From a virus, in IMG/VR virus record IMGVR_UViG_3300022074_000019, positions 1-64,000 of that record: a stretch of DNA of 64,000 nucleotides, one strand, 5' to 3'. Of this stretch, positions 1 to 64,000 are shown piece after piece. Positions within the stretch are counted from its first letter, which is position 1, and every line of letters begins with the position of its first letter. The notes below the pieces were generated by a model. That model was not told the DNA's origin and did not search any database. It worked only from the letters and a program-made list of their open reading frames with translations. A program made the position numbers and the translations under genes.

Positions 1-1
1 A

Positions 2-187
2 GGTTCATTCCAAAATTTACCTAACTCCAATATGGAAACTAATTCAGGTGCAACTCCTACACCTGTATATGGAGATGCTACCTCTGATGGATTAGATTTT
101 GCTAATAACTTTAAGATGAATGTTGCTAATCGTTTGGTGCCTGTCGAAGACGATGGGACAATTCGTCCTTCATCTATAAGATTTTAA
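2..187 (+). CDS. C-terminal end of a protein cut by the window edge
   Basis: One reading frame is open from the left edge to a TAA at 185-187 and encodes 61 residues ending in Pro-Ser-Ser-Ile-Arg-Phe. The sequence is rich in Asn, Asp, Thr and Pro with no motif I recognise. It is on the + strand and is followed by a terminator-like hairpin, so it is probably the last gene of a transcription unit that starts outside the window. Function unknown. Confidence 0.6.
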   Translation, partial: GSFQNLPNSNMETNSGATPTPVYGDATSDGLDFANNFKMNVANRLVPVEDDGTIRPSSIRF

Positions 188-218
188 CCACGTTAATAGT
201 GTGGTATTTCAAATTAAT

Positions 219-247
219 TGCCCCGCAAGCAATGTGGGGTATTTTTG
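219..247 (+). terminator. Rho-independent terminator after the first gene
   Basis: CCCCGC at 221-226 can pair with GTGGGG at 234-239 (one G-U pair), followed by ATTTTTG. It lies 30 bases past the stop at 187, as expected for the end of the incoming transcript. Confidence 0.6.
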
Positions 248-252
248 TGCTT

Positions 253-381
253 AAAACCACGCTACTTACCCCTATCCCATATAAAGAGTTTTAAAAAAGA
301 TAGAGAGGGGGAGTGTAATAAAAAAGAGATATATAGGAAACTACCGTGGCTAAGCGCGGTTTGCGTGGTTCTGCTTAGGGT
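253..381 (+). promoter_or_regulatory. Repeat-bearing control region A (CGTGG iterons)
   Basis: This lies in the 335-base gap 188-522, which holds no convincing gene. Three CGTGG-type boxes sit at 345-349, 355-359 (CGCGG) and 364-368, spaced 10 and 9 bases apart, roughly one helical turn. An ACCACG box is at 256-261. The reverse complement of 25241-25350 has the same order of elements and the same 10/9 spacing, including a TATATAG-AAACT block just before the boxes. A -10-like TAGGGT follows at 376-381 and a small hairpin (GCAAC/GTTGC) at 390-403. Both copies precede an operon in the direction of transcription, so I read this as an operator/promoter region. Integrase arm-type sites are the alternative. 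Confidence 0.5.
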
Positions 382-489
382 ATTCCAAGGCAACATCCGT
401 TGCAGCGCAAGCGAATACGAGCAAAAAAACACTTGTAAGAATCTACTGCACTAAATGTAGTTCTGTAAAAATGTAGCCATATTGACACG

Positions 490-495
490 TATAAT
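490..495 (+). promoter_or_regulatory. Candidate -10 box (TATAAT) before the RHH gene
   Basis: A perfect TATAAT lies 28 bases before the TTG start of the ribbon-helix-helix gene. I see no good -35 box at the usual distance, so it is only a candidate. Confidence 0.35.
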
Positions 496-522
496 TTTCC
501 GGATCCTGCTCAAGAGGGCCTT

Positions 523-672
523 TTGCAAAAACGTGTGACCGTCCTCTTGCCTGTGGACGTCCATCGGCGGCTCAAGCTCAAGAGCATCGATGAAGACACT
601 ACAATGAATGCTTTAATACAGCACGCTGTATCTCTGCTACTACAGCAATCTTCACAAGAAAATCCGATGTAA
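523..672 (+). CDS. Ribbon-helix-helix DNA-binding protein (Arc/ParG type)
   Basis: A 49-residue protein with the RHH layout. The N-terminal strand is K-R-V-T-V-L-L-P, followed by the helix segment V-H-R-R-L-K and then T-T-M-N-A-L-I-Q-H-A-V-S-L-L-L. Such proteins dimerise, insert a two-stranded sheet into the major groove and often bind tandem repeats as repressors or partition regulators. No ATG is available. TTG at 523 keeps the whole strand and is preceded by AGAGGG at 513-518; GTG at 535 would remove part of it. It is the first gene after the CGTGG iterons of region A, which makes autoregulation a reasonable inference. The family call is fairly secure; the target is not known. Confidence 0.7.
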   Translation: MQKRVTVLLPVDVHRRLKLKSIDEDTTMNALIQHAVSLLLQQSSQENPM

Positions 673-707
673 TCAGATTTTTCTGTTTAACTGAATATCT
701 TCTAAAG

Positions 708-728
708 GCCGGTTAACACCGGCTTTTG
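708..728 (+). terminator. Terminator hairpin (copy 1 of the TAAC-loop family)
   Basis: GCCGGT and ACCGGC pair perfectly around a TAAC loop at 708-723, followed by TTTTG. It closes the RHH transcript and is one of six related hairpins in the left arm. Confidence 0.75.
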
Positions 729-758
729 ATTTTGGTGTTCTATATACATGTCCAACAC

Positions 759-1721
759 ATGCCCGCGAATTTCACATCCGGCTGGCTCGGCAACGGTGAA
801 GCTGCATGGCACGGCCAAGGCGTCGTTACTGAAGGCACACTTCCTGCGCGAGAGGCGTTTGAAACCGCAGACGCACTCTTCGAAGTCGAGAAGCGAGAGC
901 TTCAGTTCCCGACATACTCAGTTGTCGGAGCTAATGAAGCAAACTGCTGGTCAAACACACCGGCCGGTGTCTTCGGAGTTGTCCGCACTGACACCCAAGC
1001 ACTCCTTGGTGTCGTCAGTAAGCAATACGAAATCGTCCAGAATGATTCACTCCTTCGGATGGCCGAGTTCATCCGCGAAGAGGCAGACATGGACAGCGTC
1101 GTCGTACTGGCTGACGGTGCCAAGGTCTGTTTTACCGCCACACTCCGTGGTGCGGAGACGGACATCGTCCCTGGCGACACAATCAAACGACGTCTCGTCG
1201 GTTATTTAGGACACGATGGTAAAACTGGCTGCGGTGCAATCTTTACGAATGTCCGTGTGGTCTGCTGTAACACCTTGGCTGCTGCACTCAATAGCAAGAA
1301 CAAAGTGTCCGTTCACCACAAAAGTGGAGCGAATGCAAGCTTCGACGCTCTCATCTCGTCCATTGACGTGGCACGACAGACGTTCGCTCAAGAAGCGGAT
1401 CTAATGCGTGAGTTTACTCGTGTCTCTATGGGGCACACCGTCTTCAATGAGTACCTTGATGAGGTATATCAGATTGAAGAGGGTCAAAAGTTTCGCAAAC
1501 GTGACAAGTTGAACCGTGCCTTTCGCCATGGTTTGGGTGCTGACTATGCACCTATGTCTCTCTGGAACGCAGTGAATGCTGTCACAGAGATCGAGACATC
1601 TACTCGTAATCAAACTGCAGCTGGCGCACGACGTCAGTTTGCTCGCGCTAACTTTGGAATAGGGCGGCAAATGAGCAGTCGTGCCATTGAGGTAGCTACT
1701 GCCTATTTATCTGCCGTTTGA
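759..1721 (+). CDS. DUF932 phage/plasmid-like protein
   Basis: A 320-residue protein matching the DUF932 (phage/plasmid-like protein) family. The N terminus M-P-A-N-F-x-S-G followed by A-W-H-G-x-G is typical, as is an internal V-C-x-N-T-L segment. Family members are common early phage and plasmid genes of unknown mechanism. I chose ATG 759 because the conserved N-terminal motif starts there; an in-frame ATG at 726 would add eleven atypical residues that run into the terminator hairpin. A terminator follows directly, so it forms its own transcription unit or ends the RHH unit. Confidence 0.8.
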   Translation: MPANFTSGWLGNGEAAWHGQGVVTEGTLPAREAFETADALFEVEKRELQFPTYSVVGANEANCWSNTPAGVFGVVRTDTQALLGVVSKQYEIVQNDSLLRMAEFIREEADMDSVVVLADGAKVCFTATLRGAETDIVPGDTIKRRLVGYLGHDGKTGCGAIFTNVRVVCCNTLAAALNSKNKVSVHHKSGANASFDALISSIDVARQTFAQEADLMREFTRVSMGHTVFNEYLDEVYQIEEGQKFRKRDKLNRAFRHGLGADYAPMSLWNAVNAVTEIETSTRNQTAAGARRQFARANFGIGRQMSSRAIEVATAYLSAV

Positions 1722-1731
1722 TTATTCAGTA

Positions 1732-1759
1732 AAGCCTCACATTCTGTGGGGCTTAATTG
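1732..1759 (+). terminator. Terminator after the DUF932 gene
   Basis: AAGCCTCAC at 1732-1740 pairs with GTGGGGCTT at 1746-1754 (one G-U pair) around a five-base loop, followed by AATTGTT. Confidence 0.65.
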
Positions 1760-1789
1760 TTACTTTATAGTTTGTATGAATTATTATCT

Positions 1790-2128
1790 ATGCACAAAAT
1801 TATTGGTACTGCTCTTGCTGCTTTGTGCTGCCTTTCATTACCCAGTGAAAGCAAATCAACAATGCTTTCTTCCTGGTATGGCCCAGGTTTCCACGGCAGA
1901 CTCACAGCTAATGGTGAAAGGTACGATATGCACGGACTTACCGCTGCACATAAAACCCTACCTTTCGGCACAAAACTGGAAGTCTGCTTTAAACGATGCG
2001 CAACCGTTCGTATCAATGATCGGGGTCCTTTCATTGGGTCTCGCGAGCTTGATCTTAGTTACGGAGCCGCAAAAGTGATCGGACTTGTTAAGTCTGGCGT
2101 AGCAAATATTGAAGTAACTTATCTCTGA
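1790..2128 (+). CDS. RlpA-like double-psi beta-barrel protein, secreted
   Basis: A 112-residue protein with a hydrophobic N-terminal signal (about residues 1-18), then S-S-W-Y-G-P, L-T-A-N-G-E, A-A-H-K-T-L-P-F-G-T and R-I-N-D-R-G-P-F, ending in L-D-L-S-Y-G-A-A. This is the RlpA/expansin-type double-psi beta-barrel, which in bacteria binds or cuts denuded glycan strands of peptidoglycan. The ATG at 1790 begins directly at the signal peptide; the longer frame from 1757 adds a non-signal stretch. It lies between two terminators, away from the other lysis genes. It may be a cell-wall-active enzyme or a host-derived gene; activity is not shown by sequence alone. Confidence 0.75.
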   Translation: MHKIIGTALAALCCLSLPSESKSTMLSSWYGPGFHGRLTANGERYDMHGLTAAHKTLPFGTKLEVCFKRCATVRINDRGPFIGSRELDLSYGAAKVIGLVKSGVANIEVTYL

Positions 2129-2170
2129 CAATCTCTTATTTCTGGATTTTTAGAGATATATTGAAATTAG

Positions 2171-2195
2171 TTGGGAGTAGTCCAACTACTCCTGA
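2171..2195 (+). other. Perfect stem-loop before a small gene
   Basis: GGAGTAGT at 2174-2181 and ACTACTCC at 2185-2192 form an 8-bp stem with a three-base loop. No T-run follows, so it is a poor terminator. It ends about 14 bases before the strong ribosome binding site AAGGAGG of the next gene and could act on its translation or stabilise the mRNA. Confidence 0.45.
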
Positions 2196-2216
2196 CTATT
2201 AATGAAAAGGAGGATT

Positions 2217-2366
2217 ATGTCTCATACGATTCGAAACGAGCGCACGAAAGGTTGGCTCGACAAGCTTGCACTAAAACGCAGGACAAAGAAGCTTATCCGA
2301 GATATCAAGAACGAAGATTTCTCGATCAATTTCGATGAAGATCATATCCCTTCAGCAGAAATTTGA
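2217..2366 (+). CDS. Small basic/acidic hypothetical protein
   Basis: A 49-residue protein with a basic first half (R-T-K-G-W, K-R-R-T-K-K) and an acidic end. The start ATG at 2217 has an unusually strong ribosome binding site, AAGGAGG, five bases or so upstream, which most genes here lack. It lies directly upstream of the psbA leader. I do not recognise a family. Confidence 0.6.
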   Translation: MSHTIRNERTKGWLDKLALKRRTKKLIRDIKNEDFSINFDEDHIPSAEI

Positions 2367-2408
2367 GTATAAATACGACGTTATTTGTGCTTATCATAAC
2401 TTAACATT

Positions 2409-2442
2409 GGGTATGTAGGAGTTAACCCTCTGAGTCATACCC
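2409..2442 (+). promoter_or_regulatory. Leader hairpin of psbA
   Basis: GGGTATG at 2409-2415 is the exact complement of CATACCC at 2436-2442, giving a 7-bp stem with a 20-base loop that contains AGGAG. It ends 21 bases before the psbA start, so it could control translation. A TATAAATA sequence lies about 40 bases upstream (near 2370) and could be a -10-like element. Confidence 0.4.
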
Positions 2443-2463
2443 GCACAAGAAACGTCTTTTTAA

Positions 2464-3549
2464 ATGTCTATTAGCACCATCGCGGGTGCCCAGTCTCGCA
2501 AAAATAACTGGGATTACTTTTGTGAATGGGTCACTAGCACAAACAACCGTCTGTATGTCGGTTGGTTTGGCGTCTTGATGATCCCTACGTTGCTTGCAGC
2601 AACTATTTGTTTTATTACTGCTTTTGTAGCAGCACCTCCAGTCGATATCGATGGCATACGTGAGCCTGTCTCAGGGTCCTTACTCTGGGGTAACAACATT
2701 ATCTCAGGAGCAGTCGTGCCTAGCTCCAACGCAATCGGGCTACATTTGTACTCAATCTGGGAAGCCAGTAGTCTTGACGAATGGCTTTATAACGGCGGCC
2801 CTTACCAGCTCGTTGTGTTCCACTTCCTTATCGGTGTCTTTGCTTACTTGGGACGAGAATGGGAACTTAGTTATAGACTAGGAATGAGGCCCTGGATTTG
2901 CGTTGCATACAGCGCACCTGTGGCTGCTGCAACTGCTGTATTTCTGGTATATCCCTTTGGACAAGGTAGTTTTTCTGATGGGATGCCCCTCGGTATCTCT
3001 GGAACTTTCAACTATATGCTTGTCTTCCAAGCGGAGCACAATATTCTCATGCATCCATTTCATATGCTGGGCGTTGCCGGCGTATTCGGTGGGGCTTTGT
3101 TTAGTGCTATGCACGGAAGCTTGGTTACTTCTTCTCTCATTAGAGAAACGAGTGAGACGGTAAGTCAAAACTATGGCTACAAGTTCGGCCAAGAGGAAGA
3201 GACCTACAACATCGTAGCTGCCCACGGTTACTTCGGTCGCCTGATCTTCCAATACGCCTCCTTCAACAACAGCCGTAGCCTTCACTTCTTCCTGGCTGCC
3301 TGGCCTGTTGTCGGCATCTGGTTCACCGCCCTCGGCGTGTCAACCATGGCCTTCAACCTGAACGGCTTCAACTTTAACCAATCTATTGTTGAATCCCAAG
3401 GACATGTGATTAACACTTGGGCTGACGTGTTGAATCGTGCCAGCCTCGGCATGGAAGTGATGCACGAGCGCAACGCTCACAACTTCCCCCTCGACCTGGC
3501 TGCTGCTAATTCCACTCCTGTGGCCTTGATCGCACCAGCTATTGGTTGA
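2464..3549 (+). CDS. psbA: Photosystem II reaction-centre protein D1
   Basis: A 361-residue D1 protein, nearly the standard 360. Numbering here is canonical plus two. The redox tyrosine (Tyr163), Asp172, Glu191, His192, the P680 ligand His200, the quinone/iron ligand His217, and the manganese-cluster ligands His334, Glu335, His339 and Asp344 are all present, with the processing site after Ala346. D1 binds the electron-transfer cofactors of photosystem II in the thylakoid membrane and turns over fast in light. Phage copies keep photosynthesis running during infection. Glu132 (canonical 130) is the high-light form of D1. The 3' third uses many more C-ending codons than the 5' half, suggesting a mosaic origin. 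The gene has its own terminator. Confidence 0.98.
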
Positions 3550-3578
3550 TTCCAATACATTACCGCTTTGGGTGTATT

Positions 3579-3618
3579 TAGTAGGAGTCTTTCTTCTACT
3601 ATTTACACTTTTTTGCTT
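3579..3618 (+). terminator. Terminator after psbA
   Basis: TAGTAGGAG at 3579-3587 pairs with CTTCTACTA at 3593-3601 (one G-U pair) over a TCTTT loop, followed by a T-rich stretch (ACTTTTTTG). Confidence 0.7.
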
Positions 3619-3654
3619 TATTGTGATGGTGTTAGGAAATGTTTTAATTTAACA

Positions 3655-4305
3655 ATGAAAATCTTTTTAGATACTGCAGATATCACAACAATTAAAAATC
3701 TTGTTAGCACTGGTTTAATTGATGGCATCACCACGAATCCAACACTGATTCGTAAATCTGGAGAAAATCCTGAGGATGTTTATTCTGCAATTGCTGATTT
3801 AGGTGTTACTGATATTTCTATGGAAGTATATGGTGACGCTTTGCAAATGTACGATGATGCCATTAGGCTTTCAGATAAATACGGCAAAGTAGCAACAATC
3901 AAACTTCCTATGACACAGGACGGACTACAAGTCTGTCGTCAGTTGTCTAAGGAGTTGATTCGTACCAATGTCACTCTCATCTTTACCATTCCACAAGCAA
4001 TCCTCGCAGCTAAAGCTGGAGCAACCTATGTCTCACCATTCGTGGGACGGCTGGACGACCAGCAAGTAGCTGGGCTTGAAGTTGTACGTGGTATCTCAGG
4101 CTTGTATTCAATGAAAGGTGTACGAACTCAAATTCTTGCTGCATCTATCAGAACAGTGCAACGCGCCGTCCGCTCTTTCTATAACGGAGCAGATATCGTA
4201 ACTATGCCCCCTAATGTTTTTACCAAGATGTATGACCACATTCTTACTGACAAAGGACTAGAGATCTTTGATGCTGATATTGCAGCAATTGAATCTAAAA
4301 CTTGA
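3655..4305 (+). CDS. talC: Transaldolase, TalC/FSA type
   Basis: A 216-residue protein of the short transaldolase (fructose-6-phosphate aldolase-like) family. It begins M-K-I-F-L-D-T-A-D and has the T-T-N-P-T-L segment. Lys83 in the segment T-I-K-L-P-M-T is the expected Schiff-base lysine. Phage TalC moves carbon through the pentose phosphate pathway, supplying NADPH and ribose for nucleotide synthesis. ATG 3655 matches the family N terminus; a longer in-frame start at 3568 would run through the psbA terminator. It sits between psbA and hli, the usual metabolic cassette of cyanophages. Confidence 0.95.
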   Translation: MKIFLDTADITTIKNLVSTGLIDGITTNPTLIRKSGENPEDVYSAIADLGVTDISMEVYGDALQMYDDAIRLSDKYGKVATIKLPMTQDGLQVCRQLSKELIRTNVTLIFTIPQAILAAKAGATYVSPFVGRLDDQQVAGLEVVRGISGLYSMKGVRTQILAASIRTVQRAVRSFYNGADIVTMPPNVFTKMYDHILTDKGLEIFDADIAAIESKT

Positions 4306-4334
4306 TAGACTTATATTTATAAGAATTACCCAAG

Positions 4335-4526
4335 ATGACTATTACAACTGAAGATGGCGATAGGCAAAATATCTTCGCCAAAGAACCACAAATTAAACTT
4401 ATGGAGGTTTCCGTGACTCACAACGAAAAAGCTGAACAACTCAATGGCCGTGTCGCAATGCTCGGCATTATTGCCGCTCTTGGTGCATACGCCGTAACTG
4501 GTCAAATTATTCCTGGCCTTTGGTAA
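4335..4526 (+). CDS. hli: High-light-inducible protein
   Basis: A 63-residue protein with one transmembrane helix carrying the Hli signature A-E-x-L-N-G-R-x-A-M-L-G, ending T-G-Q-I-I-P-G. These small chlorophyll/carotenoid-binding proteins protect photosystems during excess light. The N-terminal E-D-G-x-R-Q-N-x-F-A-K-E-P segment is also found in host Hli proteins, so I keep the ATG at 4335. However, GTG at 4413 lies 5 bases after GGAGG, and the same leader ATGGAGGTTTCC precedes the gene at 23054, so a 37-residue form may also be made. A strong terminator follows. Confidence 0.92.
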   Translation: MTITTEDGDRQNIFAKEPQIKLMEVSVTHNEKAEQLNGRVAMLGIIAALGAYAVTGQIIPGLW

Positions 4527-4533
4527 ATAATCA

Positions 4534-4556
4534 GGCTCCTTCGGGAGCTTTTTTAT
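4534..4556 (+). terminator. Terminator after hli (UUCG loop)
   Basis: GCTCC, a TTCG tetraloop, and GGAGC at 4535-4548, followed by six T. A textbook intrinsic terminator. Confidence 0.9.
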
Positions 4557-4557
4557 T

Positions 4558-4653
4558 ATGAAAAGTTTTAATATTTCTGTGGTCGTAATGCTTACGGCCG
4601 TTCTTGTTGCTTCTTATCTTGTCATAAAACCTCTTCAACATCTCCCTTTCTGA
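4558..4653 (+). CDS. Single-pass membrane microprotein
   Basis: A 31-residue frame starting right after the hli terminator. Residues 6-23 form one hydrophobic helix, followed by K-P-L-Q-H-L-P-F. Its TGA overlaps the next ATG (TGATG at 4651-4655), typical of coupled genes. The size and position next to psbA and hli resemble low-molecular-mass photosystem subunits, but I see no specific match. Function unknown. Confidence 0.5.
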   Translation: MKSFNISVVVMLTAVLVASYLVIKPLQHLPF

Positions 4654-4901
4654 TGACTGACTTTACACGAGAAGAGTTGCGTGATGTGATGCACGCTATC
4701 CGTCATTATCAGATCTATCACGTTTCTATCAATAATCCTCGTTATGAGGAATACAATTCAATTTTGGACAAACTGGAATCAGCTGTTGCTAAAACTGAAC
4801 CCGAGTTATCTGATTTTGCATTTGATCGCAAAGTATTTTTGAACTGGCTAGAAGCTCGGCAGCAAGAATGGGAGATTGACGAAAGAAATGAAACTCAATG
4901 A
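4653..4901 (+). CDS. Hypothetical acidic helical protein
   Basis: An 82-residue protein, mostly charged and helical in character, with no motif I recognise. It is coupled to the upstream membrane peptide by a TGATG overlap. No signal peptide or membrane segment. Confidence 0.7.
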   Translation: MTDFTREELRDVMHAIRHYQIYHVSINNPRYEEYNSILDKLESAVAKTEPELSDFAFDRKVFLNWLEARQQEWEIDERNETQ

Positions 4902-4932
4902 TAAAATGTGAAGAGCCCTTCTTGTTATTCTA

Positions 4933-5157
4933 ATGTTGGAGGCCATAATTCCATTGGCAGTTGCCTCCGTCACCGGAGTGGCAGCTATGGCAGCGAAATT
5001 TAATCATTCACTTCATATACTTGATCGTCGTATTGATGAAGTAGAGCTACGCGTTGCTGAGCAATACGTAACGAAAGCTGACATGACTTTGATGTTCAAC
5101 AAAATGGAAGATTGGATGATTCGAATTGAAGATAAGATTGATCGAATTGCCCGCTAA
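4933..5157 (+). CDS. Membrane-anchored coiled-coil protein
   Basis: A 74-residue protein. Residues 1-22 are hydrophobic and can span the membrane; the rest is a charged helix with heptad-like spacing (for example the L-D-R-R-I-D-E-V-E-L-R-V stretch). The same layout recurs in the - strand protein at 23784-24044. Such proteins can be holin or spanin partners or envelope-associated early proteins; I cannot choose between these. Confidence 0.65.
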   Translation: MLEAIIPLAVASVTGVAAMAAKFNHSLHILDRRIDEVELRVAEQYVTKADMTLMFNKMEDWMIRIEDKIDRIAR

Positions 5158-5190
5158 TATTTATAAAATTTTCCTTAATCAACCACACTT

Positions 5191-5206
5191 GCCGGCTAAC
5201 ACCGGC
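5191..5206 (+). repeat. TAAC-loop hairpin (copy 2, no T-run)
   Basis: GCCGGC-TAAC-ACCGGC: five pairs plus one C-A mismatch next to the loop. It is followed by TAGATT instead of a T-run, so it is a poor terminator and may rather be an RNA processing or stabilising element. Confidence 0.6.
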
Positions 5207-5252
5207 TAGATTAATAGTGTCCGAAAGGGCGATGAATATATCTCCACGTTGA

Positions 5253-5420
5253 ATGGAAATCTCAAGACCACAATTAAATGAGATCACCGAAGTGATCGAA
5301 GATACTGTTGAATATTTCTGCGACCAACAAACTATTTCTGGTGAGCTTGGTTGGACCATTGTCGAAACTCTTGCTACTGCAAAGCTTGCCGAACTTCGTG
5401 GTGAACTGTCCCACGTATGA
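5253..5420 (+). CDS. Small hypothetical protein
   Basis: A 55-residue acidic protein, predicted mostly helical, with a single Cys and no known motif. The last four bases overlap the next ATG as ATGA, so the two genes are probably translationally coupled. Confidence 0.6.
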   Translation: MEISRPQLNEITEVIEDTVEYFCDQQTISGELGWTIVETLATAKLAELRGELSHV

Positions 5421-5581
5421 GAGTTACTATCAAAGAACTCCTTCCGCACATTGACAACTATTTGTGTGCGCTAGTGAATACCCGCTACGTTGATCAGCAG
5501 GAATTGTTTTCTGCTGTGGCTTCTATGTGCCAGAAGCGAGCTAACAGGCTAGCAGCACTAGATCCCGCTCGAAATAAATAA
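5417..5581 (+). CDS. Small hypothetical protein
   Basis: A 54-residue helical protein starting inside the stop of the gene before it (ATGA overlap). It contains two Cys and a basic C terminus. Its stop is directly followed by one of the TAAC-loop hairpins, so it closes this small operon. No family recognised. Confidence 0.6.
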   Translation: MRVTIKELLPHIDNYLCALVNTRYVDQQELFSAVASMCQKRANRLAALDPARNK

Positions 5582-5588
5582 AGACCAT

Positions 5589-5609
5589 ACCGGCTAACGC
5601 CGGTCTTTA
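5589..5609 (+). terminator. TAAC-loop hairpin (copy 3)
   Basis: ACCGGC-TAAC-GCCGGT at 5589-5604, then CTTTAG. Compared with other copies, both the outermost pair (A-T instead of G-C) and the loop-closing pair (C-G instead of T-A) have changed on both sides, which supports a real RNA stem. Confidence 0.65.
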
Positions 5610-5657
5610 GTTTCATTGTCGTTTAACGACACATCGTTTATTTACATTTTTACAATC

Positions 5658-6281
5658 ATGACAATTACTCCTGCTAACAACGATGTCAACGCTCTCGTGG
5701 CCGATGTCTCTACTGGAGATGTAACTGTTGACTTCATGTTTGGAGTTGGACTGGTCAAGGACTCAGAAGCTGTGTTCTTTCAGTACGTCGGTGACAATGC
5801 TACGCCTCAAGCTCTTGTTCAAGCCAACGGCAAGCCTGTGACCCGCATTGGTAACGTTTATCTGTCTGGCATCAGCATTGTTGAGGACTTTGGTGAGTTC
5901 AACCAGACCAAGCTGAACATTTTCCTCAAAACTCAGCAAGGCGCTTCTGTGATGCTTACTTCTGGTCTTACGACCATTTGGTCACAGTGCCTGCTCACCA
6001 GCCTTCAGGGGCTCGTCAACGACAGCTCCGTGTCTTCTTTGATCTCCATCGATTCCTGGAAAGGCACTAGCAAGATGCGTCCTTGCTTTGCAGCCATTCG
6101 CAATGGACAAACCAAAGTCACTTGCAATGACACCTACAGCTTGTTTGTCGAGGCTCGTGCCAATCGTGACTCTCAAGCCAAAGAAACCATTGCTCGTAAT
6201 GTTGTTGCTAATGTTCAAGCGCTTCTCGATGGTGAAGTTGAAGAACTGACTGTTACTCAACCTGAAAGCACTTCTTTCTGA
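5658..6281 (+). CDS. Hypothetical cytoplasmic protein
   Basis: A 207-residue protein with alternating hydrophobic strands and an acidic Thr/Ser-rich C terminus. Codon use is more C-ending than in the small neighbours, as in highly expressed genes. I use ATG 5658; an in-frame ATG at 5616 would add 14 weak residues. It heads a string of overlapping small genes (TGATG with the next). An early high-abundance protein, perhaps nucleic-acid-binding, but no family is recognised. Confidence 0.75.
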   Translation: MTITPANNDVNALVADVSTGDVTVDFMFGVGLVKDSEAVFFQYVGDNATPQALVQANGKPVTRIGNVYLSGISIVEDFGEFNQTKLNIFLKTQQGASVMLTSGLTTIWSQCLLTSLQGLVNDSSVSSLISIDSWKGTSKMRPCFAAIRNGQTKVTCNDTYSLFVEARANRDSQAKETIARNVVANVQALLDGEVEELTVTQPESTSF

Positions 6282-6466
6282 TGCAACGACATACAGCTGA
6301 ATCACTTGCTCGGCTGAAGAATGTGCGGCGCAACATCAGCGCCGTATTACTTAATCTTCCAGTTATTCCTAGTGAAACCTCTGTGTCGACATTTCTCACA
6401 ATGCTCGATCACTTTGCTGAAAACCCTGATGACTACAGGGACTTACTTGAATCTAAAAACAAATGA
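6281..6466 (+). CDS. Small hypothetical protein
   Basis: 61 residues, starting in the stop of the preceding gene (TGATG) and ending in an ATGA overlap with the next. Basic N-terminal half, helical throughout, no motif recognised. Confidence 0.65.
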   Translation: MQRHTAESLARLKNVRRNISAVLLNLPVIPSETSVSTFLTMLDHFAENPDDYRDLLESKNK

Positions 6467-6684
6467 GCGGAACTGCACTACTCAACGACTATGACATTCT
6501 CGATGTCGTATGCCTGTGCCACGCAGCACTGGCCCAAGACTCACCAGAAACTCCTACGTTCTATATCAACCAGATACTCAACCTCATGTTTGGTTATCTG
6601 TCTGTGGAACAACGCAAGGAAGTCGAAGAATACCTTGCTGAGAAAAAGTATCTGCCTGATGTGAAAATTGAATTAGCAAAATGA
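6463..6684 (+). CDS. Small hypothetical protein
   Basis: 73 residues, acidic and helical, with a repeated E-x-x-K-x-V-E-E-Y-L-style C-terminal helix. Overlaps both neighbours by ATGA junctions, so it is part of one translationally coupled run. No family recognised. Confidence 0.65.
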   Translation: MSGTALLNDYDILDVVCLCHAALAQDSPETPTFYINQILNLMFGYLSVEQRKEVEEYLAEKKYLPDVKIELAK

Positions 6685-6845
6685 AGACCTATGACATTGT
6701 CTATATAGACAAAATTGGAGATAAACAAGACTACAAAGTAACTGCTACTGACGTTCGGGAATCAATCAAGATTGCTCTTGAGCAGTGCCCTGACGCTCGT
6801 CGAATCATCTCTTCTAAACCATCTAATGTTCAAAACACAAACTGA
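6681..6845 (+). CDS. Small hypothetical protein
   Basis: 54 residues starting at the ATGA overlap with the previous gene and stopping one base before the next ATG (TGA-A-ATG). It has a beta-rich N terminus and a basic helical end. Its tight fit on both sides is the main reason to call it a gene. Function unknown. Confidence 0.6.
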   Translation: MKTYDIVYIDKIGDKQDYKVTATDVRESIKIALEQCPDARRIISSKPSNVQNTN

Positions 6846-6846
6846 A

Positions 6847-7137
6847 ATGGAAGCCATCGTGGTTTCACAGCCGTCAATGCGGACTGTGTTCAACCCGGTG
6901 ACTTTCACTGAAGATCCTCACTATGGTTATGACGCCGAAATTCAATATAAACGAAAGCCTCCAGCTACTCGTCTTATCATTTGTAGTGTGCTTGATACTG
7001 TCCGCAGCGGTGAGCCAGTAATGATTACATATCATTCTGGTATGCGTTGTTATCAACACAGTCGGCACGTAGTTACTTCAAATGAAGATAATTGTATTGG
7101 TGGCTTCTATTTCACTGACGGTACTCCTGCTAATTAA
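6847..7137 (+). CDS. Hypothetical protein
   Basis: 96 residues from ATG 6847. The frame is open back to 6772 but that part overlaps the previous gene. It contains two Cys and several aromatic residues and looks beta-rich. The next gene starts two bases after its stop. No family recognised. Confidence 0.65.
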   Translation: MEAIVVSQPSMRTVFNPVTFTEDPHYGYDAEIQYKRKPPATRLIICSVLDTVRSGEPVMITYHSGMRCYQHSRHVVTSNEDNCIGGFYFTDGTPAN

Positions 7138-7138
7138 T

Positions 7139-7489
7139 ATGATGAAAAACTATCATATCTATGTGTTTACACAAGATGCTTGCCCACCCTGCATTCGTCT
7201 TAAGAACTTTGTCAGTACTCTGCCTGAACCTGATCAAGCAGAGATTGATTATGTTCCAATGAAAACTGTTTCTGGGCAGCGCACTGCATTGGCTGAAGAG
7301 CTTGGTGTAGAACTTACACCCACGCTCGTTGTTATTCATGAAGATATCTTCTGTGAACTTGACGACGATAGTGAAGATGAGTTTTGTGATCGAGTAGCCG
7401 AACCAGTTGAGCGCTTCGTTGGAGCTAATAACATTATTGAAAATCTTGATTCAACGATTGATGCTTATACTTACGCACACTCTGAATAA
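7139..7489 (+). CDS. Thioredoxin/glutaredoxin-like protein
   Basis: A 116-residue protein. The N terminus Y-H-I-Y-V-F-T-Q-D-A-C-P-P-C-I-R-L is a thioredoxin-fold strand followed by an active-site C-P-P-C (Cys15, Cys18), and L-T-P-T-L-V-V-I supplies the conserved cis-proline strand (about residues 58-65). It should catalyse thiol-disulfide exchange in the cytoplasm. A likely client is the ribonucleotide reductase encoded just downstream, whose large subunit ends in a redox C-x-x-C. The C-terminal 40 residues are acidic and not part of the core fold. ATG 7139 or 7142 are equally possible. Confidence 0.8.
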   Translation: MMKNYHIYVFTQDACPPCIRLKNFVSTLPEPDQAEIDYVPMKTVSGQRTALAEELGVELTPTLVVIHEDIFCELDDDSEDEFCDRVAEPVERFVGANNIIENLDSTIDAYTYAHSE

Positions 7490-7501
7490 GATAATTTTAA
7501 A

Positions 7502-7684
7502 ATGACTAGCCAAGATCTCCTGTCCCTTTCTAATAAATTAGAAGATTGCATTCCTCTGCTTAAACGGGCAGGAGCTAAAGCTGATGTAGAACTTCTTCGG
7601 GAATTGTTCCAGAAGTATTACCGGAAATATTCAACTGTTAAAACTAATGAGCAAGAAAGCAAACGTAATCGAAGCCAAGGGTAA
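7502..7684 (+). CDS. Small hypothetical protein overlapping IF-1
   Basis: 60 residues: a helical Leu-rich body and a basic tail. Its last 38 bases overlap the start of the IF-1 gene in another frame, which may couple their translation. No family recognised. Confidence 0.6.
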   Translation: MTSQDLLSLSNKLEDCIPLLKRAGAKADVELLRELFQKYYRKYSTVKTNEQESKRNRSQG

Positions 7685-7874
7685 GATTTACAAAGAAAGC
7701 GGCAACGGATATTTCAATGTAGAGCTTGATGAACCTGAAGGTCATCAGTGTCTCTGCCGTGCATCTGGCCGTTTAATCACGCGCAAGATCCAGCTTCTGG
7801 TTGGTGATCGTGTAACTGTAGAACTATCCCCTTTTGACCTCAGCCGAGGTCGTATCACACTGCGAGATAAATAA
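7647..7874 (+). CDS. infA: Translation initiation factor IF-1 homologue
   Basis: A 75-residue protein that is full length for bacterial IF-1 (about 72). It starts M-S-K-K-A-N-V-I-E and ends with the family hallmark G-D-R-V-T-V-E-L-S-P-F-D-L-S-R-G-R-I-T. The S1-like OB fold is covered from end to end. IF-1 binds the ribosomal A site on the 30S subunit and helps IF-2 and IF-3 during initiation. The central part (residues 17-45) departs from the usual bacterial sequence. The gene lies in an early + operon, directly before mazG (TAATG overlap), and has no obvious ribosome binding site. A phage copy could favour phage or leaderless mRNAs; that is inference. Confidence 0.9.
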   Translation: MSKKANVIEAKGKIYKESGNGYFNVELDEPEGHQCLCRASGRLITRKIQLLVGDRVTVELSPFDLSRGRITLRDK

Positions 7875-8317
7875 TGTCACTAGGTAATCAAGCACGGACC
7901 TTCCGTGAAGTTTTTAATCAACAAGTACTTTCTAATTTTTCTGCATATGGTCACATCAATTCGGACCTATGGAATATGCAGATTGATTTGATTCGTGAAG
8001 AATCTACAGAATTCATTGAGGCGGCTGATGAATGTTTTGCTGATCCTGAAAACCTTGATAGAAGAACCGATCTAGCTAAAGAATTGTCTGATCTTGTCTT
8101 TGTTTGTTATCAGTTTGCAGCTGCTTTTAGCATTGATCTAGATAGGGCTATGAACCTCGTGTTTAACTCCAATATGAGTAAACTAGATGAACACGGAATG
8201 CCAATTTACAGAGAAGATGGCAAGGTCTTGAAAGGACCTAACTATGAACCGCCGGATCTTTCTTCCTGCGTTCCAGAACCAATGCTCACTTTTGATTACG
8301 ATACACATGGAAAATAA
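7874..8317 (+). CDS. mazG: MazG-like nucleotide pyrophosphohydrolase
   Basis: A 147-residue all-alpha NTP pyrophosphohydrolase. The metal-binding E-E-S-T-E motif (near residue 41) and the later E-L-S-D motif give the EExxE...ExxD pattern of MazG proteins. The C-terminal segment N-M-S-K-L-D and Y-R-E-D-G-K-V-L-K-G-P-N-Y is typical of the phage branch. It hydrolyses (d)NTPs or possibly alarmones to monophosphates; in cyanophages it is thought to influence nucleotide pools or host stress signalling. Placed just before the ribonucleotide reductase genes, with an 11-base overlap. Confidence 0.88.
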   Translation: MSLGNQARTFREVFNQQVLSNFSAYGHINSDLWNMQIDLIREESTEFIEAADECFADPENLDRRTDLAKELSDLVFVCYQFAAAFSIDLDRAMNLVFNSNMSKLDEHGMPIYREDGKVLKGPNYEPPDLSSCVPEPMLTFDYDTHGK

Positions 8318-9722
8318 TGTCATTGCTCGTACTGGTCGTGTTCAGTCTTGGATCGATGATCCGACTTCACGTCTTCCAGTCAGCTGCACTGTCTTTGTCG
8401 TCGAAGATAGTATGGAGGGACCTGACGGTATCGAAGCCTCCTGGCGCTTCGTCTCCCATGCCCTTCGCTTCGGTGCGGGTGTTGCCGTCCACCTCTACAA
8501 ACTCCGTCCCGCAGGACACGATAATGGCAAAGGGCTATGTGCCTCTGGTCCTGTCTCGTTCGGGAAAATCTATTCTTGTCTGAATGAACAGCTGCGTCGC
8601 GGTGGTGTTTACAAGAACGGAGCTGTGGTGCTCCATTTGGATATCAATCATGCAGACATCCTTGAGTTTGTTGAACTGCCTCGTCACGAGATTCCTTGGG
8701 CGAAGCGTTGCGTCAACCTAACGGATGAACTCTGGAATGCTGCCTCTGAAGATGTGCAAAACGCAATCCTCAAAGGCATTGCTCGTGGTGATATCTGGCT
8801 TGCCAAGATTCGCTATGACCAGCACGGTGAACGTATCCACGCGAACGTTTGCCTCGAGGTCTTCCTGCGAAGCCGTGGCACTTGTTTGCTTGAGCATATC
8901 AACCTAGGCGCATGTCGTCCTGAAGATCTTTTACCTGCTTTTACAGCAGGAATGACTGAACTTGTTGATTTACATAAAAAGACTGGAGTCGAAAAAACTG
9001 GTGAATATCTTATTCAACAAGTTGATCGTCAGGTTGGATTAGGCATGCTTGGTCTAGCTAATTTGCTTGCCCTGGAAGGAGTTACATACGCTGAGTTTGC
9101 AGAAGCAATTACTCAACATCTATATGAAGATTACGACACTATCGTGACTCCTGCTTCTCGTAAAATTGTTAAAGCACTTCAAGATGCAATTGATGCAGCT
9201 GCTGAGGTTGCACGCAAAGCCAACATGGACCGAGCGTTCGCAATCGCACCTACTGCCTCATGCTCTTATCGTTATACAGACCGAGCAGGCTACACAACTA
9301 CTCCCGAACTGGCTCCACCCATTGGGCGTAACGTTGATAGGGACAGCTCCACATTCGGTGTTCAATCCTATGATTACGGTAATGTTGAAACAGCTGAAGA
9401 AGTTGGCTTCGATGTTTACAAAAAATCAGTTGATGGCATTATGGAAATGTTGTCACGTACAGGATTGGCGCATGGCTATAGTTACAACACATGGAGCGAT
9501 GTAGTTACCTACACGCCTGAGTTTGTTGAAAGCTGGCTGCAATCGCCACAGACGAGTATGTATTACTCGCTCCAAGTCATGCAAAACACTCAAGCTAAAG
9601 ATGATGCTTTGGCCGCACTTGATGGCGACTTTGGCACCATGTTTGGTTTCGATAATATCGACAGCGATGAGTCTCTCGATATCTTTATCGATCCTGCAGC
9701 CTGTGTTGGTTGCGCAGAATAA
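8307..9722 (+). CDS. nrdA: Ribonucleotide reductase large subunit, compact class I type
   Basis: A 471-residue catalytic subunit, far shorter than the usual 750 or more and without an N-terminal ATP-cone. Catalytic features of class I are visible: N-V-C-L-E with Asn180, Cys182 and Glu184, the redox pair Cys78 and Cys203, a Tyr-Tyr pair near residue 419 that can pass a radical, and a C-terminal C-V-G-C for reactivation by thioredoxin. It reduces ribonucleotides to deoxyribonucleotides together with the small subunit encoded next. ATG 8307 overlaps mazG by 11 bases. Compact phage reductases have sometimes been class II, but the neighbour and the Tyr pair favour class I. Confidence 0.85.
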   Translation: MENNVIARTGRVQSWIDDPTSRLPVSCTVFVVEDSMEGPDGIEASWRFVSHALRFGAGVAVHLYKLRPAGHDNGKGLCASGPVSFGKIYSCLNEQLRRGGVYKNGAVVLHLDINHADILEFVELPRHEIPWAKRCVNLTDELWNAASEDVQNAILKGIARGDIWLAKIRYDQHGERIHANVCLEVFLRSRGTCLLEHINLGACRPEDLLPAFTAGMTELVDLHKKTGVEKTGEYLIQQVDRQVGLGMLGLANLLALEGVTYAEFAEAITQHLYEDYDTIVTPASRKIVKALQDAIDAAAEVARKANMDRAFAIAPTASCSYRYTDRAGYTTTPELAPPIGRNVDRDSSTFGVQSYDYGNVETAEEVGFDVYKKSVDGIMEMLSRTGLAHGYSYNTWSDVVTYTPEFVESWLQSPQTSMYYSLQVMQNTQAKDDALAALDGDFGTMFGFDNIDSDESLDIFIDPAACVGCAE

Positions 9723-9740
9723 ACACTATCTCCTATACCA

Positions 9741-10472
9741 ATGAAAGCTGAAACTCCTTATCTCCACCTTCACGCACGCAAGCGTACCTGGACTCCTGTT
9801 CAAGTGTCTGCTGGTCATTTGCTTGAAGGCGGCGAAGATGTGATCAAACGGGCTCTTGCACTTCGGTGTCTAGAGATCCCTGTTGGTGACTTCATCTCTG
9901 AAGCAATGAAGGGAGACCTTCCCGAAGTTAAGGGCTGCAAAGAACTTCTGCTTTCTAATGTTGTTGACGAAGAAAACCATGATATTGCCCTCAATTTCGC
10001 TGCTGACGTGCACAAAGTCCCTGATCGTTTTGAAGCAGAAGCTCAGCGCATTTGTAAAGCGTGGCTGGAACTTGACCGTCATCCAGTACTTAAAGCCGTC
10101 GTATTGGAGAGATCCGTCTTCTTCGTTCTCCTACCGATCTTTCGATTCCTCGGAGACACGGGGCTGCGCACGACAAGCGCAGATGTCAGCCGAGACGAAC
10201 AAACCCATGTCGCAGCTAACACGCTCGTCTGCGAATCCCTTGGGCTTCAATCAGACAAAGAGCTCAATAAACTTAGGCGAGCTACGGTTGCTTGGGTTCT
10301 TCAATCCTTGGAAGCCGAACATGCTAACAAGCATCTCTCGAAGAACTTCTGGATGGCTAGTTCGGACTCGCTCTACACCCGTGGTAAAGCAGAAGGACTG
10401 AGTGACACCCGTGCTTCCCGTATGCCTGCTTTCTTCGAAACTAATAACGTTAATTTGCCTCAGTATGCTTAA
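9741..10472 (+). CDS. nrdB: Ribonucleotide reductase small subunit-like ferritin-fold protein
   Basis: A 243-residue protein (usual R2 length is 320-390). Two E-x-x-H motifs, E77-E-N-H80 and E153-Q-T-H156, and Glu123 in V-L-E-R-S-V-F-F provide the metal ligands expected of an R2-like di-metal four-helix bundle. Its place 18 bases after nrdA supports the role of radical-generating subunit. The radical tyrosine cannot be assigned by eye, so the cofactor type (Tyr radical or other) is open. Strongly reduced compared with cellular NrdB. Confidence 0.78.
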   Translation: MKAETPYLHLHARKRTWTPVQVSAGHLLEGGEDVIKRALALRCLEIPVGDFISEAMKGDLPEVKGCKELLLSNVVDEENHDIALNFAADVHKVPDRFEAEAQRICKAWLELDRHPVLKAVVLERSVFFVLLPIFRFLGDTGLRTTSADVSRDEQTHVAANTLVCESLGLQSDKELNKLRRATVAWVLQSLEAEHANKHLSKNFWMASSDSLYTRGKAEGLSDTRASRMPAFFETNNVNLPQYA

Positions 10473-10581
10473 AGCTACGATTGTTGCACTGTTAGTGTTG
10501 GCATGTGTTATCGAATTGATGCATATTGACTATCACGAGCAGTGCATAAAAACTGAACATTTACATTGCAAATATGCCTAA
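10465..10581 (+). CDS. Tiny membrane-anchored protein
   Basis: 38 residues: one hydrophobic helix at residues 3-17 followed by a short Cys/His-rich tail (H-I-D-Y-H-E-Q-C, H-L-H-C). It overlaps nrdB by 8 bases and the next gene by 8. The His and Cys could bind a metal. Function unknown; the case rests on the tight packing. Confidence 0.5.
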   Translation: MLKATIVALLVLACVIELMHIDYHEQCIKTEHLHCKYA

Positions 10582-10858
10582 CATTGAATTCTCTGCTGCA
10601 GATAAAATTAAAATTCAAGTTGTGGAGCAAGAGATTGCTCCCGACACTTTTGATGATTCGCAACTACCAACTGATATTCATATTGTGACCTATACCTACG
10701 AAGGTAAAGAGCTTTTTGATGTTGTTCGTGCTTATACTATGGTTGACATCTTTGATGCTTATTTCGATAAGCTTGGAGACAAAGGTCGAGTAACACGTAT
10801 TCGTAATGGTTACGGAAAAATCAAGCCTAAACTTTTTGGAAAAATTAAACAAGCATGA
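10574..10858 (+). CDS. Hypothetical protein
   Basis: 94 residues, acidic first half and basic C terminus, mixed alpha/beta character. It overlaps both neighbours (the downstream one through ATGA). No family recognised. Confidence 0.65.
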   Translation: MPNIEFSAADKIKIQVVEQEIAPDTFDDSQLPTDIHIVTYTYEGKELFDVVRAYTMVDIFDAYFDKLGDKGRVTRIRNGYGKIKPKLFGKIKQA

Positions 10859-10965
10859 GAAAATCAGAATATAAAGATCAGCTATTGTCGCAGATTTCCA
10901 AACAGCTGGATAAGCTGACAGTAAAGCAAATAAGAACACTTATCGCTAAACATGCACTCAGCTAA
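10855..10965 (+). CDS. Tiny basic protein
   Basis: 36 residues, basic and helical, starting in an ATGA overlap and ending 14 bases inside the thyX start. Likely a real small gene in a coupled run, function unknown. Confidence 0.5.
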   Translation: MRKSEYKDQLLSQISKQLDKLTVKQIRTLIAKHALS

Positions 10966-11584
10966 ACTTGTCTGGATTACTCCAGAAGCAGAAGCTCTTG
11001 TTGGAAAAATTGCCAGAGTTTCTAATCCAAACAACGAAGACAATCCTAACGTTGAACGACTTATTCGATATCTCATTAAGCACAAGCACTGGTCTCCCTT
11101 TGAGATGGCAAGCATGTGCGTCGAAATCCACACTACTAGAGCTATTTCGTCGCAAATCCTGCGTCACCGTAGTTTCACATTTCAAGAGTTCTCACAGCGA
11201 TACGCCATTCCTACGGATAGCTTTGCAACAGTATTGCCTGAGCTACGACGTCAAGATACAATCAACAGACAAAACTCATTAGACGATCTACCTGAAGAAA
11301 CAAAAGAATATTACAAGCAACGGATTGATGACTATTTCCGTGAAGGCGTTGAGTTGTACGAATCAATGCTGCATTCGAATGTTGCCAAAGAATGTGCTAG
11401 ATCTGTCCTGCCACTAAATACAGTTACCCGTTTGTATATGTCAGGAACAATTCGTAGCTGGTTGCACTACGTCGACCTTAGAGGATCAAACGGTACTCAG
11501 AAAGAACACATGCAAATTGCTCGATCTGTTGGTGAAATTCTCGACACTCAAGTACCAACTATTGCTCGCGCAATGTGGGAATAG
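10952..11584 (+). CDS. thyX: FAD-dependent thymidylate synthase ThyX
   Basis: A 210-residue protein with the ThyX signature RHRx7S (residues 71-81) in R-H-R-S-F-T-F-Q-E-F-S-Q-R-Y, and a C-terminal R-S-W-L-H-Y-V-D-L-R segment. ThyX makes dTMP from dUMP using methylene-tetrahydrofolate, FAD and NADPH. It completes the phage deoxynucleotide pathway with the reductase upstream. ATG 10952 matches the family start and overlaps the small gene before it. Confidence 0.95.
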   Translation: MHSAKLVWITPEAEALVGKIARVSNPNNEDNPNVERLIRYLIKHKHWSPFEMASMCVEIHTTRAISSQILRHRSFTFQEFSQRYAIPTDSFATVLPELRRQDTINRQNSLDDLPEETKEYYKQRIDDYFREGVELYESMLHSNVAKECARSVLPLNTVTRLYMSGTIRSWLHYVDLRGSNGTQKEHMQIARSVGEILDTQVPTIARAMWE

Positions 11585-11622
11585 TCCTTATATTGGAGAC
11601 TGACTAAAGATGATCAGTCATA

Positions 11623-12282
11623 ATGAATTTTATTGCTGCAACTGTTGAACTCACCTTACACCTCGCAGATCAAATCAACGCTTATGGGCTTGACTATCGC
11701 GGCGCTACTGCTGTTGTGCCCGGTGGCAGTGGTAATGCAGAGGTGCGTCTTCGGGTGCTCTGTTACGACCGGCCCGGAGCAAAACTCACCGCCTTTGAAT
11801 CCTGGAAGCCAGGCACAAGGGCGTTGATCACAGGGAATTTGGTGTTTAGTGACGACACTACTAAACCTCTTGATCTGATTATTACTACTCTCGAAACTAA
11901 TGTTCCTCAAGACATGTACTGCAATCAGGTTGTTTTAGGCAATGCGTTCTTCGGATCTGATGAAATCAAAGAACGAAAGAATGGTCAAATTGCCGTAAAG
12001 ATTGGCAGTACGCTTGATAACTCTGATGTCACTACTTGGCTATATCTTGAAACCCATGAAACTCGCAAAAAGAAACTCTCTGAAAGAATCCGCAAAGGAC
12101 GCGCTCTTTGTGTTCAAGGTTACATCCGTGAATACCGCAAAGATGATTCTGACAGCCCTTACCGCGCCATCGTTGCTAGCGATTTCAGCACTAGAAAAGA
12201 AAAAGCACGCTCTAATAAGAACCCACAAACGAACGGTTCAGCAGCGGGCTACGCAGAAGTTGATCCAACGCCGGATTATTGA
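11623..12282 (+). CDS. Single-stranded DNA-binding-like protein with OB folds
   Basis: 219 residues that read as two OB-like segments (about 1-85 and 95-190), each with alternating strands such as A-L-I-T-G-N-L-V-F and A-L-C-V-Q-G-Y-I-R-E-Y. A disordered tail ends in acidic/aromatic D-P-T-P-D-Y, as in SSB proteins that recruit partners through their C termini. It precedes a second putative ssDNA-binding protein and the replication genes. The SSB role is an inference from fold-like pattern and context. Confidence 0.6.
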   Translation: MNFIAATVELTLHLADQINAYGLDYRGATAVVPGGSGNAEVRLRVLCYDRPGAKLTAFESWKPGTRALITGNLVFSDDTTKPLDLIITTLETNVPQDMYCNQVVLGNAFFGSDEIKERKNGQIAVKIGSTLDNSDVTTWLYLETHETRKKKLSERIRKGRALCVQGYIREYRKDDSDSPYRAIVASDFSTRKEKARSNKNPQTNGSAAGYAEVDPTPDY

Positions 12283-12346
12283 GCGCCAGTCTCATATTGA
12301 TCTAAACAAACCTGGGTGGACAGCACCTATTTATTCAGCCACTGAT

Positions 12347-12369
12347 GCCGGTTAACACCGGCTTTTTTG
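12347..12369 (+). terminator. TAAC-loop terminator (copy 4)
   Basis: GCCGGT-TAAC-ACCGGC at 12347-12362 followed by six T. The stem sequence is identical to copies 1 and 5. Confidence 0.85.
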
Positions 12370-12436
12370 TTTGTGTGTTTAGGTCACATTAATAGAAATA
12401 TATTCTTATATTGTGAGAGTCAATGAATAATAGATA

Positions 12437-13180
12437 ATGACTCTCCAAGTCTTGCCTCCTGAGTTAACGGAGGCACCAAAAGATAAGATTGAAACTAAAG
12501 AGCCTCAACCCTATTGGAAACCTAGTTCACTAAAGGATGGAGAAAGCGAAGAATTCAGATTACTCGGATGTTACGAAACTGGACACGCCATTGTTGGATG
12601 GCAATATGCATCCGAAGTTCGCGATACGAAAACTGGTGAGCTTCGTTTTAATGGTTATGTGGTTACTAGGAGTCATCCTGGACAGCCAGAAGACCTTGCC
12701 CGAGAAACCGACTGGGCCAAACCCGATCGACCCAAGATTGACGGAACCTACGTCAAGCCCCGCAGATTTCTTGCGTGGGTTGCCACTTCCGCAGCAAGAG
12801 GTCGCATGGAAGTCCTATTCATTGAGCAGAAATCTATCCGTGATCAGCTGACTGAAATCCTCCAAGAGATTGAAGACTACACCTGGACTAAAGATGGACT
12901 TGCTAATTTCTCGATTAAAATATCACGCAAGGGAAGCGGCCTTGAAACGACGTATTCGATCCTACCTAAGGTACGTAAAGTGCCGGCAAAAATTGCTGCC
13001 GAATGGGAATCGAACAGAGATAGTATATGGCTCCCCAACTTCTTTGAAGGAAAGGATCCTTTTGATGGACGTCAAACTGATGAGAAAGGTTTGCCGGCTG
13101 GTGGCGTAGATAAACGCGGAGCTACTGTCATTCCAACTACTACTGAAAAACCTGTCGAAGAAGACAACACTGAATTTTAA
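12437..13180 (+). CDS. Probable phage single-stranded DNA-binding protein
   Basis: 247 residues: a proline-rich N terminus, a central domain with F-R-L-L-G and A-I-V-G-W-Q-Y segments rich in aromatic and basic residues, and an acidic tail ending E-E-D-N-T-E-F. This layout (basic core, acidic C-terminal tail) is that of phage ssDNA-binding proteins such as gp32/gp2.5 types. It is expressed from a new unit after the terminator at 12347. Not proven by any single motif. Confidence 0.55.
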   Translation: MTLQVLPPELTEAPKDKIETKEPQPYWKPSSLKDGESEEFRLLGCYETGHAIVGWQYASEVRDTKTGELRFNGYVVTRSHPGQPEDLARETDWAKPDRPKIDGTYVKPRRFLAWVATSAARGRMEVLFIEQKSIRDQLTEILQEIEDYTWTKDGLANFSIKISRKGSGLETTYSILPKVRKVPAKIAAEWESNRDSIWLPNFFEGKDPFDGRQTDEKGLPAGGVDKRGATVIPTTTEKPVEEDNTEF

Positions 13181-13182
13181 TT

Positions 13183-13533
13183 ATGTCTAACGCACTCGAA
13201 AATCTGCCACCTGAAATGCAAGCACGTCTTGCACAAATTATGGCTGGACAAGCACCTGCTGAATCACCTCACCAAGCTGCTATCCAACAACCTGCACCTG
13301 AACCATCTCCACCGGTAAAGGTTCCGTCCCTGATGGATCATGTAATTGCACTCCGTCAGGAAGTAGCTGCTCTTCGTAGCCAGGTTGATGCCCAATCCAA
13401 TGTTGTTGATGCAGTCGGCCAAGCCGTAGGAACTCTCTATCAGATGTTTCAACCATCAGCCACAGCTTCAGATCAGGGCTCAACGTTTGGTCAGAACTTT
13501 CAACAACAACAAGTAGATGCTTCTGACTTTTGA
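13183..13533 (+). CDS. Coiled-coil hypothetical protein
   Basis: 116 residues: helical N terminus, a Pro/Glu-rich linker (about 26-46), a coiled coil with R-Q-E-V-A-A-L-R-S-Q-V at about 53-90, and a Gln-rich end. It starts two bases after the SSB-like gene and is probably co-expressed with it. Possible replication accessory, function unknown. Confidence 0.65.
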   Translation: MSNALENLPPEMQARLAQIMAGQAPAESPHQAAIQQPAPEPSPPVKVPSLMDHVIALRQEVAALRSQVDAQSNVVDAVGQAVGTLYQMFQPSATASDQGSTFGQNFQQQQVDASDF

Positions 13534-13561
13534 TTACCCTAATTTTACTGTGATCATCTAG

Positions 13562-13594
13562 AGCGTCTCTGAATTTTTCAGTGGCGCTTTTTTA
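13562..13594 (+). terminator. Terminator before the nuclease gene
   Basis: AGCG at 13562-13565 pairs with CGCT at 13585-13588, with an inner CTGAA/TTCAG stem, followed by a run of T to about 13593. Confidence 0.75.
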
Positions 13595-13609
13595 AAACAA
13601 ATATATATC

Positions 13610-14362
13610 ATGACTGACAAACCTTTTAGGATTCAGACTGCTGCTGGACACCGCAAGTATCTTTGCTCAGGCCTTTACCTGCCTTCTGTTACAACGGTCC
13701 TGTCCGGCACTGAATCGGAAAAATCTAAAGCAGGCCTTCGTGCCTGGAACGAAAAAAATCCTGGTGCTATGGAAGCTGCTGCCATTAGAGGCACTGCCAT
13801 TCACCAATGTTGTGAAAACCATATTCGTGGTCTTCCTATTGACTGCCCAGATGACTACATGCCTTTTTGGAATGGTATGAGTCAATACCTTGATTGGTTT
13901 GATGAGATCTATTGGTCTGAGCGTCCACTTCGCCCTGACTGGAACGATCTGCGTAGTGACGACCGTGAAGTTGCCTATGTCTGGTCTACTGAGCACAAAT
14001 ACGCTGGGTGTCCCGATTTGATTGGCACCATTGGCGGTTTGAACGTTATTGCTGACTTCAAGACTTCTAACGGTCCTTACTGCTCATCCTCGCCTGAGCG
14101 GGGTGATCGTGCTGGCTATGGTGGCTGGCGCAAATTCCAAAAATGCGCACAGCAGTTAGGAGCTTATCGTTACGCGCTTAACGAACGTGTTGGCTTTAAA
14201 TGTGATGTTGCCTTGATTATTGTCACCACAGAAGAGGCTACTCAAGGTATATTTATTGACGGAGATCAACTCGATCTCTACGAATCTCGCTTTTTGAAGC
14301 GGGCGAAAATGTTCCACGATATGCACCCAGATACAGATGATCAAGTTGCGGATATCAGTTAA
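13610..14362 (+). CDS. PD-(D/E)XK exonuclease (RecB/Cas4-like)
   Basis: 250 residues with the RecB-type nuclease pattern: R-G-T-A-I-H-Q (N-terminal His motif), G-C-P-D-L-I-G as motif II, I-A-D-F-K-T-S as the D-x-K motif, and Q-L-G-A-Y-R-Y-A as the Gln/Tyr motif. It should degrade or resect DNA, for phage recombination or host DNA breakdown. It is followed by the primase-helicase gene with a 26-base overlap. Confidence 0.85.
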   Translation: MTDKPFRIQTAAGHRKYLCSGLYLPSVTTVLSGTESEKSKAGLRAWNEKNPGAMEAAAIRGTAIHQCCENHIRGLPIDCPDDYMPFWNGMSQYLDWFDEIYWSERPLRPDWNDLRSDDREVAYVWSTEHKYAGCPDLIGTIGGLNVIADFKTSNGPYCSSSPERGDRAGYGGWRKFQKCAQQLGAYRYALNERVGFKCDVALIIVTTEEATQGIFIDGDQLDLYESRFLKRAKMFHDMHPDTDDQVADIS

Positions 14363-16556
14363 TAAGAGTTGTAAAAACAAAGAGAGTCAGCCTGCATATG
14401 ACTGGCTAAACATCAATGAGAGTCTGGAGTGGCTTCAAGGGTGGGTTTCAGCTGGTTACGGCTGGTGTGCTACTCATTTTGTTGACAGGCATCGTCGTCA
14501 AGACAATGCTGTTGGTAGCAATGTTGTAGTCATTGACTTCGATGGCGACACCACGCTGGGCCGTTTCTGGCAGATGCAGACTGCACGTGACTGGTGTGTG
14601 GCTACTTACACATCATCTAGTCACACAGAGCAGTGCCATCGCTTCCGTGCCATCTTTCCTCTTGCTATCGACTTGCAGACAGCAGCTCAGCACAAAGGTG
14701 CTTATTGGCTTGTCGTCAATCGACTGCTTGCTGACTTAGGTCTCGAATCTCTCGAAGACAATTGCGGACAAAAGCGTGAGCGTCTCTGGTATGGCAACAC
14801 CAATGCCGAGTGGCAGCTCAATCCAGGTGCGGAAGTTCCTGACTTTTTGCTTAATGATATTGACTATGAAGAAGCGGTTGATTTTGTCTCTGCTGAGGTC
14901 ACTGATCAAGATGTAGATCGCTGTCAGTGGCTTCTGCGTAACTTCCTGACGCCTTCTGAAGATGGCGAGTATGAATCACGTTACGTGCCAGTTATGGCCG
15001 CCTGCGCAGCCGTAGGACAGCCTCTCTTTGATGACTGGGTTGATTGGGTATTGCGTGGTCATCATGGTGAAAAACGTGAGAACATTTTGCCATTCAAATG
15101 GCGTGGTCTCGGTAACCAATCTGGACCTGCTAAGTTATACTCGCTTGCTAAAAAACAAGACAGTAACTGGACATCACAGTTACCACCTGAACTTAAGTTC
15201 GGTGCCGTTGGATCTGCTGTCGGCTATACAGAGTTTGATCAGCTTCCCAACTTTGATGACGTAATCCATACTATCGAGGTAAAAGTGGAACCCGAATTTG
15301 AACCAATCCCTGATGCATCTCAGGCTGTTAAAAAGACTAGAGGTCGTCCTAAGAAATCAAGCAGTGATGCAGCTAAAGAACGTGAGAGTGATGTCAAGCA
15401 AGTTCTTGAGATTCTTTCTCTGCTTCGAAAAAATGAGTTGACTGGTGCTATCGAATACACAGATGGCACTGGCAAAACTGTTGAGCTTCAGGGCAATGAC
15501 CTTGATCTCATGACTACCAAGCTCGCTTGTGAGCATGGGGTCTTTATCCCTGAGATGCGTATCAAGTCTGCTATCCAGTATGCCGCTCTCAAGCACAAGT
15601 ATTGTCCAATTCGACGTTATCTTGATACTTGTTCAGCGCAAGCTATCCCACACAAAGATTGGGATCGTATTGGCGAAATTTTTCTTGGCAACAAGAACAA
15701 GCTGGCAACTCTTGCCATGCAACGCATGATGATTGGCGCCGTTGCGCGTGCTTACAACCCTGGATGCTCTATGTCTTGGCTGCCCATTCTCGTAGGCGCA
15801 CAAGGTGTAGGTAAATCTCAATTTAGTAGAAGCCTTGTTCCTGAGAAGCTTTTCGCTGAGGTGTCTACTCCCCTCGACACTCTCATGAAAGAGCAGTATC
15901 GACTTCACGTTGCTTGGCTACTTGAGCTTCCTGAGATTGATCACTTCTTTCAGTCTCGCAACATCGAGAACTTTAAGAACTTGATTACTACTCGTTGCGA
16001 TGAGGTTCGTCGTCCCTATGCATCACTCCCTGAGCGTTTGCTCCGCAGGTTTGTGATGATCGGCACGACCAATCGTAATCAGTTTTTGGTTGACAGTACT
16101 GGTAACCGTCGTTTTGTTCCTCTTGAAATTGGAGCTAACTTTCTCATTCCTTGGGAGCAGCTGCAAGAAGAGCGAGACATGCTGTGGGCTTCTGCTATTC
16201 AGGCTTACCGCAATGGCGAATCCTATGAGTTCAATAGTGGTGAAATTGCTCAGATCTCTGAGTACATTCAAGAGTTTGGTGATCCTGATCCTTGGATGGA
16301 AAAGATCAGTAATTACGTGGCATTGAAGCCTGAAGTTACTGCTGCTGACGTTCTAACACAAGCACTGGATCTTGATCCACGTGCGCAAGGTAGACGTGAA
16401 GCACGTCGTGTTGCTGATGTTCTCCAAACTCTTGGATGGCGTCGACTTAATACCTCACGAAAAGATGCAGTTACTGGTAAAACTAAGTCAGTCCGACTTT
16501 GGGTTCGTCCCAAGGATGATCCTCTTACTGAAGATCACATCCTCAAAGACTTCTGA
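14337..16556 (+). CDS. DNA primase-helicase (AEP-like primase plus VirE/D5-type ATPase)
   Basis: 739 residues. The N-terminal third carries V-V-V-I-D-F-D-G-D and, further on, H-R-F-R-A-I-F-P-L, typical of archaeo-eukaryotic (primpol-like) primases. The C-terminal half has Walker A G-A-Q-G-V-G-K-S at about residue 487, then L-L-E-L-P-E-I-D (Walker B-like), a T-T-R-C-D segment, G-T-T-N-R-N and N-R-R-F, as in VirE/virulence-associated E family helicases. A charged linker near residues 330-350 separates them. It is the replicative primase-helicase in place of a T7 gp4 type. The start at 14337 overlaps the nuclease gene by 26 bases. Confidence 0.85.
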   Translation: MIKLRISVNKSCKNKESQPAYDWLNINESLEWLQGWVSAGYGWCATHFVDRHRRQDNAVGSNVVVIDFDGDTTLGRFWQMQTARDWCVATYTSSSHTEQCHRFRAIFPLAIDLQTAAQHKGAYWLVVNRLLADLGLESLEDNCGQKRERLWYGNTNAEWQLNPGAEVPDFLLNDIDYEEAVDFVSAEVTDQDVDRCQWLLRNFLTPSEDGEYESRYVPVMAACAAVGQPLFDDWVDWVLRGHHGEKRENILPFKWRGLGNQSGPAKLYSLAKKQDSNWTSQLPPELKFGAVGSAVGYTEFDQLPNFDDVIHTIEVKVEPEFEPIPDASQAVKKTRGRPKKSSSDAAKERESDVKQVLEILSLLRKNELTGAIEYTDGTGKTVELQGNDLDLMTTKLACEHGVFIPEMRIKSAIQYAALKHKYCPIRRYLDTCSAQAIPHKDWDRIGEIFLGNKNKLATLAMQRMMIGAVARAYNPGCSMSWLPILVGAQGVGKSQFSRSLVPEKLFAEVSTPLDTLMKEQYRLHVAWLLELPEIDHFFQSRNIENFKNLITTRCDEVRRPYASLPERLLRRFVMIGTTNRNQFLVDSTGNRRFVPLEIGANFLIPWEQLQEERDMLWASAIQAYRNGESYEFNSGEIAQISEYIQEFGDPDPWMEKISNYVALKPEVTAADVLTQALDLDPRAQGRREARRVADVLQTLGWRRLNTSRKDAVTGKTKSVRLWVRPKDDPLTEDHILKDF

Positions 16557-16579
16557 TAATTCTACTTTTTAACTTTAAA

Positions 16580-16816
16580 ATGAAAACATCTGATATCCAT
16601 ATCGGACTGCGTGTCCGTGTGCTGTCTAATGACAACACCGCTCTTGTAGTTAGTAAGCCTGAGTATTACACCTCACGTTCTAAGCTTGTTCGTATAAAGT
16701 ATGAGAACAGCACACGCTATGAATACACTACTAATCATTTGATTGAAGCTTTGCCTGTTGATGAACAATATCCAGAGCTTGGTGGTTCTTATGTAAAACC
16801 TGAAGGTGATTTCTAA
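16580..16816 (+). CDS. Small hypothetical beta-rich protein
   Basis: 78 residues with alternating hydrophobic and charged residues in short strands (G-L-R-V-R-V-L-S, K-L-V-R-I-K-Y). It may be a small beta-barrel, but no family is recognised. One base separates its stop from the next ATG. Confidence 0.65.
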   Translation: MKTSDIHIGLRVRVLSNDNTALVVSKPEYYTSRSKLVRIKYENSTRYEYTTNHLIEALPVDEQYPELGGSYVKPEGDF

Positions 16817-16817
16817 T

Positions 16818-17627
16818 ATGCCTGAATCGCAGCCCAGCAAAAAACGTGGCGGTCATGCCTACGGTCGTCGTAATCAGCAGATGTCAAATACTGCCGAAGA
16901 AGGAGAACTTTGCATCTACAGCGGCCACTCTCTTGGTCGGTTTTCTTCTCATTCGATGCGTTACGACAGCCATCAAGCTTGTACTCGTTGCGTTGCCTCA
17001 GCACGGGAAGGAATGCTTTCCTTTGATGTAGACCGTTTACTCAAGAAATATCGATCAAAAGCTCTTAAGTTTTGGAGTCAAGTTGATATTGGTTCCCCTG
17101 ATGAATGCTGGAACTGGAATGGAGTTATTAATCCCAGAACTAAGCAAGCTCAGTTTGCTTGGCGTCGGCCAGGAATCTCATCATCTACCCAGCATCATCC
17201 TCAACGTGTTGCTATGTGGTTGACTTGGGGTGATCTTGGGTTTACAGGCGTTAAGACCACTTGCGGCAATAAATATTGCTGTAATCCTTTCCATCTCATT
17301 CCTCAAAACATTGGTGTTTTTGTCGATAATGATACTTATTTAGAGTCATTCGAGCTTGCTTGTCAGATCCATACACTTAAGCAGCAAATTGCTGAGTATG
17401 TCATCGAAGAAGCAATCAAGGAAGAAGCTAAAAAAGCAGAAAAACTAGATGCTGAATTACGTAATGGAATGCTGCTTAATCCCGACACACAATTTGGTGA
17501 TCGGTTTGAAGCTTTAGTCACTGATTTCTTGTCTGGAGCTCACATCTCTCAGCTTAATCCAGAAGATTCCAGCATGTTTAAGTTACCTACTGATAATGAT
17601 GCTGAAAACCCCACAGATAACATTTAA
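16818..17627 (+). CDS. HNH-like zinc protein
   Basis: 269 residues. Residues 30-66 contain paired Cys and His (L-C-I-Y-S-G-H, A-C-T-R-C), a possible zinc ribbon. Residues 95-165 follow the phage HNH pattern: C-W-N-W-N-G, R-V-A-M-W-L-T-W-G-D-L, then T-T-C-G-N-K-Y-C-C-N-P-F-H-L. In ordinary members a His precedes the C-x-N-x-x-C-x-N-P-x-H-L core; here that position reads Thr-Thr-Cys, so catalysis may be altered or lost. The C terminus is a long charged helix. It could be a homing-type or structure-specific nuclease. ATG 16818 follows the previous stop by one base. Confidence 0.65.
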   Translation: MPESQPSKKRGGHAYGRRNQQMSNTAEEGELCIYSGHSLGRFSSHSMRYDSHQACTRCVASAREGMLSFDVDRLLKKYRSKALKFWSQVDIGSPDECWNWNGVINPRTKQAQFAWRRPGISSSTQHHPQRVAMWLTWGDLGFTGVKTTCGNKYCCNPFHLIPQNIGVFVDNDTYLESFELACQIHTLKQQIAEYVIEEAIKEEAKKAEKLDAELRNGMLLNPDTQFGDRFEALVTDFLSGAHISQLNPEDSSMFKLPTDNDAENPTDNI

Positions 17628-17659
17628 TTTATTTACACTTTTACAAGAGTCATTTAGTT

Positions 17660-18088
17660 ATGTCAAGACGAACAGACTTACTTCAGCATCTTATTCAGTC
17701 CGACAAGTTCGGCGAAGAGAAGACTCAAGAGCAAAAGTTTCTTGCTGCTACTGCTGAATTGATCCTCACTGATCTAATCAATATTGCATCTAATGGTGTA
17801 CTAGCGAAAGGTGCAGGCAGTTTAATTATCAATCTTCAAAACGATTCAACCACTTATATGAGTGGTTATGACATTGAACAGGATATTTACACTGCTGAGA
17901 AGGCAGAAGACGAAGATACCATCAAGTTTCTTCGATCTCTGCTTGAAGAAATTAACGAAAATGACTGGTTTAACAATGTATTAATTACTTTGATCAGTGA
18001 TGCTGGAACAAGAACATTTAGTGTCGAAGCAGGAGGGAGCCAAGAAAGCCTCCGAACGATCGCAGAAGAATTTACAGGACAAGCTTAA
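17660..18088 (+). CDS. Hypothetical acidic protein
   Basis: 142 residues, acidic, mixed alpha/beta, no motif recognised. Its 3' end overlaps the next gene in another frame by up to 92 bases. Confidence 0.65.
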   Translation: MSRRTDLLQHLIQSDKFGEEKTQEQKFLAATAELILTDLINIASNGVLAKGAGSLIINLQNDSTTYMSGYDIEQDIYTAEKAEDEDTIKFLRSLLEEINENDWFNNVLITLISDAGTRTFSVEAGGSQESLRTIAEEFTGQA

Positions 18089-18668
18089 AGTAGCTGGACT
18101 TAAACTTCCGCTGTATCCAACACCTCAAATCATTGAGCGTGCACGGACTGTTATGGGTGGTATTGACTACGATCCTACTTCTGATCCTGTTCAGCAAGTT
18201 CTTGTTGATGCAACGTCAGTTCCTTCAGTCAATACTAACCCTCTGCAAGAGCACTGGCATGGCAATGTGTTTGTTTCTCCCAAAGGGGCAGTGCGTACCA
18301 CTCGAATTTGGTTGAACAAAACGATTGATGAGTATCGAAATCATTACATCAATAGTTTTGTATTTTTCACGAGTGCCTCAGAAATCATGAGAGCTGCTCC
18401 TGCAATCTTGGATTATCCATTTTGCATTCCTTTCAAACGTATTAAGCAGCTGCGGGCGACACCTAGTGGATTTGAACCCGTATGCCCGTCTACTTGGAAT
18501 ATTCTTGTGTATGGCCCGCCAGTTGATGCAGCCATTACCTCTATCGATAAAGTTTCACTATTCCACAACACTTTCCGTGATATTGGCCGTGTCTGCTTTA
18601 ACGAGTTTGCTGGTGACAGCTGGACACGTGATCTTGAGTATTACACTGAAAAGCGTGGTGAAGTTTAA
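17997..18668 (+). CDS. Dam-like DNA N6-adenine methyltransferase family protein
   Basis: Up to 223 residues. The segments D-Y-D-P-T-S-D-P-V, W-H-G-N-V-F-V-S-P-K-G and I-N-S-F-V-F-F-T resemble the phage Dam-like family, where the second is usually V-F-x-N-P-P-Y. The catalytic N-P-P-Y equivalent reads V-S-P-K-G here, so activity is doubtful. The frame opens at 17997, deep inside the preceding gene; GTG at 18021 gives a shorter overlap and an N terminus of similar quality, and I cannot decide between them. It could modify phage DNA or be a non-catalytic DNA-binding relic. Confidence 0.55.
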   Translation: MMLEQEHLVSKQEGAKKASERSQKNLQDKLKVAGLKLPLYPTPQIIERARTVMGGIDYDPTSDPVQQVLVDATSVPSVNTNPLQEHWHGNVFVSPKGAVRTTRIWLNKTIDEYRNHYINSFVFFTSASEIMRAAPAILDYPFCIPFKRIKQLRATPSGFEPVCPSTWNILVYGPPVDAAITSIDKVSLFHNTFRDIGRVCFNEFAGDSWTRDLEYYTEKRGEV

Positions 18669-19087
18669 TGCATAAGCAAATATCTCCTTCTGCTTTTATT
18701 ACGCTTCCATCTGGTGACGAAGTCTTCCCTTCACGTCTTATCCATCGTGATGGAACAATTATGTGGAAGCATGCATTGCAAGCTGGTGATAAGCATTATG
18801 TGCCTACATCTCTCGCTCATGAAGCACACATAATCAAGACTGCAGCACGTCTTGAAGAATTGAATGCATGGGTATCCCAAAATCTTGAGCCATGGGATTG
18901 TTTCTTGCCAAAATTTTGGTATGACCCTCGTAGTATTCATAAACCAACAGCATCTGGATATGCTTGCGAGTTTCAGCACACTTCTCTCAGTACCAGCGCT
19001 GTGCTTGAAATGCTTGCACCCCATGTGCAAGATCATGAAACTCTTGTCTTGCTAAATAACAGTAACTTGTATTTCTCTAGGTGTTGA
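18668..19087 (+). CDS. Hypothetical protein
   Basis: 139 residues starting in a TAATG overlap with the previous gene. Rich in His and aromatic residues, two Cys, no membrane segment. No family recognised. A TAAC-loop hairpin follows the stop. Confidence 0.65.
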   Translation: MHKQISPSAFITLPSGDEVFPSRLIHRDGTIMWKHALQAGDKHYVPTSLAHEAHIIKTAARLEELNAWVSQNLEPWDCFLPKFWYDPRSIHKPTASGYACEFQHTSLSTSAVLEMLAPHVQDHETLVLLNNSNLYFSRC

Positions 19088-19091
19088 TAAG

Positions 19092-19107
19092 GCCGGTTAA
19101 CACCGGC
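19092..19107 (+). repeat. TAAC-loop hairpin (copy 5, no T-run)
   Basis: GCCGGT-TAAC-ACCGGC, identical in stem and loop to copies 1 and 4, but followed by TGCAG instead of T. It may terminate poorly or act as a processing/stability hairpin between units. Confidence 0.6.
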
Positions 19108-19147
19108 TGCAGTTTGGGTAAATTAAGTCTATACTTTTAACAGAACA

Positions 19148-19459
19148 ATGTATGATATGGACTACGAAAAATTTAAAAAGGATCTAGAAGAATTTGAATC
19201 CTGGGATGACAGCAAAATCATTAGTATGTATAACAAATCTGACGCTGTAAATAGTCCTTCGCATTACACACGTGGATCTACAGAAGCGATCGACATTATT
19301 GAGGAAGCCATTCAAGACGCACCGTCACCTGTAGAAGGAATGCTTCAAGGACAAGTACTTAAGTATCTCTTGCGGCTTTGGCTCAAAGAAAACTCTGTTC
19401 AAGACGCCAAGAAAGCTAAGTGGTATCTCGACCGATTGATTTCTAAGCTAGAAGACTAA
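19148..19459 (+). CDS. DUF3310 protein
   Basis: 103 residues. The C-terminal 65 match DUF3310: V-N-S-P-S-H-Y, E-A-I-D-I-I-E, G-Q-V-L-K-Y-L-L-R and D-A-K-K-A-K-W-Y-L. The family is common next to phage nucleotide or replication genes and has been linked to nucleotide kinase-like proteins, but its biochemistry is not settled. The acidic N-terminal 30 residues are an addition. Its stop overlaps the next ATG. Confidence 0.85.
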   Translation: MYDMDYEKFKKDLEEFESWDDSKIISMYNKSDAVNSPSHYTRGSTEAIDIIEEAIQDAPSPVEGMLQGQVLKYLLRLWLKENSVQDAKKAKWYLDRLISKLED

Positions 19460-20043
19460 TGCCTGCACCTAAGCACGATCCAACTTTCATTCATGATAAA
19501 GAGCGTTACTTTATCAATTTAGCCAAGCAGGTTGAAACCGGATCTAATCATCCCATCGCTCCTGGTGGATGTGTAATTGTGCGCGATCGAGAGATCGTTG
19601 GTGATGGCCGCAGTATTCTCGCAGATTGCAAGGTTGAAATAGACTGTGTAACCTATGCAATAGCCACTGCTTGCAAGCGTGGCACACCTATCACAGGTGC
19701 CGTTATATATTCCACTCGTTATCCTTTTTCTGCCTCTGTCTTTCAGTTATACCTGATGGGCATTCGCAAAATTATTGTGTTGGCTCACGAGTGGGAGCCT
19801 TACTACAAAGACGAATATCGACGCAGTGCTCGACTAGCACGCGAACTATCTATATCTATTGAACCATTTTTTGAAAACGAAGATGAACGTTTCTCAACCA
19901 ACAACCAAGCCCCCCGTTTCGACGACAAAGAAGAGCAATTCCAGAACAAAGACCTCTACACGTACAGCCCGGCGGAACGCGATGATTTCGACGCTGAACA
20001 ATATCAACAACAAATCGATGACTCAAACCACTCTACTCTTTGA
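19459..20043 (+). CDS. Deaminase-fold protein that has lost its zinc site
   Basis: 194 residues. Residues 15-110 follow the dCMP/cytidine deaminase fold: G-G-C-V-I-V-R-D-R-E-I-V-G-D-G-R-S strand pair, the helix after the HAE site, A-V-I-Y-S-T strand, and L-M-G-I-R-K-I-I-V-L. At the site of the zinc-binding His-Ala-Glu the sequence is Asp62-Cys63-Val64, and the Pro-Cys-x-x-Cys motif reads Pro89-Phe-Ser-Ala-Ser93. All zinc ligands and the catalytic Glu are gone, so it should not deaminate. The C-terminal 70 residues are acidic and disordered. Possibly an allosteric partner or nucleotide sensor. It overlaps the exonuclease gene. Confidence 0.7.
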   Translation: MPAPKHDPTFIHDKERYFINLAKQVETGSNHPIAPGGCVIVRDREIVGDGRSILADCKVEIDCVTYAIATACKRGTPITGAVIYSTRYPFSASVFQLYLMGIRKIIVLAHEWEPYYKDEYRRSARLARELSISIEPFFENEDERFSTNNQAPRFDDKEEQFQNKDLYTYSPAERDDFDAEQYQQQIDDSNHSTL

Positions 20044-20548
20044 CCTTGAATCCACTGGTCTGCTTCGTCGTGGCTCCAGTATCCACTGCATCGTTGCCCG
20101 AGATCTCAACAACTCCTCAGATGCGCTCGTATGGGATGTACCTCGTAACAACCTCGATCAAGGTGTTGAACAGCTACGTCGAGCCGATGTGCTTGTTGGG
20201 CATAACATCGCTGGCTACGACATCCCCCTGATTCAAGAGGGATACGACTTTGATTTCCAAGGCGAAGTTATCGACACCCTTGTACTTTCTCGTTTGTTCT
20301 ATCCACATATCCAAGAGCGTGACTTCGAACGTCGTCCTATTGGCATGCCTCAGAAACTTTACGGCCGTCATAGTTTGGAGGCCTGGGGTTATCGCCTCAA
20401 ATGCTTCAAAGGCGACTTTGGTAAGCATGATGGTGCTTGGGATACTTACACACCCGAAATGCTTGACTATTGCATTCAAGATACTGAGGTAACTGTCAAG
20501 CTCTACGAACTTATGCTTCGACGTATGCAAGATTATGCAACCACGTAA
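20018..20548 (+). CDS. DNA polymerase 3'-5' proofreading exonuclease, separate subunit
   Basis: 176 residues of DnaQ/T7-gp5-type exonuclease: F-D-L-E-S-T-G-L with Asp9 and Glu11, V-G-H-N-I-A-G-Y-D as the middle motif, and Y-C-I-Q-D-T-E-V-T as the last motif. This is the N-terminal third of a T7-like polymerase, ending at the domain boundary. ATG 20018 lies just before the first motif and overlaps the deaminase-like gene by 26 bases. The polymerase domain is encoded 315 bases later as its own protein. The two probably assemble into one editing polymerase. Confidence 0.85.
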   Translation: MTQTTLLFDLESTGLLRRGSSIHCIVARDLNNSSDALVWDVPRNNLDQGVEQLRRADVLVGHNIAGYDIPLIQEGYDFDFQGEVIDTLVLSRLFYPHIQERDFERRPIGMPQKLYGRHSLEAWGYRLKCFKGDFGKHDGAWDTYTPEMLDYCIQDTEVTVKLYELMLRRMQDYATT

Positions 20549-20666
20549 ATCCCCATTAAAAGTTAAACCTGATTATCCTAAGGATAATAAATCGACTAAC
20601 AATAAAGAAAAAACTAATGAGCAAGACCGAGACTACTTTGAAAGCTACAGATCCTTTGACCGTTGA
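20535..20666 (+). CDS. Possible tiny basic linker gene
   Basis: 43 residues, very basic and polar, from an ATG overlapping the exonuclease stop to a TGA 50 bases inside the next gene. Composition is low-complexity (Lys, Asn, Asp) and no ribosome binding site is visible. It may be translated by coupling, or the stretch may simply be a spacer. Confidence 0.3.
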   Translation: MQPRKSPLKVKPDYPKDNKSTNNKEKTNEQDRDYFESYRSFDR

Positions 20667-20871
20667 CGAGGTCAAGGCTGCTAGTGACATCTTCTTTCCA
20701 CTTTTTACTGAGGTTGATGGCCGCATGCCTGACGGAGCTTCTGTTGAAGATACTTTGAAGGTTATGGAAGCTGTAGCCAAACTCGCTCATAAACAGCGTG
20801 CTAAAGCTAAAGAAGAAAAGATTAAAGAAAAATTTGGTTTCAACAAAATTGCTGAGGATGCTGATGATTGA
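20617..20871 (+). CDS. Small hypothetical protein between the polymerase subunits
   Basis: 84 residues: an N-terminal V-D-E-V-K-A-A-S-D-I-F-F-P-L helix, then a Lys/Glu-rich helix. It starts in the exonuclease-polymerase gap, and its stop overlaps the polymerase ATG. Its fixed place between the two halves suggests a role in the polymerase complex, but that is only positional evidence. Confidence 0.65.
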   Translation: MSKTETTLKATDPLTVDEVKAASDIFFPLFTEVDGRMPDGASVEDTLKVMEAVAKLAHKQRAKAKEEKIKEKFGFNKIAEDADD

Positions 20872-22165
20872 TTGCGTCAAACTTGAAATGGATATGGCAC
20901 TGCTGATGACACAGCAGGAGGCCTCTGGATTCCGCTTTGACATGGACGCCGCAGAGCGTGTGCGTGATGAGCTCACAAATGAAATGCAGACACTGCTAGG
21001 CATCATCAAATCTCGCTACCCTTTTGTTCCTGGCAAAGTATTTACACCAAAGCGTGCAAACAAAACTAAAGGTTATGTGGCTGGTGCACCCTTTACCAAG
21101 CTAGAGGAGTTCAACCCAACCAGCCGTCAGAACATTGCCTGGGCTTTGCAAACGTTCCGCAAGGCTCGCTTCACCAAGCTCACCGATAGTGGTAAGCCGA
21201 AGGTCGATGAAGCTGTGCTGAGCGAGGTACGTGATAAAGCACTGCAAGATGGCAACACCCTGCTGCACGAAGAGTGTGAGATGTTTATCCGTCTACTTAC
21301 TCTGCAGAAGTGGCTGGGACAGCTTTCTGAGGGTGCGAACTCTTGGTTCAATACGATTGAGCAGGACGGCTGCATCCATCACAGCTGCACACTTGCTACA
21401 CAAACGGGGCGTAACGCCCACCGTGGTCCCAACCTCGGCAATGTCGTAAGTGCACCTTGGGCACGTCAACTGTTTATCCCTCACCCCGGTCACGTCATGG
21501 TAGGCGCTGACCTTGAAGGCTTAGAGCTTCGAGCGCTTGGGCACTACCTCAGCAGGTTCGATGACAATGCCTTCGCTGACGTTGTTATCAACGGCGATAT
21601 TCACCAGCAGAACGCTGACCGTGTGGGTTGCACTCGTAAAGAAGTAAAAACCATTACCTACGCTTTCATCTATGGCGCAGGTGATGCAAAGCTCGGACAC
21701 AGCTTGTGTCCTGAGCTGCCTGATATTGAGAAAAAACAACTTGGCACTGAGCTTCGTCGCAAGTTCCTTGCCGCTATTCCTGGATTGGAGCCATTAATTG
21801 ATGCAGTCAAACAAAAAGTTCGCAATAGCGGTCGTCTTAGGGGGCTTGATGGGCGTCCTGTATTCTGTCGGGCTGAACATGCCTCACTCAACTACCTATT
21901 GCAATCCGCTGGAGCAGTCATCTCCAAGCGTTGGGTGGTTTTCGGACAACAACTGCTAGACGAAGCAGGGCTTGTCTACGATCGCGATTACACCCGTTGT
22001 GCATATGTGCACGATGAAGTTCAACTGTCTGTTATACCCCAACAAGTTGATACTGTTAAACAGCTTCTAGAAAATGCTGCTCCACTTGCTGGACAGTATT
22101 ACAACTTTCGAGTTCCTATTGCAGCTTCTGCAGACAGTGGCGCGTCATGGCAGGATACACATTGA
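20864..22165 (+). CDS. Family A DNA polymerase, T7-like, without exonuclease domain
   Basis: 433 residues that align by eye with T7 polymerase after its exonuclease domain. T-G-R-N-A-H-R-G-P-N-L; motif A D216-L-E-G-L-E-L-R; motif B K262-T-I-T-Y266-A-F-I-Y270-G-A-G; G-L-D-G-R; N-Y-L-L-Q-S-A-G-A; motif C V-H383-D-E-V-Q. Tyr266 is at the position of T7 Tyr526 (E. coli Pol I Phe762). The thumb insertion that binds thioredoxin in T7 is cut to about 35 residues (51-88). ATG 20864 overlaps the previous stop and starts exactly at the polymerase domain. Replicative polymerase of the phage. Confidence 0.93.
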   Translation: MIDCVKLEMDMALLMTQQEASGFRFDMDAAERVRDELTNEMQTLLGIIKSRYPFVPGKVFTPKRANKTKGYVAGAPFTKLEEFNPTSRQNIAWALQTFRKARFTKLTDSGKPKVDEAVLSEVRDKALQDGNTLLHEECEMFIRLLTLQKWLGQLSEGANSWFNTIEQDGCIHHSCTLATQTGRNAHRGPNLGNVVSAPWARQLFIPHPGHVMVGADLEGLELRALGHYLSRFDDNAFADVVINGDIHQQNADRVGCTRKEVKTITYAFIYGAGDAKLGHSLCPELPDIEKKQLGTELRRKFLAAIPGLEPLIDAVKQKVRNSGRLRGLDGRPVFCRAEHASLNYLLQSAGAVISKRWVVFGQQLLDEAGLVYDRDYTRCAYVHDEVQLSVIPQQVDTVKQLLENAAPLAGQYYNFRVPIAASADSGASWQDTH

Positions 22166-22197
22166 GATATCAAGTTCATATTGATACAATGTAAATT

Positions 22198-22392
22198 ATG
22201 GAGAATCCTGAAAGTCATCTGTTTAACTTTCAAGTCGATGGACCGGCATTAAAACTGCTGGTCAGGGGAATGCGTTACTACTTAGAAAAGTGGCCAGGTG
22301 GTGATGCTAACGATCAGATTGCAATTCAAAACATGTTATTTGAATTAAATAAAGCACATCTTGAGTTGCAGTTTATTGAAGACAATAGCTAA
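22198..22392 (+). CDS. Small hypothetical protein
   Basis: 64 residues. The layout (hydrophobic strand, V-D-G-P-A-L-K-L-L, P-G-G-D, then an amphipathic helix ending L-E-L-Q-F) loosely matches the protein at 22768-22947, so the two may be paralogues. Function unknown. Confidence 0.6.
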   Translation: MENPESHLFNFQVDGPALKLLVRGMRYYLEKWPGGDANDQIAIQNMLFELNKAHLELQFIEDNS

Positions 22393-22443
22393 ACAGTAAT
22401 TGAATGTTCGCCGTGGACTTCGGTTATTTCGTAACATTGAGTT

Positions 22444-22575
22444 ATGGAACATTTTTGGCAGCGATTTCAAAAATCACTGAGGTTGCAGAAGTGGCCTGTG
22501 CTTTCTAATGCTGAGCATTTGCTCAGAGAGCAGAAGCGAAAGCTTGACAAATTATATGGTCGTAATGACAAATGA
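22444..22575 (+). CDS. Tiny basic protein
   Basis: 43 residues, basic, amphipathic (M-E-H-F-W-Q-R-F-Q-K-S-L start). Ends in an ATGA overlap with the next gene. No family recognised. Confidence 0.55.
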   Translation: MEHFWQRFQKSLRLQKWPVLSNAEHLLREQKRKLDKLYGRNDK

Positions 22576-22775
22576 ATATTCTTGCCGCTCTGATAATTGC
22601 TACGCATGGTGCTGGACCCTACGACTGGCATATGTCATGCGAAAGATGGCAAGAGCGTGCACATGAAATTCTTGCTGATGAAAAACTACCTGAAAAAGAA
22701 CGCTGGTTTCTTGTTCGATATTTACGTAATAAAGTAATAGGTATATGCCCTTTTGACTGGACTGATAATGTCTAA
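22572..22775 (+). CDS. Small protein with hydrophobic N terminus
   Basis: 67 residues. The first 15 residues are hydrophobic and could be a signal or anchor; the rest is charged with two Cys and many Trp. Overlaps both neighbours. Function unknown. Confidence 0.55.
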   Translation: MNILAALIIATHGAGPYDWHMSCERWQERAHEILADEKLPEKERWFLVRYLRNKVIGICPFDWTDNV

Positions 22776-22947
22776 AAATACAATCCCTATTGAATTTGAT
22801 AAAGCATCCATCAAGATGCTGCTTAATACTCTAGATAAATATCAAGAGTCTCATCCCCTTGGTTCACCTGTAGAAAAAGATCGTTTTTCTGATATCTATA
22901 AAAAGTTAAAGATTGCTCTTTTTGAGCTCACTTTTATGGACGGCTAA
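22768..22947 (+). CDS. Small hypothetical protein
   Basis: 59 residues starting 8 bases inside the previous gene. I-P-I-E-F-D-K-A-S-I-K-M-L-L and a final A-L-F-E-L-T-F resemble the protein at 22198. It is the last gene before the riboswitch. Confidence 0.6.
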   Translation: MSKNTIPIEFDKASIKMLLNTLDKYQESHPLGSPVEKDRFSDIYKKLKIALFELTFMDG

Positions 22948-22976
22948 GAGTATTAATAGCTACAATTAAATTACAT

Positions 22977-23022
22977 CGTTCATCCCTAAAGGGACGCAAG
23001 TAAGGCAGAGCCTGAAGGAACG
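22977..23022 (+). promoter_or_regulatory. Glutamine riboswitch (glnA / Downstream-peptide RNA type)
   Basis: CGTTC at 22977-22981 is the exact complement of GAACG at 23018-23022 (closing stem P1). Inside are TCCC-TAAA-GGGA (P2) and AGGC-AGA-GCCT (P3). The joining sequences ATCC, GGACGCAAGTA and TGAAGGAACG are close to the conserved core of the glnA and Downstream-peptide RNAs, which bind glutamine in cyanobacteria and their phages. It ends 31 bases before a short gene with ribosome binding site GGAGG, exactly the Downstream-peptide arrangement. It should couple expression of the peptide to nitrogen status. Confidence 0.85.
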
Positions 23023-23053
23023 GGAAATTTCTTAAACACTATGGAGGTTTCCA

Positions 23054-23245
23054 ATGTCTAACGTAATGATTCGTGGTCTCATGAAAGTCCACAAAGATAA
23101 CCGTCGTGCTAGCAATGAGCAGGCACGCGAACTCAACCATCTTCGCAGTCGCTCCTACCGTGGAGTTCCTACTAAGAACACCAACTGGATTACCGCTGAT
23201 GTTCACGGTAATTTTGTTTATCGTGGTGTTGCTTACACCAAATGA
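23054..23245 (+). CDS. Riboswitch-controlled small peptide, DUF4278-like
   Basis: 63 residues, basic, with S-Y-R-G-V-P and a second V-Y-R-G-V-A-Y near the C terminus, the repeated Y-R-G-x-x-Y motif of DUF4278 peptides found in cyanobacteria. Short proteins of this sort sit behind glutamine riboswitches in picocyanobacteria, and some related glutamine-controlled peptides inhibit glutamine synthetase. Here it is the only gene behind the riboswitch and has GGAGG at 23044-23048. A likely role is to retune host nitrogen metabolism during infection; the exact target is unknown. Confidence 0.75.
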   Translation: MSNVMIRGLMKVHKDNRRASNEQARELNHLRSRSYRGVPTKNTNWITADVHGNFVYRGVAYTK

Positions 23246-23249
23246 AATA

Positions 23250-23273
23250 GCCGGCTAACGCCGGCTTTTTTCT
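23250..23273 (+). terminator. TAAC-loop terminator (copy 6), end of the left arm
   Basis: GCCGGC-TAAC-GCCGGC at 23250-23265 followed by TTTTTT. The loop-closing pair is C-G, while copies 1, 4 and 5 have T-A. It separates the + arm from the convergent - strand operon. Confidence 0.85.
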
Positions 23274-23279
23274 ACTTTT

Positions 23280-23591
23280 TTATGAATAAAGATCTTCGTA
23301 GATATCGTCACTCATTTTAGGTCTAAAGGATTCACTCATTTGTTTATCCTGTCCAATTTCTCTATAGCGTTCTTGCTGAATACCAATACCTGGACTCTGC
23401 CCACCAGTGCCAGGTGTACGAATCTCTGTACGCTTTGGACCATTGGCTGCATAAGCTTGCCTACCATTCCAAGCACGAGCTTTCTTAAGAGCTTGACGTT
23501 GTTTACTTACAGCACCTGTACGTGTCAATGAATCTTTATCTTGATCAGAGACACGCCGTAAGTCAGTTTTTTCAGTGCGGAACCCTGCCAC
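23280..23591 (-). CDS. Basic disordered hypothetical protein
   Basis: 103 residues, rich in Arg, Lys, Gln, Gly. No folded domain visible. It starts with GTG overlapping the previous gene by 20 bases, and is the last gene of the - operon that begins at 25206. Start choice is uncertain. Confidence 0.5.
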   Translation of the reverse strand: MAGFRTEKTDLRRVSDQDKDSLTRTGAVSKQRQALKKARAWNGRQAYAANGPKRTEIRTPGTGGQSPGIGIQQERYREIGQDKQMSESFRPKMSDDIYEDLYS

Positions 23592-23787
23592 TACGTCTTA
23601 CCATTGCTTTCTCTTCCATTGTAAGAGGTTCTTTTGCATTGGGCTCAGCATAAAAACACACAATCCAATCTGAATCGCGTGACAATAATTCATCCTGCAT
23701 GGCCTCTTCTAGCATGCTTAGAGCTGCTAGTTGATGAGGCTCCTGGTAGTACTTAAAAATGTCTCTCAAAGATATCTTTGCTTTCAC
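23572..23787 (-). CDS. Small protein with an FKYY...HQ domain shared with the endolysin
   Basis: 71 residues. The pattern L-x-D-I-F-K-Y-Y-Q-E-P-H-Q-L-A-A-L followed by D-S-D-W-I-V is also seen at the N terminus of the GH19 endolysin at 28750 (F-F-K-Y-Y-N-E-E-E-H-Q-I-R-A-I, S-D-W-V). The shared piece is about 45 residues and may be a binding or targeting module. GTG start in a GTGA overlap with the upstream gene. Function unknown. Confidence 0.6.
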   Translation of the reverse strand: MKAKISLRDIFKYYQEPHQLAALSMLEEAMQDELLSRDSDWIVCFYAEPNAKEPLTMEEKAMVRRSGRVPH

Positions 23788-24044
23788 TGGAGACCAATCG
23801 TTGTTTGAAGCTCTTTAACTGCAACAGCTACAGGTTGAAGCACACTGACCATCTTCTTAGGGACTTCACGGTCAATCACCTGCACCACACCTTCAAGACG
23901 CTCAAAGCGGTCTTTATCTTCCACAACAATTAGCTCAACACGCTGTTCAAGATTATTCAATTTCTCGTCAAGCTTTTTAGCACGCAGGTGAGCAAAGGGG
24001 ATACTCAATGCAATAGCAAAGAGAGAACTAACTACGTATTCCAT
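23784..24044 (-). CDS. Membrane-anchored coiled-coil protein
   Basis: 86 residues: a hydrophobic helix at 3-19, then a charged coiled coil (K-L-D-E-K-L-N-N-L-E-Q-R-V-E-L). Same layout as the protein at 4933. Being in an operon near the endolysin, it could be a spanin- or holin-accessory protein, but no lysis motif is visible. Confidence 0.6.
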   Translation of the reverse strand: MEYVVSSLFAIALSIPFAHLRAKKLDEKLNNLEQRVELIVVEDKDRFERLEGVVQVIDREVPKKMVSVLQPVAVAVKELQTTIGLQ

Positions 24045-24079
24045 CTATCTATTTTGAACTAATTGAAGTCTAATACAAA

Positions 24080-24409
24080 TCACATCATCATGAGACCATC
24101 GTTGTCGATGTCATCGTCTTCCCAACCTGGGTCCATAATATCGGTGGGCATATTGTCATCTTCTGACTGCATCTTCAGCAGTTCAATGAATGTTTCTTCT
24201 GAAAGAATTTCAGGTAATCCTTCTTGCTTCTCTTCAATTTTGAAAACAACTCCGTTCTGAAGAAGCACATTCTGGACGCCGTTCTTCTGCTGCATGCGGG
24301 ACTTGAGAAGTTTAACTGCAGTTCGCTCTAGTTCGTGCCGGCTCATACGAGATACTTCATATCGCGCACGCTGTAGTGCAAACCGTTGTTCTATCGTCAA
24401 ATCCTTCAT
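24080..24409 (-). CDS. nblA: NblA-like phycobilisome degradation adaptor
   Basis: 109 residues. The first 50 match the NblA pattern: L-T-I-E-Q-R-F-A-L-Q, R-Y-E-V-x-R-M-S-R-H-E-L-E, then a second helix with L-L-K-S-R-M-Q-Q-K-N and L-L-Q-N-G. NblA dimers bind phycobilisomes and hand them to the Clp protease, and phage copies are thought to strip antennae for amino acids. Cellular NblA is about 60 residues; this one has a 50-residue acidic, Met- and Asp-rich tail. The start overlaps the HNH gene by 53 bases. The match is by pattern only. Confidence 0.6.
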   Translation of the reverse strand: MKDLTIEQRFALQRARYEVSRMSRHELERTAVKLLKSRMQQKNGVQNVLLQNGVVFKIEEKQEGLPEILSEETFIELLKMQSEDDNMPTDIMDPGWEDDDIDNDGLMMM

Positions 24410-24755
24410 TCTCTAAATCCTCTGCAACAATACGTTCGTTGGCGATCCACTCTTCGATCAATTCTTTGGCAATAGTGTTGTAAAACTCTTGCCGTTGATA
24501 CCACACTAGCCAATTTTCACTACCTTTGTCGTGATTACAACTTCGGCAGCATGGAAGTAAGTTAGATCGAAGGCTACTACCCCCTGCGGATTTGGGTTTT
24601 ATGTGATCAAGAGTGGTGGCTCTATTCTCACGGCAGTAAGCACAAAGACCGCCAAAAGCATATTTAAGTTCTTGACGGAATTGACGCTTGGCGGAGCCTT
24701 TATTGAGGCACTGGAGAGAGAACATAAGTTCCTTCCAGTCTTCTGCGTAACCCAT
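24357..24755 (-). CDS. HNH endonuclease
   Basis: 132 residues. C-A-Y-C, then T-L-D-H-I-K-P-K-S-A-G-G, S-N-L-L-P-C-C-R-S-C-N-H-D-K-G: a complete HNH domain with two C-x-x-C knuckles and the catalytic D-H. It could be a homing-type nuclease or assist DNA packaging or host DNA damage. Encoded inside the small - operon. Confidence 0.85.
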   Translation of the reverse strand: MGYAEDWKELMFSLQCLNKGSAKRQFRQELKYAFGGLCAYCRENRATTLDHIKPKSAGGSSLRSNLLPCCRSCNHDKGSENWLVWYQRQEFYNTIAKELIEEWIANERIVAEDLENEGFDDRTTVCTTACAI

Positions 24756-24784
24756 AGAGTTGTTATTAGCAACTTGGTTACAGT

Positions 24785-25060
24785 CTAATTGTCACTAGAG
24801 TCTTTAGAAGTATTCGTTCTATCTGATACATATGAAACACCCATTTCTCCACCTAGTGGTGTTTCACCTTGCTGTTTTTCCCAAAATTCCCACTCAGCTT
24901 CGTAAGCTTCTTCAGTCGCAGCAAGATACTCCTCCACAGCACTGTCCATTTTGTGTGGAAGAGTTGAGTAAAATTTTTCTCTATCTATTGCTCTTTTTAT
25001 GTCGTCAGCAATGCTTCGGCTGTTGTAATGCCATAGCCATTTGCCATCAGGGGGTATCAA
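24785..25060 (-). CDS. Hypothetical acidic protein, TTG start
   Basis: 91 residues, Trp- and Glu-rich. The only reasonable start is TTG at 25060, which overlaps the TGA of the preceding gene (TTGA), with AAGGG just upstream. No family recognised. Confidence 0.55.
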   Translation of the reverse strand: MIPPDGKWLWHYNSRSIADDIKRAIDREKFYSTLPHKMDSAVEEYLAATEEAYEAEWEFWEKQQGETPLGGEMGVSYVSDRTNTSKDSSDN

Positions 25061-25206
25061 CCCTTTTTTACAGAAGAGGGCTTAATAGCATTCAGCGCTT
25101 GAATCAACAGTTGAATAACACTGTTTGAGCGCAGAGGTGTAAGAGCAATAATTTCACTGGCAGCAGCGACAACGATCCAGAAGATCGGGCTTGCAAGTAC
25201 TTCCAT
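25057..25206 (-). CDS. Small membrane protein, first gene of the - operon
   Basis: 49 residues: a hydrophobic helix at 5-22 (S-P-I-F-W-I-V-V-A-A-A), then a second amphipathic helix with L-I-Q-A-L-N-A-I. It directly follows control region B, so it is the first gene of the unit reading down to 23280. Possibly holin-like, but too little sequence to say. Confidence 0.6.
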   Translation of the reverse strand: MEVLASPIFWIVVAAASEIIALTPLRSNSVIQLLIQALNAIKPSSVKKG

Positions 25207-25230
25207 AACTATGTATCAATAACTGTCCTT

Positions 25231-25350
25231 ATTCTAACTACCACGCTAACCACACTAAACCACGTAAGTTTCTATATACCTATTCTTTTATTCCTTCTAC
25301 TTAGGTTTTAATTAAGCAGTTTATAGGGACTAGTGTGGTAACTGCGGTTT
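25231..25350 (-). promoter_or_regulatory. Repeat-bearing control region B (inverted relative of region A)
   Basis: On the - strand: CGTGG (25264-25260), TGTGG (25254-25250), CGTGG (25245-25241), spaced 10 and 9 as in region A, then a -10-like TAGAAT at 25236-25231, 25 bases before the first gene. Upstream are TATATAG-AAACT and, at the far end, AAACCGC; the order matches region A over about 110 bases. It fills the gap between the integrase stop and the small membrane gene. Best read as a shared operator/promoter; attP or integrase arm sites are possible. Confidence 0.5.
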
Positions 25351-26128
25351 ACTGTAGTTTTTGCAGCTGCTCGTATTTATCTTCTAGCAGGATGTGGCCG
25401 TATTGAGCTGTCATTCCTGCAGGAACATGACCAATAATCGAGGCAGCAATGCTGTATTCAATTCCCGCTTTACGCATTCGTGTTGCGATGTTGTGCCTAA
25501 TGCCGTGAGCTGAGTGACCACAGCGCCGTTTCATGTAGCGACTGAAGTAATCACCCGCCTTAGGGTTAGTGTTAAAAGGGAAATTTTCGATAAATCTACG
25601 GTACTTATGATGGATAGGCACTTCTCGCCGGCTGGGCTCATTCTTGATTCCACGTACTTCATTATCGATAATGCTGAAGTGTGGGCATGGGTGATTTAAA
25701 ATAATATCTTCTGGTTTCAAGCAGGCCAGCTCATTCACTCTGAAGCCGTGATACCACAGTCCCATAAAGAGTGGATGTTCTGTTAGTCCAACCTCTTCGT
25801 AATAACTAAGAGGAAGAAACGGATATTTTTTCTTTCCTCGCTTTAATCCTTTCAATGATCCTCGCCACGGATTATCGTCAACAATTTCCATTTGCTCGTA
25901 GCCAATTTGCCAAATGGTTCCGCAGTACCCCAGTTGCGTTCTCACATAGCTCTGCTTGTATCCCAAATTGTTCAGCTGTGCTCGTCGAAGGTTGACAAAT
26001 TTTTTGTCCACTTCTTCAACCGGTTTGTCTTCAAAACCTCTGATTGCGTACTGCCATCCCCTGAGCGTGGCAGGAGCAACAGGCTGATAGCCCGCAACCG
26101 CTTCCATCAGTTCTTGTGTTGTGAGCAT
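25349..26128 (-). CDS. int: Tyrosine recombinase / integrase
   Basis: 259 residues with all catalytic residues of the family in order: Arg130 in G-F-R-V-N-E-L, Lys162 or nearby, His208-x-x-Arg211 in H-G-I-R-H-N, His234 in I-I-G-H-V and the nucleophile Tyr243 in A-Q-Y-G-H. The N-terminal 100 residues are the SAM-like core-binding domain. It should recombine an attP site with a host attB, allowing integration. It is short for the family and has no clear arm-binding domain. A 360-base non-coding block lies upstream, region B downstream. Confidence 0.92.
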   Translation of the reverse strand: MLTTQELMEAVAGYQPVAPATLRGWQYAIRGFEDKPVEEVDKKFVNLRRAQLNNLGYKQSYVRTQLGYCGTIWQIGYEQMEIVDDNPWRGSLKGLKRGKKKYPFLPLSYYEEVGLTEHPLFMGLWYHGFRVNELACLKPEDIILNHPCPHFSIIDNEVRGIKNEPSRREVPIHHKYRRFIENFPFNTNPKAGDYFSRYMKRRCGHSAHGIRHNIATRMRKAGIEYSIAASIIGHVPAGMTAQYGHILLEDKYEQLQKLQ

Positions 26129-26492
26129 AGTCAGATATAAGTAACGCCAATACTGTTCTACCTTGACTCGTCCGCTTTCGTGGGTTTACCTTGAGGGGTC
26201 ACCCCTGCGGGTGTTGTGTAATGGTAAGAACGTAGTACTGACGAGGGTTCTGAGTCTACAATACACTTCGAAAAACGTCAATTTATTGGCTTCTGGTTAA
26301 TTTGTAGTTGTGACGAAAGCAACACTTTTTATTAATGCAAACGTTGCTTTTTTGACGTTAATATAATAGTGATCCCCGAAGAAGAACTACGTCAGGGGTG
26401 CCATCGGGAACCAAAGTTGTGGGGTTTTTTGTAGTTTCCACCCATGTAATTGAATCCCCTGCCGACTGATCATTGGTGGGGGATCCCTTTTA
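26129..26492. other. Non-coding block beside the integrase
   Basis: 364 bases with no plausible gene. It contains AACGTCAA near 26273 and its inverse TTGACGTT at 26352, a TATAAT at 26362-26367, and alternating CCCC and GGGG tracts from 26374 to 26483 that can form several hairpins, the last followed by TTTTATTATT. It may hold attP, a small RNA or integrase control elements. I could not identify a tRNA fragment with certainty. Confidence 0.5.
26316..26353 (+). terminator. Long-loop hairpin with T-run
   Basis: AAAGCAAC at 26316-26323 and GTTGCTTT at 26343-26350 pair perfectly over a 19-base loop, then TTT. It could stop any + strand transcript coming through the integrase region. Confidence 0.5.
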
Positions 26493-26714
26493 TTATTTGC
26501 TAATAATATTCTTGTAAAAGTTTGCCTTCTTTTTCATTTTAGGTGTAGCATCAGGATCATTCAGCACTTTATTTGCAAAGGCCTTTCGTCCAGCTGGGGT
26601 GTCTGGGTGACCTGCTTTCGTAGCAGCTGCAGTAAACGTCCCCTTTGTTCCACCTTTTTTGCGGTGCGACATTTTTTCAAATGCTGCCTTGAGTCGATCG
26701 CCAGCTTTACGCAT
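26493..26714 (-). CDS. Small basic protein
   Basis: 73 residues, about a third Lys/Arg. H-R-K-K-G-G-T-K-G-T-F-T and G-H-P-D-T-P-A-G-R-K-A-F-A-N-K are notable. ATG 26714 gives an 8-base overlap with the upstream gene; a TTG at 26732 would extend it. It belongs to a run of small basic proteins that may be packaged or bind DNA. Function unknown. Confidence 0.6.
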   Translation of the reverse strand: MRKAGDRLKAAFEKMSHRKKGGTKGTFTAAATKAGHPDTPAGRKAFANKVLNDPDATPKMKKKANFYKNIISK

Positions 26715-26895
26715 TTTTCTTTTTCTTCTCAAAATGCTTACGCAGTTGCGGAGGCATCTTTGAAGTGTCCGTATCTTTTACATCAATCTTGCCATCTTTA
26801 TTGGTGTCCTTCTTTGTAGAATCAGCTTCTTCTTTCTTTTTATCAAAGAATGCCTGAGCCTTTTCTTTTGCTTTAGAGCGATTATTGTTAGACAT
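26707..26895 (-). CDS. Small Lys-rich protein with an EF-hand-like loop
   Basis: 62 residues. Lys-rich ends flank D-T-N-K-D-G-K-I-D-V-K-D, which fits the calcium-binding EF-hand/dockerin loop pattern DxNxDGxIxxxD. A single loop in such a basic protein is odd; it may bind calcium in the virion. No other motif. Confidence 0.6.
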   Translation of the reverse strand: MSNNNRSKAKEKAQAFFDKKKEEADSTKKDTNKDGKIDVKDTDTSKMPPQLRKHFEKKKKNA

Positions 26896-26930
26896 TGATA
26901 ATCTGCAGTGCTGTTCTAATTGTAATAAAA

Positions 26931-27185
26931 TTAACGACGATACTTCGCAGTCTTTTTAGCAACATCATCTGGCTGTTTGCTGAACTGTTTGCCTTTGCGA
27001 GCTGCTGCACGTTTTTTAGCAGTGCTCCTGGCGTATTCCTTATCAGACAATGCTTCTCGTGCTTTTTTAGGCAGATAACGCTCACCTGTAGCATTTTTGC
27101 CTTGAGTACTATTTTTGCCAGATTTAGTGCCCCAGTCTTCCTTGGTCCAACTATCTAATGATTTTTGTGATTCACGCTTAGCCAT
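26931..27185 (-). CDS. Small basic protein, DUF5872-like
   Basis: 84 residues with K-S-L-D-S-W-T-K-E-D-W, A-T-G-E-R-Y-L-P-K-K-A and G-K-Q-F-S-K-Q-P. I recall this pattern from DUF5872-type small proteins of marine and algal viruses; the name should be checked. Very basic, probably nucleic-acid-associated. ATG overlaps the upstream stop (TAATG). Confidence 0.65.
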   Translation of the reverse strand: MAKRESQKSLDSWTKEDWGTKSGKNSTQGKNATGERYLPKKAREALSDKEYARSTAKKRAAARKGKQFSKQPDDVAKKTAKYRR

Positions 27186-27394
27186 TAGTCTTTATAGCCT
27201 CCACCTTTTGCTTTGTATTCTTTGGCCATCATTTGGGCTTTACGAGCAGACCATTGCCCAGGTTTGCCGCCTTTGCTGCCAGCTTTGATGCGATTAAAAA
27301 TCTGCTTGCGTAAACCAGGCTTGGTGTAGTTACCTGCCTCATTGACTCGGGATTTAGCTTTTGCTTTTGCTTTCGATCTGGATTCAGCAGACAT
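27185..27394 (-). CDS. Small basic protein
   Basis: 69 residues, K/A/G-rich, with I-K-A-G-S-K-G-G-K-P-G-Q-W-S-A-R-K-A-Q, a signature I associate with small proteins shared between phages and large DNA viruses. ATG 27394 sits in an ATGA overlap. Possibly DNA-binding. Confidence 0.6.
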   Translation of the reverse strand: MSAESRSKAKAKAKSRVNEAGNYTKPGLRKQIFNRIKAGSKGGKPGQWSARKAQMMAKEYKAKGGGYKD

Positions 27395-27975
27395 CACATG
27401 TTCTCCTTAAGTTTAGTTAGACGCAAGGCTTGCTTTTTGTGTTTGTCAGATGCGCCATGAAGCTGCTCGATAATTTCTGACATTTCACTATTAACATCAG
27501 ATTCGTCAGCTGATTTATGCATTTCTTCTTCTGGTGACATTTTATCTTCAATTGGACCACCATGAATCCAAGCGTCACAGGTGCGATCACCTGCACATTT
27601 AAATTTGAACAGTTGGCAATAACCTAAATTTGCATGCTCAATAACATGCCGAGGATCAACATAAGGTTCTTCTTCTGTTCCAATACCTCCGCCAATGCAG
27701 CACATCACCTTCCAAGTTTGATCAAAGGCTCCACAGTTGCCACACCGAGCAGACATTGCTTCACAGATGTCTGTCTTAAACAGATCTGCTTTCTGTTGCC
27801 AAAACTCTTCGTTTGGATAGTCAGGATTCAAAGGACCGTAATTAAAATTCTCAATGGTCCAATTCCTATTTTTTGTATTTTCATGCACATCCGTGGTTGC
27901 CAACGGGCATGATTCTTTGTGATAAGTTACATGTTTACCAAGCATTGCTTGGGCTTGTCTTTCAGAATAATCCAT
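27394..27975 (-). CDS. Cys-rich protein with a possible iron-sulfur or zinc site
   Basis: 193 residues. Conserved-looking N-P-D-Y-P-N-E-E-F-W-Q-x-K-A is followed by C-G-N-C-G-A-F, later G-Y-C-Q-L-F-K-F-K-C-A-G-D-R-T-C-D-A-W. The order C-x-x-C-x-F ... G-x-C-x-x-F ... C-x-x-W recalls high-potential iron-sulfur proteins, with extra Cys. The last 50 residues are charged and helical. A zinc site is the alternative. It stands out among the basic neighbours. ATG 27975 (TAATG overlap) is preferred over a GTG two codons earlier. Confidence 0.6.
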   Translation of the reverse strand: MDYSERQAQAMLGKHVTYHKESCPLATTDVHENTKNRNWTIENFNYGPLNPDYPNEEFWQQKADLFKTDICEAMSARCGNCGAFDQTWKVMCCIGGGIGTEEEPYVDPRHVIEHANLGYCQLFKFKCAGDRTCDAWIHGGPIEDKMSPEEEMHKSADESDVNSEMSEIIEQLHGASDKHKKQALRLTKLKENM

Positions 27976-28250
27976 TACCACTTCACCTTATGTGACCAAT
28001 AACGTGCAGACAATTTACTGGGCTTTGAATCTTGTGCATTGTGTCGAGCGTAGTAAGACTTTTTGCGTGCCTTATCTTTGGCCGACTTAGGATTTTTACC
28101 AGCACCTTTTACGCCCTGTTGACCAAAACGAATCAACTTTTCAGTGCTGCCTACTTTTGCAAGTACTGCATGGGATTTTTTCGGATGATTAGGTGTACGT
28201 TTTGGCTTATTATAGCCAGAAAAAACTTCACCCGCTTTACGAATAGCCAT
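27975..28250 (-). CDS. Small basic protein
   Basis: 91 residues, strongly basic. It has L-I-R-F-G-Q-Q-G, K-K-S-Y-Y-A-R-H and S-A-R-Y-W-S-H-K-V-K-W, the K-S-[FY]-x-A-R-H...A-R-Y-W-S pattern seen in small proteins of marine phages and large viruses. Function unknown; DNA or capsid association is likely from charge. Confidence 0.65.
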   Translation of the reverse strand: MAIRKAGEVFSGYNKPKRTPNHPKKSHAVLAKVGSTEKLIRFGQQGVKGAGKNPKSAKDKARKKSYYARHNAQDSKPSKLSARYWSHKVKW

Positions 28251-28271
28251 GCTATTGCTTACGCTACTACC

Positions 28272-28415
28272 CTATTTTAGCGGCTCTAAAGGATCATCTT
28301 TGCCAGCACAGATAGCAACTGCTCGCTTGTAAAACATATTATCTCGTTTCTCTTCTGGAAGGGTTTCAAAATACTCTTTTACTTTTTCCCAATTGGTAAG
28401 TTCGTCTGGAGACAT
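28272..28415 (-). CDS. Small acidic hypothetical protein
   Basis: 47 residues, acidic, helical (P-D-E-L-T-N-W-E-K-V-K-E-Y-F start). ATG overlaps the TAA of the upstream gene by one base. No family recognised. Confidence 0.6.
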   Translation of the reverse strand: MSPDELTNWEKVKEYFETLPEEKRDNMFYKRAVAICAGKDDPLEPLK

Positions 28416-28684
28416 TATTCAGTAGAGGCAAGGAACTCCATCTCGGCATGCATTTGATCACTAAGAGAAGACACCTGCGCACAGGCACCAAGAATTAATC
28501 CACGTTGATTTGGTGTCAGTTTAGCGTCAATAGCATCTTCTGATAGGACAGCAGCAATGTCTCCAAGAGACATAATAATTGCAGGCAAACCCCACTTTTC
28601 CACCAATCCATGCATAACTGAAAGAAGTGGATTATCACCACTTTCAATTGCATCCCAAAATTCTTGGCGTTCCTCGTTCGTCAT
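28415..28684 (-). CDS. Hypothetical helical protein
   Basis: 89 residues, mostly helical, with a hydrophobic central segment (L-P-A-I-I-M-S-L-G-D-I-A-A-V-L). It is the first gene of the - strand unit starting at the divergent promoter 28709-28725. No family recognised. Confidence 0.65.
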   Translation of the reverse strand: MTNEERQEFWDAIESGDNPLLSVMHGLVEKWGLPAIIMSLGDIAAVLSEDAIDAKLTPNQRGLILGACAQVSSLSDQMHAEMEFLASTE

Positions 28685-28708
28685 TAATTACATCCAAGGG
28701 TTGCTTAC

Positions 28709-28725
28709 ATTCTACAAGTTAGAAT
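28709..28725. promoter_or_regulatory. Divergent promoter palindrome ATTCTACAAGTTAGAAT
   Basis: ATTCTA (28709-28714, TAGAAT on the - strand) and TAGAAT (28720-28725 on the + strand) form an inverted repeat, 25 bases from both the - gene at 28684 and the + endolysin at 28750. A near-identical 18-base version occurs at 57151-57168 between another divergent pair. Most likely two back-to-back -10 elements. Confidence 0.6.
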
Positions 28726-28749
28726 TGTGGTATACGATTTAGAATCAAT

Positions 28750-29517
28750 ATGGCCAAACTAACCTTAGAAACATTTAAAAACTTTTTCAAGTATTACAAC
28801 GAAGAAGAGCATCAAATTCGTGCCATTGAAGAATTATATTCTGGATTAGAAGGCAATGTTTGCACTGTCTATCTTGATGATCAAAGTGATTGGGTTCTGA
28901 AGTACCGAAATAAAGTTAAACAACCCACTGAGTCTATTCCAGAAAAACAGTGGCCAATTACTAAAAATCAAATGGCAAGTATTATGGGATGTAAATCCAG
29001 CAGCTTGTCAGATGAATTAATGAATGACTTTGCTCGTTGTGTTGATCTCTACGACATGGATCTTAAGAGCATTGCATATTTTCTTGGCCAGTGTGCTCAT
29101 GAAAGTGCAGGACTTAAGTGTGACGTAGAAATTCATGATGGATCAAACTACGAATGGCGTAGAGATTTAGGCAATATTTATCCCGGTGATGGTGTCAAGT
29201 TTGCTGGAACTGGCTGGATTCAAGTAACCGGACGTTATAACCATCAGGCTTTCTCTGATTATCTACAAAAGAAAGGTGAGTACGATTCTAAAATTATGGA
29301 AGTTGGCAAAACCCACACCAGTAAAAAATACCCGTGGTCAATTAGCGGGCATTGGTGGTATAACAACAAGTTGAACGAATATTGTCAAAGCAATCCACCC
29401 GTCGACCGTGTGGGTCAGCGGGTGAATGGTCGTTATTTACCTAACGGCTATGAAGCACGTAGACACTACAGCAAAGCATCTTTCGATGTGCTTGGACTAC
29501 AGTATCCAGGGAACTGA
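28750..29517 (+). CDS. GH19 endolysin (chitinase/lysozyme family)
   Basis: 255 residues. Residues 1-55 form an FKYY...HQ module also found at 23572. The rest is a GH19 domain: A-H-E-S-A-G with the catalytic Glu118, Y134-E135-W-R-R-D-L-G-N with the second Glu, G-D-G-V-K-F-A-G-T-G-W-I-Q-V-T-G-R as substrate loop. GH19 phage enzymes cut the peptidoglycan sugar backbone at the end of infection. No signal peptide, so it needs a holin. It is on the + strand between two - strand blocks and is driven by the divergent promoter just upstream. Confidence 0.9.
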   Translation: MAKLTLETFKNFFKYYNEEEHQIRAIEELYSGLEGNVCTVYLDDQSDWVLKYRNKVKQPTESIPEKQWPITKNQMASIMGCKSSSLSDELMNDFARCVDLYDMDLKSIAYFLGQCAHESAGLKCDVEIHDGSNYEWRRDLGNIYPGDGVKFAGTGWIQVTGRYNHQAFSDYLQKKGEYDSKIMEVGKTHTSKKYPWSISGHWWYNNKLNEYCQSNPPVDRVGQRVNGRYLPNGYEARRHYSKASFDVLGLQYPGN

Positions 29518-29688
29518 TCACTCAGACGTTTCTTCTTTTTCGACTTCTTCTTCAGGACTAAACTCAAGAGTTTCAATCAGTCGCTGAAGATAGGAAGCGG
29601 AGAACTGCTGAAGTTTTCCGTCACCAGTTGATCGAGCGGCGGCGTAAGAGTTGATCGCTTCTACCAATTCAGATTGTTTGCAGGACAT
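29518..29688 (-). CDS. Small acidic hypothetical protein
   Basis: 56 residues, helical, with a Glu-rich tail. Its stop is immediately next to the stop of the convergent endolysin gene. No ribosome binding site seen. Function unknown. Confidence 0.55.
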   Translation of the reverse strand: MSCKQSELVEAINSYAAARSTGDGKLQQFSASYLQRLIETLEFSPEEEVEKEETSE

Positions 29689-29717
29689 TTCTATAGATTA
29701 ATCAAGTTTTAATCTAA

Positions 29718-29744
29718 CAAAAAGCCCCAGTTAAGGGGCTTTGG
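29718..29744 (-). terminator. Terminator of the tail-fibre unit (- strand)
   Basis: AAAGCCCC (29721-29728) and GGGGCTTT (29735-29742) form an 8-bp stem; read on the - strand it is followed by TTTTTG. It lies 22 bases after the stop of the S74 fibre gene. Confidence 0.85.
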
Positions 29745-29765
29745 CTGCAGGGTTTATCACAATAA

Positions 29766-31913
29766 TCAAGCAATGCCAGCATCCACTAAGCGGCGCTCAA
29801 GAGCTTCAACCTTAGCGATTGTTTCTTGCAGAGCAGCAGTAAGCAGTGGCACTAATTTGCCTGGATCGATACCTTGTGGAGAAATAATTGACTTTGTTTC
29901 TGTAACTGCTTCAGTCAAAACGTTACCATCTTCGTCCAAAACTGCTGGCGTTACTTCGACTTCTTGCTCTTCCATCGCATCTTTTTCGCCAAACACTGCT
30001 TCTGGAACGACGTCAGACAGTTCGTGAGCAATGAAGCCATCAATAGTTTGACCGGGTTCTGCAATAAAGTTAAATCGACAAGGTGTCAATAACTTAAAGC
30101 GATCAATACCATCCGATAGACTTGTCACATTTTCCTTCAAACGATAATCTGAAGTAGTGACAAAAGTAGCGTTTGACGTTGTGACATCAATTCTGCCAAC
30201 TTGCGTTCCACTACGGAAAAATCTTATAAGATTTCCATTCGAGTTTCTATTACAAAAGAGGGAAGCCTGAGTGCTTCTTGATATAAATAATGACGTTCCG
30301 GTGCTGTTTTTTTCAAAATTTGCACCAATTGTTGTGTTATTAAAGCCGGGGACAGAAGACGAATTTTGATGGATAAGTATGTGGCCGCTCGAGCTTATGC
30401 GCATCTGTTCCGCAGGCGTATTGCTTGCGGATGTATAAAACTCCAGATCGGCATAGTTTCCTGCTGTATCTTGACGTGATTTAATTGCTGCTGTTCGCGC
30501 AAAATCATTGCCACCGCCGTTGTTTGGGGTGAGGTAAAGAGCAACGTTTGTATTAACACCTGAGCCTGTGTTTTGGATGCACATTGTGCCTCCTTGACCG
30601 CCTGAGTTAATGCCTCGCGCCGTTACTTGAGCGATTGGGCTACCCGTCCCAATACCAACGTTGCCATTAGAAGCGATGCGCACTCTTTCGCCACCATTGA
30701 CAACTGCACGAAAATCATTACTTAATGTTTGTAAGTAAGTAGTACTTGTAGTTCCCGAATCTGCAAAATGTAATTTACATGAACCACCCGTTGTAGTAAG
30801 AGATAATACATCCCCCCCACTCGCAACAATATCTAATTGGCTACTCGGGTTACTCGTGCCAATACCAACCTTGCCGGTGGCACCGATGCGCATTCTTTCT
30901 TGGCCGCCGTCGTTGTTAGTGGCGTCACCATGGGTTCTCGTAAAGAACGCTAGATCTGCACCACTAGAGCCACCTTTGCGTATGGCACTAATTTTTGCAT
31001 TCTTATTACCAGGCCCGCCACTACCGCTTACTCTAAACTCGATGCTTCCATATAGATCACCGTTGTTGGGGGCTGAACTAAAGATACTTATTCTTTGATC
31101 AGTATCAGATGCACTACCTACTGTAAGTTTTGTTGCAGGGGCAGCCGTGCCAATACCAACGTTGCCGCTGGTGCCGACAATCCTGAATCTTTCAGTCCCG
31201 CGAGTATTCAGAATAAAACTGCTCTGCGAACTGGTGGCGGCATCATCTACATTTAAAGCAACGTTACCAGCACTACTGTTTGCATTAATATCAAAATGAA
31301 CGTTTGTAGTTGTGTCCGTAAAACGCATTTGCGGATTTGAACTACTTAAATGTAATGTTTTAAGAGGATCAGCCGTGCCAATACCGACGTTGCCACTGGA
31401 ATCGATGCGCACCCGTTCGGTTACGGATGAATTTGCAGAGGAAGTGCCGAAAGCAATCTCGCCATCATCTTCATTTGCCGAATCGAGACCGTTGCGGAAA
31501 TCGATTCTAGAGACGGTGTTACCGTTCCACTGTCCAAGAATCTGACCACCAATCACATCAGAACTTCTGGCGTTGTCTACCGAAAATTTTGCGGAGCTGT
31601 TAGCCGTAGCCCTAGCAAGAATAGTAGGACTAGTATCTACGACTTCAATCTTTTCTGAAGGACTGTTCGTCCCAATACCAACGTTCCCACCTGTCACGTT
31701 GACGCCAGCAGAGAACTCACACGTTCCAGTAACTGGGTCATTACTTGAATCAAGTTTTAGAAAACGAGCGTCAAGTGTAGTTAGTCCGGTAGCTTGAAAA
31801 GATCCAGACCAGAATCCATTAGGTGGTGTGCCTACATAAGTGTAAATAACACCGTTATCTGCTTCAAACGTTTGTCCGTTAGATGTTGCAGTAGGAAAAT
31901 TAATCTGGGCCAT
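29766..31913 (-). CDS. Tail fibre with S74 self-cleaving chaperone
   Basis: 715 residues. A beta-rich body contains five V-G-I-G-T-x-x-P repeats (from about residue 77 on). The C-terminal 130 residues are a peptidase S74 intramolecular chaperone: S-D-Y-R-L-K-E-N-V, L-T-P-C-R-F-N-F, I-D-G-F-I-A-H-E-L, which helps trimerise the fibre and then cuts itself off. It should bind the host surface. The V-G-I-G-T repeats are conserved in DNA too and are shared with the fibre at 32276. Last gene before the terminator at 29718. Confidence 0.9.
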   Translation of the reverse strand: MAQINFPTATSNGQTFEADNGVIYTYVGTPPNGFWSGSFQATGLTTLDARFLKLDSSNDPVTGTCEFSAGVNVTGGNVGIGTNSPSEKIEVVDTSPTILARATANSSAKFSVDNARSSDVIGGQILGQWNGNTVSRIDFRNGLDSANEDDGEIAFGTSSANSSVTERVRIDSSGNVGIGTADPLKTLHLSSSNPQMRFTDTTTNVHFDINANSSAGNVALNVDDAATSSQSSFILNTRGTERFRIVGTSGNVGIGTAAPATKLTVGSASDTDQRISIFSSAPNNGDLYGSIEFRVSGSGGPGNKNAKISAIRKGGSSGADLAFFTRTHGDATNNDGGQERMRIGATGKVGIGTSNPSSQLDIVASGGDVLSLTTTGGSCKLHFADSGTTSTTYLQTLSNDFRAVVNGGERVRIASNGNVGIGTGSPIAQVTARGINSGGQGGTMCIQNTGSGVNTNVALYLTPNNGGGNDFARTAAIKSRQDTAGNYADLEFYTSASNTPAEQMRISSSGHILIHQNSSSVPGFNNTTIGANFEKNSTGTSLFISRSTQASLFCNRNSNGNLIRFFRSGTQVGRIDVTTSNATFVTTSDYRLKENVTSLSDGIDRFKLLTPCRFNFIAEPGQTIDGFIAHELSDVVPEAVFGEKDAMEEQEVEVTPAVLDEDGNVLTEAVTETKSIISPQGIDPGKLVPLLTAALQETIAKVEALERRLVDAGIA

Positions 31914-31934
31914 TTCTGTTTCCTTTAGATACTT

Positions 31935-31942
31935 CTATTGTA
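31935..31942 (-). promoter_or_regulatory. Late promoter-like motif TACAATAG
   Basis: Read on the - strand, TACAATAG followed by AAGTATC, 22 bases before the S74 fibre start. It matches the motif TA[GC]AATAG found before several other late genes. Confidence 0.45.
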
Positions 31943-31948
31943 TTGAAA

Positions 31949-32209
31949 TCACTCAGCAGGGACTTCTTCAACTTCAGCAATGCTTGCTTCATAAGCAGCA
32001 ACAACTGCAGGAGTCCAAAGAGCATCAGCAATTACTTTAACTTCATCAGGGGCTTCACTCAAGTCAGAGCCAGGAACAAAGACTGAGCGGTGATACTGAC
32101 GACCAACTTCTTCGCCATCACGTTCGACAACGGTAGCAACACGCAGTTGGATTGTTTGATCAGGAAGAATTTCTTCTTTAAGTTCTAGGCGTTCGGTATA
32201 AGTAGCCAT
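31949..32209 (-). CDS. Hypothetical tail-associated protein
   Basis: 86 residues, acidic, beta-rich N terminus (R-L-E-L-K-E-E, I-Q-L-R-V-A-T-V-V-E-R-D-G) and acidic tail. It lies between two fibre genes, so it may be a fibre chaperone or small tail protein. No motif recognised. Confidence 0.65.
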   Translation of the reverse strand: MATYTERLELKEEILPDQTIQLRVATVVERDGEEVGRQYHRSVFVPGSDLSEAPDEVKVIADALWTPAVVAAYEASIAEVEEVPAE

Positions 32210-32210
32210 A

Positions 32211-32279
32211 TTAGGAACCCACGACTGTGGGAGACAGGTTTAATAGCCGTAGTTTTGTGCCGTTGCGGGCAATAATCAA
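32211..32279 (-). CDS. Possible tiny gene or frame-shifted fibre end
   Basis: 22 residues from a TTG that overlaps the TGA of the fibre gene (TTGA) to a TAA one base before the next ATG. It exactly fills the gap between two genes. It could be a coupled micro-gene or the product of a frameshift at the end of the fibre gene. Confidence 0.3.
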   Translation of the reverse strand: MIIARNGTKLRLLNLSPTVVGS

Positions 32280-34105
32280 GCCCCAGTGAAGTATTGTATT
32301 GAGAAAAATAGAGAAATACCACTACTACTGCAGCTAGATCCATTGACGTTTGCGGTAGTAGTAGTGCTGAGATTAAATTGCAGATCAGCTTTATTATTGA
32401 ATTGCAGCATAACAAGCCCATTTGGTGCTCTATTGCTTGCACTATTGCCAAATCCAGTGTAAATGCCGACTGTTCCAGAACCCCTCTCATTTCCTGAATT
32501 AACATTGTTGAAAGGAAGTCCATTTACCCTTAATGCATTGCCAGATGAATTGGTTGAACTGCATAAGATACGTCCAGTGACAGAGACTAGACCGCCGACC
32601 TTGGTGTATTTACCGGTGCTTGTAGTATAAACTGCAGAGAAATTACCATCAGCACTTTCAAGTTGAGGGGTAAATAATCCTTCTTCGTAATCGTCTAATG
32701 CGTTTGCTGCTGCGGTGTCAGCGCCGAACTTAAGACCATCAATGTCAACACGAATTCTTTGGACCCTTGAGGTGAAAAAGCCTAAAAAATCGCCATTGTG
32801 ATGATATCTAATTCGTCCCATATCAGCGTGATCGTCATCACCAAAATCAATCCCGGCAATTTGTGCAGTACCGGTCCTCATTCTAATGAGCTGACTTGAT
32901 CCACCAAAAGCTCCTAACGTAAGTATTCCCTCTGGATCACTATTCCCAATACCAACGTGGCCATCAGAAGCGATGCGCATTTTTTCACTATTGTCAACAG
33001 CAAATATAATTGTGCTGTCTGCTTTTGCATTACCTTTGTCGGCATTAAATTTTAAACTTGCTGCATTCCCGTCAATTTCAGAATGACCGTCAACAGTGTC
33101 AGTAAGCCTAATGTTTGGCGCTGTAGATGCTAAATCCAACAGTTGAGAAGGACTTGTTGTACCTATACCAACTCTTGAATCAGTAATTGCAACGACTGTA
33201 CTGGCTCTGCTGTTATGACTAATCTTTAACTGATCTAAAGATCTATCTGCCCAAATTTGCCAGTTGCGTTGACCTTGGTTTTCAATAAACAAGCCAGCGC
33301 TGTTAGTTCCAGTATTGGTTGCAGATACTTTGATTTGTGGATTACTAGCACCTCGAACGTCTAACAACATGCTGGGACTACTCGTCCCAATACCAACGTT
33401 GCCGCTGGAAGTGATGCGCATGGCTTCGGAGTTATTGGTAGCGATTGCTAGGTAATCTCCATTATGGTTGTATTGAAGATAGCCAGCGTATTCACCCAAT
33501 CCAGTGGTGCCATCAGCAAACATAAGGGTACCGCGATGACTGGTGCCTGAAGCAATAGTGATACCACGGTCACCTGTTCCAGCTTCTCCAACAACTAAAT
33601 TATTTGAGGTAGAGTCGTAATCATTAGGAGTACTCGTCCCTATACCAACGTTGCCTCCAGTAATATTCAAGCCACCAGTAATGGGATCATTTCCTGAATT
33701 CAACATCAGGTAACGATCGTCAAGTGTGCCTGATTGAGAATTACTATTAGTTGTATCTGGTAGAACAGTAGGATCCCAACTATCAGGGCTGGCATCTACC
33801 CACTGAGAACTATCAGCATCCGTGTAATAAATATACAGACGACCGTCATCTGAGTTATACCACAAATTTCCGGACTGCGGATTAGAGGGTGGTGTCGTAG
33901 TGGCAGGAAGTTCTACTTGTCCATCATCCGCGATATTTCCTACACCACTAATTCTAATAACGTTGTTATTACTGTCTTTTAAAAAGATTGCAGGATCATC
34001 TGTGTTGTAGTTAATTGCAAGTTCGCCGTATTCCAACTGACTAGCAGTAGGCGTTTTTGCAGAACCACTGGCCAGCACATTTGAGCGCTTAAGTTGAAGT
34101 CTCAT
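32276..34105 (-). CDS. Tail fibre / receptor-binding protein
   Basis: 609 residues. The N terminus (M-R-L-Q-L-K-R-S, L-E-Y-G-E-L-A-I-N-Y) is typical of phage fibres that join the tail, followed by L-W-Y-N-S-D-D-G-R-L-Y-I-Y. Four V-G-I-G-[TN]-x-x-[ST]-P repeats fill the middle. The C terminus is beta-rich and lacks an S74 chaperone. It should be a trimeric adhesin. Promoter-like TAGAATAG lies upstream at 34143-34150. Confidence 0.85.
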   Translation of the reverse strand: MRLQLKRSNVLASGSAKTPTASQLEYGELAINYNTDDPAIFLKDSNNNVIRISGVGNIADDGQVELPATTTPPSNPQSGNLWYNSDDGRLYIYYTDADSSQWVDASPDSWDPTVLPDTTNSNSQSGTLDDRYLMLNSGNDPITGGLNITGGNVGIGTSTPNDYDSTSNNLVVGEAGTGDRGITIASGTSHRGTLMFADGTTGLGEYAGYLQYNHNGDYLAIATNNSEAMRITSSGNVGIGTSSPSMLLDVRGASNPQIKVSATNTGTNSAGLFIENQGQRNWQIWADRSLDQLKISHNSRASTVVAITDSRVGIGTTSPSQLLDLASTAPNIRLTDTVDGHSEIDGNAASLKFNADKGNAKADSTIIFAVDNSEKMRIASDGHVGIGNSDPEGILTLGAFGGSSQLIRMRTGTAQIAGIDFGDDDHADMGRIRYHHNGDFLGFFTSRVQRIRVDIDGLKFGADTAAANALDDYEEGLFTPQLESADGNFSAVYTTSTGKYTKVGGLVSVTGRILCSSTNSSGNALRVNGLPFNNVNSGNERGSGTVGIYTGFGNSASNRAPNGLVMLQFNNKADLQFNLSTTTTANVNGSSCSSSGISLFFSIQYFTGA

Positions 34106-34142
34106 GGTAACAACCTATAACTACTGGATAAAAATCCTGATA

Positions 34143-34150
34143 CTATTCTA
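34143..34150 (-). promoter_or_regulatory. Late promoter-like motif TAGAATAG
   Basis: On the - strand, TAGAATAG followed by TATCAGG, 38 bases before the fibre start at 34105. It falls in a 46-base gap after the previous gene's stop. Confidence 0.45.
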
Positions 34151-34151
34151 A

Positions 34152-35213
34152 TCAATACGATCCACCATCTAACACATAGTTGGCATCATCTAAGGCTGCT
34201 CTAAGTGATGATGGAGCAACTGCCGCTGCTGACTCTGTTCCTGCAATTGCTTCTGAGTTAGTTGCCAAACGAACAAGACCTTTTGTAGTTGTAGTTCCAT
34301 CGACAATTTGTATTCCGCCTAAGCGTGTTTCAAGGGCTGCCGGAGTGACAACAGTATTTGTAGAGGTTCCCGCTGTCATTTCAGCAGAAGTTGCAATACG
34401 AATTGTCCCGTCAGCCGTCTGAGATGCGTAGTTGATATCAAAATCAAAAACTGTTCCAGTTTGTTGAACTGTTAATGGAAGATTTACAGTTACGTCAACA
34501 TCACCAACGACTTGAGCAACTTGAGCAGGTGTAACTGCGGTTGTATTGTTTGTCCCTGTAGATAGTTCAGATGCAGTAGCAATACGGATTACTCCGTTAG
34601 AAGAATCTGTTGCATATGGAATTGCATCAATCGCATCTTTTACTTGTTTAGGATTAACTGCAACATTCTCTACTGTGCCAGCAGTTACTTCTGAATCAGT
34701 TGCAATTTGAATAACACCGTTTGCACCGCTGGTAGCGTAAGCAACTGTAACTTGAAAATTGTTGTCACTTGTCTCTGTTACTTGAATTGGAGCAACACCA
34801 GATACAACAACACCATTCAAGGCAAAGACCATTTGATCTGGAGTTACTGCTGCAGCAACTGAAGATCCAGCAAGTGCTTCTGCATTAGTTGCAAAACGAA
34901 CAATGCCTTTATCTGTAGTATTGCCAGAGTTTATTTTAATAACTTGATTGTCTAAATAAACTGGTAGTTGTGCAGTTAATGTGACATTACTTACTGAGGT
35001 ATTTACAAATCCAACAGTGGCTGCATCCGTATTGGCACTAGGAGTTCCGTTAATAGTGACATTACCTGAAAAGCTACCTGTGGTAAAAGTAACGTTTTGC
35101 GTAAAATCAGCACCTGCAAATCGTGAGTCTGAATCAATAAACAGACGATCTGTTGACTGCAAGACTTCTTGATAGCCTACAGGATTGAGAACAGTAATTC
35201 TTCTGTCAGCCAT
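34152..35213 (-). CDS. Tail fibre with five Phage_fiber_2-like repeats
   Basis: 353 residues. Five repeats of about 45-60 residues carry [KND]-G-x-[IV]-R-[IF]-A-T-x-[SA]-E-x-x-x-G followed by A-[VT]-x-P, at roughly residues 100, 165, 210, 270 and 315. These are short beta repeats of trimeric tail fibres. It starts A-D-R-R-I-T-V-L and ends V-L-D-G-G-S-Y. It is probably part of the adsorption apparatus with the neighbouring fibres. Confidence 0.85.
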   Translation of the reverse strand: MADRRITVLNPVGYQEVLQSTDRLFIDSDSRFAGADFTQNVTFTTGSFSGNVTINGTPSANTDAATVGFVNTSVSNVTLTAQLPVYLDNQVIKINSGNTTDKGIVRFATNAEALAGSSVAAAVTPDQMVFALNGVVVSGVAPIQVTETSDNNFQVTVAYATSGANGVIQIATDSEVTAGTVENVAVNPKQVKDAIDAIPYATDSSNGVIRIATASELSTGTNNTTAVTPAQVAQVVGDVDVTVNLPLTVQQTGTVFDFDINYASQTADGTIRIATSAEMTAGTSTNTVVTPAALETRLGGIQIVDGTTTTKGLVRLATNSEAIAGTESAAAVAPSSLRAALDDANYVLDGGSY

Positions 35214-35214
35214 A

Positions 35215-35739
35215 TCAAATTACCAAGGGTGCAGAAATTTCAATGTTCATTTCATTAGTGTCTAGGGCTACACCAGCTTGAATGAGAACAGATCCTGCTG
35301 TAGTTGTATCAGGAGTTGTAGTGTAGTTGCCTGGTGTTGTAGAACTTAAGTAATACAACGTACCTGGCGTAAGATTGGCTGGAGAACCATCAACTACTGC
35401 TGAAGCAGAAAGAGATGTAATAGGCAACGAACTTGTGTAAGTGACAGTCGTCCCGCCTGTGGCTGTCGTTGTTGCTGCACCAGCTATTCGTGCTGTCGAG
35501 AGAGACGATGCATCAGCAAGAGCAGCTTGTCCAGTAGAAGTCAAATACAGCAGAGATCCAACCTGTGCAATGTTTCCAGAAGCCATTGTTGCGGTGAACA
35601 AGAACTCGGATGTGTTTTGGTTTGGATTAACAACATTGTCATCTCCAGTTAGCCGCCAAGTTCCGGGGCCTTGACCGGTTGGCTGTAGATAAATCCAAGC
35701 ACGACCGAATTCGGTTTTGGTGTCACCTACGGATGGCAT
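35215..35739 (-). CDS. Hypothetical virion protein
   Basis: 174 residues, rich in Thr, Ser, Ala and Gly, beta-stranded. The gene ends one base before the next ATG. The composition is that of fibre-associated or decoration proteins. No family recognised. Confidence 0.65.
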   Translation of the reverse strand: MPSVGDTKTEFGRAWIYLQPTGQGPGTWRLTGDDNVVNPNQNTSEFLFTATMASGNIAQVGSLLYLTSTGQAALADASSLSTARIAGAATTTATGGTTVTYTSSLPITSLSASAVVDGSPANLTPGTLYYLSSTTPGNYTTTPDTTTAGSVLIQAGVALDTNEMNIEISAPLVI

Positions 35740-35762
35740 CTGTTACTACACAACATCTTTTA

Positions 35763-35996
35763 TTATTTTAACTTGTCTTCTCCTTCCAATAGTTTGTTGA
35801 AATCTTGCAAATCTTTTGCAATTTGTTCTTTCAGAATTCGATTAAGAATATTTTGATATGTCATCACTAATTTAGCTGACACAATCAATTGCTTACGTAG
35901 CTCGTCAATATCTGAGCACTCGTTAATTTCATCAGCAATAACCCTAAGCCTCAATTGACCTTCTAAAGGAATGTCAAAATCATCTTTGCTAAACAT
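35763..35996 (-). CDS. Small helical protein, NblA-reminiscent N terminus
   Basis: 77 residues, helical. F-D-I-P-L-E-G-Q-L-R-L-R-V-I-A-D-E-I recalls the L-x-L-E-Q-x-F-x-L-R-V start of NblA proteins, and a second helix follows. It lies in the virion gene block, which argues against a host-directed role. Similar small proteins are widespread in picocyanobacteria and phages. The relation to NblA is only a pattern resemblance. Confidence 0.55.
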   Translation of the reverse strand: MFSKDDFDIPLEGQLRLRVIADEINECSDIDELRKQLIVSAKLVMTYQNILNRILKEQIAKDLQDFNKLLEGEDKLK

Positions 35997-36037
35997 TTGA
36001 TTATTGCTATTTATTTAAATACTAACCAGTTGATTTT

Positions 36038-37837
36038 TTAAATGTTGGCTAATGCCACAAGTGCATCAGTTTTGAATCCTGAATAAGTTGTATTGCTATT
36101 AAGTGCAGTTCGAACTCCTTCAAGTGCTGTAGTTAAAGTATTTAGTTTAGTTTGAACGTTTACGGTATTTACTAAGGTTTCGTTACCGTTGCTGTCAACA
36201 ACAAAATTAGTAATAAAAAGACTATCAGCATAAACACCTGAACTACGGACGCTTAATTGCTTTCCATTAGTTGCATGCTTCCAGCAGAAATCTTCCGTAT
36301 CACCAAACTCCCATGCCATTTCATTGGCAAAAGCTGTATTTCCAAAAGTCACATTGTTAGTTGAATCACTAGCAAGTTTAAGTGCTTGTCTACTGGAAGT
36401 TACGGAAGAACTGAAATCAACGCCAGCAACTGCTACGTCATTGGTAGTAATTGAAAGTGAAGCAAAGCTACTTCCACTGAGAGTGGCATAAGTTGCTGCA
36501 GCAAATGTTTTAAAGTCGTCCACATATTGACGCGTGGCGGCATCTGTTCCAAGCGATGGTGTAGCCACGTTATTAATTACTTGTCCTCCCATATTTAATG
36601 CACCCGAGAGAGTTCCTCCCGTTAGAAGCAGGTAATTATTCAAATCTGAATTTGTAGGCAATCCAGATACTGTTGTACTTAAGGAACTAATCGATGAAGT
36701 ATTTGTATCAATGTTGGATTGAAGTGTTGTGTCTGCTGCATTACTTGCAGTCTGTACAGCAGTTAGTGCAGTTTGAGTAGCTTTTGTTGAAAGATCTGAT
36801 TGCAGCGTTGTGATGCTACTTTGCAAAGCTGAAGAATCAAAAGCAATTGAGTTAGACCCAAAGGTTACGGTTGTTCCTCCTGCACCTGTAATTGCCACAT
36901 CGCTTGCATTGCCTGCACTATCAAGCAAACGAAGACCTGAAGGTGTAGTTAACGAATAAGTAACTGGAGAAACATTTTCAAGAGTTGTAACTCTTGTATC
37001 AAGTCCACTGATCTGCGTCGATGTAGTAGACGAAAGCGTTGTTACAGTTGACTGCAGTGTTGTAAATTCAGTTTCTTGGCTAAAGTCAGGCGTTGACGTT
37101 TGCCATGCACTGCCACTGCTCACATACAGTTGCAGAGTGCTGCTGTTGTACCAAAGTTCACCATCAGCTGTGATACTAGGAGCAGTTCCACTTACTGTAA
37201 TTGTTGCTCCAGATGAACCCTGAGAATTATCAATTTTAGTGTTCAGGAATTCAAGAGTATCAATCGACCACGCATTAAATTCCTTTTGAGTATCAACTCC
37301 TGTAGTTGATGGAAATACAGAAGGAACTGCGCCAAGATCAGTTACAGTTGTCGATGCAAGTGCTAGTTGATCTGTATTGATCGAGGTAGATGTAACTAGA
37401 GTCCACTGATTTCCTGTATACAGGTAAAGGCTTTGAGTACTCGGCTGATACCATAAAGCACCTTCAATAGCACTGTTAGGCTGAGTATCAGAAAGAACTG
37501 TCAGTTGATCTGCACCATTTGTTTGATGAAAGTCACCGCCAATCCAAACCATCATTCGGCCTTGACGTTTGTCAAACCAAAGATCACCATCCTCAGGATA
37601 ATTAAGCCACTGACCACCAATTACAGCACCTTCTGAATCAGTCTCAGGCAGCCAGCCAGGAGGATAGTCTCCTACACCAATATTGCCCCACTCCTTTTTA
37701 ATATCTAAAATTGCATCACGAATTCCTGCATAACTTGGCGCATACTCATTCGGTAGAGCATTATTGCGAAGACGCAGTTCATTGAATGCTGCAACGATGC
37801 CAGCGTATGAATCGTTCTGATAAGTAGACACGCGCAA
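36038..37837 (-). CDS. Tail fibre / large structural protein
   Basis: 599 residues. The N-terminal 130 contain W-L-N-Y-P-E-D-G-D-L-W-F-D and A-L-W-Y-Q-P-S-T-Q-S-L-Y-L-Y, segments common at the start of phage fibres. Residues 250-430 are Ser/Thr-rich helical repeats (L-Q-S-x-[VIL] heptads, T-T-L-x-S) likely to form a trimeric coiled coil. The C-terminal part is beta-rich. Promoter-like TACAATAG is at 37856-37863. Confidence 0.8.
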   Translation of the reverse strand: MRVSTYQNDSYAGIVAAFNELRLRNNALPNEYAPSYAGIRDAILDIKKEWGNIGVGDYPPGWLPETDSEGAVIGGQWLNYPEDGDLWFDKRQGRMMVWIGGDFHQTNGADQLTVLSDTQPNSAIEGALWYQPSTQSLYLYTGNQWTLVTSTSINTDQLALASTTVTDLGAVPSVFPSTTGVDTQKEFNAWSIDTLEFLNTKIDNSQGSSGATITVSGTAPSITADGELWYNSSTLQLYVSSGSAWQTSTPDFSQETEFTTLQSTVTTLSSTTSTQISGLDTRVTTLENVSPVTYSLTTPSGLRLLDSAGNASDVAITGAGGTTVTFGSNSIAFDSSALQSSITTLQSDLSTKATQTALTAVQTASNAADTTLQSNIDTNTSSISSLSTTVSGLPTNSDLNNYLLLTGGTLSGALNMGGQVINNVATPSLGTDAATRQYVDDFKTFAAATYATLSGSSFASLSITTNDVAVAGVDFSSSVTSSRQALKLASDSTNNVTFGNTAFANEMAWEFGDTEDFCWKHATNGKQLSVRSSGVYADSLFITNFVVDSNGNETLVNTVNVQTKLNTLTTALEGVRTALNSNTTYSGFKTDALVALANI

Positions 37838-37855
37838 CTATTAACACTACTATTT

Positions 37856-37863
37856 CTATTGTA
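37856..37863 (-). promoter_or_regulatory. Late promoter-like motif TACAATAG
   Basis: On the - strand, TACAATAG followed by AAATAGTAG, 19 bases before the fibre start at 37837, in a 49-base gap. Confidence 0.45.
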
Positions 37864-37886
37864 GTGAAGCAGTATCGCATTCTTGC

Positions 37887-39662
37887 TTAAAACTGACTGG
37901 TCAAAAACACATATCCAAGCTCAACGTCATCTAAGTTAAGTGCTTCTGCAAGAGCTGCGACTACTTCAATCGTTGTTATTTCAGATCGCTTCATTTGTTC
38001 AAGAAACTCATCGCCCACCTCTTGAATTTCTTTTGCAAGCTTCTTTTCAAACTTTAAGCGTGATTCAATACTAGGAAACGTATTAGGTTCTTGAACTCTT
38101 ATCTTGTTGATAAACATTGCAGCAATTGAATGCTTGCATACTTTAAATCCTTTTTTGTATTGCTCAGTTGCCCAGCTTTCAATAATACCTGTTGCTTGGG
38201 CAACACCCTCAATATCAAATGAATTAGGACTTTTTGCACTAGGTGCTGGATACCTAGATTGCCTATTGATTCTTCCTGTATCGCTATCAAAGGTTTCTGG
38301 CTGACGTAGTTTGCCTCTGATATGAGCAGGGCAGCTACATGAGTAGAGATCTGCATATGAGAGAGTTCTTCCTGTCAAAAATATTTGATCGAGAAATGGG
38401 TCAATACTTAAATTAATTTTTTGCCAAGCACTTTCGCCTGGAATTAGTGGTTGATGAAAATAGTTGCCATCTTCATCGATGTCTACATCTTGATACGTAA
38501 AACTATTAGCGGGAAATACAATAAATCTATTTTGTTCATATGGAGTATAGAGTGTCAGCGTACTTTTAAATATTGTCGATGTAATCTCTAATTCATTTGT
38601 GGCTGGACGTGCCATGACTGATTGAATTGTCCAAGGCATAATTGCATAAGATGAAGTTCCTACTTCACTTGCAACCACATCTCCAGTTAGATATTTATTG
38701 CCAAAATACTTTTGGTAGTCAGACTTTCTAAAAAAGAATGATCCTTGCAAAGTACTTGTTGTATTTGTTGTGTTGAAAATTACTTCTAGGCTGGCTATAT
38801 CACCAAGCGTTGGTGGCAAGTTAGTTGTATTCTTTAGAATTTGAAGCTCTTCGCCAGTGCGAGAATCATTTTCAATAACTTCAAAGTATGTCTCAAAATC
38901 TTTGAATTCAGTCAGTGAGGTGACAGCAGTGACGTTGTAAAACTCAGGGGTATAAACAATTTGACCAACTAATGCTTGAATATCATTGTTGTTTTCTTGT
39001 ATGAAGCTTGTTGCCATGATGTCACTCAATGGCATGGTTGCTACGATCTGCAGTCCATCTTTCGAGCTTTTGCCTTTATATACAGCAGGTCGTCGATTTG
39101 AAGTTAGTACTTGCTCAATATTGGCAGAGGCATTTCCATCAGTTACTCGTTCGCCAAGTGATCGCAATAAACTTGCATCACTATTAGCATTGCCTTGAAC
39201 TTGAACAACAACTTCTCTATTCAAATATCCTTCAGGAAAATTAATTTGATCTGCTTCTATACTTGTAATTACACCTACAGAATGCTGAGCTGAAGCCGAT
39301 CGTTTAATTGTATAGTGAGTTCTACTGTCAGAATTTTTAGTTGCAAACCTATATCCAGTAAACGTTACTGGTGTTTCAGCAGGAGTACCTTGATACAGAA
39401 CAGCATTAGCCGCGTCGTAGGGTAAATACGCTGCTTGATAGTAGTACTCCGTGCCCTTGCGCCATCTGGCCCAAGTACTATCCATATCGAATTGCTCGAT
39501 TGCGCTTCTAGTTACTGTCGAGCCATAGCGACGATCGCTTGGATAATTGCCTGCAGCCCCTGGCCCTTTCGCTTTATCTGTTCGATTGTTGACCTCAGTT
39601 ACAGCAAATGACTTCGATCTACCAAATGATTTACTACCGAAGCCATTTTGCTTTCTAGGCAT
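37887..39662 (-). CDS. Large structural protein with SWIM-like zinc motif
   Basis: 591 residues. A mixed alpha/beta body and, near residues 440-500, S-C-S-C-P-A-H followed after about 60 residues by V-C-K-H-S-I-A-A, a C-x-C...C-x-H pattern typical of SWIM zinc fingers. The C-terminal 80 residues are helical and acidic. It lies among virion genes, so it is probably a tail or internal virion protein that binds nucleic acid or another protein. ATG 39662 is used (TTG one codon earlier); it overlaps the previous stop. Confidence 0.7.
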   Translation of the reverse strand: MPRKQNGFGSKSFGRSKSFAVTEVNNRTDKAKGPGAAGNYPSDRRYGSTVTRSAIEQFDMDSTWARWRKGTEYYYQAAYLPYDAANAVLYQGTPAETPVTFTGYRFATKNSDSRTHYTIKRSASAQHSVGVITSIEADQINFPEGYLNREVVVQVQGNANSDASLLRSLGERVTDGNASANIEQVLTSNRRPAVYKGKSSKDGLQIVATMPLSDIMATSFIQENNNDIQALVGQIVYTPEFYNVTAVTSLTEFKDFETYFEVIENDSRTGEELQILKNTTNLPPTLGDIASLEVIFNTTNTTSTLQGSFFFRKSDYQKYFGNKYLTGDVVASEVGTSSYAIMPWTIQSVMARPATNELEITSTIFKSTLTLYTPYEQNRFIVFPANSFTYQDVDIDEDGNYFHQPLIPGESAWQKINLSIDPFLDQIFLTGRTLSYADLYSCSCPAHIRGKLRQPETFDSDTGRINRQSRYPAPSAKSPNSFDIEGVAQATGIIESWATEQYKKGFKVCKHSIAAMFINKIRVQEPNTFPSIESRLKFEKKLAKEIQEVGDEFLEQMKRSEITTIEVVAALAEALNLDDVELGYVFLTSQF

Positions 39663-40144
39663 CAATAGAATCCGCCTTGAGCTGCAATAACAGGAGTGCC
39701 AGCACTGTTAGCAGGCCCAGCAAGCTGCAACGAGCACCAAAGAACAGAGCCTTTTGGAATATAAAGTGCACGCACTTGTGGATCACCGCCAGTACCTGGC
39801 AACGGAGCTAAAACTTTCGGCAGTGAAGTACACGAACGGATTTGTCCCGCAGTAGTGGGGCTATCAATTTGCTGAATGTATGTCGCGTCACTTGGCCTGA
39901 GATAATCTACTGCTGTGCTGAGATAAAACACAGCTTTGTATGAAACTGTACTACGTGCAATTACGTACAGATCTTCTACAATTGCGCCATCATTAGATGT
40001 GCAATCAACAAGGACAGACGACTCATTAGTTCCCAAAATATCGAGACTTGTTGCAGATCCTGAAGTTAAACTGTTTGATTCAACAACTGAATGAAACGGA
40101 CGATCAACCAGCAGGGGTTGTTTATTAGTAGCTGTAGTAGCCAT
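39662..40144 (-). CDS. Hypothetical virion protein
   Basis: 160 residues, beta-rich with many Ser/Thr and a Y-I-P-K-G-S-V-L-W-C-S-L-Q-L-A strand near the C terminus. It looks like a small beta-sandwich tail or decoration protein. ATG overlaps the upstream stop. Confidence 0.65.
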   Translation of the reverse strand: MATTATNKQPLLVDRPFHSVVESNSLTSGSATSLDILGTNESSVLVDCTSNDGAIVEDLYVIARSTVSYKAVFYLSTAVDYLRPSDATYIQQIDSPTTAGQIRSCTSLPKVLAPLPGTGGDPQVRALYIPKGSVLWCSLQLAGPANSAGTPVIAAQGGFY

Positions 40145-40815
40145 TATTTGTTACCTTTACGAATTGTAGTTTTAGTAGATCCAGGAATCATTGAGCCATC
40201 GTCTGGAGACATGACTTGAGCTGCTGCTTGTGCATCAGGTACGCCCTGAAGCGTAAGTCCGCCCTCAGAGTTTCCTGACATTGTAGAAGGAACAGCACCA
40301 GGATTAAAGACTCCACCCTCCTGTGCCATATCCATGTCAAAACCCATCATTCCAAGGGGACCGACTTGATAAGGAAGTTGATCACCTGAACCATAAAGCT
40401 TTTCACCACGTTCAGCTGCTTGCTGAGCCAAGTGCATTGGCTCCATCATGTCTTGCGATTCACGTAGAGGTTGTTGAATCGAACCGTAGGCAGCATTAAG
40501 ACCACGGCCTTCTACAATGTTTTGATTTCGATCGGAGTTAGGTGCATAACCAGGAGTGCCTACTTTGCTAAACACATCAGGTGTGAACACTTCATCACCG
40601 TAAGGAGACTGAGCACCACCATCAAGGCTTGAAGGGGTCGGAGCGCCTCCTCCCATTGACTTACCCACCATCGGGTTATTCATCATGTTGCCGGCTCCCT
40701 GAGGGGCCATAGGCATAGGCTGAGGTGCACCAGCAAAGGTGGCGTTTGACTGACTTGTCATAGTCGGGTCAACATCACCTGCTGCTTTGCGACGGTTAAT
40801 CTTTTCTTGAGACAT
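40144..40815 (-). CDS. Disordered Met/Pro/Gly-rich virion-type protein
   Basis: 223 residues of low complexity: P-M-P-M-A-P-Q-G-A-G-N-M-M-N-N-P-M and similar. It probably stays flexible, as scaffold-like, assembly or ejected proteins do. A short basic end (T-T-I-R-K-G-N-K). No domain. Confidence 0.65.
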   Translation of the reverse strand: MSQEKINRRKAAGDVDPTMTSQSNATFAGAPQPMPMAPQGAGNMMNNPMVGKSMGGGAPTPSSLDGGAQSPYGDEVFTPDVFSKVGTPGYAPNSDRNQNIVEGRGLNAAYGSIQQPLRESQDMMEPMHLAQQAAERGEKLYGSGDQLPYQVGPLGMMGFDMDMAQEGGVFNPGAVPSTMSGNSEGGLTLQGVPDAQAAAQVMSPDDGSMIPGSTKTTIRKGNK

Positions 40816-40816
40816 A

Positions 40817-41224
40817 TCAAGCTCCGTAGATTTGTTGACGGTTGTTCAATCCGGGATACTGCATGCCTTGAGCAAGCATTGCCAAACGCTCAGCAGCTAG
40901 ACCACCTGAAATTTCAGGATCAACTTGTGGTTGTATTGTTGCGGATGTTTCACCATCAGCAAAACCTGTTGTGTTCAGTGGATCGCCAATAATTTGATTG
41001 CCTGCAGCATCAAACCGTGGTTTAAAAATACCAGTAGCTCCATCAATCTGGTCTCCCGCCATCAAGTTGCTGTTGCCGTACTTGGGATGACGAGATGCTT
41101 TTGAAGCTTCGCCAGATCCATTTTCGTAAACAGACTGGATACCAAAGATAAAATCGTTTTGCCCGGCTTGAGCGATAGCAGCGGCTTTCTTGGATTGATA
41201 ATCCGTATCTTTTCCGCGACCCAT
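40817..41224 (-). CDS. Hypothetical virion-type protein
   Basis: 135 residues from ATG 41224 (M-G-R-G-K-D). A longer GTG/ATG frame from 41251 is less likely. Polar and Gly/Asn-rich, ends in N-N-R-Q-Q-I-Y-G-A. It lies one base upstream of the next gene. Promoter-like TTAGAATAT lies near 41278. Confidence 0.6.
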   Translation of the reverse strand: MGRGKDTDYQSKKAAAIAQAGQNDFIFGIQSVYENGSGEASKASRHPKYGNSNLMAGDQIDGATGIFKPRFDAAGNQIIGDPLNTTGFADGETSATIQPQVDPEISGGLAAERLAMLAQGMQYPGLNNRQQIYGA

Positions 41225-41286
41225 TGTTATTTTTTGAGTTCCGTGATGCATGGGTTCACAAAGTATTTCCTAGATATATTCTAATA

Positions 41287-41766
41287 CTATCGATAGTTTT
41301 GGTTTAACCAAATGCGTGAACCCACTGCTGTGTCTGCAGGACCAGGAATAGCCATGACAAATTCAGATCCTGAGCGTTCAAATGCATAGCGACGGACGTC
41401 AGGACGCCGATAGTTAGGAACATATAGAGTTTCAGCAAGACGGTCAACTTCACGTAGGTAGATCTCACGTGCATATGAATCGCCTTTCAAAGGATCAGTC
41501 GTGCGAATTGTTCGCTGAACATCACCAGCAATCTGTTCGATCCGGCTTGCGTTTACTTGACCATTAGCAGTGTCATAGTATTCACTGGCTTCATAAGCAA
41601 CGTCACAGCGGCGAATGTGATCAACAATTTGATTGTAAAAATACTCATCTGGGATGAGCGCCATTGCTTCTTCTAGACGAGCACGATCACCAGCAGGAAG
41701 TTGTGAGCCAGAATTAAATCCTAGATGGAATCTAGTTTTTGACTTCAGTAGTTCGTTTAGTTCCAT
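41287..41766 (-). CDS. Probable head-tail connector-type protein
   Basis: 159 residues, helical first two-thirds (E-L-N-E-L-L-K-S-K-T-R-F-H-L-G-F, D-R-A-R-L-E-E-A-M-A-L-I-P-D-E-Y-F-Y-N-Q-I) and a beta C terminus ending S-R-I-W-L-N-Q-N-Y-R. Size and charge pattern fit small connector or stopper proteins; no diagnostic motif. Confidence 0.55.
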   Translation of the reverse strand: MELNELLKSKTRFHLGFNSGSQLPAGDRARLEEAMALIPDEYFYNQIVDHIRRCDVAYEASEYYDTANGQVNASRIEQIAGDVQRTIRTTDPLKGDSYAREIYLREVDRLAETLYVPNYRRPDVRRYAFERSGSEFVMAIPGPADTAVGSRIWLNQNYR

Positions 41767-42176
41767 TAGCCAAGAATCCCATCACGTGTATATGCTGCTT
41801 TTAGAATCTGCTGCAATTCATACTGTTGATCGGGTGTCATCTCTTTTCCTGCAGCCTCTTGTGCTTGCAGTTCAGCCAAAAGTGCTCCTGTTCGTCCAGA
41901 TTCCTGCATTGCAGATTGTTGAGCTGCTGCTCCTAAGCCACCACCGAGGATTGCTCCTACAAGACCACCAGCCATACGAATGCCAGGTTTCAAAATACGG
42001 TTTGTCCCTCGCATATTGCCAATAGCTTTTCCAAGTGGCTGTGCCAATGAACCGCCAAGTACACCTAGACCACCGCCCAGCGCGGCGGCTGCAGCAGTCG
42101 AATCACTTAGGCGAGGACCCTGTTCTGCCTCATTGGCAGCTTGCGCCAACAAAATTTGTTCTAGACGAGGATCCAT
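41766..42176 (-). CDS. Glycine/alanine-rich membrane-active protein
   Basis: 136 residues. Two stretches of small residues (A-L-G-G-G-L-G-V-L-G-G-S-L-A, G-G-L-V-G-A-I-L-G-G-G-L-G-A-A) could insert into membranes. Similar Gly-rich proteins occur at 58831 and 61664 in this phage, as in ejected internal virion proteins. Overlaps the upstream gene's stop. Confidence 0.6.
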   Translation of the reverse strand: MDPRLEQILLAQAANEAEQGPRLSDSTAAAAALGGGLGVLGGSLAQPLGKAIGNMRGTNRILKPGIRMAGGLVGAILGGGLGAAAQQSAMQESGRTGALLAELQAQEAAGKEMTPDQQYELQQILKAAYTRDGILG

Positions 42177-42202
42177 TTGTCTTCTGCCTTTGTATTCTTA
42201 TT

Positions 42203-42637
42203 TTAACTAATGAAGATAAGGTCTTCTTCAATTAGTTGTTCCCAATTAACACGGGGGATGTTTTCTAGTTGCTTGAGATTTGAAAAACGTTCTCCGCTTA
42301 AGGACATTCGCAATTCAACAATACGCTTAGCAGTTGCATAGCCAACACCAGGCAGTCGTTTTGCAATCTGTTCAGCAGGAGCAGTGTTCAAATTTAGACG
42401 AGTATCTTCAATGGGTACTACAGGATTAGGAAGAGGCTCTTCTGGCGGAGGAGCAATTTGAGGTGCTTCTACTTTGGCCAGTCGGCCTTTCTCACGGCTA
42501 TAAGGAACAAGCTGCTCTAGAGTTACATATGTAATGGCTCCACCAGCATCACGCACCATTGCATATTCCTTATCGTGCTTGGCAATAAATTCAACCAATT
42601 TGCCAGTCTTACTATCTTGAAATAGATTACTATCCAT
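42203..42637 (-). CDS. Helix-hairpin-helix DNA-binding protein (ComEA-like)
   Basis: 144 residues. A beta-rich N terminus (residues 1-50), a Pro/Glu linker, and a C-terminal tandem HhH: L-N-L-N-T-A-P-A-E-Q-I-A-K-R-L-P-G-V-G followed by Y-A-T-A-K-R-I-V-E. This motif binds DNA non-specifically through the backbone, as in ComEA. In a virion gene block it may hold or guide the DNA end at the portal. Confidence 0.8.
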   Translation of the reverse strand: MDSNLFQDSKTGKLVEFIAKHDKEYAMVRDAGGAITYVTLEQLVPYSREKGRLAKVEAPQIAPPPEEPLPNPVVPIEDTRLNLNTAPAEQIAKRLPGVGYATAKRIVELRMSLSGERFSNLKQLENIPRVNWEQLIEEDLIFIS

Positions 42638-42672
42638 TATTATTTAGGGTAAGCATACATTTATTATAGACA

Positions 42673-42702
42673 TAAAAAAGCGCCCCACAAGGAGCGCCTT
42701 TG
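42673..42702 (-). terminator. Terminator after the decoration protein (- strand)
   Basis: On the - strand, AAGGCGCTCC pairs with GGGGCGCTTT (two G-U pairs) over a TTGT loop and is followed by TTTT. It ends the strong capsid transcription unit. Confidence 0.8.
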
Positions 42703-42719
42703 ATGTTATTGATGATGGA

Positions 42720-43289
42720 TCAATATCCAGAGCCGGATTCGCTCTTATAGGGGATACTGTAGTCATCAACGTCGGGGCCAGGAGCGTCAACGTAGTAGCA
42801 GACTTCAACCATAACGGCTGCACAGTCAGCAGGATCAACGATCGTCAGAGCACCAGAGTAAGCAGCAGAGATGGTGATCTCGCTGGACTCGATGGACACA
42901 GCACCGTTGCTGAAGGTGGTAGAAGCACCAGCGGCGGGGAATGCACCAGCCACAGCAGCCAAAGAAGCTTCAGTGTTTGTGGTGGTAGTCAAACCATCAA
43001 CAGCCACAGTGTCAGTGCCACTTGCTTTCAGGTTGGTAGTGCTGATAGCAGTGCGATAGACGGTAGCACCAGCGGGAACCTTAAAAGGCTTATCCAGACG
43101 GGGCTTGTCGTCAGCACGGAGGTCAGGAGAAAGGATCTCCAGAGCCAGGGTGCCACCGCCAGTTTGGTTTGCGGTGACGATAGCGATGCCACGGAGTTGG
43201 TAGTACTCAACACCGGGGACGGCCAGCACACCCTGTTCGCGATAAGCGTTCAGGTGAGCTACATAGTTACCGGGAAAAATTACAGACAT
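42720..43289 (-). CDS. Probable capsid decoration or stabilising protein
   Basis: 189 residues, beta-rich, Ala/Thr/Val-rich, with a strong ribosome binding site (AGGAGG before the ATG) and C-ending codons like the capsid gene. It directly follows the major capsid gene and ends at a strong terminator. Such genes usually encode head decoration proteins or trimers. Not proven by a motif. Confidence 0.65.
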   Translation of the reverse strand: MSVIFPGNYVAHLNAYREQGVLAVPGVEYYQLRGIAIVTANQTGGGTLALEILSPDLRADDKPRLDKPFKVPAGATVYRTAISTTNLKASGTDTVAVDGLTTTTNTEASLAAVAGAFPAAGASTTFSNGAVSIESSEITISAAYSGALTIVDPADCAAVMVEVCYYVDAPGPDVDDYSIPYKSESGSGY

Positions 43290-43304
43290 TGTTAGTTCCT
43301 CCTA

Positions 43305-44432
43305 TCAATATACGAAAGAGTAACCAACCGTGATGAAGTCCTTATTCAGTACTTCAAAACCGGCAAACAGGGACCAGATCATGATGATAAAACGAGAGAA
43401 GTCGTCGTTGTTGTTCAACAGGATCTGAGCGTTGTTACCACCGATACCCACGCCAACAGCCTGAGGACCGAAGAAGATCAGTTGAGATGCGGCGTAATCA
43501 GCGGCACCTGAACCGGCATCGGTAATCGTCAGGTTGAAGGTCGTTTCAGGAAGGTTGGTGGACTCGAACCAACGGACACCTTCAAAAAGGAAGCCAGTGG
43601 GCATCACGGGCTGACCAGCCACAAAGCCGGCTTGGCCATAGCCAGGACCCATGCCTTGGAAGAAGGAAGCGTTGGGAGCAGCGTTGGGCTGCATGGGGTT
43701 GATCATGCCGTTACCGGGGTAACGAGCAATCTCGCGGAAGTCAGAGTTCTGACGAAGATGCATCATCGCGGTCGGATCCACGATGCAGCGGTAGTAACCA
43801 TCAGCGAAGGTCGGGACGTTGCGCTTACGCATGTCCTTGACGACTTCCAGAAGGTCAGTGGTCACGTCAAACTTGGCAGATTCACCAGCTGCGTAGTTGA
43901 CGCCCTTGGCTTTGCCACCAGGCAGGTAATAACCACCTTGGTCTTTGCCAGCAATACCGTTGGCTTCGGCCTTCAGCAGTTCGTTTGCAAAGACGCGGTC
44001 ACGCCAGCGGCGATAGTCGTCCAGCAGGGTCAGAGAACCGATGGACTGGTGGAAGACGTTGAGGTTACCGGTGTCAAGCAGCAGGCGCTGAGCGGTGATC
44101 AGGGTTTCGCGAGCAACCTTGAAAGTAGAAGGCTGGGCGCTGTCACGAGTATCGGCGGGACCGGTGTATTCGCGCAGGGTCACCAAGACCTTGTCTTTAA
44201 CAATATTGCGTGCAGAGGCGGTTCCGAGGGTTTGATCTGCGGTCCGCTCACGGGACTCCTTAGTGCCAGGCTTGCCCCAGAAGCGATAGCGATCAAGCTG
44301 CACAGTTTGACCGGGTTGCTTACTGAAGTCATGTACGACCACGGGCTCCACAGCCATCTCAATGATGTATGCGGGGTGGGGACGATACAGTTCGGCACCA
44401 AGAAGTTTTGGAAAATCATTATCAATCCACAT
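43305..44432 (-). CDS. Major capsid protein
   Basis: 375 residues. The core has R-W-R-D-R-V-F-A-N-E-L-L and Y-R-C-I-V-D-P-T-A-M-M-H-L-R, the latter typical of HK97-fold capsids of the N4-gp56-type family. Codon use is strongly C-ending, as in a very highly expressed gene. It is followed by the decoration gene and lies in the usual position near portal, scaffold and terminase. The strong codon bias also opens a long false + strand frame (43632-44465). Confidence 0.8.
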   Translation of the reverse strand: MWIDNDFPKLLGAELYRPHPAYIIEMAVEPVVVHDFSKQPGQTVQLDRYRFWGKPGTKESRERTADQTLGTASARNIVKDKVLVTLREYTGPADTRDSAQPSTFKVARETLITAQRLLLDTGNLNVFHQSIGSLTLLDDYRRWRDRVFANELLKAEANGIAGKDQGGYYLPGGKAKGVNYAAGESAKFDVTTDLLEVVKDMRKRNVPTFADGYYRCIVDPTAMMHLRQNSDFREIARYPGNGMINPMQPNAAPNASFFQGMGPGYGQAGFVAGQPVMPTGFLFEGVRWFESTNLPETTFNLTITDAGSGAADYAASQLIFFGPQAVGVGIGGNNAQILLNNNDDFSRFIIMIWSLFAGFEVLNKDFITVGYSFVY

Positions 44433-44510
44433 CGGATCGTAACTCCAAAACTAAAAGGTTTATAAGCGACATTCGACTTTGCCGCATAACTAGATGTTAC
44501 TTAAATTAGA

Positions 44511-44516
44511 TATAAT
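44511..44516 (+). promoter_or_regulatory. Candidate -10 box for the HNH island
   Basis: A perfect TATAAT on the + strand, 30 bases before the HNH gene at 44547. No matching -35 box found. It sits in the divergent gap between the capsid gene and the + strand island. Confidence 0.35.
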
Positions 44517-44546
44517 TTTTATATGAATACCCAAGAATATTAGGTA

Positions 44547-44939
44547 ATGGAATTTATCGATAGCAAGGAATGGGTGCCTGTGCATACTCTTCCCGGTTTC
44601 GAATGCTGCATCGAATATTATGTAAATGCTTCTGGTGATATCAAAAGCACTAAAGGGACAATTGAACGTATTCTTAAACAGAAAATTGCAAAGACTGGAT
44701 ATCCTGTTGTTAATTTGACTCAGCGTGTGGGTCGTAAGAAGATACTTACTATTCCAGTTCATACACTTGTAGCTTTTGCTTTTCTAGGATTACCACCAAC
44801 TCCCTACGGTAAGCGTAAAGGTTGTAGTGTTGTTCGTCATATTGATGGCAACAAGAAAAATAATAAAGTAGAAAACCTAATGTGGATCAAACGTCAGCAA
44901 CAAAAAATAACTAAAATAGAGAAAGTAGAAATTGAGTAA
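44547..44939 (+). CDS. NUMOD4/HNH homing endonuclease-like protein
   Basis: 130 residues. E-W-V-P-V, Y-Y-V-N-A-S-G-D-I-K-S and L-V-A-F-A-F-L-G fit the NUMOD4-HNH pattern, followed by V-R-H-I-D-G-N-K-K-N-N and V-E-N-L-M-W. Such genes are usually free-standing homing elements that spread between phages. It is one of few + strand genes in a - strand late block, with its own TATAAT. Together with the next gene it looks like an insertion next to the capsid operon. Confidence 0.8.
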   Translation: MEFIDSKEWVPVHTLPGFECCIEYYVNASGDIKSTKGTIERILKQKIAKTGYPVVNLTQRVGRKKILTIPVHTLVAFAFLGLPPTPYGKRKGCSVVRHIDGNKKNNKVENLMWIKRQQQKITKIEKVEIE

Positions 44940-44947
44940 AACATCTA

Positions 44948-45463
44948 ATGGCTGATCGAGTTATCTACAAAGGTGGACAATCTGTTCCTGTCAATACTGG
45001 TGGTAATATTCAATTGGTCCTTCCCAAGCGTGGTAGTTATCATAGATTTCCTCGTTGGTGGAATAAGAAGCCCGGAGCTTATATTGAGTGTGCAATCTTT
45101 CGAGTCAAGCTAGATAATGGGTCTTACGTTCGTCTGATTATTCCTTCGGCAGACCGCATTAATCTTGAGATCCGTCACGACGGATTTGGTAACTTTACTT
45201 TTCCTGCAGCACGAATTGATCGGGTAGCTATTTTTAAAGATGAGTCTCCCGATCTGTTGGTTGAATATCAATTTTCTAAAATTTCTGGTGGCAAAGTTCT
45301 AAAGCGTAGTGTGTCTCCACTGCCTCCTTATCCTGCACCACCTGAGCCGCTTACTCCTTTGGAAAAGTTTCCACGTCGCCCTTCTGCTCTCAAACGTCGT
45401 AAAAAGACAACGATTAAAGTTGAGGTTAAAGATCAAGCTGAAGAATCGACGTCAGACAGTTAA
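44948..45463 (+). CDS. Hypothetical protein in the + strand island
   Basis: 171 residues: a beta-rich N-terminal domain (G-A-Y-I-E-C-A-I-F-R-V-K-L, Y-V-R-L-I-I-P) and a basic Pro-rich tail (P-P-Y-P-A-P-P-E-P, L-K-R-R-K-K-T). It starts 8 bases after the HNH gene and ends by overlapping the convergent gene. No family recognised. Confidence 0.65.
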   Translation: MADRVIYKGGQSVPVNTGGNIQLVLPKRGSYHRFPRWWNKKPGAYIECAIFRVKLDNGSYVRLIIPSADRINLEIRHDGFGNFTFPAARIDRVAIFKDESPDLLVEYQFSKISGGKVLKRSVSPLPPYPAPPEPLTPLEKFPRRPSALKRRKKTTIKVEVKDQAEESTSDS

Positions 45464-46129
45464 CTTGCGCTGAGCTGTAGTTAGCTCGTAATATTCAATA
45501 TATTTATCGCCTATCTCAAGACGTACATTGTAAGGAATCCTCTTTGTATTTCGAGCATGAAATCCTAAATAGAAGTAGTCTTTTGCCCCGATGAACATCT
45601 CATCATACGCAAATTCTTCGCGATTTTTAGTGTATAGTCTGACGTCAAAATATGCATCAAGGAACCGATTCCCGGTTTTGAAATTTGTCAGTTTTACACT
45701 GACATAAGGCTTTTTGAACTGGGACAAATCATTCGAAGTTCTCGCAGGTTCGTATGCATTAACAATAGATGTGTCTTCTGCAAAATTAAAGACCGCAGTA
45801 TCGTAATCATTTGTCGTTCCGCTTTCTGGAAAAGTCCAGACATGGAAGTAATCATTTTCGGGTGTTTGGATGTTTGAAAAAGCACTTGCTGAAGAGACAA
45901 CTTCCAAATCAATTTTTAGAAACACATTCTCTGTGCCAAACAGTCCTACAGCATCTTTGAAGTCAATAAGACGAGGGATTGCTGTAACTCGCTCAGTTTT
46001 GGCATTTTGAATGGTTGCTGAATCTTTGGCAAAGTTCAGCGATTTACTAGATGCGTAGTTAGCTGGCAAGCTACTGCCGCTCCCACCCATAAGCAGAATT
46101 GAGCTATTAGTTTCTTCTGTGACGTTCAT
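45452..46129 (-). CDS. Hypothetical virion protein
   Basis: 225 residues, beta-rich (V-F-L-K-I-D-L-E-V-V, V-S-V-K-L-T-N-F, V-R-L-E-I-G-D). It may be a minor capsid or tail protein. The C-terminal 4 codons overlap the + strand gene. TACAATAG at 46151-46158 precedes it. Confidence 0.65.
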   Translation of the reverse strand: MNVTEETNSSILLMGGSGSSLPANYASSKSLNFAKDSATIQNAKTERVTAIPRLIDFKDAVGLFGTENVFLKIDLEVVSSASAFSNIQTPENDYFHVWTFPESGTTNDYDTAVFNFAEDTSIVNAYEPARTSNDLSQFKKPYVSVKLTNFKTGNRFLDAYFDVRLYTKNREEFAYDEMFIGAKDYFYLGFHARNTKRIPYNVRLEIGDKYIEYYELTTAQRKLTV

Positions 46130-46150
46130 TACTCATCTGCATGCCTATCA

Positions 46151-46158
46151 CTATTGTA
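46151..46158 (-). promoter_or_regulatory. Late promoter-like motif TACAATAG
   Basis: On the - strand, TACAATAG followed by TGATAGG, 22 bases before the gene at 46129 and inside the 31-base gap after the sigma factor's stop. Confidence 0.45.
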
Positions 46159-46160
46159 AA

Positions 46161-47102
46161 TTACAAATAACCATTTACCTCTTCTTGGTTATCACGCAAT
46201 GCACGAAGAGCTTTTTGCTCTAGTGTCCGTACACGATCTCGTGACATATTTAGGATTTGACCAATAGCTGTCATTGACATTGGCTCAAGAATATCCTCAC
46301 CAATTCCATACCGCATTGAAATTACTGCAGCTTGCATTTCAGGCAATTCTTCAATCAAATGGCGGATATCTTCTTTGATGAACTGACGCTCAAGCAGTGT
46401 GTCAGGTAGTTGTGTTTCGTCTTCCAATAGATCTACAAGAGCGGTATCCCTGTTTTCTCCAATCTTGATTTCCAAAGACGTTGGTTGACGCGCTTTACAC
46501 ATCAGATCTTTAATTTCGTCAACAGTCATTCCCATGTAATCTGACAACTGAAATACATTCGGCATCTCCCCATTAAGTTGGCTTAGTTCCCGCTGGGCTT
46601 TCTTAAGTTTGTTGAGGTTCTCAGTAACGTGGATCGGTAGTCGGATAGCACGTGATTTTTCCGCAATCGCCCGAGTAATCCCTTGCCGTATCCACCAATA
46701 AGCGTAAGTAGAGAACTTATAACCACGACCAGGATCAAACTTCTCAACACCACGGACGAGACCAATCGTCCCCTCTTGGATGATGTCCAAGAGTTCCATG
46801 TTCCTCTTTGTGTATTTCTTTGCGACACTAACGACGAGCCGGAGATTGGCCGTAACCATTTTGTCTTTTGCTTTTTCTCCATCACGAATATCACGACGAA
46901 GTTCTTTTAATGATACTCCTAAAGATGTAGCAAGTTCTTCATTATTAGGATTAGAAAGTAATTCCTTGCATGCTTTGATTTCCATCAGTCGTTGTACTTG
47001 ACGACCAAGCAGGATTTCTTCGTCATGCTCCAAAAGAGGAATCCGTCCGATATCACGAAGATAAGAACGGACGGAGTCTCCACTTAATTTAATTGCACTC
47101 AT
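46161..47102 (-). CDS. RpoD-family sigma factor (group 2-like)
   Basis: 313 residues, a complete sigma-70 of the primary/group 2 type. Region 1.2 is D-S-V-R-S-Y-L-R-D-I-G-R (9-20). Regions 2.1-2.4 run from about 84 to 156 (N-L-R-L-V-V-S-V-A-K-K-Y, Y-K-F-S-T-Y-A-Y-W-W-I-R-Q). Region 3 is 160-230, region 4 is 240-305 with M-T-A-I-G-Q-I-L-N-M-S-R-D-R-V-R as the helix-turn-helix. It should direct host RNA polymerase to chosen promoters. Phages rarely carry so complete a cellular sigma; it was probably acquired from a cyanobacterium. It has its own classical promoter at 47126-47155. Confidence 0.93.
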   Translation of the reverse strand: MSAIKLSGDSVRSYLRDIGRIPLLEHDEEILLGRQVQRLMEIKACKELLSNPNNEELATSLGVSLKELRRDIRDGEKAKDKMVTANLRLVVSVAKKYTKRNMELLDIIQEGTIGLVRGVEKFDPGRGYKFSTYAYWWIRQGITRAIAEKSRAIRLPIHVTENLNKLKKAQRELSQLNGEMPNVFQLSDYMGMTVDEIKDLMCKARQPTSLEIKIGENRDTALVDLLEDETQLPDTLLERQFIKEDIRHLIEELPEMQAAVISMRYGIGEDILEPMSMTAIGQILNMSRDRVRTLEQKALRALRDNQEEVNGYL

Positions 47103-47125
47103 ATAACCCCTATGACTATCTATTA

Positions 47126-47155
47126 ATAATAGGGTATATTCTATTAATTTGTCAA
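47126..47155 (-). promoter_or_regulatory. Sigma-70 promoter of the sigma factor gene
   Basis: On the - strand, TTGACA (47155-47150), an 18-base spacer, and TATTAT (47131-47126), about 25 bases before the ATG. This is the best conventional promoter in the window and would be read by the host's own sigma factor. A TAGAATAT also lies in the spacer. Confidence 0.65.
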
Positions 47156-47157
47156 CA

Positions 47158-47487
47158 CTAAGCGCGAGATATTACGCCTACTATTTCTTCCTCTGGCTCA
47201 CTATGTAGCATTGCAAATCTTGTACTTTCTTTCGGAGCTTCCGTTGCACCTTCGAGGGCTTCAACTGCCATTGCCTGAGCGGCATGTTCGTTAAAACCTT
47301 TCTCTCGGTAGATGTCATAGAAACGCTCATATTTTTCAATAGAGCTATCAAGATCTTCACCATGATGCAGCATTTCAGCCGTCAAATGATTGGCGGCTTG
47401 ATCAGGCACACCATCGGTCTTAAGGTGCTTCCAAATAGTTTGGAATACCTCAGGATCTTGTTTAGGAGTTTCACCTGCTAATCGCAC
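47158..47487 (-). CDS. Hypothetical helical protein
   Basis: 109 residues, acidic, helical, starting with GTG. No motif recognised. The gene lies between the sigma factor and a virion-type gene, with TAGAATAG at 47520-47513 upstream. Confidence 0.6.
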   Translation of the reverse strand: MRLAGETPKQDPEVFQTIWKHLKTDGVPDQAANHLTAEMLHHGEDLDSSIEKYERFYDIYREKGFNEHAAQAMAVEALEGATEAPKESTRFAMLHSEPEEEIVGVISRA

Positions 47488-47512
47488 GTAATTTACCTAT
47501 CTATGACTTCAA

Positions 47513-47520
47513 CTATTCTA
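47513..47520 (-). promoter_or_regulatory. Late promoter-like motif TAGAATAG
   Basis: On the - strand, TAGAATAG followed by TTGAAG, 26 bases before the GTG start at 47487 and just after the stop of the previous gene. Confidence 0.45.
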
Positions 47521-47529
47521 TCGAAACTA

Positions 47530-48018
47530 TTAACCGTATTGATTAGCTTCAGCAATCAAAGATCCAAGATCAGGTGATTGACCCATGCGCTTAGAAATTG
47601 CAATATTCATTTCAAACTGTTCAGGCCCAATGCGATCAATTTCAGCATTCAAGTTTTCCATACCTTTGGTTAACTGATAAGCATCCATTACATTTGCTTT
47701 AGCCATATCCCGATATTGAGCAGTAGCACTTTCAACACTCGAGGTTTCAGCCATCATTTTGGTTTGCATTCCTTGAGAAGCAGCAACTTGTTGAGGAATC
47801 GCAGAAATTGTGTTTTGTTGGATATTTTGAAGCTTTAGATCACCTTGGCGTTGCAGCTGTGCATTAGCACCAGGCTTGCTTGCCATCCCACCATCCATCA
47901 TGTTGGTCATGCCTTGGTTGGGAGGAGTCATGGCTCCGAGACCCTGCTGCATAGAGGAGAATTGCATTGCCTCCCGTGCATAAGGAGCCTCACCCATTTG
48001 TTGAATACGTTGAGCCAT
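47530..48018 (-). CDS. Met/Gln-rich virion-type protein
   Basis: 162 residues. The N-terminal 60 are Met-, Gln- and Gly-rich, the C-terminal 90 form helices (M-D-A-Y-Q-L-T-K-G-M-E-N-L-N-A-E-I-D-R-I). Composition resembles other assembly or ejected proteins in this block. No domain. Confidence 0.6.
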   Translation of the reverse strand: MAQRIQQMGEAPYAREAMQFSSMQQGLGAMTPPNQGMTNMMDGGMASKPGANAQLQRQGDLKLQNIQQNTISAIPQQVAASQGMQTKMMAETSSVESATAQYRDMAKANVMDAYQLTKGMENLNAEIDRIGPEQFEMNIAISKRMGQSPDLGSLIAEANQYG

Positions 48019-48040
48019 TGTTCAAATACTTTCTATACTT

Positions 48041-48048
48041 CTATTGTA
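48041..48048 (-). promoter_or_regulatory. Late promoter-like motif TACAATAG
   Basis: On the - strand, TACAATAG followed by AAGTATAG, 23 bases before the ATG at 48018. It follows directly on the terminator at 48045-48072. Confidence 0.45.
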
Positions 48049-48072
48049 AAAGGGCCACCGAAGTGACCCTTT
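48045..48072 (-). terminator. Terminator after the scaffold-like gene (UUCG loop, - strand)
   Basis: On the - strand, AAAGGGTCAC-TTCG-GTGGCCCTTT (one G-U pair) followed by TTAC. It ends the portal/scaffold unit. Confidence 0.8.
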
Positions 48073-48083
48073 CGTTATTTAGA

Positions 48084-49103
48084 TCAATAGTCCTGAACCA
48101 GCATCTTGGACTGGAAGGCTTGAGGGCCAGCCTGAGCAAGATACTGCCAAGCATTCTCAGGATTGTTGTCCATCATGGAGCTGAAGTCACCCCAGAAGGA
48201 GCCAGCGCCGGACTCCTGACGACCAGGGGTAGGCATATCCATTTGAGGACGTTCGAAGGACTGAGGCACGCCACGCTGTTCTTGAGCAATGATTTCTTGC
48301 TCAAACTGAGCACGAGCTTCATACTGTTCGCGTACAGCGGTCTCTTCAGCGGTTTCAGTCGGGTAGGGACCTTCTGCACCAAAGAAGCCGTTGACGTAGT
48401 CAGCAAGGACGTCGGGATCAGTCAGCATGATGTTCATGGCGGCACGCTCTTCAGAAGCAGCGTCCAGCATGGTGTTCATGGTGGTGTTGCGGCCAACTTG
48501 CTCGATCAAAGCGTCTTCCACTGCACAGGCGTAGTTATTGAGCAGGGCAGGGGCTTCAGCACCAAAGTGCTCAAGAACTTCGAGAGAGACGTCAGAAATC
48601 TGACTCAGGTAAGAATCAGCTGCGGGAGCGGGGGCGGCTTGATATTGAGCGGCCTGTTCAGCTTGAAGCTGGGACAGATACGCCGCCTCCTGGGCCGAAT
48701 AAGTTGGGGTTGAAGCTTGGGGAGCGTAAGTCGGCATCGCCTGGCTTGCCCATTCCGGAGCCTGGGGCTGTGAACCCAGCGGAGCCTGGATACTGGCCTG
48801 TGGTGTTGGTGTTTGATACGCCGAGTACGGTGCCGGGGCTTGGGACGCTTGCGGCGAATTCAGGCTTGCGCTGAGTGCCTGGAATGCTTCCTGCCATGGA
48901 TTGTTGGCCGCCGCCGGAGCCGAAGCCTGCGGGGCCGCTGCCGGTTGGTAAGTTGCCGGTGCCTGGGGCATTACCGGCGCTTGAGCCTGGAAGCTCGACG
49001 GGCTGTTCGTCGCGAATTGGGAGGCCGAGTCGGGCACGCTTGCGGTCGGCATCGCTGAGCTTACGGGCGCGGACGGTGCTGTCGTCTGACTGATACTTTC
49101 CAC
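48084..49103 (-). CDS. Probable scaffolding protein, start embedded in the portal gene
   Basis: 339 residues. The N-terminal 150 are disordered Ala/Pro/Gln/Ser repeats, the next 110 form acidic helices (E-V-L-E-H-F-G-A, E-E-R-A-A-M-N-I-M), and the end is polar. Size, acidity and place after portal fit a capsid scaffold. The start is GTG 49103 with AAGGAG at 49119-49114, ten bases upstream, inside the portal gene. For 446 bases it shares DNA with the portal C terminus in another frame. Both products look plausible, so I call both. Confidence 0.7.
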   Translation of the reverse strand: MESISQTTAPSAPVSSAMPTASVPDSASQFATNSPSSFQAQAPVMPQAPATYQPAAAPQASAPAAANNPWQEAFQALSASLNSPQASQAPAPYSAYQTPTPQASIQAPLGSQPQAPEWASQAMPTYAPQASTPTYSAQEAAYLSQLQAEQAAQYQAAPAPAADSYLSQISDVSLEVLEHFGAEAPALLNNYACAVEDALIEQVGRNTTMNTMLDAASEERAAMNIMLTDPDVLADYVNGFFGAEGPYPTETAEETAVREQYEARAQFEQEIIAQEQRGVPQSFERPQMDMPTPGRQESGAGSFWGDFSSMMDNNPENAWQYLAQAGPQAFQSKMLVQDY

Positions 49104-50853
49104 TGTAACTTAACTCCTTACGTAAAAATTCAAGGGATCGATAGAGGAATCCTGTGATGTCAAGATTCGGATCAGCCGCCAATGGCTGATTAGGCATTTG
49201 CGGGTGGGGCAGCTGATACAACTGACCTAACATCCCAATGAATGTATTAAAACTTTGTTGGGATTGCTGGACCATCCTGAAGGGATAGCCGGTCAACATT
49301 GCTGAGCGTTCTTCGTCAGTTTTGCTGGGGAAGAGATACTTAAGGGCTTCAATAGAATCAACACCTAGTTCTTGGAGGTTTCTGACGACGATACTATTAT
49401 TAAGAATGCCCTGAGAATCCTCTTCGAAAATCTCACCGGTCCAGCGCCAATTAACTTTGCTGCTGCCGTCAGGGATTAAACCAGTAACCCCTTCAGGTAT
49501 TTGACCTGATTCAATACTAGCAGAAAAGAGTTGTGCTCTATCATCTAGGTATTGTTTTTGATCAATTTGATATTGTAGTTCAGCATCAGTATAAAGTTCT
49601 TCAGTCTCAAACTCTTCGCGTAGAGGAATGCTTGGCTTTTCAAGCTCCATAGTTTTTGAAAATGATTCTTCAAAGATATGCTCTTCATGCTGAATCATCA
49701 TTGCAAATAATTTACACAAACCAAAGTCAAACAATGCTTTGCATTTCTTTTCTGCAGTTGCGGCACACCTACCATAAAGAGATTTCATCTCATAAGCAGA
49801 AGCTGCGGTATTAATGTCAATATCATCTACACCACCTAGTGCAAGACGAATTTCAGATCGATACTGTTTTACATAGAGATTTTGGTCACCACTTACAGCA
49901 TCAGGTGTCATGTAAGACACACGATCAGTTGGCTCAAGGTTGGCAATAACTCTAGGTACTTTGATTTGACCATCAATGCTTGATCCAAAACCGGGTGCAC
50001 TTACACGTGTGCTAGGCCGATCCATTGCAAAAAAGCCAGCTTGAGAACTAATAGTTGGCTTCATATTGCCTTCTTCACCAGACTCAAGAATGTCGTGACG
50101 AGGCCGACTAGAAACTAAAGTTGGATTTCCAAAGAACTTCATGTTCTTTCGAACATTACGCACTAGTTCATCGTGAAATAAAATTTGATTTGACAGCTGA
50201 TCAAATTCTCCACTACCAGTATTCTCTCCTGTGCAGTCGATGTTATTAAACACTTCTACAGCAGGAATAAATCCGAGACTGTTAGTTAATTCTTCAGTTT
50301 GACCTGCTTGTCCCATAGGAAAAGTAGGCATTCCTCCTTGATCTTCAAAGTCAATTTTTTCGTTAGAAATTGTTTGAATAATTTTGTCTTTGTAGACCTT
50401 TAGGCGAATATACTTTTTCTTTCCGCCACGAGGATTAGGCATGGACATTGCGTCCATCAGATTTGCTTCTTTGACACCAAAACTGTATACAAGCTCTACA
50501 TGTTCAATATCACCAAATTGATCACGATAGCAACGATAACTATCTTTAGGAAAATAGAGCAGTTGATAGGTCTCTCCTTGAGGTCGAAAGTAAAATAAAC
50601 CTTGACCATCACACAAGAAATAATCGACAATACTGTCAAGTTTCATCTCAAGCATATTGTGCTCATAAACTTTTTTTATAAAAGATTTACGACTACCATA
50701 CGAATCTTGTTCGCTATAAAATTCAACACCTCTACGAAGAATAAACATACGCATCTGAGCAAGATGCGAGGATACAATCATTGTGTCAATGGGAAGATCT
50801 CCTCGCTTTTCTTTAGCAGCCGTGAGTATTTCCTTGAATTGATGATTAGCCAT
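48658..50853 (-). CDS. Portal protein
   Basis: 731 residues. The N-terminal 580 read as a portal: D-S-I-V-D-Y-F-L-C-D-G-Q-G-L-F-Y-F-R-P, Y-K-D-K-I-I-Q-T-I-S, D-Q-L-S-N-Q-I-L-F-H-D-E-L-V-R, and a D-I-D-I-N-T-A-A-S-A-Y-E-M-K-S-L-Y segment. It forms the dodecameric ring through which DNA enters and leaves. The last 148 residues are a Gly/Pro/Ser-rich tail coded in the stretch that overlaps the scaffold gene. A normal portal would stop near residue 590, so the tail is an extension. The gene lies upstream of scaffold and capsid genes. Confidence 0.8.
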   Translation of the reverse strand: MANHQFKEILTAAKEKRGDLPIDTMIVSSHLAQMRMFILRRGVEFYSEQDSYGSRKSFIKKVYEHNMLEMKLDSIVDYFLCDGQGLFYFRPQGETYQLLYFPKDSYRCYRDQFGDIEHVELVYSFGVKEANLMDAMSMPNPRGGKKKYIRLKVYKDKIIQTISNEKIDFEDQGGMPTFPMGQAGQTEELTNSLGFIPAVEVFNNIDCTGENTGSGEFDQLSNQILFHDELVRNVRKNMKFFGNPTLVSSRPRHDILESGEEGNMKPTISSQAGFFAMDRPSTRVSAPGFGSSIDGQIKVPRVIANLEPTDRVSYMTPDAVSGDQNLYVKQYRSEIRLALGGVDDIDINTAASAYEMKSLYGRCAATAEKKCKALFDFGLCKLFAMMIQHEEHIFEESFSKTMELEKPSIPLREEFETEELYTDAELQYQIDQKQYLDDRAQLFSASIESGQIPEGVTGLIPDGSSKVNWRWTGEIFEEDSQGILNNSIVVRNLQELGVDSIEALKYLFPSKTDEERSAMLTGYPFRMVQQSQQSFNTFIGMLGQLYQLPHPQMPNQPLAADPNLDITGFLYRSLEFLRKELSYSGKYQSDDSTVRARKLSDADRKRARLGLPIRDEQPVELPGSSAGNAPGTGNLPTGSGPAGFGSGGGQQSMAGSIPGTQRKPEFAASVPSPGTVLGVSNTNTTGQYPGSAGFTAPGSGMGKPGDADLRSPSFNPNLFGPGGGVSVPASS

Positions 50854-50888
50854 CCCTTATCCTCTATTTACTTTTAGTGTAACGGCAA

Positions 50889-51527
50889 TCAGTTAAACCG
50901 TAGTCCAGCAAATGCACCTTCTTCAGCTAAACGTCGCCGTGGCATTGATAAGGAATTACCAAACATCATTGACCCTCTAGTTTGGCTGTAATCATTTCCA
51001 ATACTGGTGTAATCTCCAAAGGTGCTATCTGTAATATTAGTAGTCATATCTCCACGCTTACCAATGTTGGCATCAATGTTACCAGCATTAAACGATCCTG
51101 TTTCTCCGCCAATTACAAAGACGGGAGCTTCTTCTTTAATAGGAGGCATTACTGGTATTTCGAATACAGGTGAAGTAGGCTCCGGACGTAATTCAAATGG
51201 TGACTCCATTACTGGTGCTGAAGATTCAGCAGGCTCAGTACCGATGTCATTAGCAGGATTCTTAGGCTCAGTCGGTGCAGGCTCTGCAATTTGCTTACCG
51301 GTTAAACGAGAGTAATCATCTTCAGCAAATTTTCCTCCCTGGAAAGCCATAATAATATCTTTATCGCTATATCCAGAAAGATCATATTTATTTCTATCTA
51401 CCATGCCTAATCTTGCCGCGGCACGCTCTGGATCAGCAGCGATGCGCTCGCGCGCGTTCTCATTACGTTGAGCAAGACTAAGTTCTTTTTTGAACTCATC
51501 GCTTCCTGCCATTCTAGTTTTAGACAT
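50889..51527 (-). CDS. Hypothetical virion protein
   Basis: 212 residues from ATG 51527. Charged N-terminal helix, Pro-rich middle, then a C-terminal segment I-G-K-R-G-D-M-T-T-N-I-T-D-S-T-F-G and S-I-G-N-D-Y-S-Q-T that is repeated in the next protein. Ends in basic R-R-R-L-A-E-E-G-A. Promoter-like TAGAATAGG at 51559-51552 precedes it. Confidence 0.65.
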   Translation of the reverse strand: MSKTRMAGSDEFKKELSLAQRNENARERIAADPERAAARLGMVDRNKYDLSGYSDKDIIMAFQGGKFAEDDYSRLTGKQIAEPAPTEPKNPANDIGTEPAESSAPVMESPFELRPEPTSPVFEIPVMPPIKEEAPVFVIGGETGSFNAGNIDANIGKRGDMTTNITDSTFGDYTSIGNDYSQTRGSMMFGNSLSMPRRRLAEEGAFAGLRFN

Positions 51528-51553
51528 TATTTGTATCAAATAGGCATAAACCT

Positions 51554-51559
51554 ATTCTA
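51554..51559 (-). promoter_or_regulatory. Late promoter-like motif TAGAATAGG
   Basis: On the - strand, TAGAAT followed by AGG, 26 bases before the gene at 51527, in the gap after the preceding stop. Confidence 0.45.
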
Positions 51560-51568
51560 CATAATTGA

Positions 51569-52879
51569 CTATTTCAGATATTTCATTGCATTTTCGTAGA
51601 TGTCTTCACCTGGATCCAAATCAACTGGTCGTGGAGCAATTGGCATTTCGAAAGTAGGTGCCTGATAACCAGCTATCGATCCCATATACTGACTTCGGAT
51701 TTGATCCACTTTGTCTTGTAAGTAGTTCTGATTGGCTCCAGCAAACTTAAATGCAGCAACTCGATCTGTATTTGGACGGGAATTAGCTTTTCTGGCTTGT
51801 TCAATAGCACCAGCTGCACGCCCATAACCACTTAACTGAGATTTAGAGCGTTGAAGAAAATTGTCGTTTAGTGCGTTGTAGGCAGTGGCAGACTGCATAT
51901 TTGCTAAGGCACTATCAGCATTAGTACTACCAGAAACTCCACCATTATTGCCAAAGCGCATATTGCCAACAGTGACAGAGTAATCATTGCCGACACTGGC
52001 ACCTGCACCGAATTGGCTATTAGTGATTGTGGTATCCATATCGCCTTGCTTGCCAATGGTGGCAGTGATGTCTTCGGCATTAAAGGAATTGTCAGTGTTG
52101 ACGTTACCAATGCCTCCCATGTTGCGTTCACCATCAACGTTGCCGCTGTTATCGAACTGTTGATTGCCATCACCAATGATTCCCTCATTGTTATTAAGAG
52201 AGTCATTGATTTGGTTGTTTCCAGTGCCTATAACAGTATTGGCGGGTTTTGGTTTGGGCATGACTTGAGGCTTGAGGGGTGTAGAATTATTTTTCTCTTC
52301 AAGCAACTTTTTATATCGAGCCATGTCGGACTTACCAAACATACGACCACCATCCAAAGCTTTAAATGCTAGTTCTTTATCAAGACCTTTAGTTTGCTTC
52401 TCAAACAAAGCCTTTAGATCTGCAGTAGAGCTATCTTTAATTCCGTGCCGTTTCTGTGCATCAGCAAAATATGCTTCGTTGGCTTCCTTGAATGATTGAG
52501 CCCTTTCTTTAGCTTGAACGAGTTTATCATCCTTCTTGGCTAGCTTGCCTTGAAGTTTTTCAATTTTTTGATCCTTTCGGTCGATCTTTGCGTCCTTTCT
52601 TTCTATCGTATTACTGGCTTTATTGAGTTGGTTTTCGATTCTCTTTGGCTTATTTTGAATGGCTTGAGCTTTATTTTTAGCTTTTTGCTGTTTGATAAGT
52701 TTATTGTATCGCTGCATATCTCTACCCTGGGTGTCAAAGCTGCCACCACCATCTAGTGCCTGAAAAGCTAAACCTGCATCCAGACCTTTAGTTGCTTCCT
52801 TGTAATCAGAAAACATTCTGTCTGCTCGACTTTTATCTCCACCAGCTTTATTTAAAAAATATTCTCTATTTGCAGCCAT
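51569..52879 (-). CDS. Virion protein with two copies of a GLD...RYK module
   Basis: 436 residues. Residues 1-60 and 140-195 are two copies of one module: K-G-L-D-x-x-L-A-F-[QK]-A-L-D-G-G followed by D-M-[QA]-R-Y-[NK]-K-L. Between them lies a Lys-rich coiled coil (I-E-R-K-D-A-K-I-D-R-K-D-Q-K). The middle is Asn/Gly-rich, then I-G-K-Q-G-D-M-D-T-T-I-T-N-S-Q-F-G as in the previous protein. It lies next to the terminase gene. Probably an internal or assembly protein. Confidence 0.7.
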   Translation of the reverse strand: MAANREYFLNKAGGDKSRADRMFSDYKEATKGLDAGLAFQALDGGGSFDTQGRDMQRYNKLIKQQKAKNKAQAIQNKPKRIENQLNKASNTIERKDAKIDRKDQKIEKLQGKLAKKDDKLVQAKERAQSFKEANEAYFADAQKRHGIKDSSTADLKALFEKQTKGLDKELAFKALDGGRMFGKSDMARYKKLLEEKNNSTPLKPQVMPKPKPANTVIGTGNNQINDSLNNNEGIIGDGNQQFDNSGNVDGERNMGGIGNVNTDNSFNAEDITATIGKQGDMDTTITNSQFGAGASVGNDYSVTVGNMRFGNNGGVSGSTNADSALANMQSATAYNALNDNFLQRSKSQLSGYGRAAGAIEQARKANSRPNTDRVAAFKFAGANQNYLQDKVDQIRSQYMGSIAGYQAPTFEMPIAPRPVDLDPGEDIYENAMKYLK

Positions 52880-52890
52880 GGTTTTACTAT

Positions 52891-54429
52891 TTATAAGTCA
52901 AAGCTATTACTATTGTAGTCAAGCTGAAGACTACCTCGTCTCAACAATCCACCCATAGTTAAAACCATTGAGTCAACAGCGTCATCGTGCTGTGAGTGAC
53001 CAAAGTTTACTAGTTCTTCTTCAAGGATGTTCCATTTACGCCACTTGTTCCAGACAACTTTTCTATGCTCATACAAGCCAAGGACGCCTCGCAGTCGTGC
53101 AAGTTTGTCACCTTTAAATCCTTTGACCGGTGAGCAGCTCAAGTTATACAAAGCACGCTGATCAAACATGACACGTTTGAAGTCTCCTTCAAATGAAGAC
53201 TGATAAGCAACGGCTTCAGGCCAAATCATGCATGAAGACATTGTTGGAAAATAATGTCCCTCATCATTCTCAAGAACAATGTTCCAGTCAGCCAGCATTT
53301 CACAAAGTGTATCCATTTTTTCTAAGTTGCCCATGCTCTTCACACGGCGTTGATCAATCAAATAGATCTTGCCATCTTTAATCCCTCCAAGCGTAAATAC
53401 AGTCCAGTCATTCTTTTCGTTGACACCTGCACTCAAGTCAATGCCAACTCCAATGCAATCATATTCTTCTGGAACCTTGCCATATACGAGTAGATCTGGT
53501 GAAATACCTACATCACTAGATTGCACTGCAGTGTTTAGATACTGATAAGCAAAAGCGACACGATCTTCTTTCTTTCTTTCGTTCAAGTATTTCATTGACC
53601 AGAATTCTGGCCAGTAGGATCGTTGTCTACCATCTGCATCAGTAATCACAGCCTTTTGTATTATTTGCTTCCAATTATTCTTTGGAACAAATAATGAGGC
53701 GTGTATATCGTCAAAGTGGAAACGAGTTCCCAAACATATCGCCCGAGCTCCTTGGAACATCGTAGGAGCGATAACGTTAGACCACGTTTGTTCCATCTCT
53801 CTCCTAATATCTGGATTGTTGATCGAAGCAGCAGACTTGATAGGGTCATCAATAAGTACAAGTTGGGATCGCTTTGAGGTAATTGCACCTTTGAGACCAC
53901 CACACGCAATAGTGAATGCTTCTTCCCCAGCGGTATCGATACCTGCAAACTCATAATCAATGCTCCAATATTCATCTGATCGTCTTACTTTTGAAAGCCT
54001 TACCATTGGAAATATTTCACGATACTTTGCACTTGCCAAAATGCCTTTGATAGTCGCAGACTTTGCGCGACTAATATCAACCATGTATGCGATATAAAGT
54101 ATTCGCAGCATTTTCTTGGCAGCTGCATGTCTCCCGATCATCCAAGCAGCGAACAAACCAAGGACAGTGCTTTTCGCAGATCCGCGTGGTGCGAGGATCG
54201 ATGTATTTGGGCCTCCGATTCCTAATAGGCATTCACTATCAACTCCTGTGCATAGCTCATTGTTCCATTCCAACATATGCTTTGCTGGAGGTTTTCCCAT
54301 AAGAGTGCAGAAGCTCACAAAGTTATCTCGTGCCTGCAGTACATCTTCACTCGGAGGTTTAGAGGTAACTTTGGTAGCGTTCATCAACGCCATGCGTTTA
54401 TACGCAAGCGCTGCACTTGGAATAGCCAT
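52891..54429 (-). CDS. terL: Terminase large subunit
   Basis: 512 residues. ATPase: Walker A A-P-R-G-S-A-K-S-T (80-88) and Walker B L-V-L-I-D-D-P. Nuclease: G-I-D-L-S-A-G at about residue 330 and H-D-D-A-V-D-S near 490 supply the acidic metal ligands. It cuts concatemeric phage DNA and pumps it into the prohead through the portal. It follows two smaller genes that may include the small subunit. Confidence 0.95.
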   Translation of the reverse strand: MAIPSAALAYKRMALMNATKVTSKPPSEDVLQARDNFVSFCTLMGKPPAKHMLEWNNELCTGVDSECLLGIGGPNTSILAPRGSAKSTVLGLFAAWMIGRHAAAKKMLRILYIAYMVDISRAKSATIKGILASAKYREIFPMVRLSKVRRSDEYWSIDYEFAGIDTAGEEAFTIACGGLKGAITSKRSQLVLIDDPIKSAASINNPDIRREMEQTWSNVIAPTMFQGARAICLGTRFHFDDIHASLFVPKNNWKQIIQKAVITDADGRQRSYWPEFWSMKYLNERKKEDRVAFAYQYLNTAVQSSDVGISPDLLVYGKVPEEYDCIGVGIDLSAGVNEKNDWTVFTLGGIKDGKIYLIDQRRVKSMGNLEKMDTLCEMLADWNIVLENDEGHYFPTMSSCMIWPEAVAYQSSFEGDFKRVMFDQRALYNLSCSPVKGFKGDKLARLRGVLGLYEHRKVVWNKWRKWNILEEELVNFGHSQHDDAVDSMVLTMGGLLRRGSLQLDYNSNSFDL

Positions 54430-54454
54430 ATATTCTGTATCTAGTAATTACAGT

Positions 54455-54742
54455 TTAGCGATACCAACCACGTCTGCGCTCTACTGCATACTGAGCCATT
54501 CGATCCAAATATGACGCACGTGCTGCTGCAATTGCATTCTGACGTCTTGTAATTTCATATGCGATGCGCATGGCTTCTTGCAGCTTGCGTCTTTCCACTT
54601 CTCTAGCATTGTATCCAGTTAATTGCTCTGTTCCCAAATGAGGCATTCCAGGCAATGCTGCTGCCAATGTTCCGCGAAGCCGAACGGCATTCGTACTATG
54701 TTCCCTAATCTCAGGTAGTTCAGGTAACTCTGGAATCATCAT
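54455..54742 (-). CDS. Small basic helical protein next to terminase
   Basis: 95 residues, Arg-rich helices (E-V-E-R-R-K-L-Q-E-A-M-R-I-A-Y-E-I-T-R-R), Pro/Leu-rich start. Its ATG overlaps the upstream stop. It could assist packaging. No family recognised. Confidence 0.6.
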   Translation of the reverse strand: MMIPELPELPEIREHSTNAVRLRGTLAAALPGMPHLGTEQLTGYNAREVERRKLQEAMRIAYEITRRQNAIAAARASYLDRMAQYAVERRRGWYR

Positions 54743-55275
54743 TACCCGTTTACCTCGCTATACACTTTTGCCCAAACCGCATTCATTGCATTTTCAATGG
54801 GTTCAGAAAATTGAGGATCATCTTTGAAGATGGCTGTTAGTTCACGCATAACACGGTCAGCACCAGCCAAAATCAATCCACGTTTGTCAGTTGTTTTGTT
54901 AAATCGTTCAGAAGTCTCAATATGACTGCGTAGTTCTTTCTCTAGGCTTGCAAGTCGCGCTGCTCCGTCTGATCCTTTTATCTCACCAGAAGTGATAGCC
55001 ATACGCAACTCTTGAATATCACTATGCAACGCACTGATTTCACTGTTCAAGATGCCACGTCGATCAAGCTTTTTAAATTTCATTTTGATCCATCGGGCCA
55101 GATCATTAAATGAACCTTCGTATCCACAGATACCTGCATATACCCAAATCTCAATTACTGAAGGAGTGACATCAGCAAATTCTCTGAAGTCCTCACTCTC
55201 AGCGGCAGGAAGTGAATCCAACCACTGATCAACAACTGTGAGATATATCTTACCGGTTGACGTAGAAGTAGTCAT
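54742..55275 (-). CDS. Putative terminase small subunit
   Basis: 177 residues, helical. The N-terminal 80 could form a DNA-binding helical domain (V-I-E-I-W-V-Y-A-G-I-C-G-Y, L-A-R-W-I-K-M-K-F-K-K-L-D), then a coiled coil at 85-125. Helical DNA-binding domain plus coiled coil upstream of terL is the usual form of a small terminase. Assigned from layout and position only. Confidence 0.5.
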   Translation of the reverse strand: MTTSTSTGKIYLTVVDQWLDSLPAAESEDFREFADVTPSVIEIWVYAGICGYEGSFNDLARWIKMKFKKLDRRGILNSEISALHSDIQELRMAITSGEIKGSDGAARLASLEKELRSHIETSERFNKTTDKRGLILAGADRVMRELTAIFKDDPQFSEPIENAMNAVWAKVYSEVNG

Positions 55276-57125
55276 CAGAACATGCCTGCCAATCCGCGTG
55301 CATATTTACTCTGTCGTGCTGCCTTCTTGTCATCTTCAATTGTTGCCTGCTGCATAGTTTTACGCTCTTGACTTCCAGTTGTTTCAATCTTGCGAACATC
55401 TTGATCGCCCTGTCCAGCAATTTGTTCGAGAGCTTGTTTGCCTCTCTGTTCACCCATGCGGAAATCTTGATCACCTTGTCCAGTGATTTGTTCAAGAGCT
55501 TGCTTACCTTTAATACCTTGGAGAGCACGATCAGCAAAAGCTTGGGCATCAATCTTTCGAACGTCCTGATCACCTTGGCCTGCAATCTGCTCAAGAGCTT
55601 GCTTGCCTTTTTGATCTTGAAGACGAATGTCTTGATCCCCTTGAGCCTTAATGCTAAGGCGTTGTTGATTACCTTGAGCACCAATCTGCTTTAAAGCTTC
55701 AATGCCTTGTGCACCAATTTGATCCAACTTGCCTTGGTTATCAAGTTCTTTAAGTGCCTTATCAACATCACCCTGTTCAAGGATTTGATCAATTGCACCA
55801 GAGTTTTTTAGTGCTTGTAGCTCTTGATCATTTAAGCCCGATTGCTTAAGTTGATCCAAAGCTTGCTTACCCCTTATATTCTGAAGCTTCGCATCGACAT
55901 TACCCTGTCTGTCGATCTTTTGAAGATCGATCTTACCCTGAGTGCTTAACTGTTGAATTTTTTGTCTACCATCTTCTGACTTCAACCACTTGTCAATGCC
56001 ACCTTGAGCATTGATTTTTTTAATGTCAATGTCACCTTGCTTGACAAGCTGCTGAAGAGCTTGCTTGCCCTTCATTCCCTGAAGAGCTTTATCAATATTG
56101 CCTTGTGCGCCAATCTGCCGAAGAGCCTGCTTACCCTTCATTCCTTGCAGAGCTTTATCGATGGCACCTTGGGCACCAATCTGCTTCATAGCTTGCCGAC
56201 CTTTAGTGGATTGCAGCCACTTGTCAATTCCGCCTTGACGGTCAATCTGCTTAAGTGCACCTCTATCTCTAAGTGCTTGCAGCTGCCGGTCGTTTACACC
56301 AGACTGCTTCAGTTGCTCAAGGGCTTGATCCCCTTTTAAACCTTGAAGTGCTCTGTCTTGCCGTCCGGAAGTTCTGATCTGGCTAATAGCCTGCTTACCT
56401 TTTGTAGATTGCATCCACTTGTCAATGCCGCCTTGCTCTTGAATTTGCTGCAAGGCTCCAGAAGTCTTCAATTGTTGCAGCTGTTGATCGTTAAAGCCAG
56501 ACTGCTTTAACTGGTTCATTGCTTGGGCACCTTTGATGTCTTGCAGATTAACATCTTGCCGACCTTGAGTGCGAATGTTCAGACGATTCTGTTGACCTTC
56601 AAGTCTAGTTTGGTTTTGCTGAATGTCTCCACGTAGTGCAAGTTGATTGTTTAATCGATTTGCTTCGTCCTTTGCAAATTGCTCTTGAAAGTCATACTCG
56701 GCACCCATCTTGGTCATGCCATAGTTGAATTCCTTTTCCATGATGCCACTCTTGTTGCCAAACTCAAGTCCGGCAGCAACAGCCATCTGATTGGTGGCTA
56801 TACCGGCATTAGTCAGTGCAATTTCTTGTGCTTGCTGAGTATTCATTGCACCTTGGATTGCATTCGACATGAACGTGTTCTTGATAGCAGCGCCTGCCGG
56901 ATCATCAGTTGAGTCAGGCTGCCATTTAAAGAACTTATCCATCATGCTCGCAAAATTAAACATGCCTGTATTTCTACTGCCCTGATTAGACGTGCCCCGC
57001 TGGCTATCTTGCTGAGCCTTAAGCTCCTTATAACGCTTCGCATCAGCAGCATCCCAATTGGGACTACCACCCATGGCTTTTTTGACTAGAGCTGGATCTA
57101 ACCCCGGGGGTGGTTTTCTCGCCAT
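55275..57125 (-). CDS. Long protein made of K-G-K-Q-A-L...Q-G repeats
   Basis: 616 residues. From about residue 198 to 590 it consists of a 20-25-residue unit K-G-K-Q-A-L-x-Q-[IL]-x-x-Q-G-x-x-D, at least twelve times, with three longer units that add N-D-x-[QE]-L-Q-x-L-[KR] and a G-G-I-D-K-W-[ML]-Q-S-T. The repeats are helical, polar, and have nearly no aromatic residues. The N terminus (G-L-D-P-A-L-V-K-K-A-M-G-G followed by D-A-K-R-Y-K-E-L) matches the module duplicated in the 436-residue protein. Gene order suggests a virion or assembly protein. No known family. Confidence 0.75.
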   Translation of the reverse strand: MARKPPPGLDPALVKKAMGGSPNWDAADAKRYKELKAQQDSQRGTSNQGSRNTGMFNFASMMDKFFKWQPDSTDDPAGAAIKNTFMSNAIQGAMNTQQAQEIALTNAGIATNQMAVAAGLEFGNKSGIMEKEFNYGMTKMGAEYDFQEQFAKDEANRLNNQLALRGDIQQNQTRLEGQQNRLNIRTQGRQDVNLQDIKGAQAMNQLKQSGFNDQQLQQLKTSGALQQIQEQGGIDKWMQSTKGKQAISQIRTSGRQDRALQGLKGDQALEQLKQSGVNDRQLQALRDRGALKQIDRQGGIDKWLQSTKGRQAMKQIGAQGAIDKALQGMKGKQALRQIGAQGNIDKALQGMKGKQALQQLVKQGDIDIKKINAQGGIDKWLKSEDGRQKIQQLSTQGKIDLQKIDRQGNVDAKLQNIRGKQALDQLKQSGLNDQELQALKNSGAIDQILEQGDVDKALKELDNQGKLDQIGAQGIEALKQIGAQGNQQRLSIKAQGDQDIRLQDQKGKQALEQIAGQGDQDVRKIDAQAFADRALQGIKGKQALEQITGQGDQDFRMGEQRGKQALEQIAGQGDQDVRKIETTGSQERKTMQQATIEDDKKAARQSKYARGLAGMF

Positions 57126-57150
57126 TTCAATCTACTTAAGCATTGTCTAT

Positions 57151-57168
57151 ATTCTACAAAGTTAGAAT
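57151..57168. promoter_or_regulatory. Divergent promoter palindrome ATTCTACAAAGTTAGAAT
   Basis: TAGAAT on the - strand (57156-57151) faces the repeat-protein gene and TAGAAT on the + strand (57163-57168) faces the transglycosylase gene at 57192. Only one base longer than the palindrome at 28709-28725, which also separates a - strand unit from a + strand lysis-type gene. Confidence 0.6.
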
Positions 57169-57191
57169 AGGACTATTGCATAGACGAAGGT

Positions 57192-58124
57192 ATGTCATTT
57201 ATTCAAGCTGGTAATGAAGCTGTTCGTGCTGCATTAAAAGCAAGAATTGCTGCTGAACGGAATAAACCTAAATACGACCGATTTGGTAAACAAGCTATTC
57301 AAGATCAGACTGCGCAAGATCTCCTTTCAATGGAGATTCGTGGACGTGCTCAACAGGCTGCTATGGCTGTAAAGTCTAATCAAAAAACACGAGAAATAAA
57401 TAGAGAGGCGGAAGAGTTTGCTAAAGAGCAAGTTCGCAGTGCAAAGATGGCAGGTAAGTTGGCTGGTGGAGCTGCTTTGATTGGAAGCTCTTATTTCATG
57501 AGTAAGCGCAAGGATGAAGCGGATGGAAGAATCAGTATGCTTCAGGACTTTATTGATAAAAATAATGAATTAGGCCGTAGAGATCAAGAGGAATATAATC
57601 AACGATCAACTGAATCTCCCACTGAAACAGTAAGTGAGAATGATGCTTCTACTACTTCCTTATCAGGAAGTTATCCGACACCTAGTTCTAAAGAGACTTT
57701 GTCTGAATCATTTCCAAAGCCTATTTCCTCTGGTCAGGCAATGTCTGCAGGTCTAGGTTCATACAAAGGTGGACCTAAGGCCACACAGGCTCAAATGACT
57801 AAGTTTGCAGAGCAGGCAGGCTTTAGTCCTGAGAATGCAAAGATTATGGCAGCAATTGCAATGGGTGAATCTGGCGGACGTCTAAAAATCGATACAGTCC
57901 AATCTGGACTTGATCCCAATATGAAAAATGAGTTTTCTGTTGGTGCTACTCAAATCAACGTTCAGGCACATGGAGACAAGCTTGCAAAACTTGGGTATAC
58001 AGCCGATGATCTACGAGATCCTGTCAAGAATTTCCAAGTTGCCAAAATGGTTTACGACGAGATGGGCTCGTTCTCGCCGTGGAGCGTTTATAAATCTGGA
58101 GACTACAAACAGTATCTTGATTAA
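57192..58124 (+). CDS. Virion-associated lytic transglycosylase
   Basis: 310 residues. The N-terminal 110 are charged helices with a Gly/Ala-rich patch (L-A-G-G-A-A-L-I-G-S-S), then a Ser/Thr/Pro linker, and at 205-310 a lysozyme-like SLT domain: A-M-G-E-S-G-G with the catalytic Glu near 229, F-S-V-G-A-T-Q-I-N-V, F-S-P-W-S-V-Y. It would cut peptidoglycan locally when DNA is injected. It is encoded on the + strand within a long - strand block and controlled by the divergent promoter just upstream. The stop is convergent with the next gene. Confidence 0.85.
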   Translation: MSFIQAGNEAVRAALKARIAAERNKPKYDRFGKQAIQDQTAQDLLSMEIRGRAQQAAMAVKSNQKTREINREAEEFAKEQVRSAKMAGKLAGGAALIGSSYFMSKRKDEADGRISMLQDFIDKNNELGRRDQEEYNQRSTESPTETVSENDASTTSLSGSYPTPSSKETLSESFPKPISSGQAMSAGLGSYKGGPKATQAQMTKFAEQAGFSPENAKIMAAIAMGESGGRLKIDTVQSGLDPNMKNEFSVGATQINVQAHGDKLAKLGYTADDLRDPVKNFQVAKMVYDEMGSFSPWSVYKSGDYKQYLD

Positions 58125-58831
58125 ATCGTGAAACCTTGGCCTAGATTTCGTAGTCCAGCCATTAAGGTCATAAACATACGATCTTTGCGCTCTTGTGCTT
58201 TTAGTTTGTCAGCTTGCTGAAGCTGCATAATTTGTAGCTGATAATTTCTGTTTTGAGCCGCTCTGTTATCAGCACGATCTTGATACTGCAATCTCATACG
58301 TTCGTCATAACGCTTTTGTTCTTGGATTCTGGCATTTTCTTTTTCTTTTTTCGCTTCTGCAACCTGTCTTTGACTGTCAGCAGCTCGAAGAGCATTAATA
58401 GTAGAGACAGTCGCTCCAGGTCCTAGCTTAGTGAGATCTAATCCAGGATTAGTGATTTGAGCTTCAGCCAAAGCTTGCCCCGTTAGTTGCATTTCAAGCA
58501 ATCGATTTTTAGCAGCTACAGCAGTTTCACCTTCCTGAACTTGTAAAGCTTCTTCGGTAGTATTTATACCAGGAATAATGTCTCCTAGCTGCCGAGCTTT
58601 TAATCTTTCTTGAGACAGTAATTCGTTGAGGTCATTACGCTTAATTTCTGCAGCTCTTTGACGTAAGGCTTCTTCTGAGAATTGATCACCTTTTCCTAAC
58701 AAAAAGGCAGCACCTTGACGAAACCGATCACCAATATCAAAGCCGTCTTTAAATTTCTTTCTATCTTTTGTTAGCTCTTCACCGCTAGCAACTTCATCTT
58801 GATCAAGAATATTAAAAATGTCGATACTCAT
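58121..58831 (-). CDS. Helical coiled-coil virion-type protein
   Basis: 236 residues, mainly helical, with a long charged coiled coil (A-E-A-K-K-E-K-E-N-A-R-I-Q-E-Q-K-R) at about 160-220. It may be an internal virion protein. Start overlaps the upstream stop. Confidence 0.65.
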   Translation of the reverse strand: MSIDIFNILDQDEVASGEELTKDRKKFKDGFDIGDRFRQGAAFLLGKGDQFSEEALRQRAAEIKRNDLNELLSQERLKARQLGDIIPGINTTEEALQVQEGETAVAAKNRLLEMQLTGQALAEAQITNPGLDLTKLGPGATVSTINALRAADSQRQVAEAKKEKENARIQEQKRYDERMRLQYQDRADNRAAQNRNYQLQIMQLQQADKLKAQERKDRMFMTLMAGLRNLGQGFTI

Positions 58832-59352
58832 CAGAACATTCCTCCACGAAGTGCTGCCAAAGCTTCTTCCATTCTACGTTGTTCTGGTGTCTTTCTATCT
58901 CCAAGAATGAACTGTGTGGCATCACTTGCCATCTTGCCCAGGCCAACACCTGCAGCAGTTCCAAGAGGGCCACCAACAGAACCAAGTGCACCACCAATCA
59001 TCATGGCAGTTGCATCCATTGCTTTGTTTGCACCACTCTCTTGACCAAACACAAGGTCACCAACTGCCATTGCACCGCCTAAGGCACCCAAGCCAGGTGC
59101 CAGAACTCTTGCTGCAGCACCTACTTTTGCCATGCCGGGAAGTGAGCCCAAAGCTGCACCTGCAGAACCAGCCATTTTGCGTCCACCTTTGCCGACTGCA
59201 CGGCCAGCTACCGCTTTTGCTTGGCGAGTGGGTTGCTCAAGTCCTCCATATAGCTGAGCTACTAAATCTCCATACACTTCAGCTCCTTCCTGAGCAAGGA
59301 CACGGCCTCCTTGCATTTCACGTAGCAGTAGCTCTTTTTCTAGCTGGGTCAT
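58831..59352 (-). CDS. Glycine/alanine-rich putative internal virion protein
   Basis: 173 residues. Two long Gly/Ala stretches (L-A-P-G-L-G-A-L-G-G-A-M-A-V-G and M-M-I-G-G-A-L-G-S-V-G-G-P-L-G) could span or disturb a membrane. Together with similar proteins at 41766 and 61664 it may form the ejection channel. ATG 59352 (not GTG 59355) fits the ATGA overlap. Confidence 0.6.
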   Translation of the reverse strand: MTQLEKELLLREMQGGRVLAQEGAEVYGDLVAQLYGGLEQPTRQAKAVAGRAVGKGGRKMAGSAGAALGSLPGMAKVGAAARVLAPGLGALGGAMAVGDLVFGQESGANKAMDATAMMIGGALGSVGGPLGTAAGVGLGKMASDATQFILGDRKTPEQRRMEEALAALRGGMF

Positions 59353-60017
59353 CACTTAACTCCTTGTAGAGCTTCTTTTGCTTCAAGACGAGTAACCTTG
59401 GTTTCTAGCTGTTGAACTGCACGAACCAAAAGGCCAATTAGATCACCAGTATCAATACATAGTTTATCAATTGTGGGATCATGATAAGTTGCATCAGGCA
59501 GTACCTGTTGGTATTCCTGTGCAATAAAGCCGTGATGAACACGATTATAGTCAGTGCTGTACTCTTCTTTGTAATTGAAGGTTACTGGGCGCAAGTTACG
59601 CAGCATACTCAATGCGTCTTCAATTCGTTCAATGTTTTCTTTTGTATCTTCGTCAGAGAGTACAGCTGAAGCAATCAATGTGCCTCCAGCTTGAATTATA
59701 GAACCCATTTTACTTTTATTTGCTGCGTCTGATACTCCATCTTTATAGGATTCTGCGTCTTCCTTAGCTTGTATGACTTGTTGTGCAGCTTTTAGTCCTG
59801 AGTCTCGAACACCGTGAATAACTTTCATTTGGCCACGATTTAGTGCGCCAATACGTGCTTGTCCTGCTTCTGCAAGACCACTAAAGTCAGGCTTATTGTC
59901 TTCTAAGAAACTGTAGCTGTCAGCAACTGTTGCTTGCCCTGCAGCACCAGTACCGCCAGTCATACTGCGGTGTTCGCTTAAATTGAAATCACTAAACCTT
60001 AGATCACCAAAAGCCAT
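59352..60017 (-). CDS. Short virion protein with S74 chaperone domain
   Basis: 221 residues. The first 110 are helical and polar. The last 100 are an S74-type domain: L-S-D-E-D-T-K-E-N-I-E, L-R-P-V-T-F-N-Y, H-H-G-F-I-A-Q-E-Y, L-I-G-L-L-V-R-A-V-Q-Q-L-E. Normally this domain ends long fibres and is cut off. Here the partner is only 110 residues, so it may be a spike, a stand-alone chaperone or an internal protein. The S-D and K-E-N-I elements for self-cleavage are present. Confidence 0.8.
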   Translation of the reverse strand: MAFGDLRFSDFNLSEHRSMTGGTGAAGQATVADSYSFLEDNKPDFSGLAEAGQARIGALNRGQMKVIHGVRDSGLKAAQQVIQAKEDAESYKDGVSDAANKSKMGSIIQAGGTLIASAVLSDEDTKENIERIEDALSMLRNLRPVTFNYKEEYSTDYNRVHHGFIAQEYQQVLPDATYHDPTIDKLCIDTGDLIGLLVRAVQQLETKVTRLEAKEALQGVK

Positions 60018-60046
60018 TGCACTATTGCTTATCTCTTACTAGTTTA

Positions 60047-60478
60047 TCAAGGCTTAAAAATCGAATATCCAATATCTTGTGTGTAAAATTCACCAGGACT
60101 CATTCCTCCAAAAATAGTATCTTTATTGAACGCATCACTATATGTTCCTATTTTTGGCCCTTCTAATTTAATAGGTTTTTTGCCAAAAACTCCGCCTTTA
60201 ATTGCAGAGCCACTAATATTTCCAACCGCTCCTGCAAATGCTCCAGTCAGTCGAGCATCTGCTTGTTCTGCCACTCCAAATGCCTCAGCATCTCTTGCAT
60301 ATCTTGCAGCTTCATTTCGAGCAATTGTATTAAGAGCATTAGCTTGAGCTTCACCCATGGTTCCCATGGTTGCTAGATCTTGATCTACAGCATCTTTAAT
60401 GCCACGTCCGCCAATTTCGTCATAACCTGCATTCTTTGCCATAAATGATGCAAGACCAGGGGGATTAGCAAAGCGCAT
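60047..60478 (-). CDS. Hypothetical virion-type protein
   Basis: 143 residues, Ala/Gly-rich helical N-terminal two-thirds and a polar end. No motif recognised. Located among internal-protein candidates. Confidence 0.6.
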   Translation of the reverse strand: MRFANPPGLASFMAKNAGYDEIGGRGIKDAVDQDLATMGTMGEAQANALNTIARNEAARYARDAEAFGVAEQADARLTGAFAGAVGNISGSAIKGGVFGKKPIKLEGPKIGTYSDAFNKDTIFGGMSPGEFYTQDIGYSIFKP

Positions 60479-60506
60479 GGTTCTTAATCTTCGTTTCTAC
60501 AGTTTA

Positions 60507-61664
60507 TCAAAACTGTGGATTATTCAATTGATTTTCTACGGTGTTACGCCGACGTCGCTCCTCCTCAAGTAAGTTTCCTGCAATTTGACCAGCTGCAAGT
60601 CCAGTCACACCGCCAACAAAACCACCACGGATTGGCTTTTTACTTCTAACACCTGCAACACCGCCTGCTAATGCACCAAGATATGGAACGATGCCTGTAG
60701 TTACTGGAAGACTACGTCCAAGGAATTGCAGTTCAGGTCCGTGCACCCCCTCACTAGTAGTTTTCACAACACCACCAGGAAGTCCAAACTTGCCATCATC
60801 AAATGGATTCAAGTCGATCCCTTTGTCATATTTAAACGCTTGATAAGCTCTGTACTCTTCAGGTGATACATCTGGACGAACCTCTTTGAACTCACTATAT
60901 GGAAGCATCTTTCCAGTAGAGCCCATTAGATATTTCAGTCCTACTTCGCCAAGGACGTTTGCTGTTTTTGTTGGATCCTCTTCACTAGGAAGCGCAGCCT
61001 TATAACCTTCTGCTCCACCAAATGGTGTTAGCAAACCAAGTCCAGTGTTGATCGCAATTCCTGTAGGAATACCAAGTGCAGCTAAATACCCAGGTTCAAA
61101 GTTTCGTTTTTGTACATTGCCTTCACTATCAATACTTACACCTTTACGTGGGTTCCCAGCATCGTCTAAATACTTACCACCTTTAGGGGTAGTCTTGATC
61201 TTACCTACGGTCCTCTTTCCATAAAGAGAGGGATTAGCCAGGCCCATTGCGGACTCTGCAATTACATTGCCTGTAGCCTGTGCAGCATTCAGAAGCCAAT
61301 AGAAGTTACGAGTATTGTCCTGTGTCACGTCTGCAGCCACAGTTCCTAACATCTGTCCAGACCTAGGACCAATGCCTTGTCTAGCACCTATACCCAAATC
61401 CTCTCGAATCATCCGAGCGTCCCTCTCTTTTTTTGAGAGAGTTTTTAGCCCCATATTCATAAGGGCATCATCAATAGCTTCTTTTGTTCGAATGCCGGTT
61501 GGATATGCACCAGCCATTTCTGACATTCGTGGAGCATTCTCAGATTGACCAGCTGCTTTGCGTCCTTCACGATATGCCTTAGACCACTCTTCCCTACCTT
61601 CACCGTAAGCTTCTCTTGTCGCATCCAAGAATCCTCCAAGATTTAGTGGCAATCGTCTAGCCAT
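60507..61664 (-). CDS. Putative internal virion protein
   Basis: 385 residues. Charged N-terminal 130, a middle part with L-G-I-P-T-G-I-A-I-N-T-G-L-G-L-L, and a Gly-rich C terminus (V-P-Y-L-G-A-L-A-G-G-V-A-G-V and F-V-G-G-V-T-G-L-A-A-G) that could be membrane-active. Ends in E-E-E-R-R-R-R-N. Similar to other ejected proteins here. No family recognised. Confidence 0.6.
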   Translation of the reverse strand: MARRLPLNLGGFLDATREAYGEGREEWSKAYREGRKAAGQSENAPRMSEMAGAYPTGIRTKEAIDDALMNMGLKTLSKKERDARMIREDLGIGARQGIGPRSGQMLGTVAADVTQDNTRNFYWLLNAAQATGNVIAESAMGLANPSLYGKRTVGKIKTTPKGGKYLDDAGNPRKGVSIDSEGNVQKRNFEPGYLAALGIPTGIAINTGLGLLTPFGGAEGYKAALPSEEDPTKTANVLGEVGLKYLMGSTGKMLPYSEFKEVRPDVSPEEYRAYQAFKYDKGIDLNPFDDGKFGLPGGVVKTTSEGVHGPELQFLGRSLPVTTGIVPYLGALAGGVAGVRSKKPIRGGFVGGVTGLAAGQIAGNLLEEERRRRNTVENQLNNPQF

Positions 61665-62182
61665 TACGCAACTCCATAACCAGTAGTGGGATCTGCATAC
61701 TGTTCACGTGTGCCTGGAAGCAATCCATACTGAGCAAGGATCTGTCGCTCAAGGTCTGCAGCAAATGCAGCTTGTTGTTCTGCACCCATGCGTTCAAAGG
61801 GTGTTAGGCCTTGCCCACCCATGACTAGGTCCTTCCCTCGCATGATTTGATCTCCTACTGCCATGCCGGCAACATCACCCCCAAAAGATCCAGCGAAGTC
61901 TGCAATATTTTGAACTGTCATATTGTTTCTCATTCCTGGCAATGCTCCAACAGCTCGGCCTGTAGCTAAACCACCAAGGCCGCCACCGATAGCACTAGCA
62001 CCGCCTGCAATTAGTTTATCTCCAAGATCTCCAGGAGTTTGTGTAGCAGCAAGGACACCGAAGATAGCATCAGGTGCAAGACGTCCTGCAATTTGTTCTT
62101 TAGTCATTCCACCAAACAAAAGATCTTTTGAGGTTCCCCCAAGTTTTTTAAGCAGCTCTCCTGCCATTCGTGCTTTCGACAT
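61664..62182 (-). CDS. Glycine/alanine-rich putative internal virion protein
   Basis: 172 residues with repeated small-residue patches (A-I-G-G-G-L-G-G-L-A-T-G-R-A-V-G-A-L). Its start and stop overlap neighbours by one base. Probably part of the same internal or ejected set as 58831 and 60507. Confidence 0.6.
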   Translation of the reverse strand: MSKARMAGELLKKLGGTSKDLLFGGMTKEQIAGRLAPDAIFGVLAATQTPGDLGDKLIAGGASAIGGGLGGLATGRAVGALPGMRNNMTVQNIADFAGSFGGDVAGMAVGDQIMRGKDLVMGGQGLTPFERMGAEQQAAFAADLERQILAQYGLLPGTREQYADPTTGYGVA

Positions 62183-62469
62183 TAGCCTGCCCCCATTTGA
62201 ATTTTGGCTTGATTGAATTGCATCCCTTGATTAGATTGTGCAAATTGTTGGTTCCATGTGTTTACCCTATTTGCAAGTACTGGATCTTGCATCAACTCCA
62301 TTGCAAATGCTCCTCCAGGACCAGCCATTCGAATACCAGATGTTTTATCTAGATCTTGTGCAGGCTTAGAAAATGCAGCTCCGCCCTCAGTAGCAAAGTT
62401 ACTTGGAGTTTCCTCAAGCTGCCTCTTGATAAGGTTCCCCTGCTTTACTTGTTCAGGATCAAAGCTCAT
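62182..62469 (-). CDS. Small hypothetical virion-type protein
   Basis: 95 residues, polar, Gln- and Asn-rich, mostly disordered. Overlaps both neighbours by one base. No motif. Confidence 0.6.
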   Translation of the reverse strand: MSFDPEQVKQGNLIKRQLEETPSNFATEGGAAFSKPAQDLDKTSGIRMAGPGGAFAMELMQDPVLANRVNTWNQQFAQSNQGMQFNQAKIQMGAG

Positions 62470-64000
62470 CAGAATCTCCGGGGCATACGGCCAACATTGC
62501 TGGGATTAGCCATGGTGTATTGGCTAACAGTTCGCTCTTGTTCTTGACGCTTCTTGGCATCACGATTAGCACGCTCTTGAGTGAGTTGTGCTTTTACTAC
62601 TTTACCGCGTAGATCTTGTTCATCGACGGGCATGATGCGACCGCCAGACTTTTTGGCACGTTCGACTTGATTCAGACGTTCCTTCTCTCGCAGTGCTTTT
62701 TCAATCTCAACAGGATCGGTTTGACGTGTTCTGTTGTAGCGAGTCTTGTAACCTGGGCCAGCATCTTGTTCAACACCTCGCTTACCGGTTTTTTTGTCAA
62801 TTACTTCAACAGCACCGATGAATGGCTGACGAGCACCGGGGCTGGTAAGACGTCGGAATGATGAGCCAATGTCTTTACCTTCCATCTGCTGACCAGGCTG
62901 AATTCTTGCAACAGGCGCTTGCCCATCACGGGGGTTAATAGCCTCTGGAGAATTGAAGAAAACTTTTGCACCACCTTCTGTGGTCAGAATGGTCTTGTCG
63001 GGGAACTCGCGGAACTGAGTGGGTTGCAACGAACCCATAGGTCCTGTCCGAGTGAAGTATTGCTGCTTGCCTTGCTGGTTGATGCCAGCATTTTTAGCAA
63101 CTTCCATCTGGTACAAAGCGTTAGCTAGCTGTGCTTCTTCTGCAGGTGTGTAACGCATGCGGTTCAGTACACCGCGAACGTCTGGTTGGGCCTGACGCAC
63201 ACTCCTCAGTTTCCCAGTAGCAGGATCCATTTCTTTCGTGGAGAACTTGCCACCCCGAGCAACCATCATGTCGGTCACACGCTGCAGTTCGTCAACGCTA
63301 CGGATGTTGGTAGAAATGTTGTTGAAACCTTCTTGTCCCTTCAGGCGGTTAGCAAACAAAGTAGTGGTTCCGGTCACGTCCACCTGGGGGTAGTCACCAA
63401 AACTACGTCCACCTTCTCGGTAGCCCGGTTGCTTTTGCACCATGAACGCACGTGATGTCATGGGTGCATTTAGAGCTGAACCTGCGTCAGTGTTTGGTGT
63501 CACATACTCAGGCCCTTGAACTGCCAAGGTATTGCCTGTTTGCGGATCCAGAGCTACTCCATCATTCCGGAATAGTGCTGATGGGTAGGTAATGTTTGCA
63601 CCTGTGCGGCGAATCGCGTCTAGAGCTTCGTCTGCAGCCACCGCAGGGAGCTGTGCTCCTGGGAAAACTGAAGATGGGCGGTACATAGTCTCGCCAATGT
63701 CTTCAGCTTCAATGGAAGCCATGATGTTGTTGTATGCGGCCCGTCGTCCAGACATGCCAGCTAAGTCGCGCTCATTTAACCGACGCGCAGCGTCGGCCTG
63801 AATCGCTTTTTCTGCAGCAGGATTGAGCTGATCCTCTAGCCGGGTCTGAGCATCTTCGAAACCAGCGGGGTTGCCACTTCCACCAAACACTTGTGCGATG
63901 GCACCCTGAAGACCTTTCTGCTCTTGGGCAGATGCATTCAATTCGTTTAGGGCATCTTGCATCACAGACTTTGGTGCAATGGTGGGACGCTCAGCCCCTT
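62469..64000 (-). CDS. Large virion-type protein, 5' end beyond the window
   Basis: At least 510 residues. The frame is open from 62469 to the right edge. A start at GTG 63965 or ATG 63962 is possible, but the codons before it (G-A-E-R-P-T-I-A-P-K-S) look coding, so the gene probably begins outside. Polar throughout, with helical N-terminal part, beta-rich middle and basic C-terminal third (K-K-R-Q-E-Q-E-R). Codon use is C-ending. Probably a structural or internal protein. No family recognised. Confidence 0.65.
   Translation of the reverse strand, partial: GAERPTIAPKSVMQDALNELNASAQEQKGLQGAIAQVFGGSGNPAGFEDAQTRLEDQLNPAAEKAIQADAARRLNERDLAGMSGRRAAYNNIMASIEAEDIGETMYRPSSVFPGAQLPAVAADEALDAIRRTGANITYPSALFRNDGVALDPQTGNTLAVQGPEYVTPNTDAGSALNAPMTSRAFMVQKQPGYREGGRSFGDYPQVDVTGTTTLFANRLKGQEGFNNISTNIRSVDELQRVTDMMVARGGKFSTKEMDPATGKLRSVRQAQPDVRGVLNRMRYTPAEEAQLANALYQMEVAKNAGINQQGKQQYFTRTGPMGSLQPTQFREFPDKTILTTEGGAKVFFNSPEAINPRDGQAPVARIQPGQQMEGKDIGSSFRRLTSPGARQPFIGAVEVIDKKTGKRGVEQDAGPGYKTRYNRTRQTDPVEIEKALREKERLNQVERAKKSGGRIMPVDEQDLRGKVVKAQLTQERANRDAKKRQEQERTVSQYTMANPSNVGRMPRRF

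Follow-up and report, generated by a model that had tools for sequence, protein, structure and literature searches.

The glutamine riboswitch class is already known, and so are its occurrence in phages and its association with cyanobacterial genes for DUF4278 proteins. Its mode of action is known as well: in a review (PMC6316151), the type-1 riboswitch of gifB and a type-2 riboswitch of Prochlorococcus are described as ON switches. Two cyanobacterial units come closest to the phage unit analyzed here. The leader of gifB (encoding IF17) in Synechocystis and that of PMM1846 in Prochlorococcus MED4, which encodes a DUF4278 protein, both place a glutamine riboswitch before a basic protein of the DUF4278 type, with an NtcA site in the promoter and output expected at nitrogen excess, as in the phage unit (PMC6316151). 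The gifB gene is subject to the same two layers of control, NtcA and a glutamine riboswitch (PMC6316151), whereas the phage protein has no recognized IF7-like synthetase-binding part. PMM1846 appears among the type-2 associations in the review (PMC6316151), whereas the phage RNA is of type 1; these two are compared by description. The NtcA-repressed genes gifA and gifB have their boxes within the core promoter, at -30.5 and -7.5 (PMC6316151), and the box of pirA, which is also NtcA-repressed, is in this promoter position as well (PMC8092223). PirA (Ssr0692) is a small, basic regulator made at nitrogen excess (PMC8092223), a likeness for which we claim no sequence relationship.

Among viruses, cyanophages have been reported to carry glutamine riboswitches (PMC9964418, PMC9602691), and NtcA sites are known from the T4-like ones (PMC3037559). 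Many T4-like cyanophages combine phage-borne glnA RNAs with PHROG_545 proteins in the same place, but their leaders are arranged in tandem and mostly fall under the Rfam cut-off, whereas the phage considered here, a member of the S-EIV1 lineage, carries just one aptamer. In the methylophage Melnitz, a glutamine riboswitch is present as well but is linked to a tmRNA gene (PMC9004378).

The locus is located in a stretch of 64,000 nucleotides (hereinafter the window) taken from a virus record of 77.9 kb (IMGVR_UViG_3300022074_000019). Profile searches identified genes for DNA polymerase A and an integrase; further genes encode a terminase, a major head protein, an endolysin, a helicase/primase and a sigma factor, and ORFs read by eye putatively correspond to psbA, talC, ribonucleotide reductase and thyX. 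Among isolates, Synechococcus phage S-EIV1 is the closest by terminase (54% identity); this relationship, together with the gene content, points to a cyanobacterial host, probably a phycobilisome-containing Synechococcus. An NblA-like protein of 109 aa is encoded on the minus strand about 1 kb away from the riboswitch (24080-24409; PF04485, 27.6 bits, cut-off 25). The gene occupies the same place in three S-EIV1-like contigs (G002, G009 and G020), and the match is weak in S-EIV1 itself; NblA promotes the degradation of phycobilisomes and is associated with nitrogen starvation. A tyrosine integrase gene (25349-26128, minus strand; PF00589, 32.6 bits) suggests that this S-EIV1-like phage might be capable of integration. 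One of the relatives, G009 (IMGVR 3300050343_000255, 106 kb), contains two terminase copies, the second of which is split, reflecting either a repeated assembly or a real duplication.

Infernal (cmscan) with the Rfam library produced a single Rfam match in the entire window, to the complete model (1-53) of RF01739, Glutamine, with a significant score above the gathering threshold (Table 1). The first-pass annotation had likened this RNA to both glnA and Downstream-peptide elements and had named both models as a check; the first likeness holds and the second does not, given that RF01704 (Glutamine-II, formerly Downstream-peptide) scores 20.4 bits against a cut-off of 33, and the aptamer is therefore assigned to the glnA (glutamine-I) type. 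The CGTTC/GAACG closing stem that it had described is P1, and the distance that it had given to the gene is exact, 31 nt between the end of the stem (23022) and the ATG (23054). The cmscan alignment contains no non-standard pairs and reproduces the three-way junction of P1, P2 and P3 with the conserved junction and binding-site bases. The glutamine-contacting positions of the crystal structure, as quoted in PMC6698751, correspond to C22977, G23022, C23021 and G22996. Judged by its sequence, the RNA is a member of the glutamine-I class and is predicted to bind glutamine; it departs from the class in being phage-borne and in having a C-G linchpin pair, as in glutamine-II, against the G-C consensus. 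The folding energy of the whole leader is ordinary (z -0.63). A weak Rfam resemblance to BSnc120 (23217-23290) is merely the terminator after the gene.

Table 1. Features of the riboswitch unit in the window
Feature	Coordinates	Strand	Basis
NtcA-type box GTATTAATAGCTAC (GTAN8TAC), repressor-type position over the -10 element	22950-22963	+	exact match; predicted binding
-10 element TACAAT	22961-22966	+	consensus scan; position conserved in relatives
Transcription start, expected	~22973	+	prediction
Glutamine-I (glnA) riboswitch aptamer, RF01739	22975-23026	+	53.3 bits, cut-off 35, E 7e-9
P1 (CGTTC/GAACG)	22977-22981/23018-23022	+	Rfam alignment, fold
P2	22983-22986/22991-22994	+	Rfam alignment, fold
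C22997, junction base, linchpin partner of G23023	22997	+	covariation, 148 phage aptamers
P3	23003-23006/23010-23013	+	Rfam alignment, fold
Expression platform, 10-bp helix pairing the Shine-Dalgarno GGAGG (23043-23047)	23023-23032/23043-23052	+	fold
63-aa basic small protein with two YRG motifs	23054-23245	+	ORF; PHROG_545, weak DUF4278
Intrinsic terminator directly after the gene	23249-23271	+	7-bp stem, 6 GC pairs, T run

The ligand-dependent linchpin pair of glutamine-I riboswitches has been described previously (PMC11477058), and its glutamine-II counterpart is C19-G41 (PMC6698751). In our mapping, the two partners are Rfam position 25 and position 50; the latter, which follows P1 immediately, was left free in both RNA search patterns. 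In a set of 148 distinct aptamers from phages, 113 have G-C at this pair, 33 C-G, one G-U and one C-C (95, 30, 1 and 1, respectively, once identical aptamers are removed), so that covariation is kept in 147 of the 148, counted as sequences rather than as independent events. The swap from G-C to C-G may reflect one or a few evolutionary events. The aptamer in the window, with C22997-G23023, belongs to the C-G subclass.

The helix that sequesters the Shine-Dalgarno sequence starts with the linchpin base, G23023, and adjoins P1 without an unpaired base. Folded alone, the helix has a minimum free energy of -10.6 kcal/mol (z -3.37), matched by 2 of 200 shuffles, and it is predicted in 31 of the 32 C-G subclass leaders with a probability near 1. 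The arms vary so little in this subclass that a permutation test has no power. In the G-C subclass, the arms vary yet pair (CACC/GGUG, CACUU/AAGUG, CAUCU/AGAUG, CAAUCU/AGAUUG): pairing from the first base extends over 4.96 bp on average compared to 3.58 +/- 0.14 in permuted sets, none of which (0/2000) was as high. Because P1 and the helix can coexist, as they do in the fold predicted by the thermodynamic model, switching would depend on one contested base and on tertiary structure that lies outside the program's model. Given that a single base can be in the linchpin or in the helix but never in both, glutamine would be expected to destabilize the helix and hence to switch translation on. This direction agrees with the behavior of type-1 and type-2 glutamine riboswitches as reported in PMC6316151.

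Upstream of the aptamer, the GTAN8TAC box overlaps the core promoter, the arrangement typical of NtcA-repressed promoters. The motif is present in 27 of the 35 promoters of the C-G subclass, invariably between -23 and -27 relative to P1, compared to a mean of 0.58 in shuffled sequences, and when the spacing in GTA-Nx-TAC is varied from 3 to 15, there are 27 matches at x = 8 and no more than two at any other value; these counts include related sequences repeatedly, and the box is found in 10 of 17 clusters formed at <70% identity. Its position suggests binding and repression by the host NtcA. The proposal in the first-pass annotation that the phage reads the nitrogen status of its host is thus supported at the sequence level and gains strength from this box, which had gone unmentioned there. 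Since the terminator follows the gene directly, the unit consists of one gene. A palindromic element, GTTCGCCGTGAAC, occurs once in each of 35 loci (among L006-L054), ~13 nt before the -10 element and nearly always immediately upstream of the riboswitch, and could be an operator or a phage promoter element. The window lacks it at that place and has a copy with one mismatch 570 nt upstream (22406-22418).

The gene encodes, as originally noted, 63 residues with two Y-R-G-V motifs (SYRGV and VYRGV). All seven differences from the near-identical locus L002 are in third positions and synonymous, which indicates that the gene is real. The DUF4278-like label stands in part. The match to DUF4278 (PF14105; 17.5 bits, E 0.005) does not reach the curated cut-off of 25.3 bits, but 14 of 20 family members match this domain at E up to 1 (best 8e-5), and residues 33-63 match PHROG_545, a family of unknown function, with E 1.6e-6, as do all 20 relatives. 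With this adjustment, the original description of a glnA-type glutamine riboswitch on a cyanophage before a DUF4278-like small gene is supported. In the AlphaFold2 prediction (mean pLDDT 79.7, pTM 0.40), residues 3-31 form a helix at the N-terminus and the C-terminal part contains a pair of strands. A Foldseek search with this model returned nothing below E 7, and comparison of the family profile with the sequences of solved structures gave a chance match only (E 1.4).

The RNA and the YRG gene travel together in phages, as two independent searches agree. A protein search identified 10 IMG/VR contigs that encode relatives, and RF01739 exceeds its cut-off in all 10. Conversely, a search by RNA pattern, in which the protein was not used, revealed YRG proteins in 30 of the 30 readable genes after C-G subclass aptamers; three further downstream genes run off contig ends and are outside this count. 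S-EIV1 has neither the RNA nor the protein, while both are present in the related contigs G002, G009 and G020, in a conserved order with the NblA-like gene. The protein family is represented in 371 phage records, all of them cyanophages. In T4-like cyanophages, PHROG_545 proteins are encoded just after glutamine-riboswitch-like leaders; these appeared in a first blastn view to be ordinary glnA RNAs, a reading that we rejected since cmscan identifies variant tandem elements, mostly under the cut-off. In L066, L067, L069, L070, L072, L073 and L074, the variant aptamer (~1500-1560) is followed by a second CGTTCATCC(C/T) with the ATG of the next gene. The start codon in the T4-like loci lies inside a copy of the P1/P2 5' strand, possibly a decoy-strand switch. 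A genome scan yielded four PHROG_545-like loci (L075-L078) in MAG contigs assigned to non-cyanobacteria (Blastopirellula, bacterium TMED88, Saprospiraceae and Euryarchaeota); in two of the four, the same riboswitch adjoins the gene, and these loci are probably mis-binned cyanophage DNA.

Aptamers of the G-C subclass mostly precede families other than YRG. In L083-L202, they are followed by many unrelated tiny basic ORFs of 31-78 aa, e.g., MSWTDYCRKREIDNYKKQQLLKLRQRKHYVD. All 114 distinct proteins encoded after phage glutamine-I aptamers, as called by a heuristic procedure, have a net positive charge (31-78 aa), compared to 50% of 114 small ORFs with a Shine-Dalgarno sequence from the same contigs.

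Taken together, we propose, with a probability of about 70%, that the unit is a single-gene nitrogen-excess module of a cyanophage, gated by NtcA and glutamine, whose protein is made only in a nitrogen-rich host. In a nitrogen-poor host, high 2-oxoglutarate would hold the host NtcA on the box over the -10 element and repress transcription, and any mRNA produced would remain untranslated, its Shine-Dalgarno sequence hidden in the helix directly below P1. In a nitrogen-rich host, NtcA would be released and glutamine would occupy the aptamer; C22997 would then be pulled in to pair with G23023, capping P1 and taking this base from the helix, which would open and allow translation of the small basic YRG protein. 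Repression by NtcA combined with activation by glutamine would thus restrict the protein to nitrogen-rich cells, an apparent AND gate.

The direction of the switch could be the reverse: by firming P1, on which the Shine-Dalgarno helix stacks without a gap, glutamine would turn translation off, and the protein would be made under nitrogen starvation. The abutting stems and their coexistence in the predicted fold are compatible with such an arrangement, but the linchpin requires the first base of the helix, so the two cannot both be complete; the cyanobacterial glutamine riboswitches that have been tested, of type 1 and type 2 alike, are ON switches (PMC6316151), and an NtcA box in this promoter position likewise favors expression at nitrogen excess. 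We consider an OFF switch quite improbable. Many riboswitches control transcription termination, and the unit does contain a terminator. However, it is the sole one and follows the gene, with none between the aptamer and the gene, and the helix covers the Shine-Dalgarno sequence, all of which makes control of termination instead of translation very unlikely. The suggestion that the gene and its leader are a recently acquired host passenger, useless to the phage, draws on the same kind of module being present in the host clade (PMM1846; PMC6316151). It is at odds with the purifying selection apparent from the comparison with L002, with the spread of the family among cyanophages, with the synteny kept in S-EIV1-like phages and with the preserved RNA pairing; this reading is already disfavored and deserves hardly any credence.

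A further possibility bears on the function of the protein within the nitrogen-excess module and is not an alternative to the switch itself: the protein could be a phage glutamine synthetase inactivating factor that binds the host enzyme like IF7/IF17, so that ammonium assimilation is stopped at nitrogen excess and glutamate and ATP are spared for the phage. The regulatory logic is that of gifB, DUF4278 forms the N-terminal portion of IF17 (PMC6316151), the protein is small, arginine-rich and basic, and its residues 3-18 locally show a faint resemblance to residues 4-19 of IF7. Nevertheless, hhalign against the family profile assigns a probability of 5% to homology with IF7 (the sole check of the query sequence being a 48.5% full-length match in Acaryochloris) and 5% to homology with an IF17-type protein, where the match is one short YRG motif only; no IF7-like synthetase-binding region was detected in either comparison. 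The part shared with the IF17-type protein is this motif and not the synthetase-binding C-terminus, and the moiety of IF17 with the DUF4278/YRG part has been described as dispensable for its function (PMC6316151). An inactivating factor thus seems unlikely, and the suggestion in the first-pass annotation that the peptide may act on nitrogen assimilation stays a conjecture. The protein probably exerts its effect through binding to a host protein involved in nitrogen or amino-acid metabolism.

In the open-licence literature, where absence is weak evidence, we did not find a base shared between linchpin and Shine-Dalgarno helix with covariation, the C-G phage subclass, an NtcA box over a phage riboswitch promoter or a glutamine riboswitch in the S-EIV1 lineage. 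With somewhat less than even confidence, we hypothesize that the glutamine-I riboswitches of aquatic phages are a general timing device, in which one nucleotide is common to the linchpin and the Shine-Dalgarno helix and whose outputs, tiny basic proteins of many unrelated kinds, reset the nitrogen metabolism of the host, with cyanophages adding NtcA to form a two-signal AND gate. The mechanism proposed for the window unit is unusually clear, with the sensor, the two inputs, the switch base and the output protein named to the nucleotide, and the sensing of host nitrogen by a phage and its response become directly testable. The shared base offers a simple structural account, backed by covariation, of how glutamine-I riboswitches would gate translation, and the aptamers lead to numerous tiny basic phage proteins that have yet to be studied and that probably regulate host metabolism.
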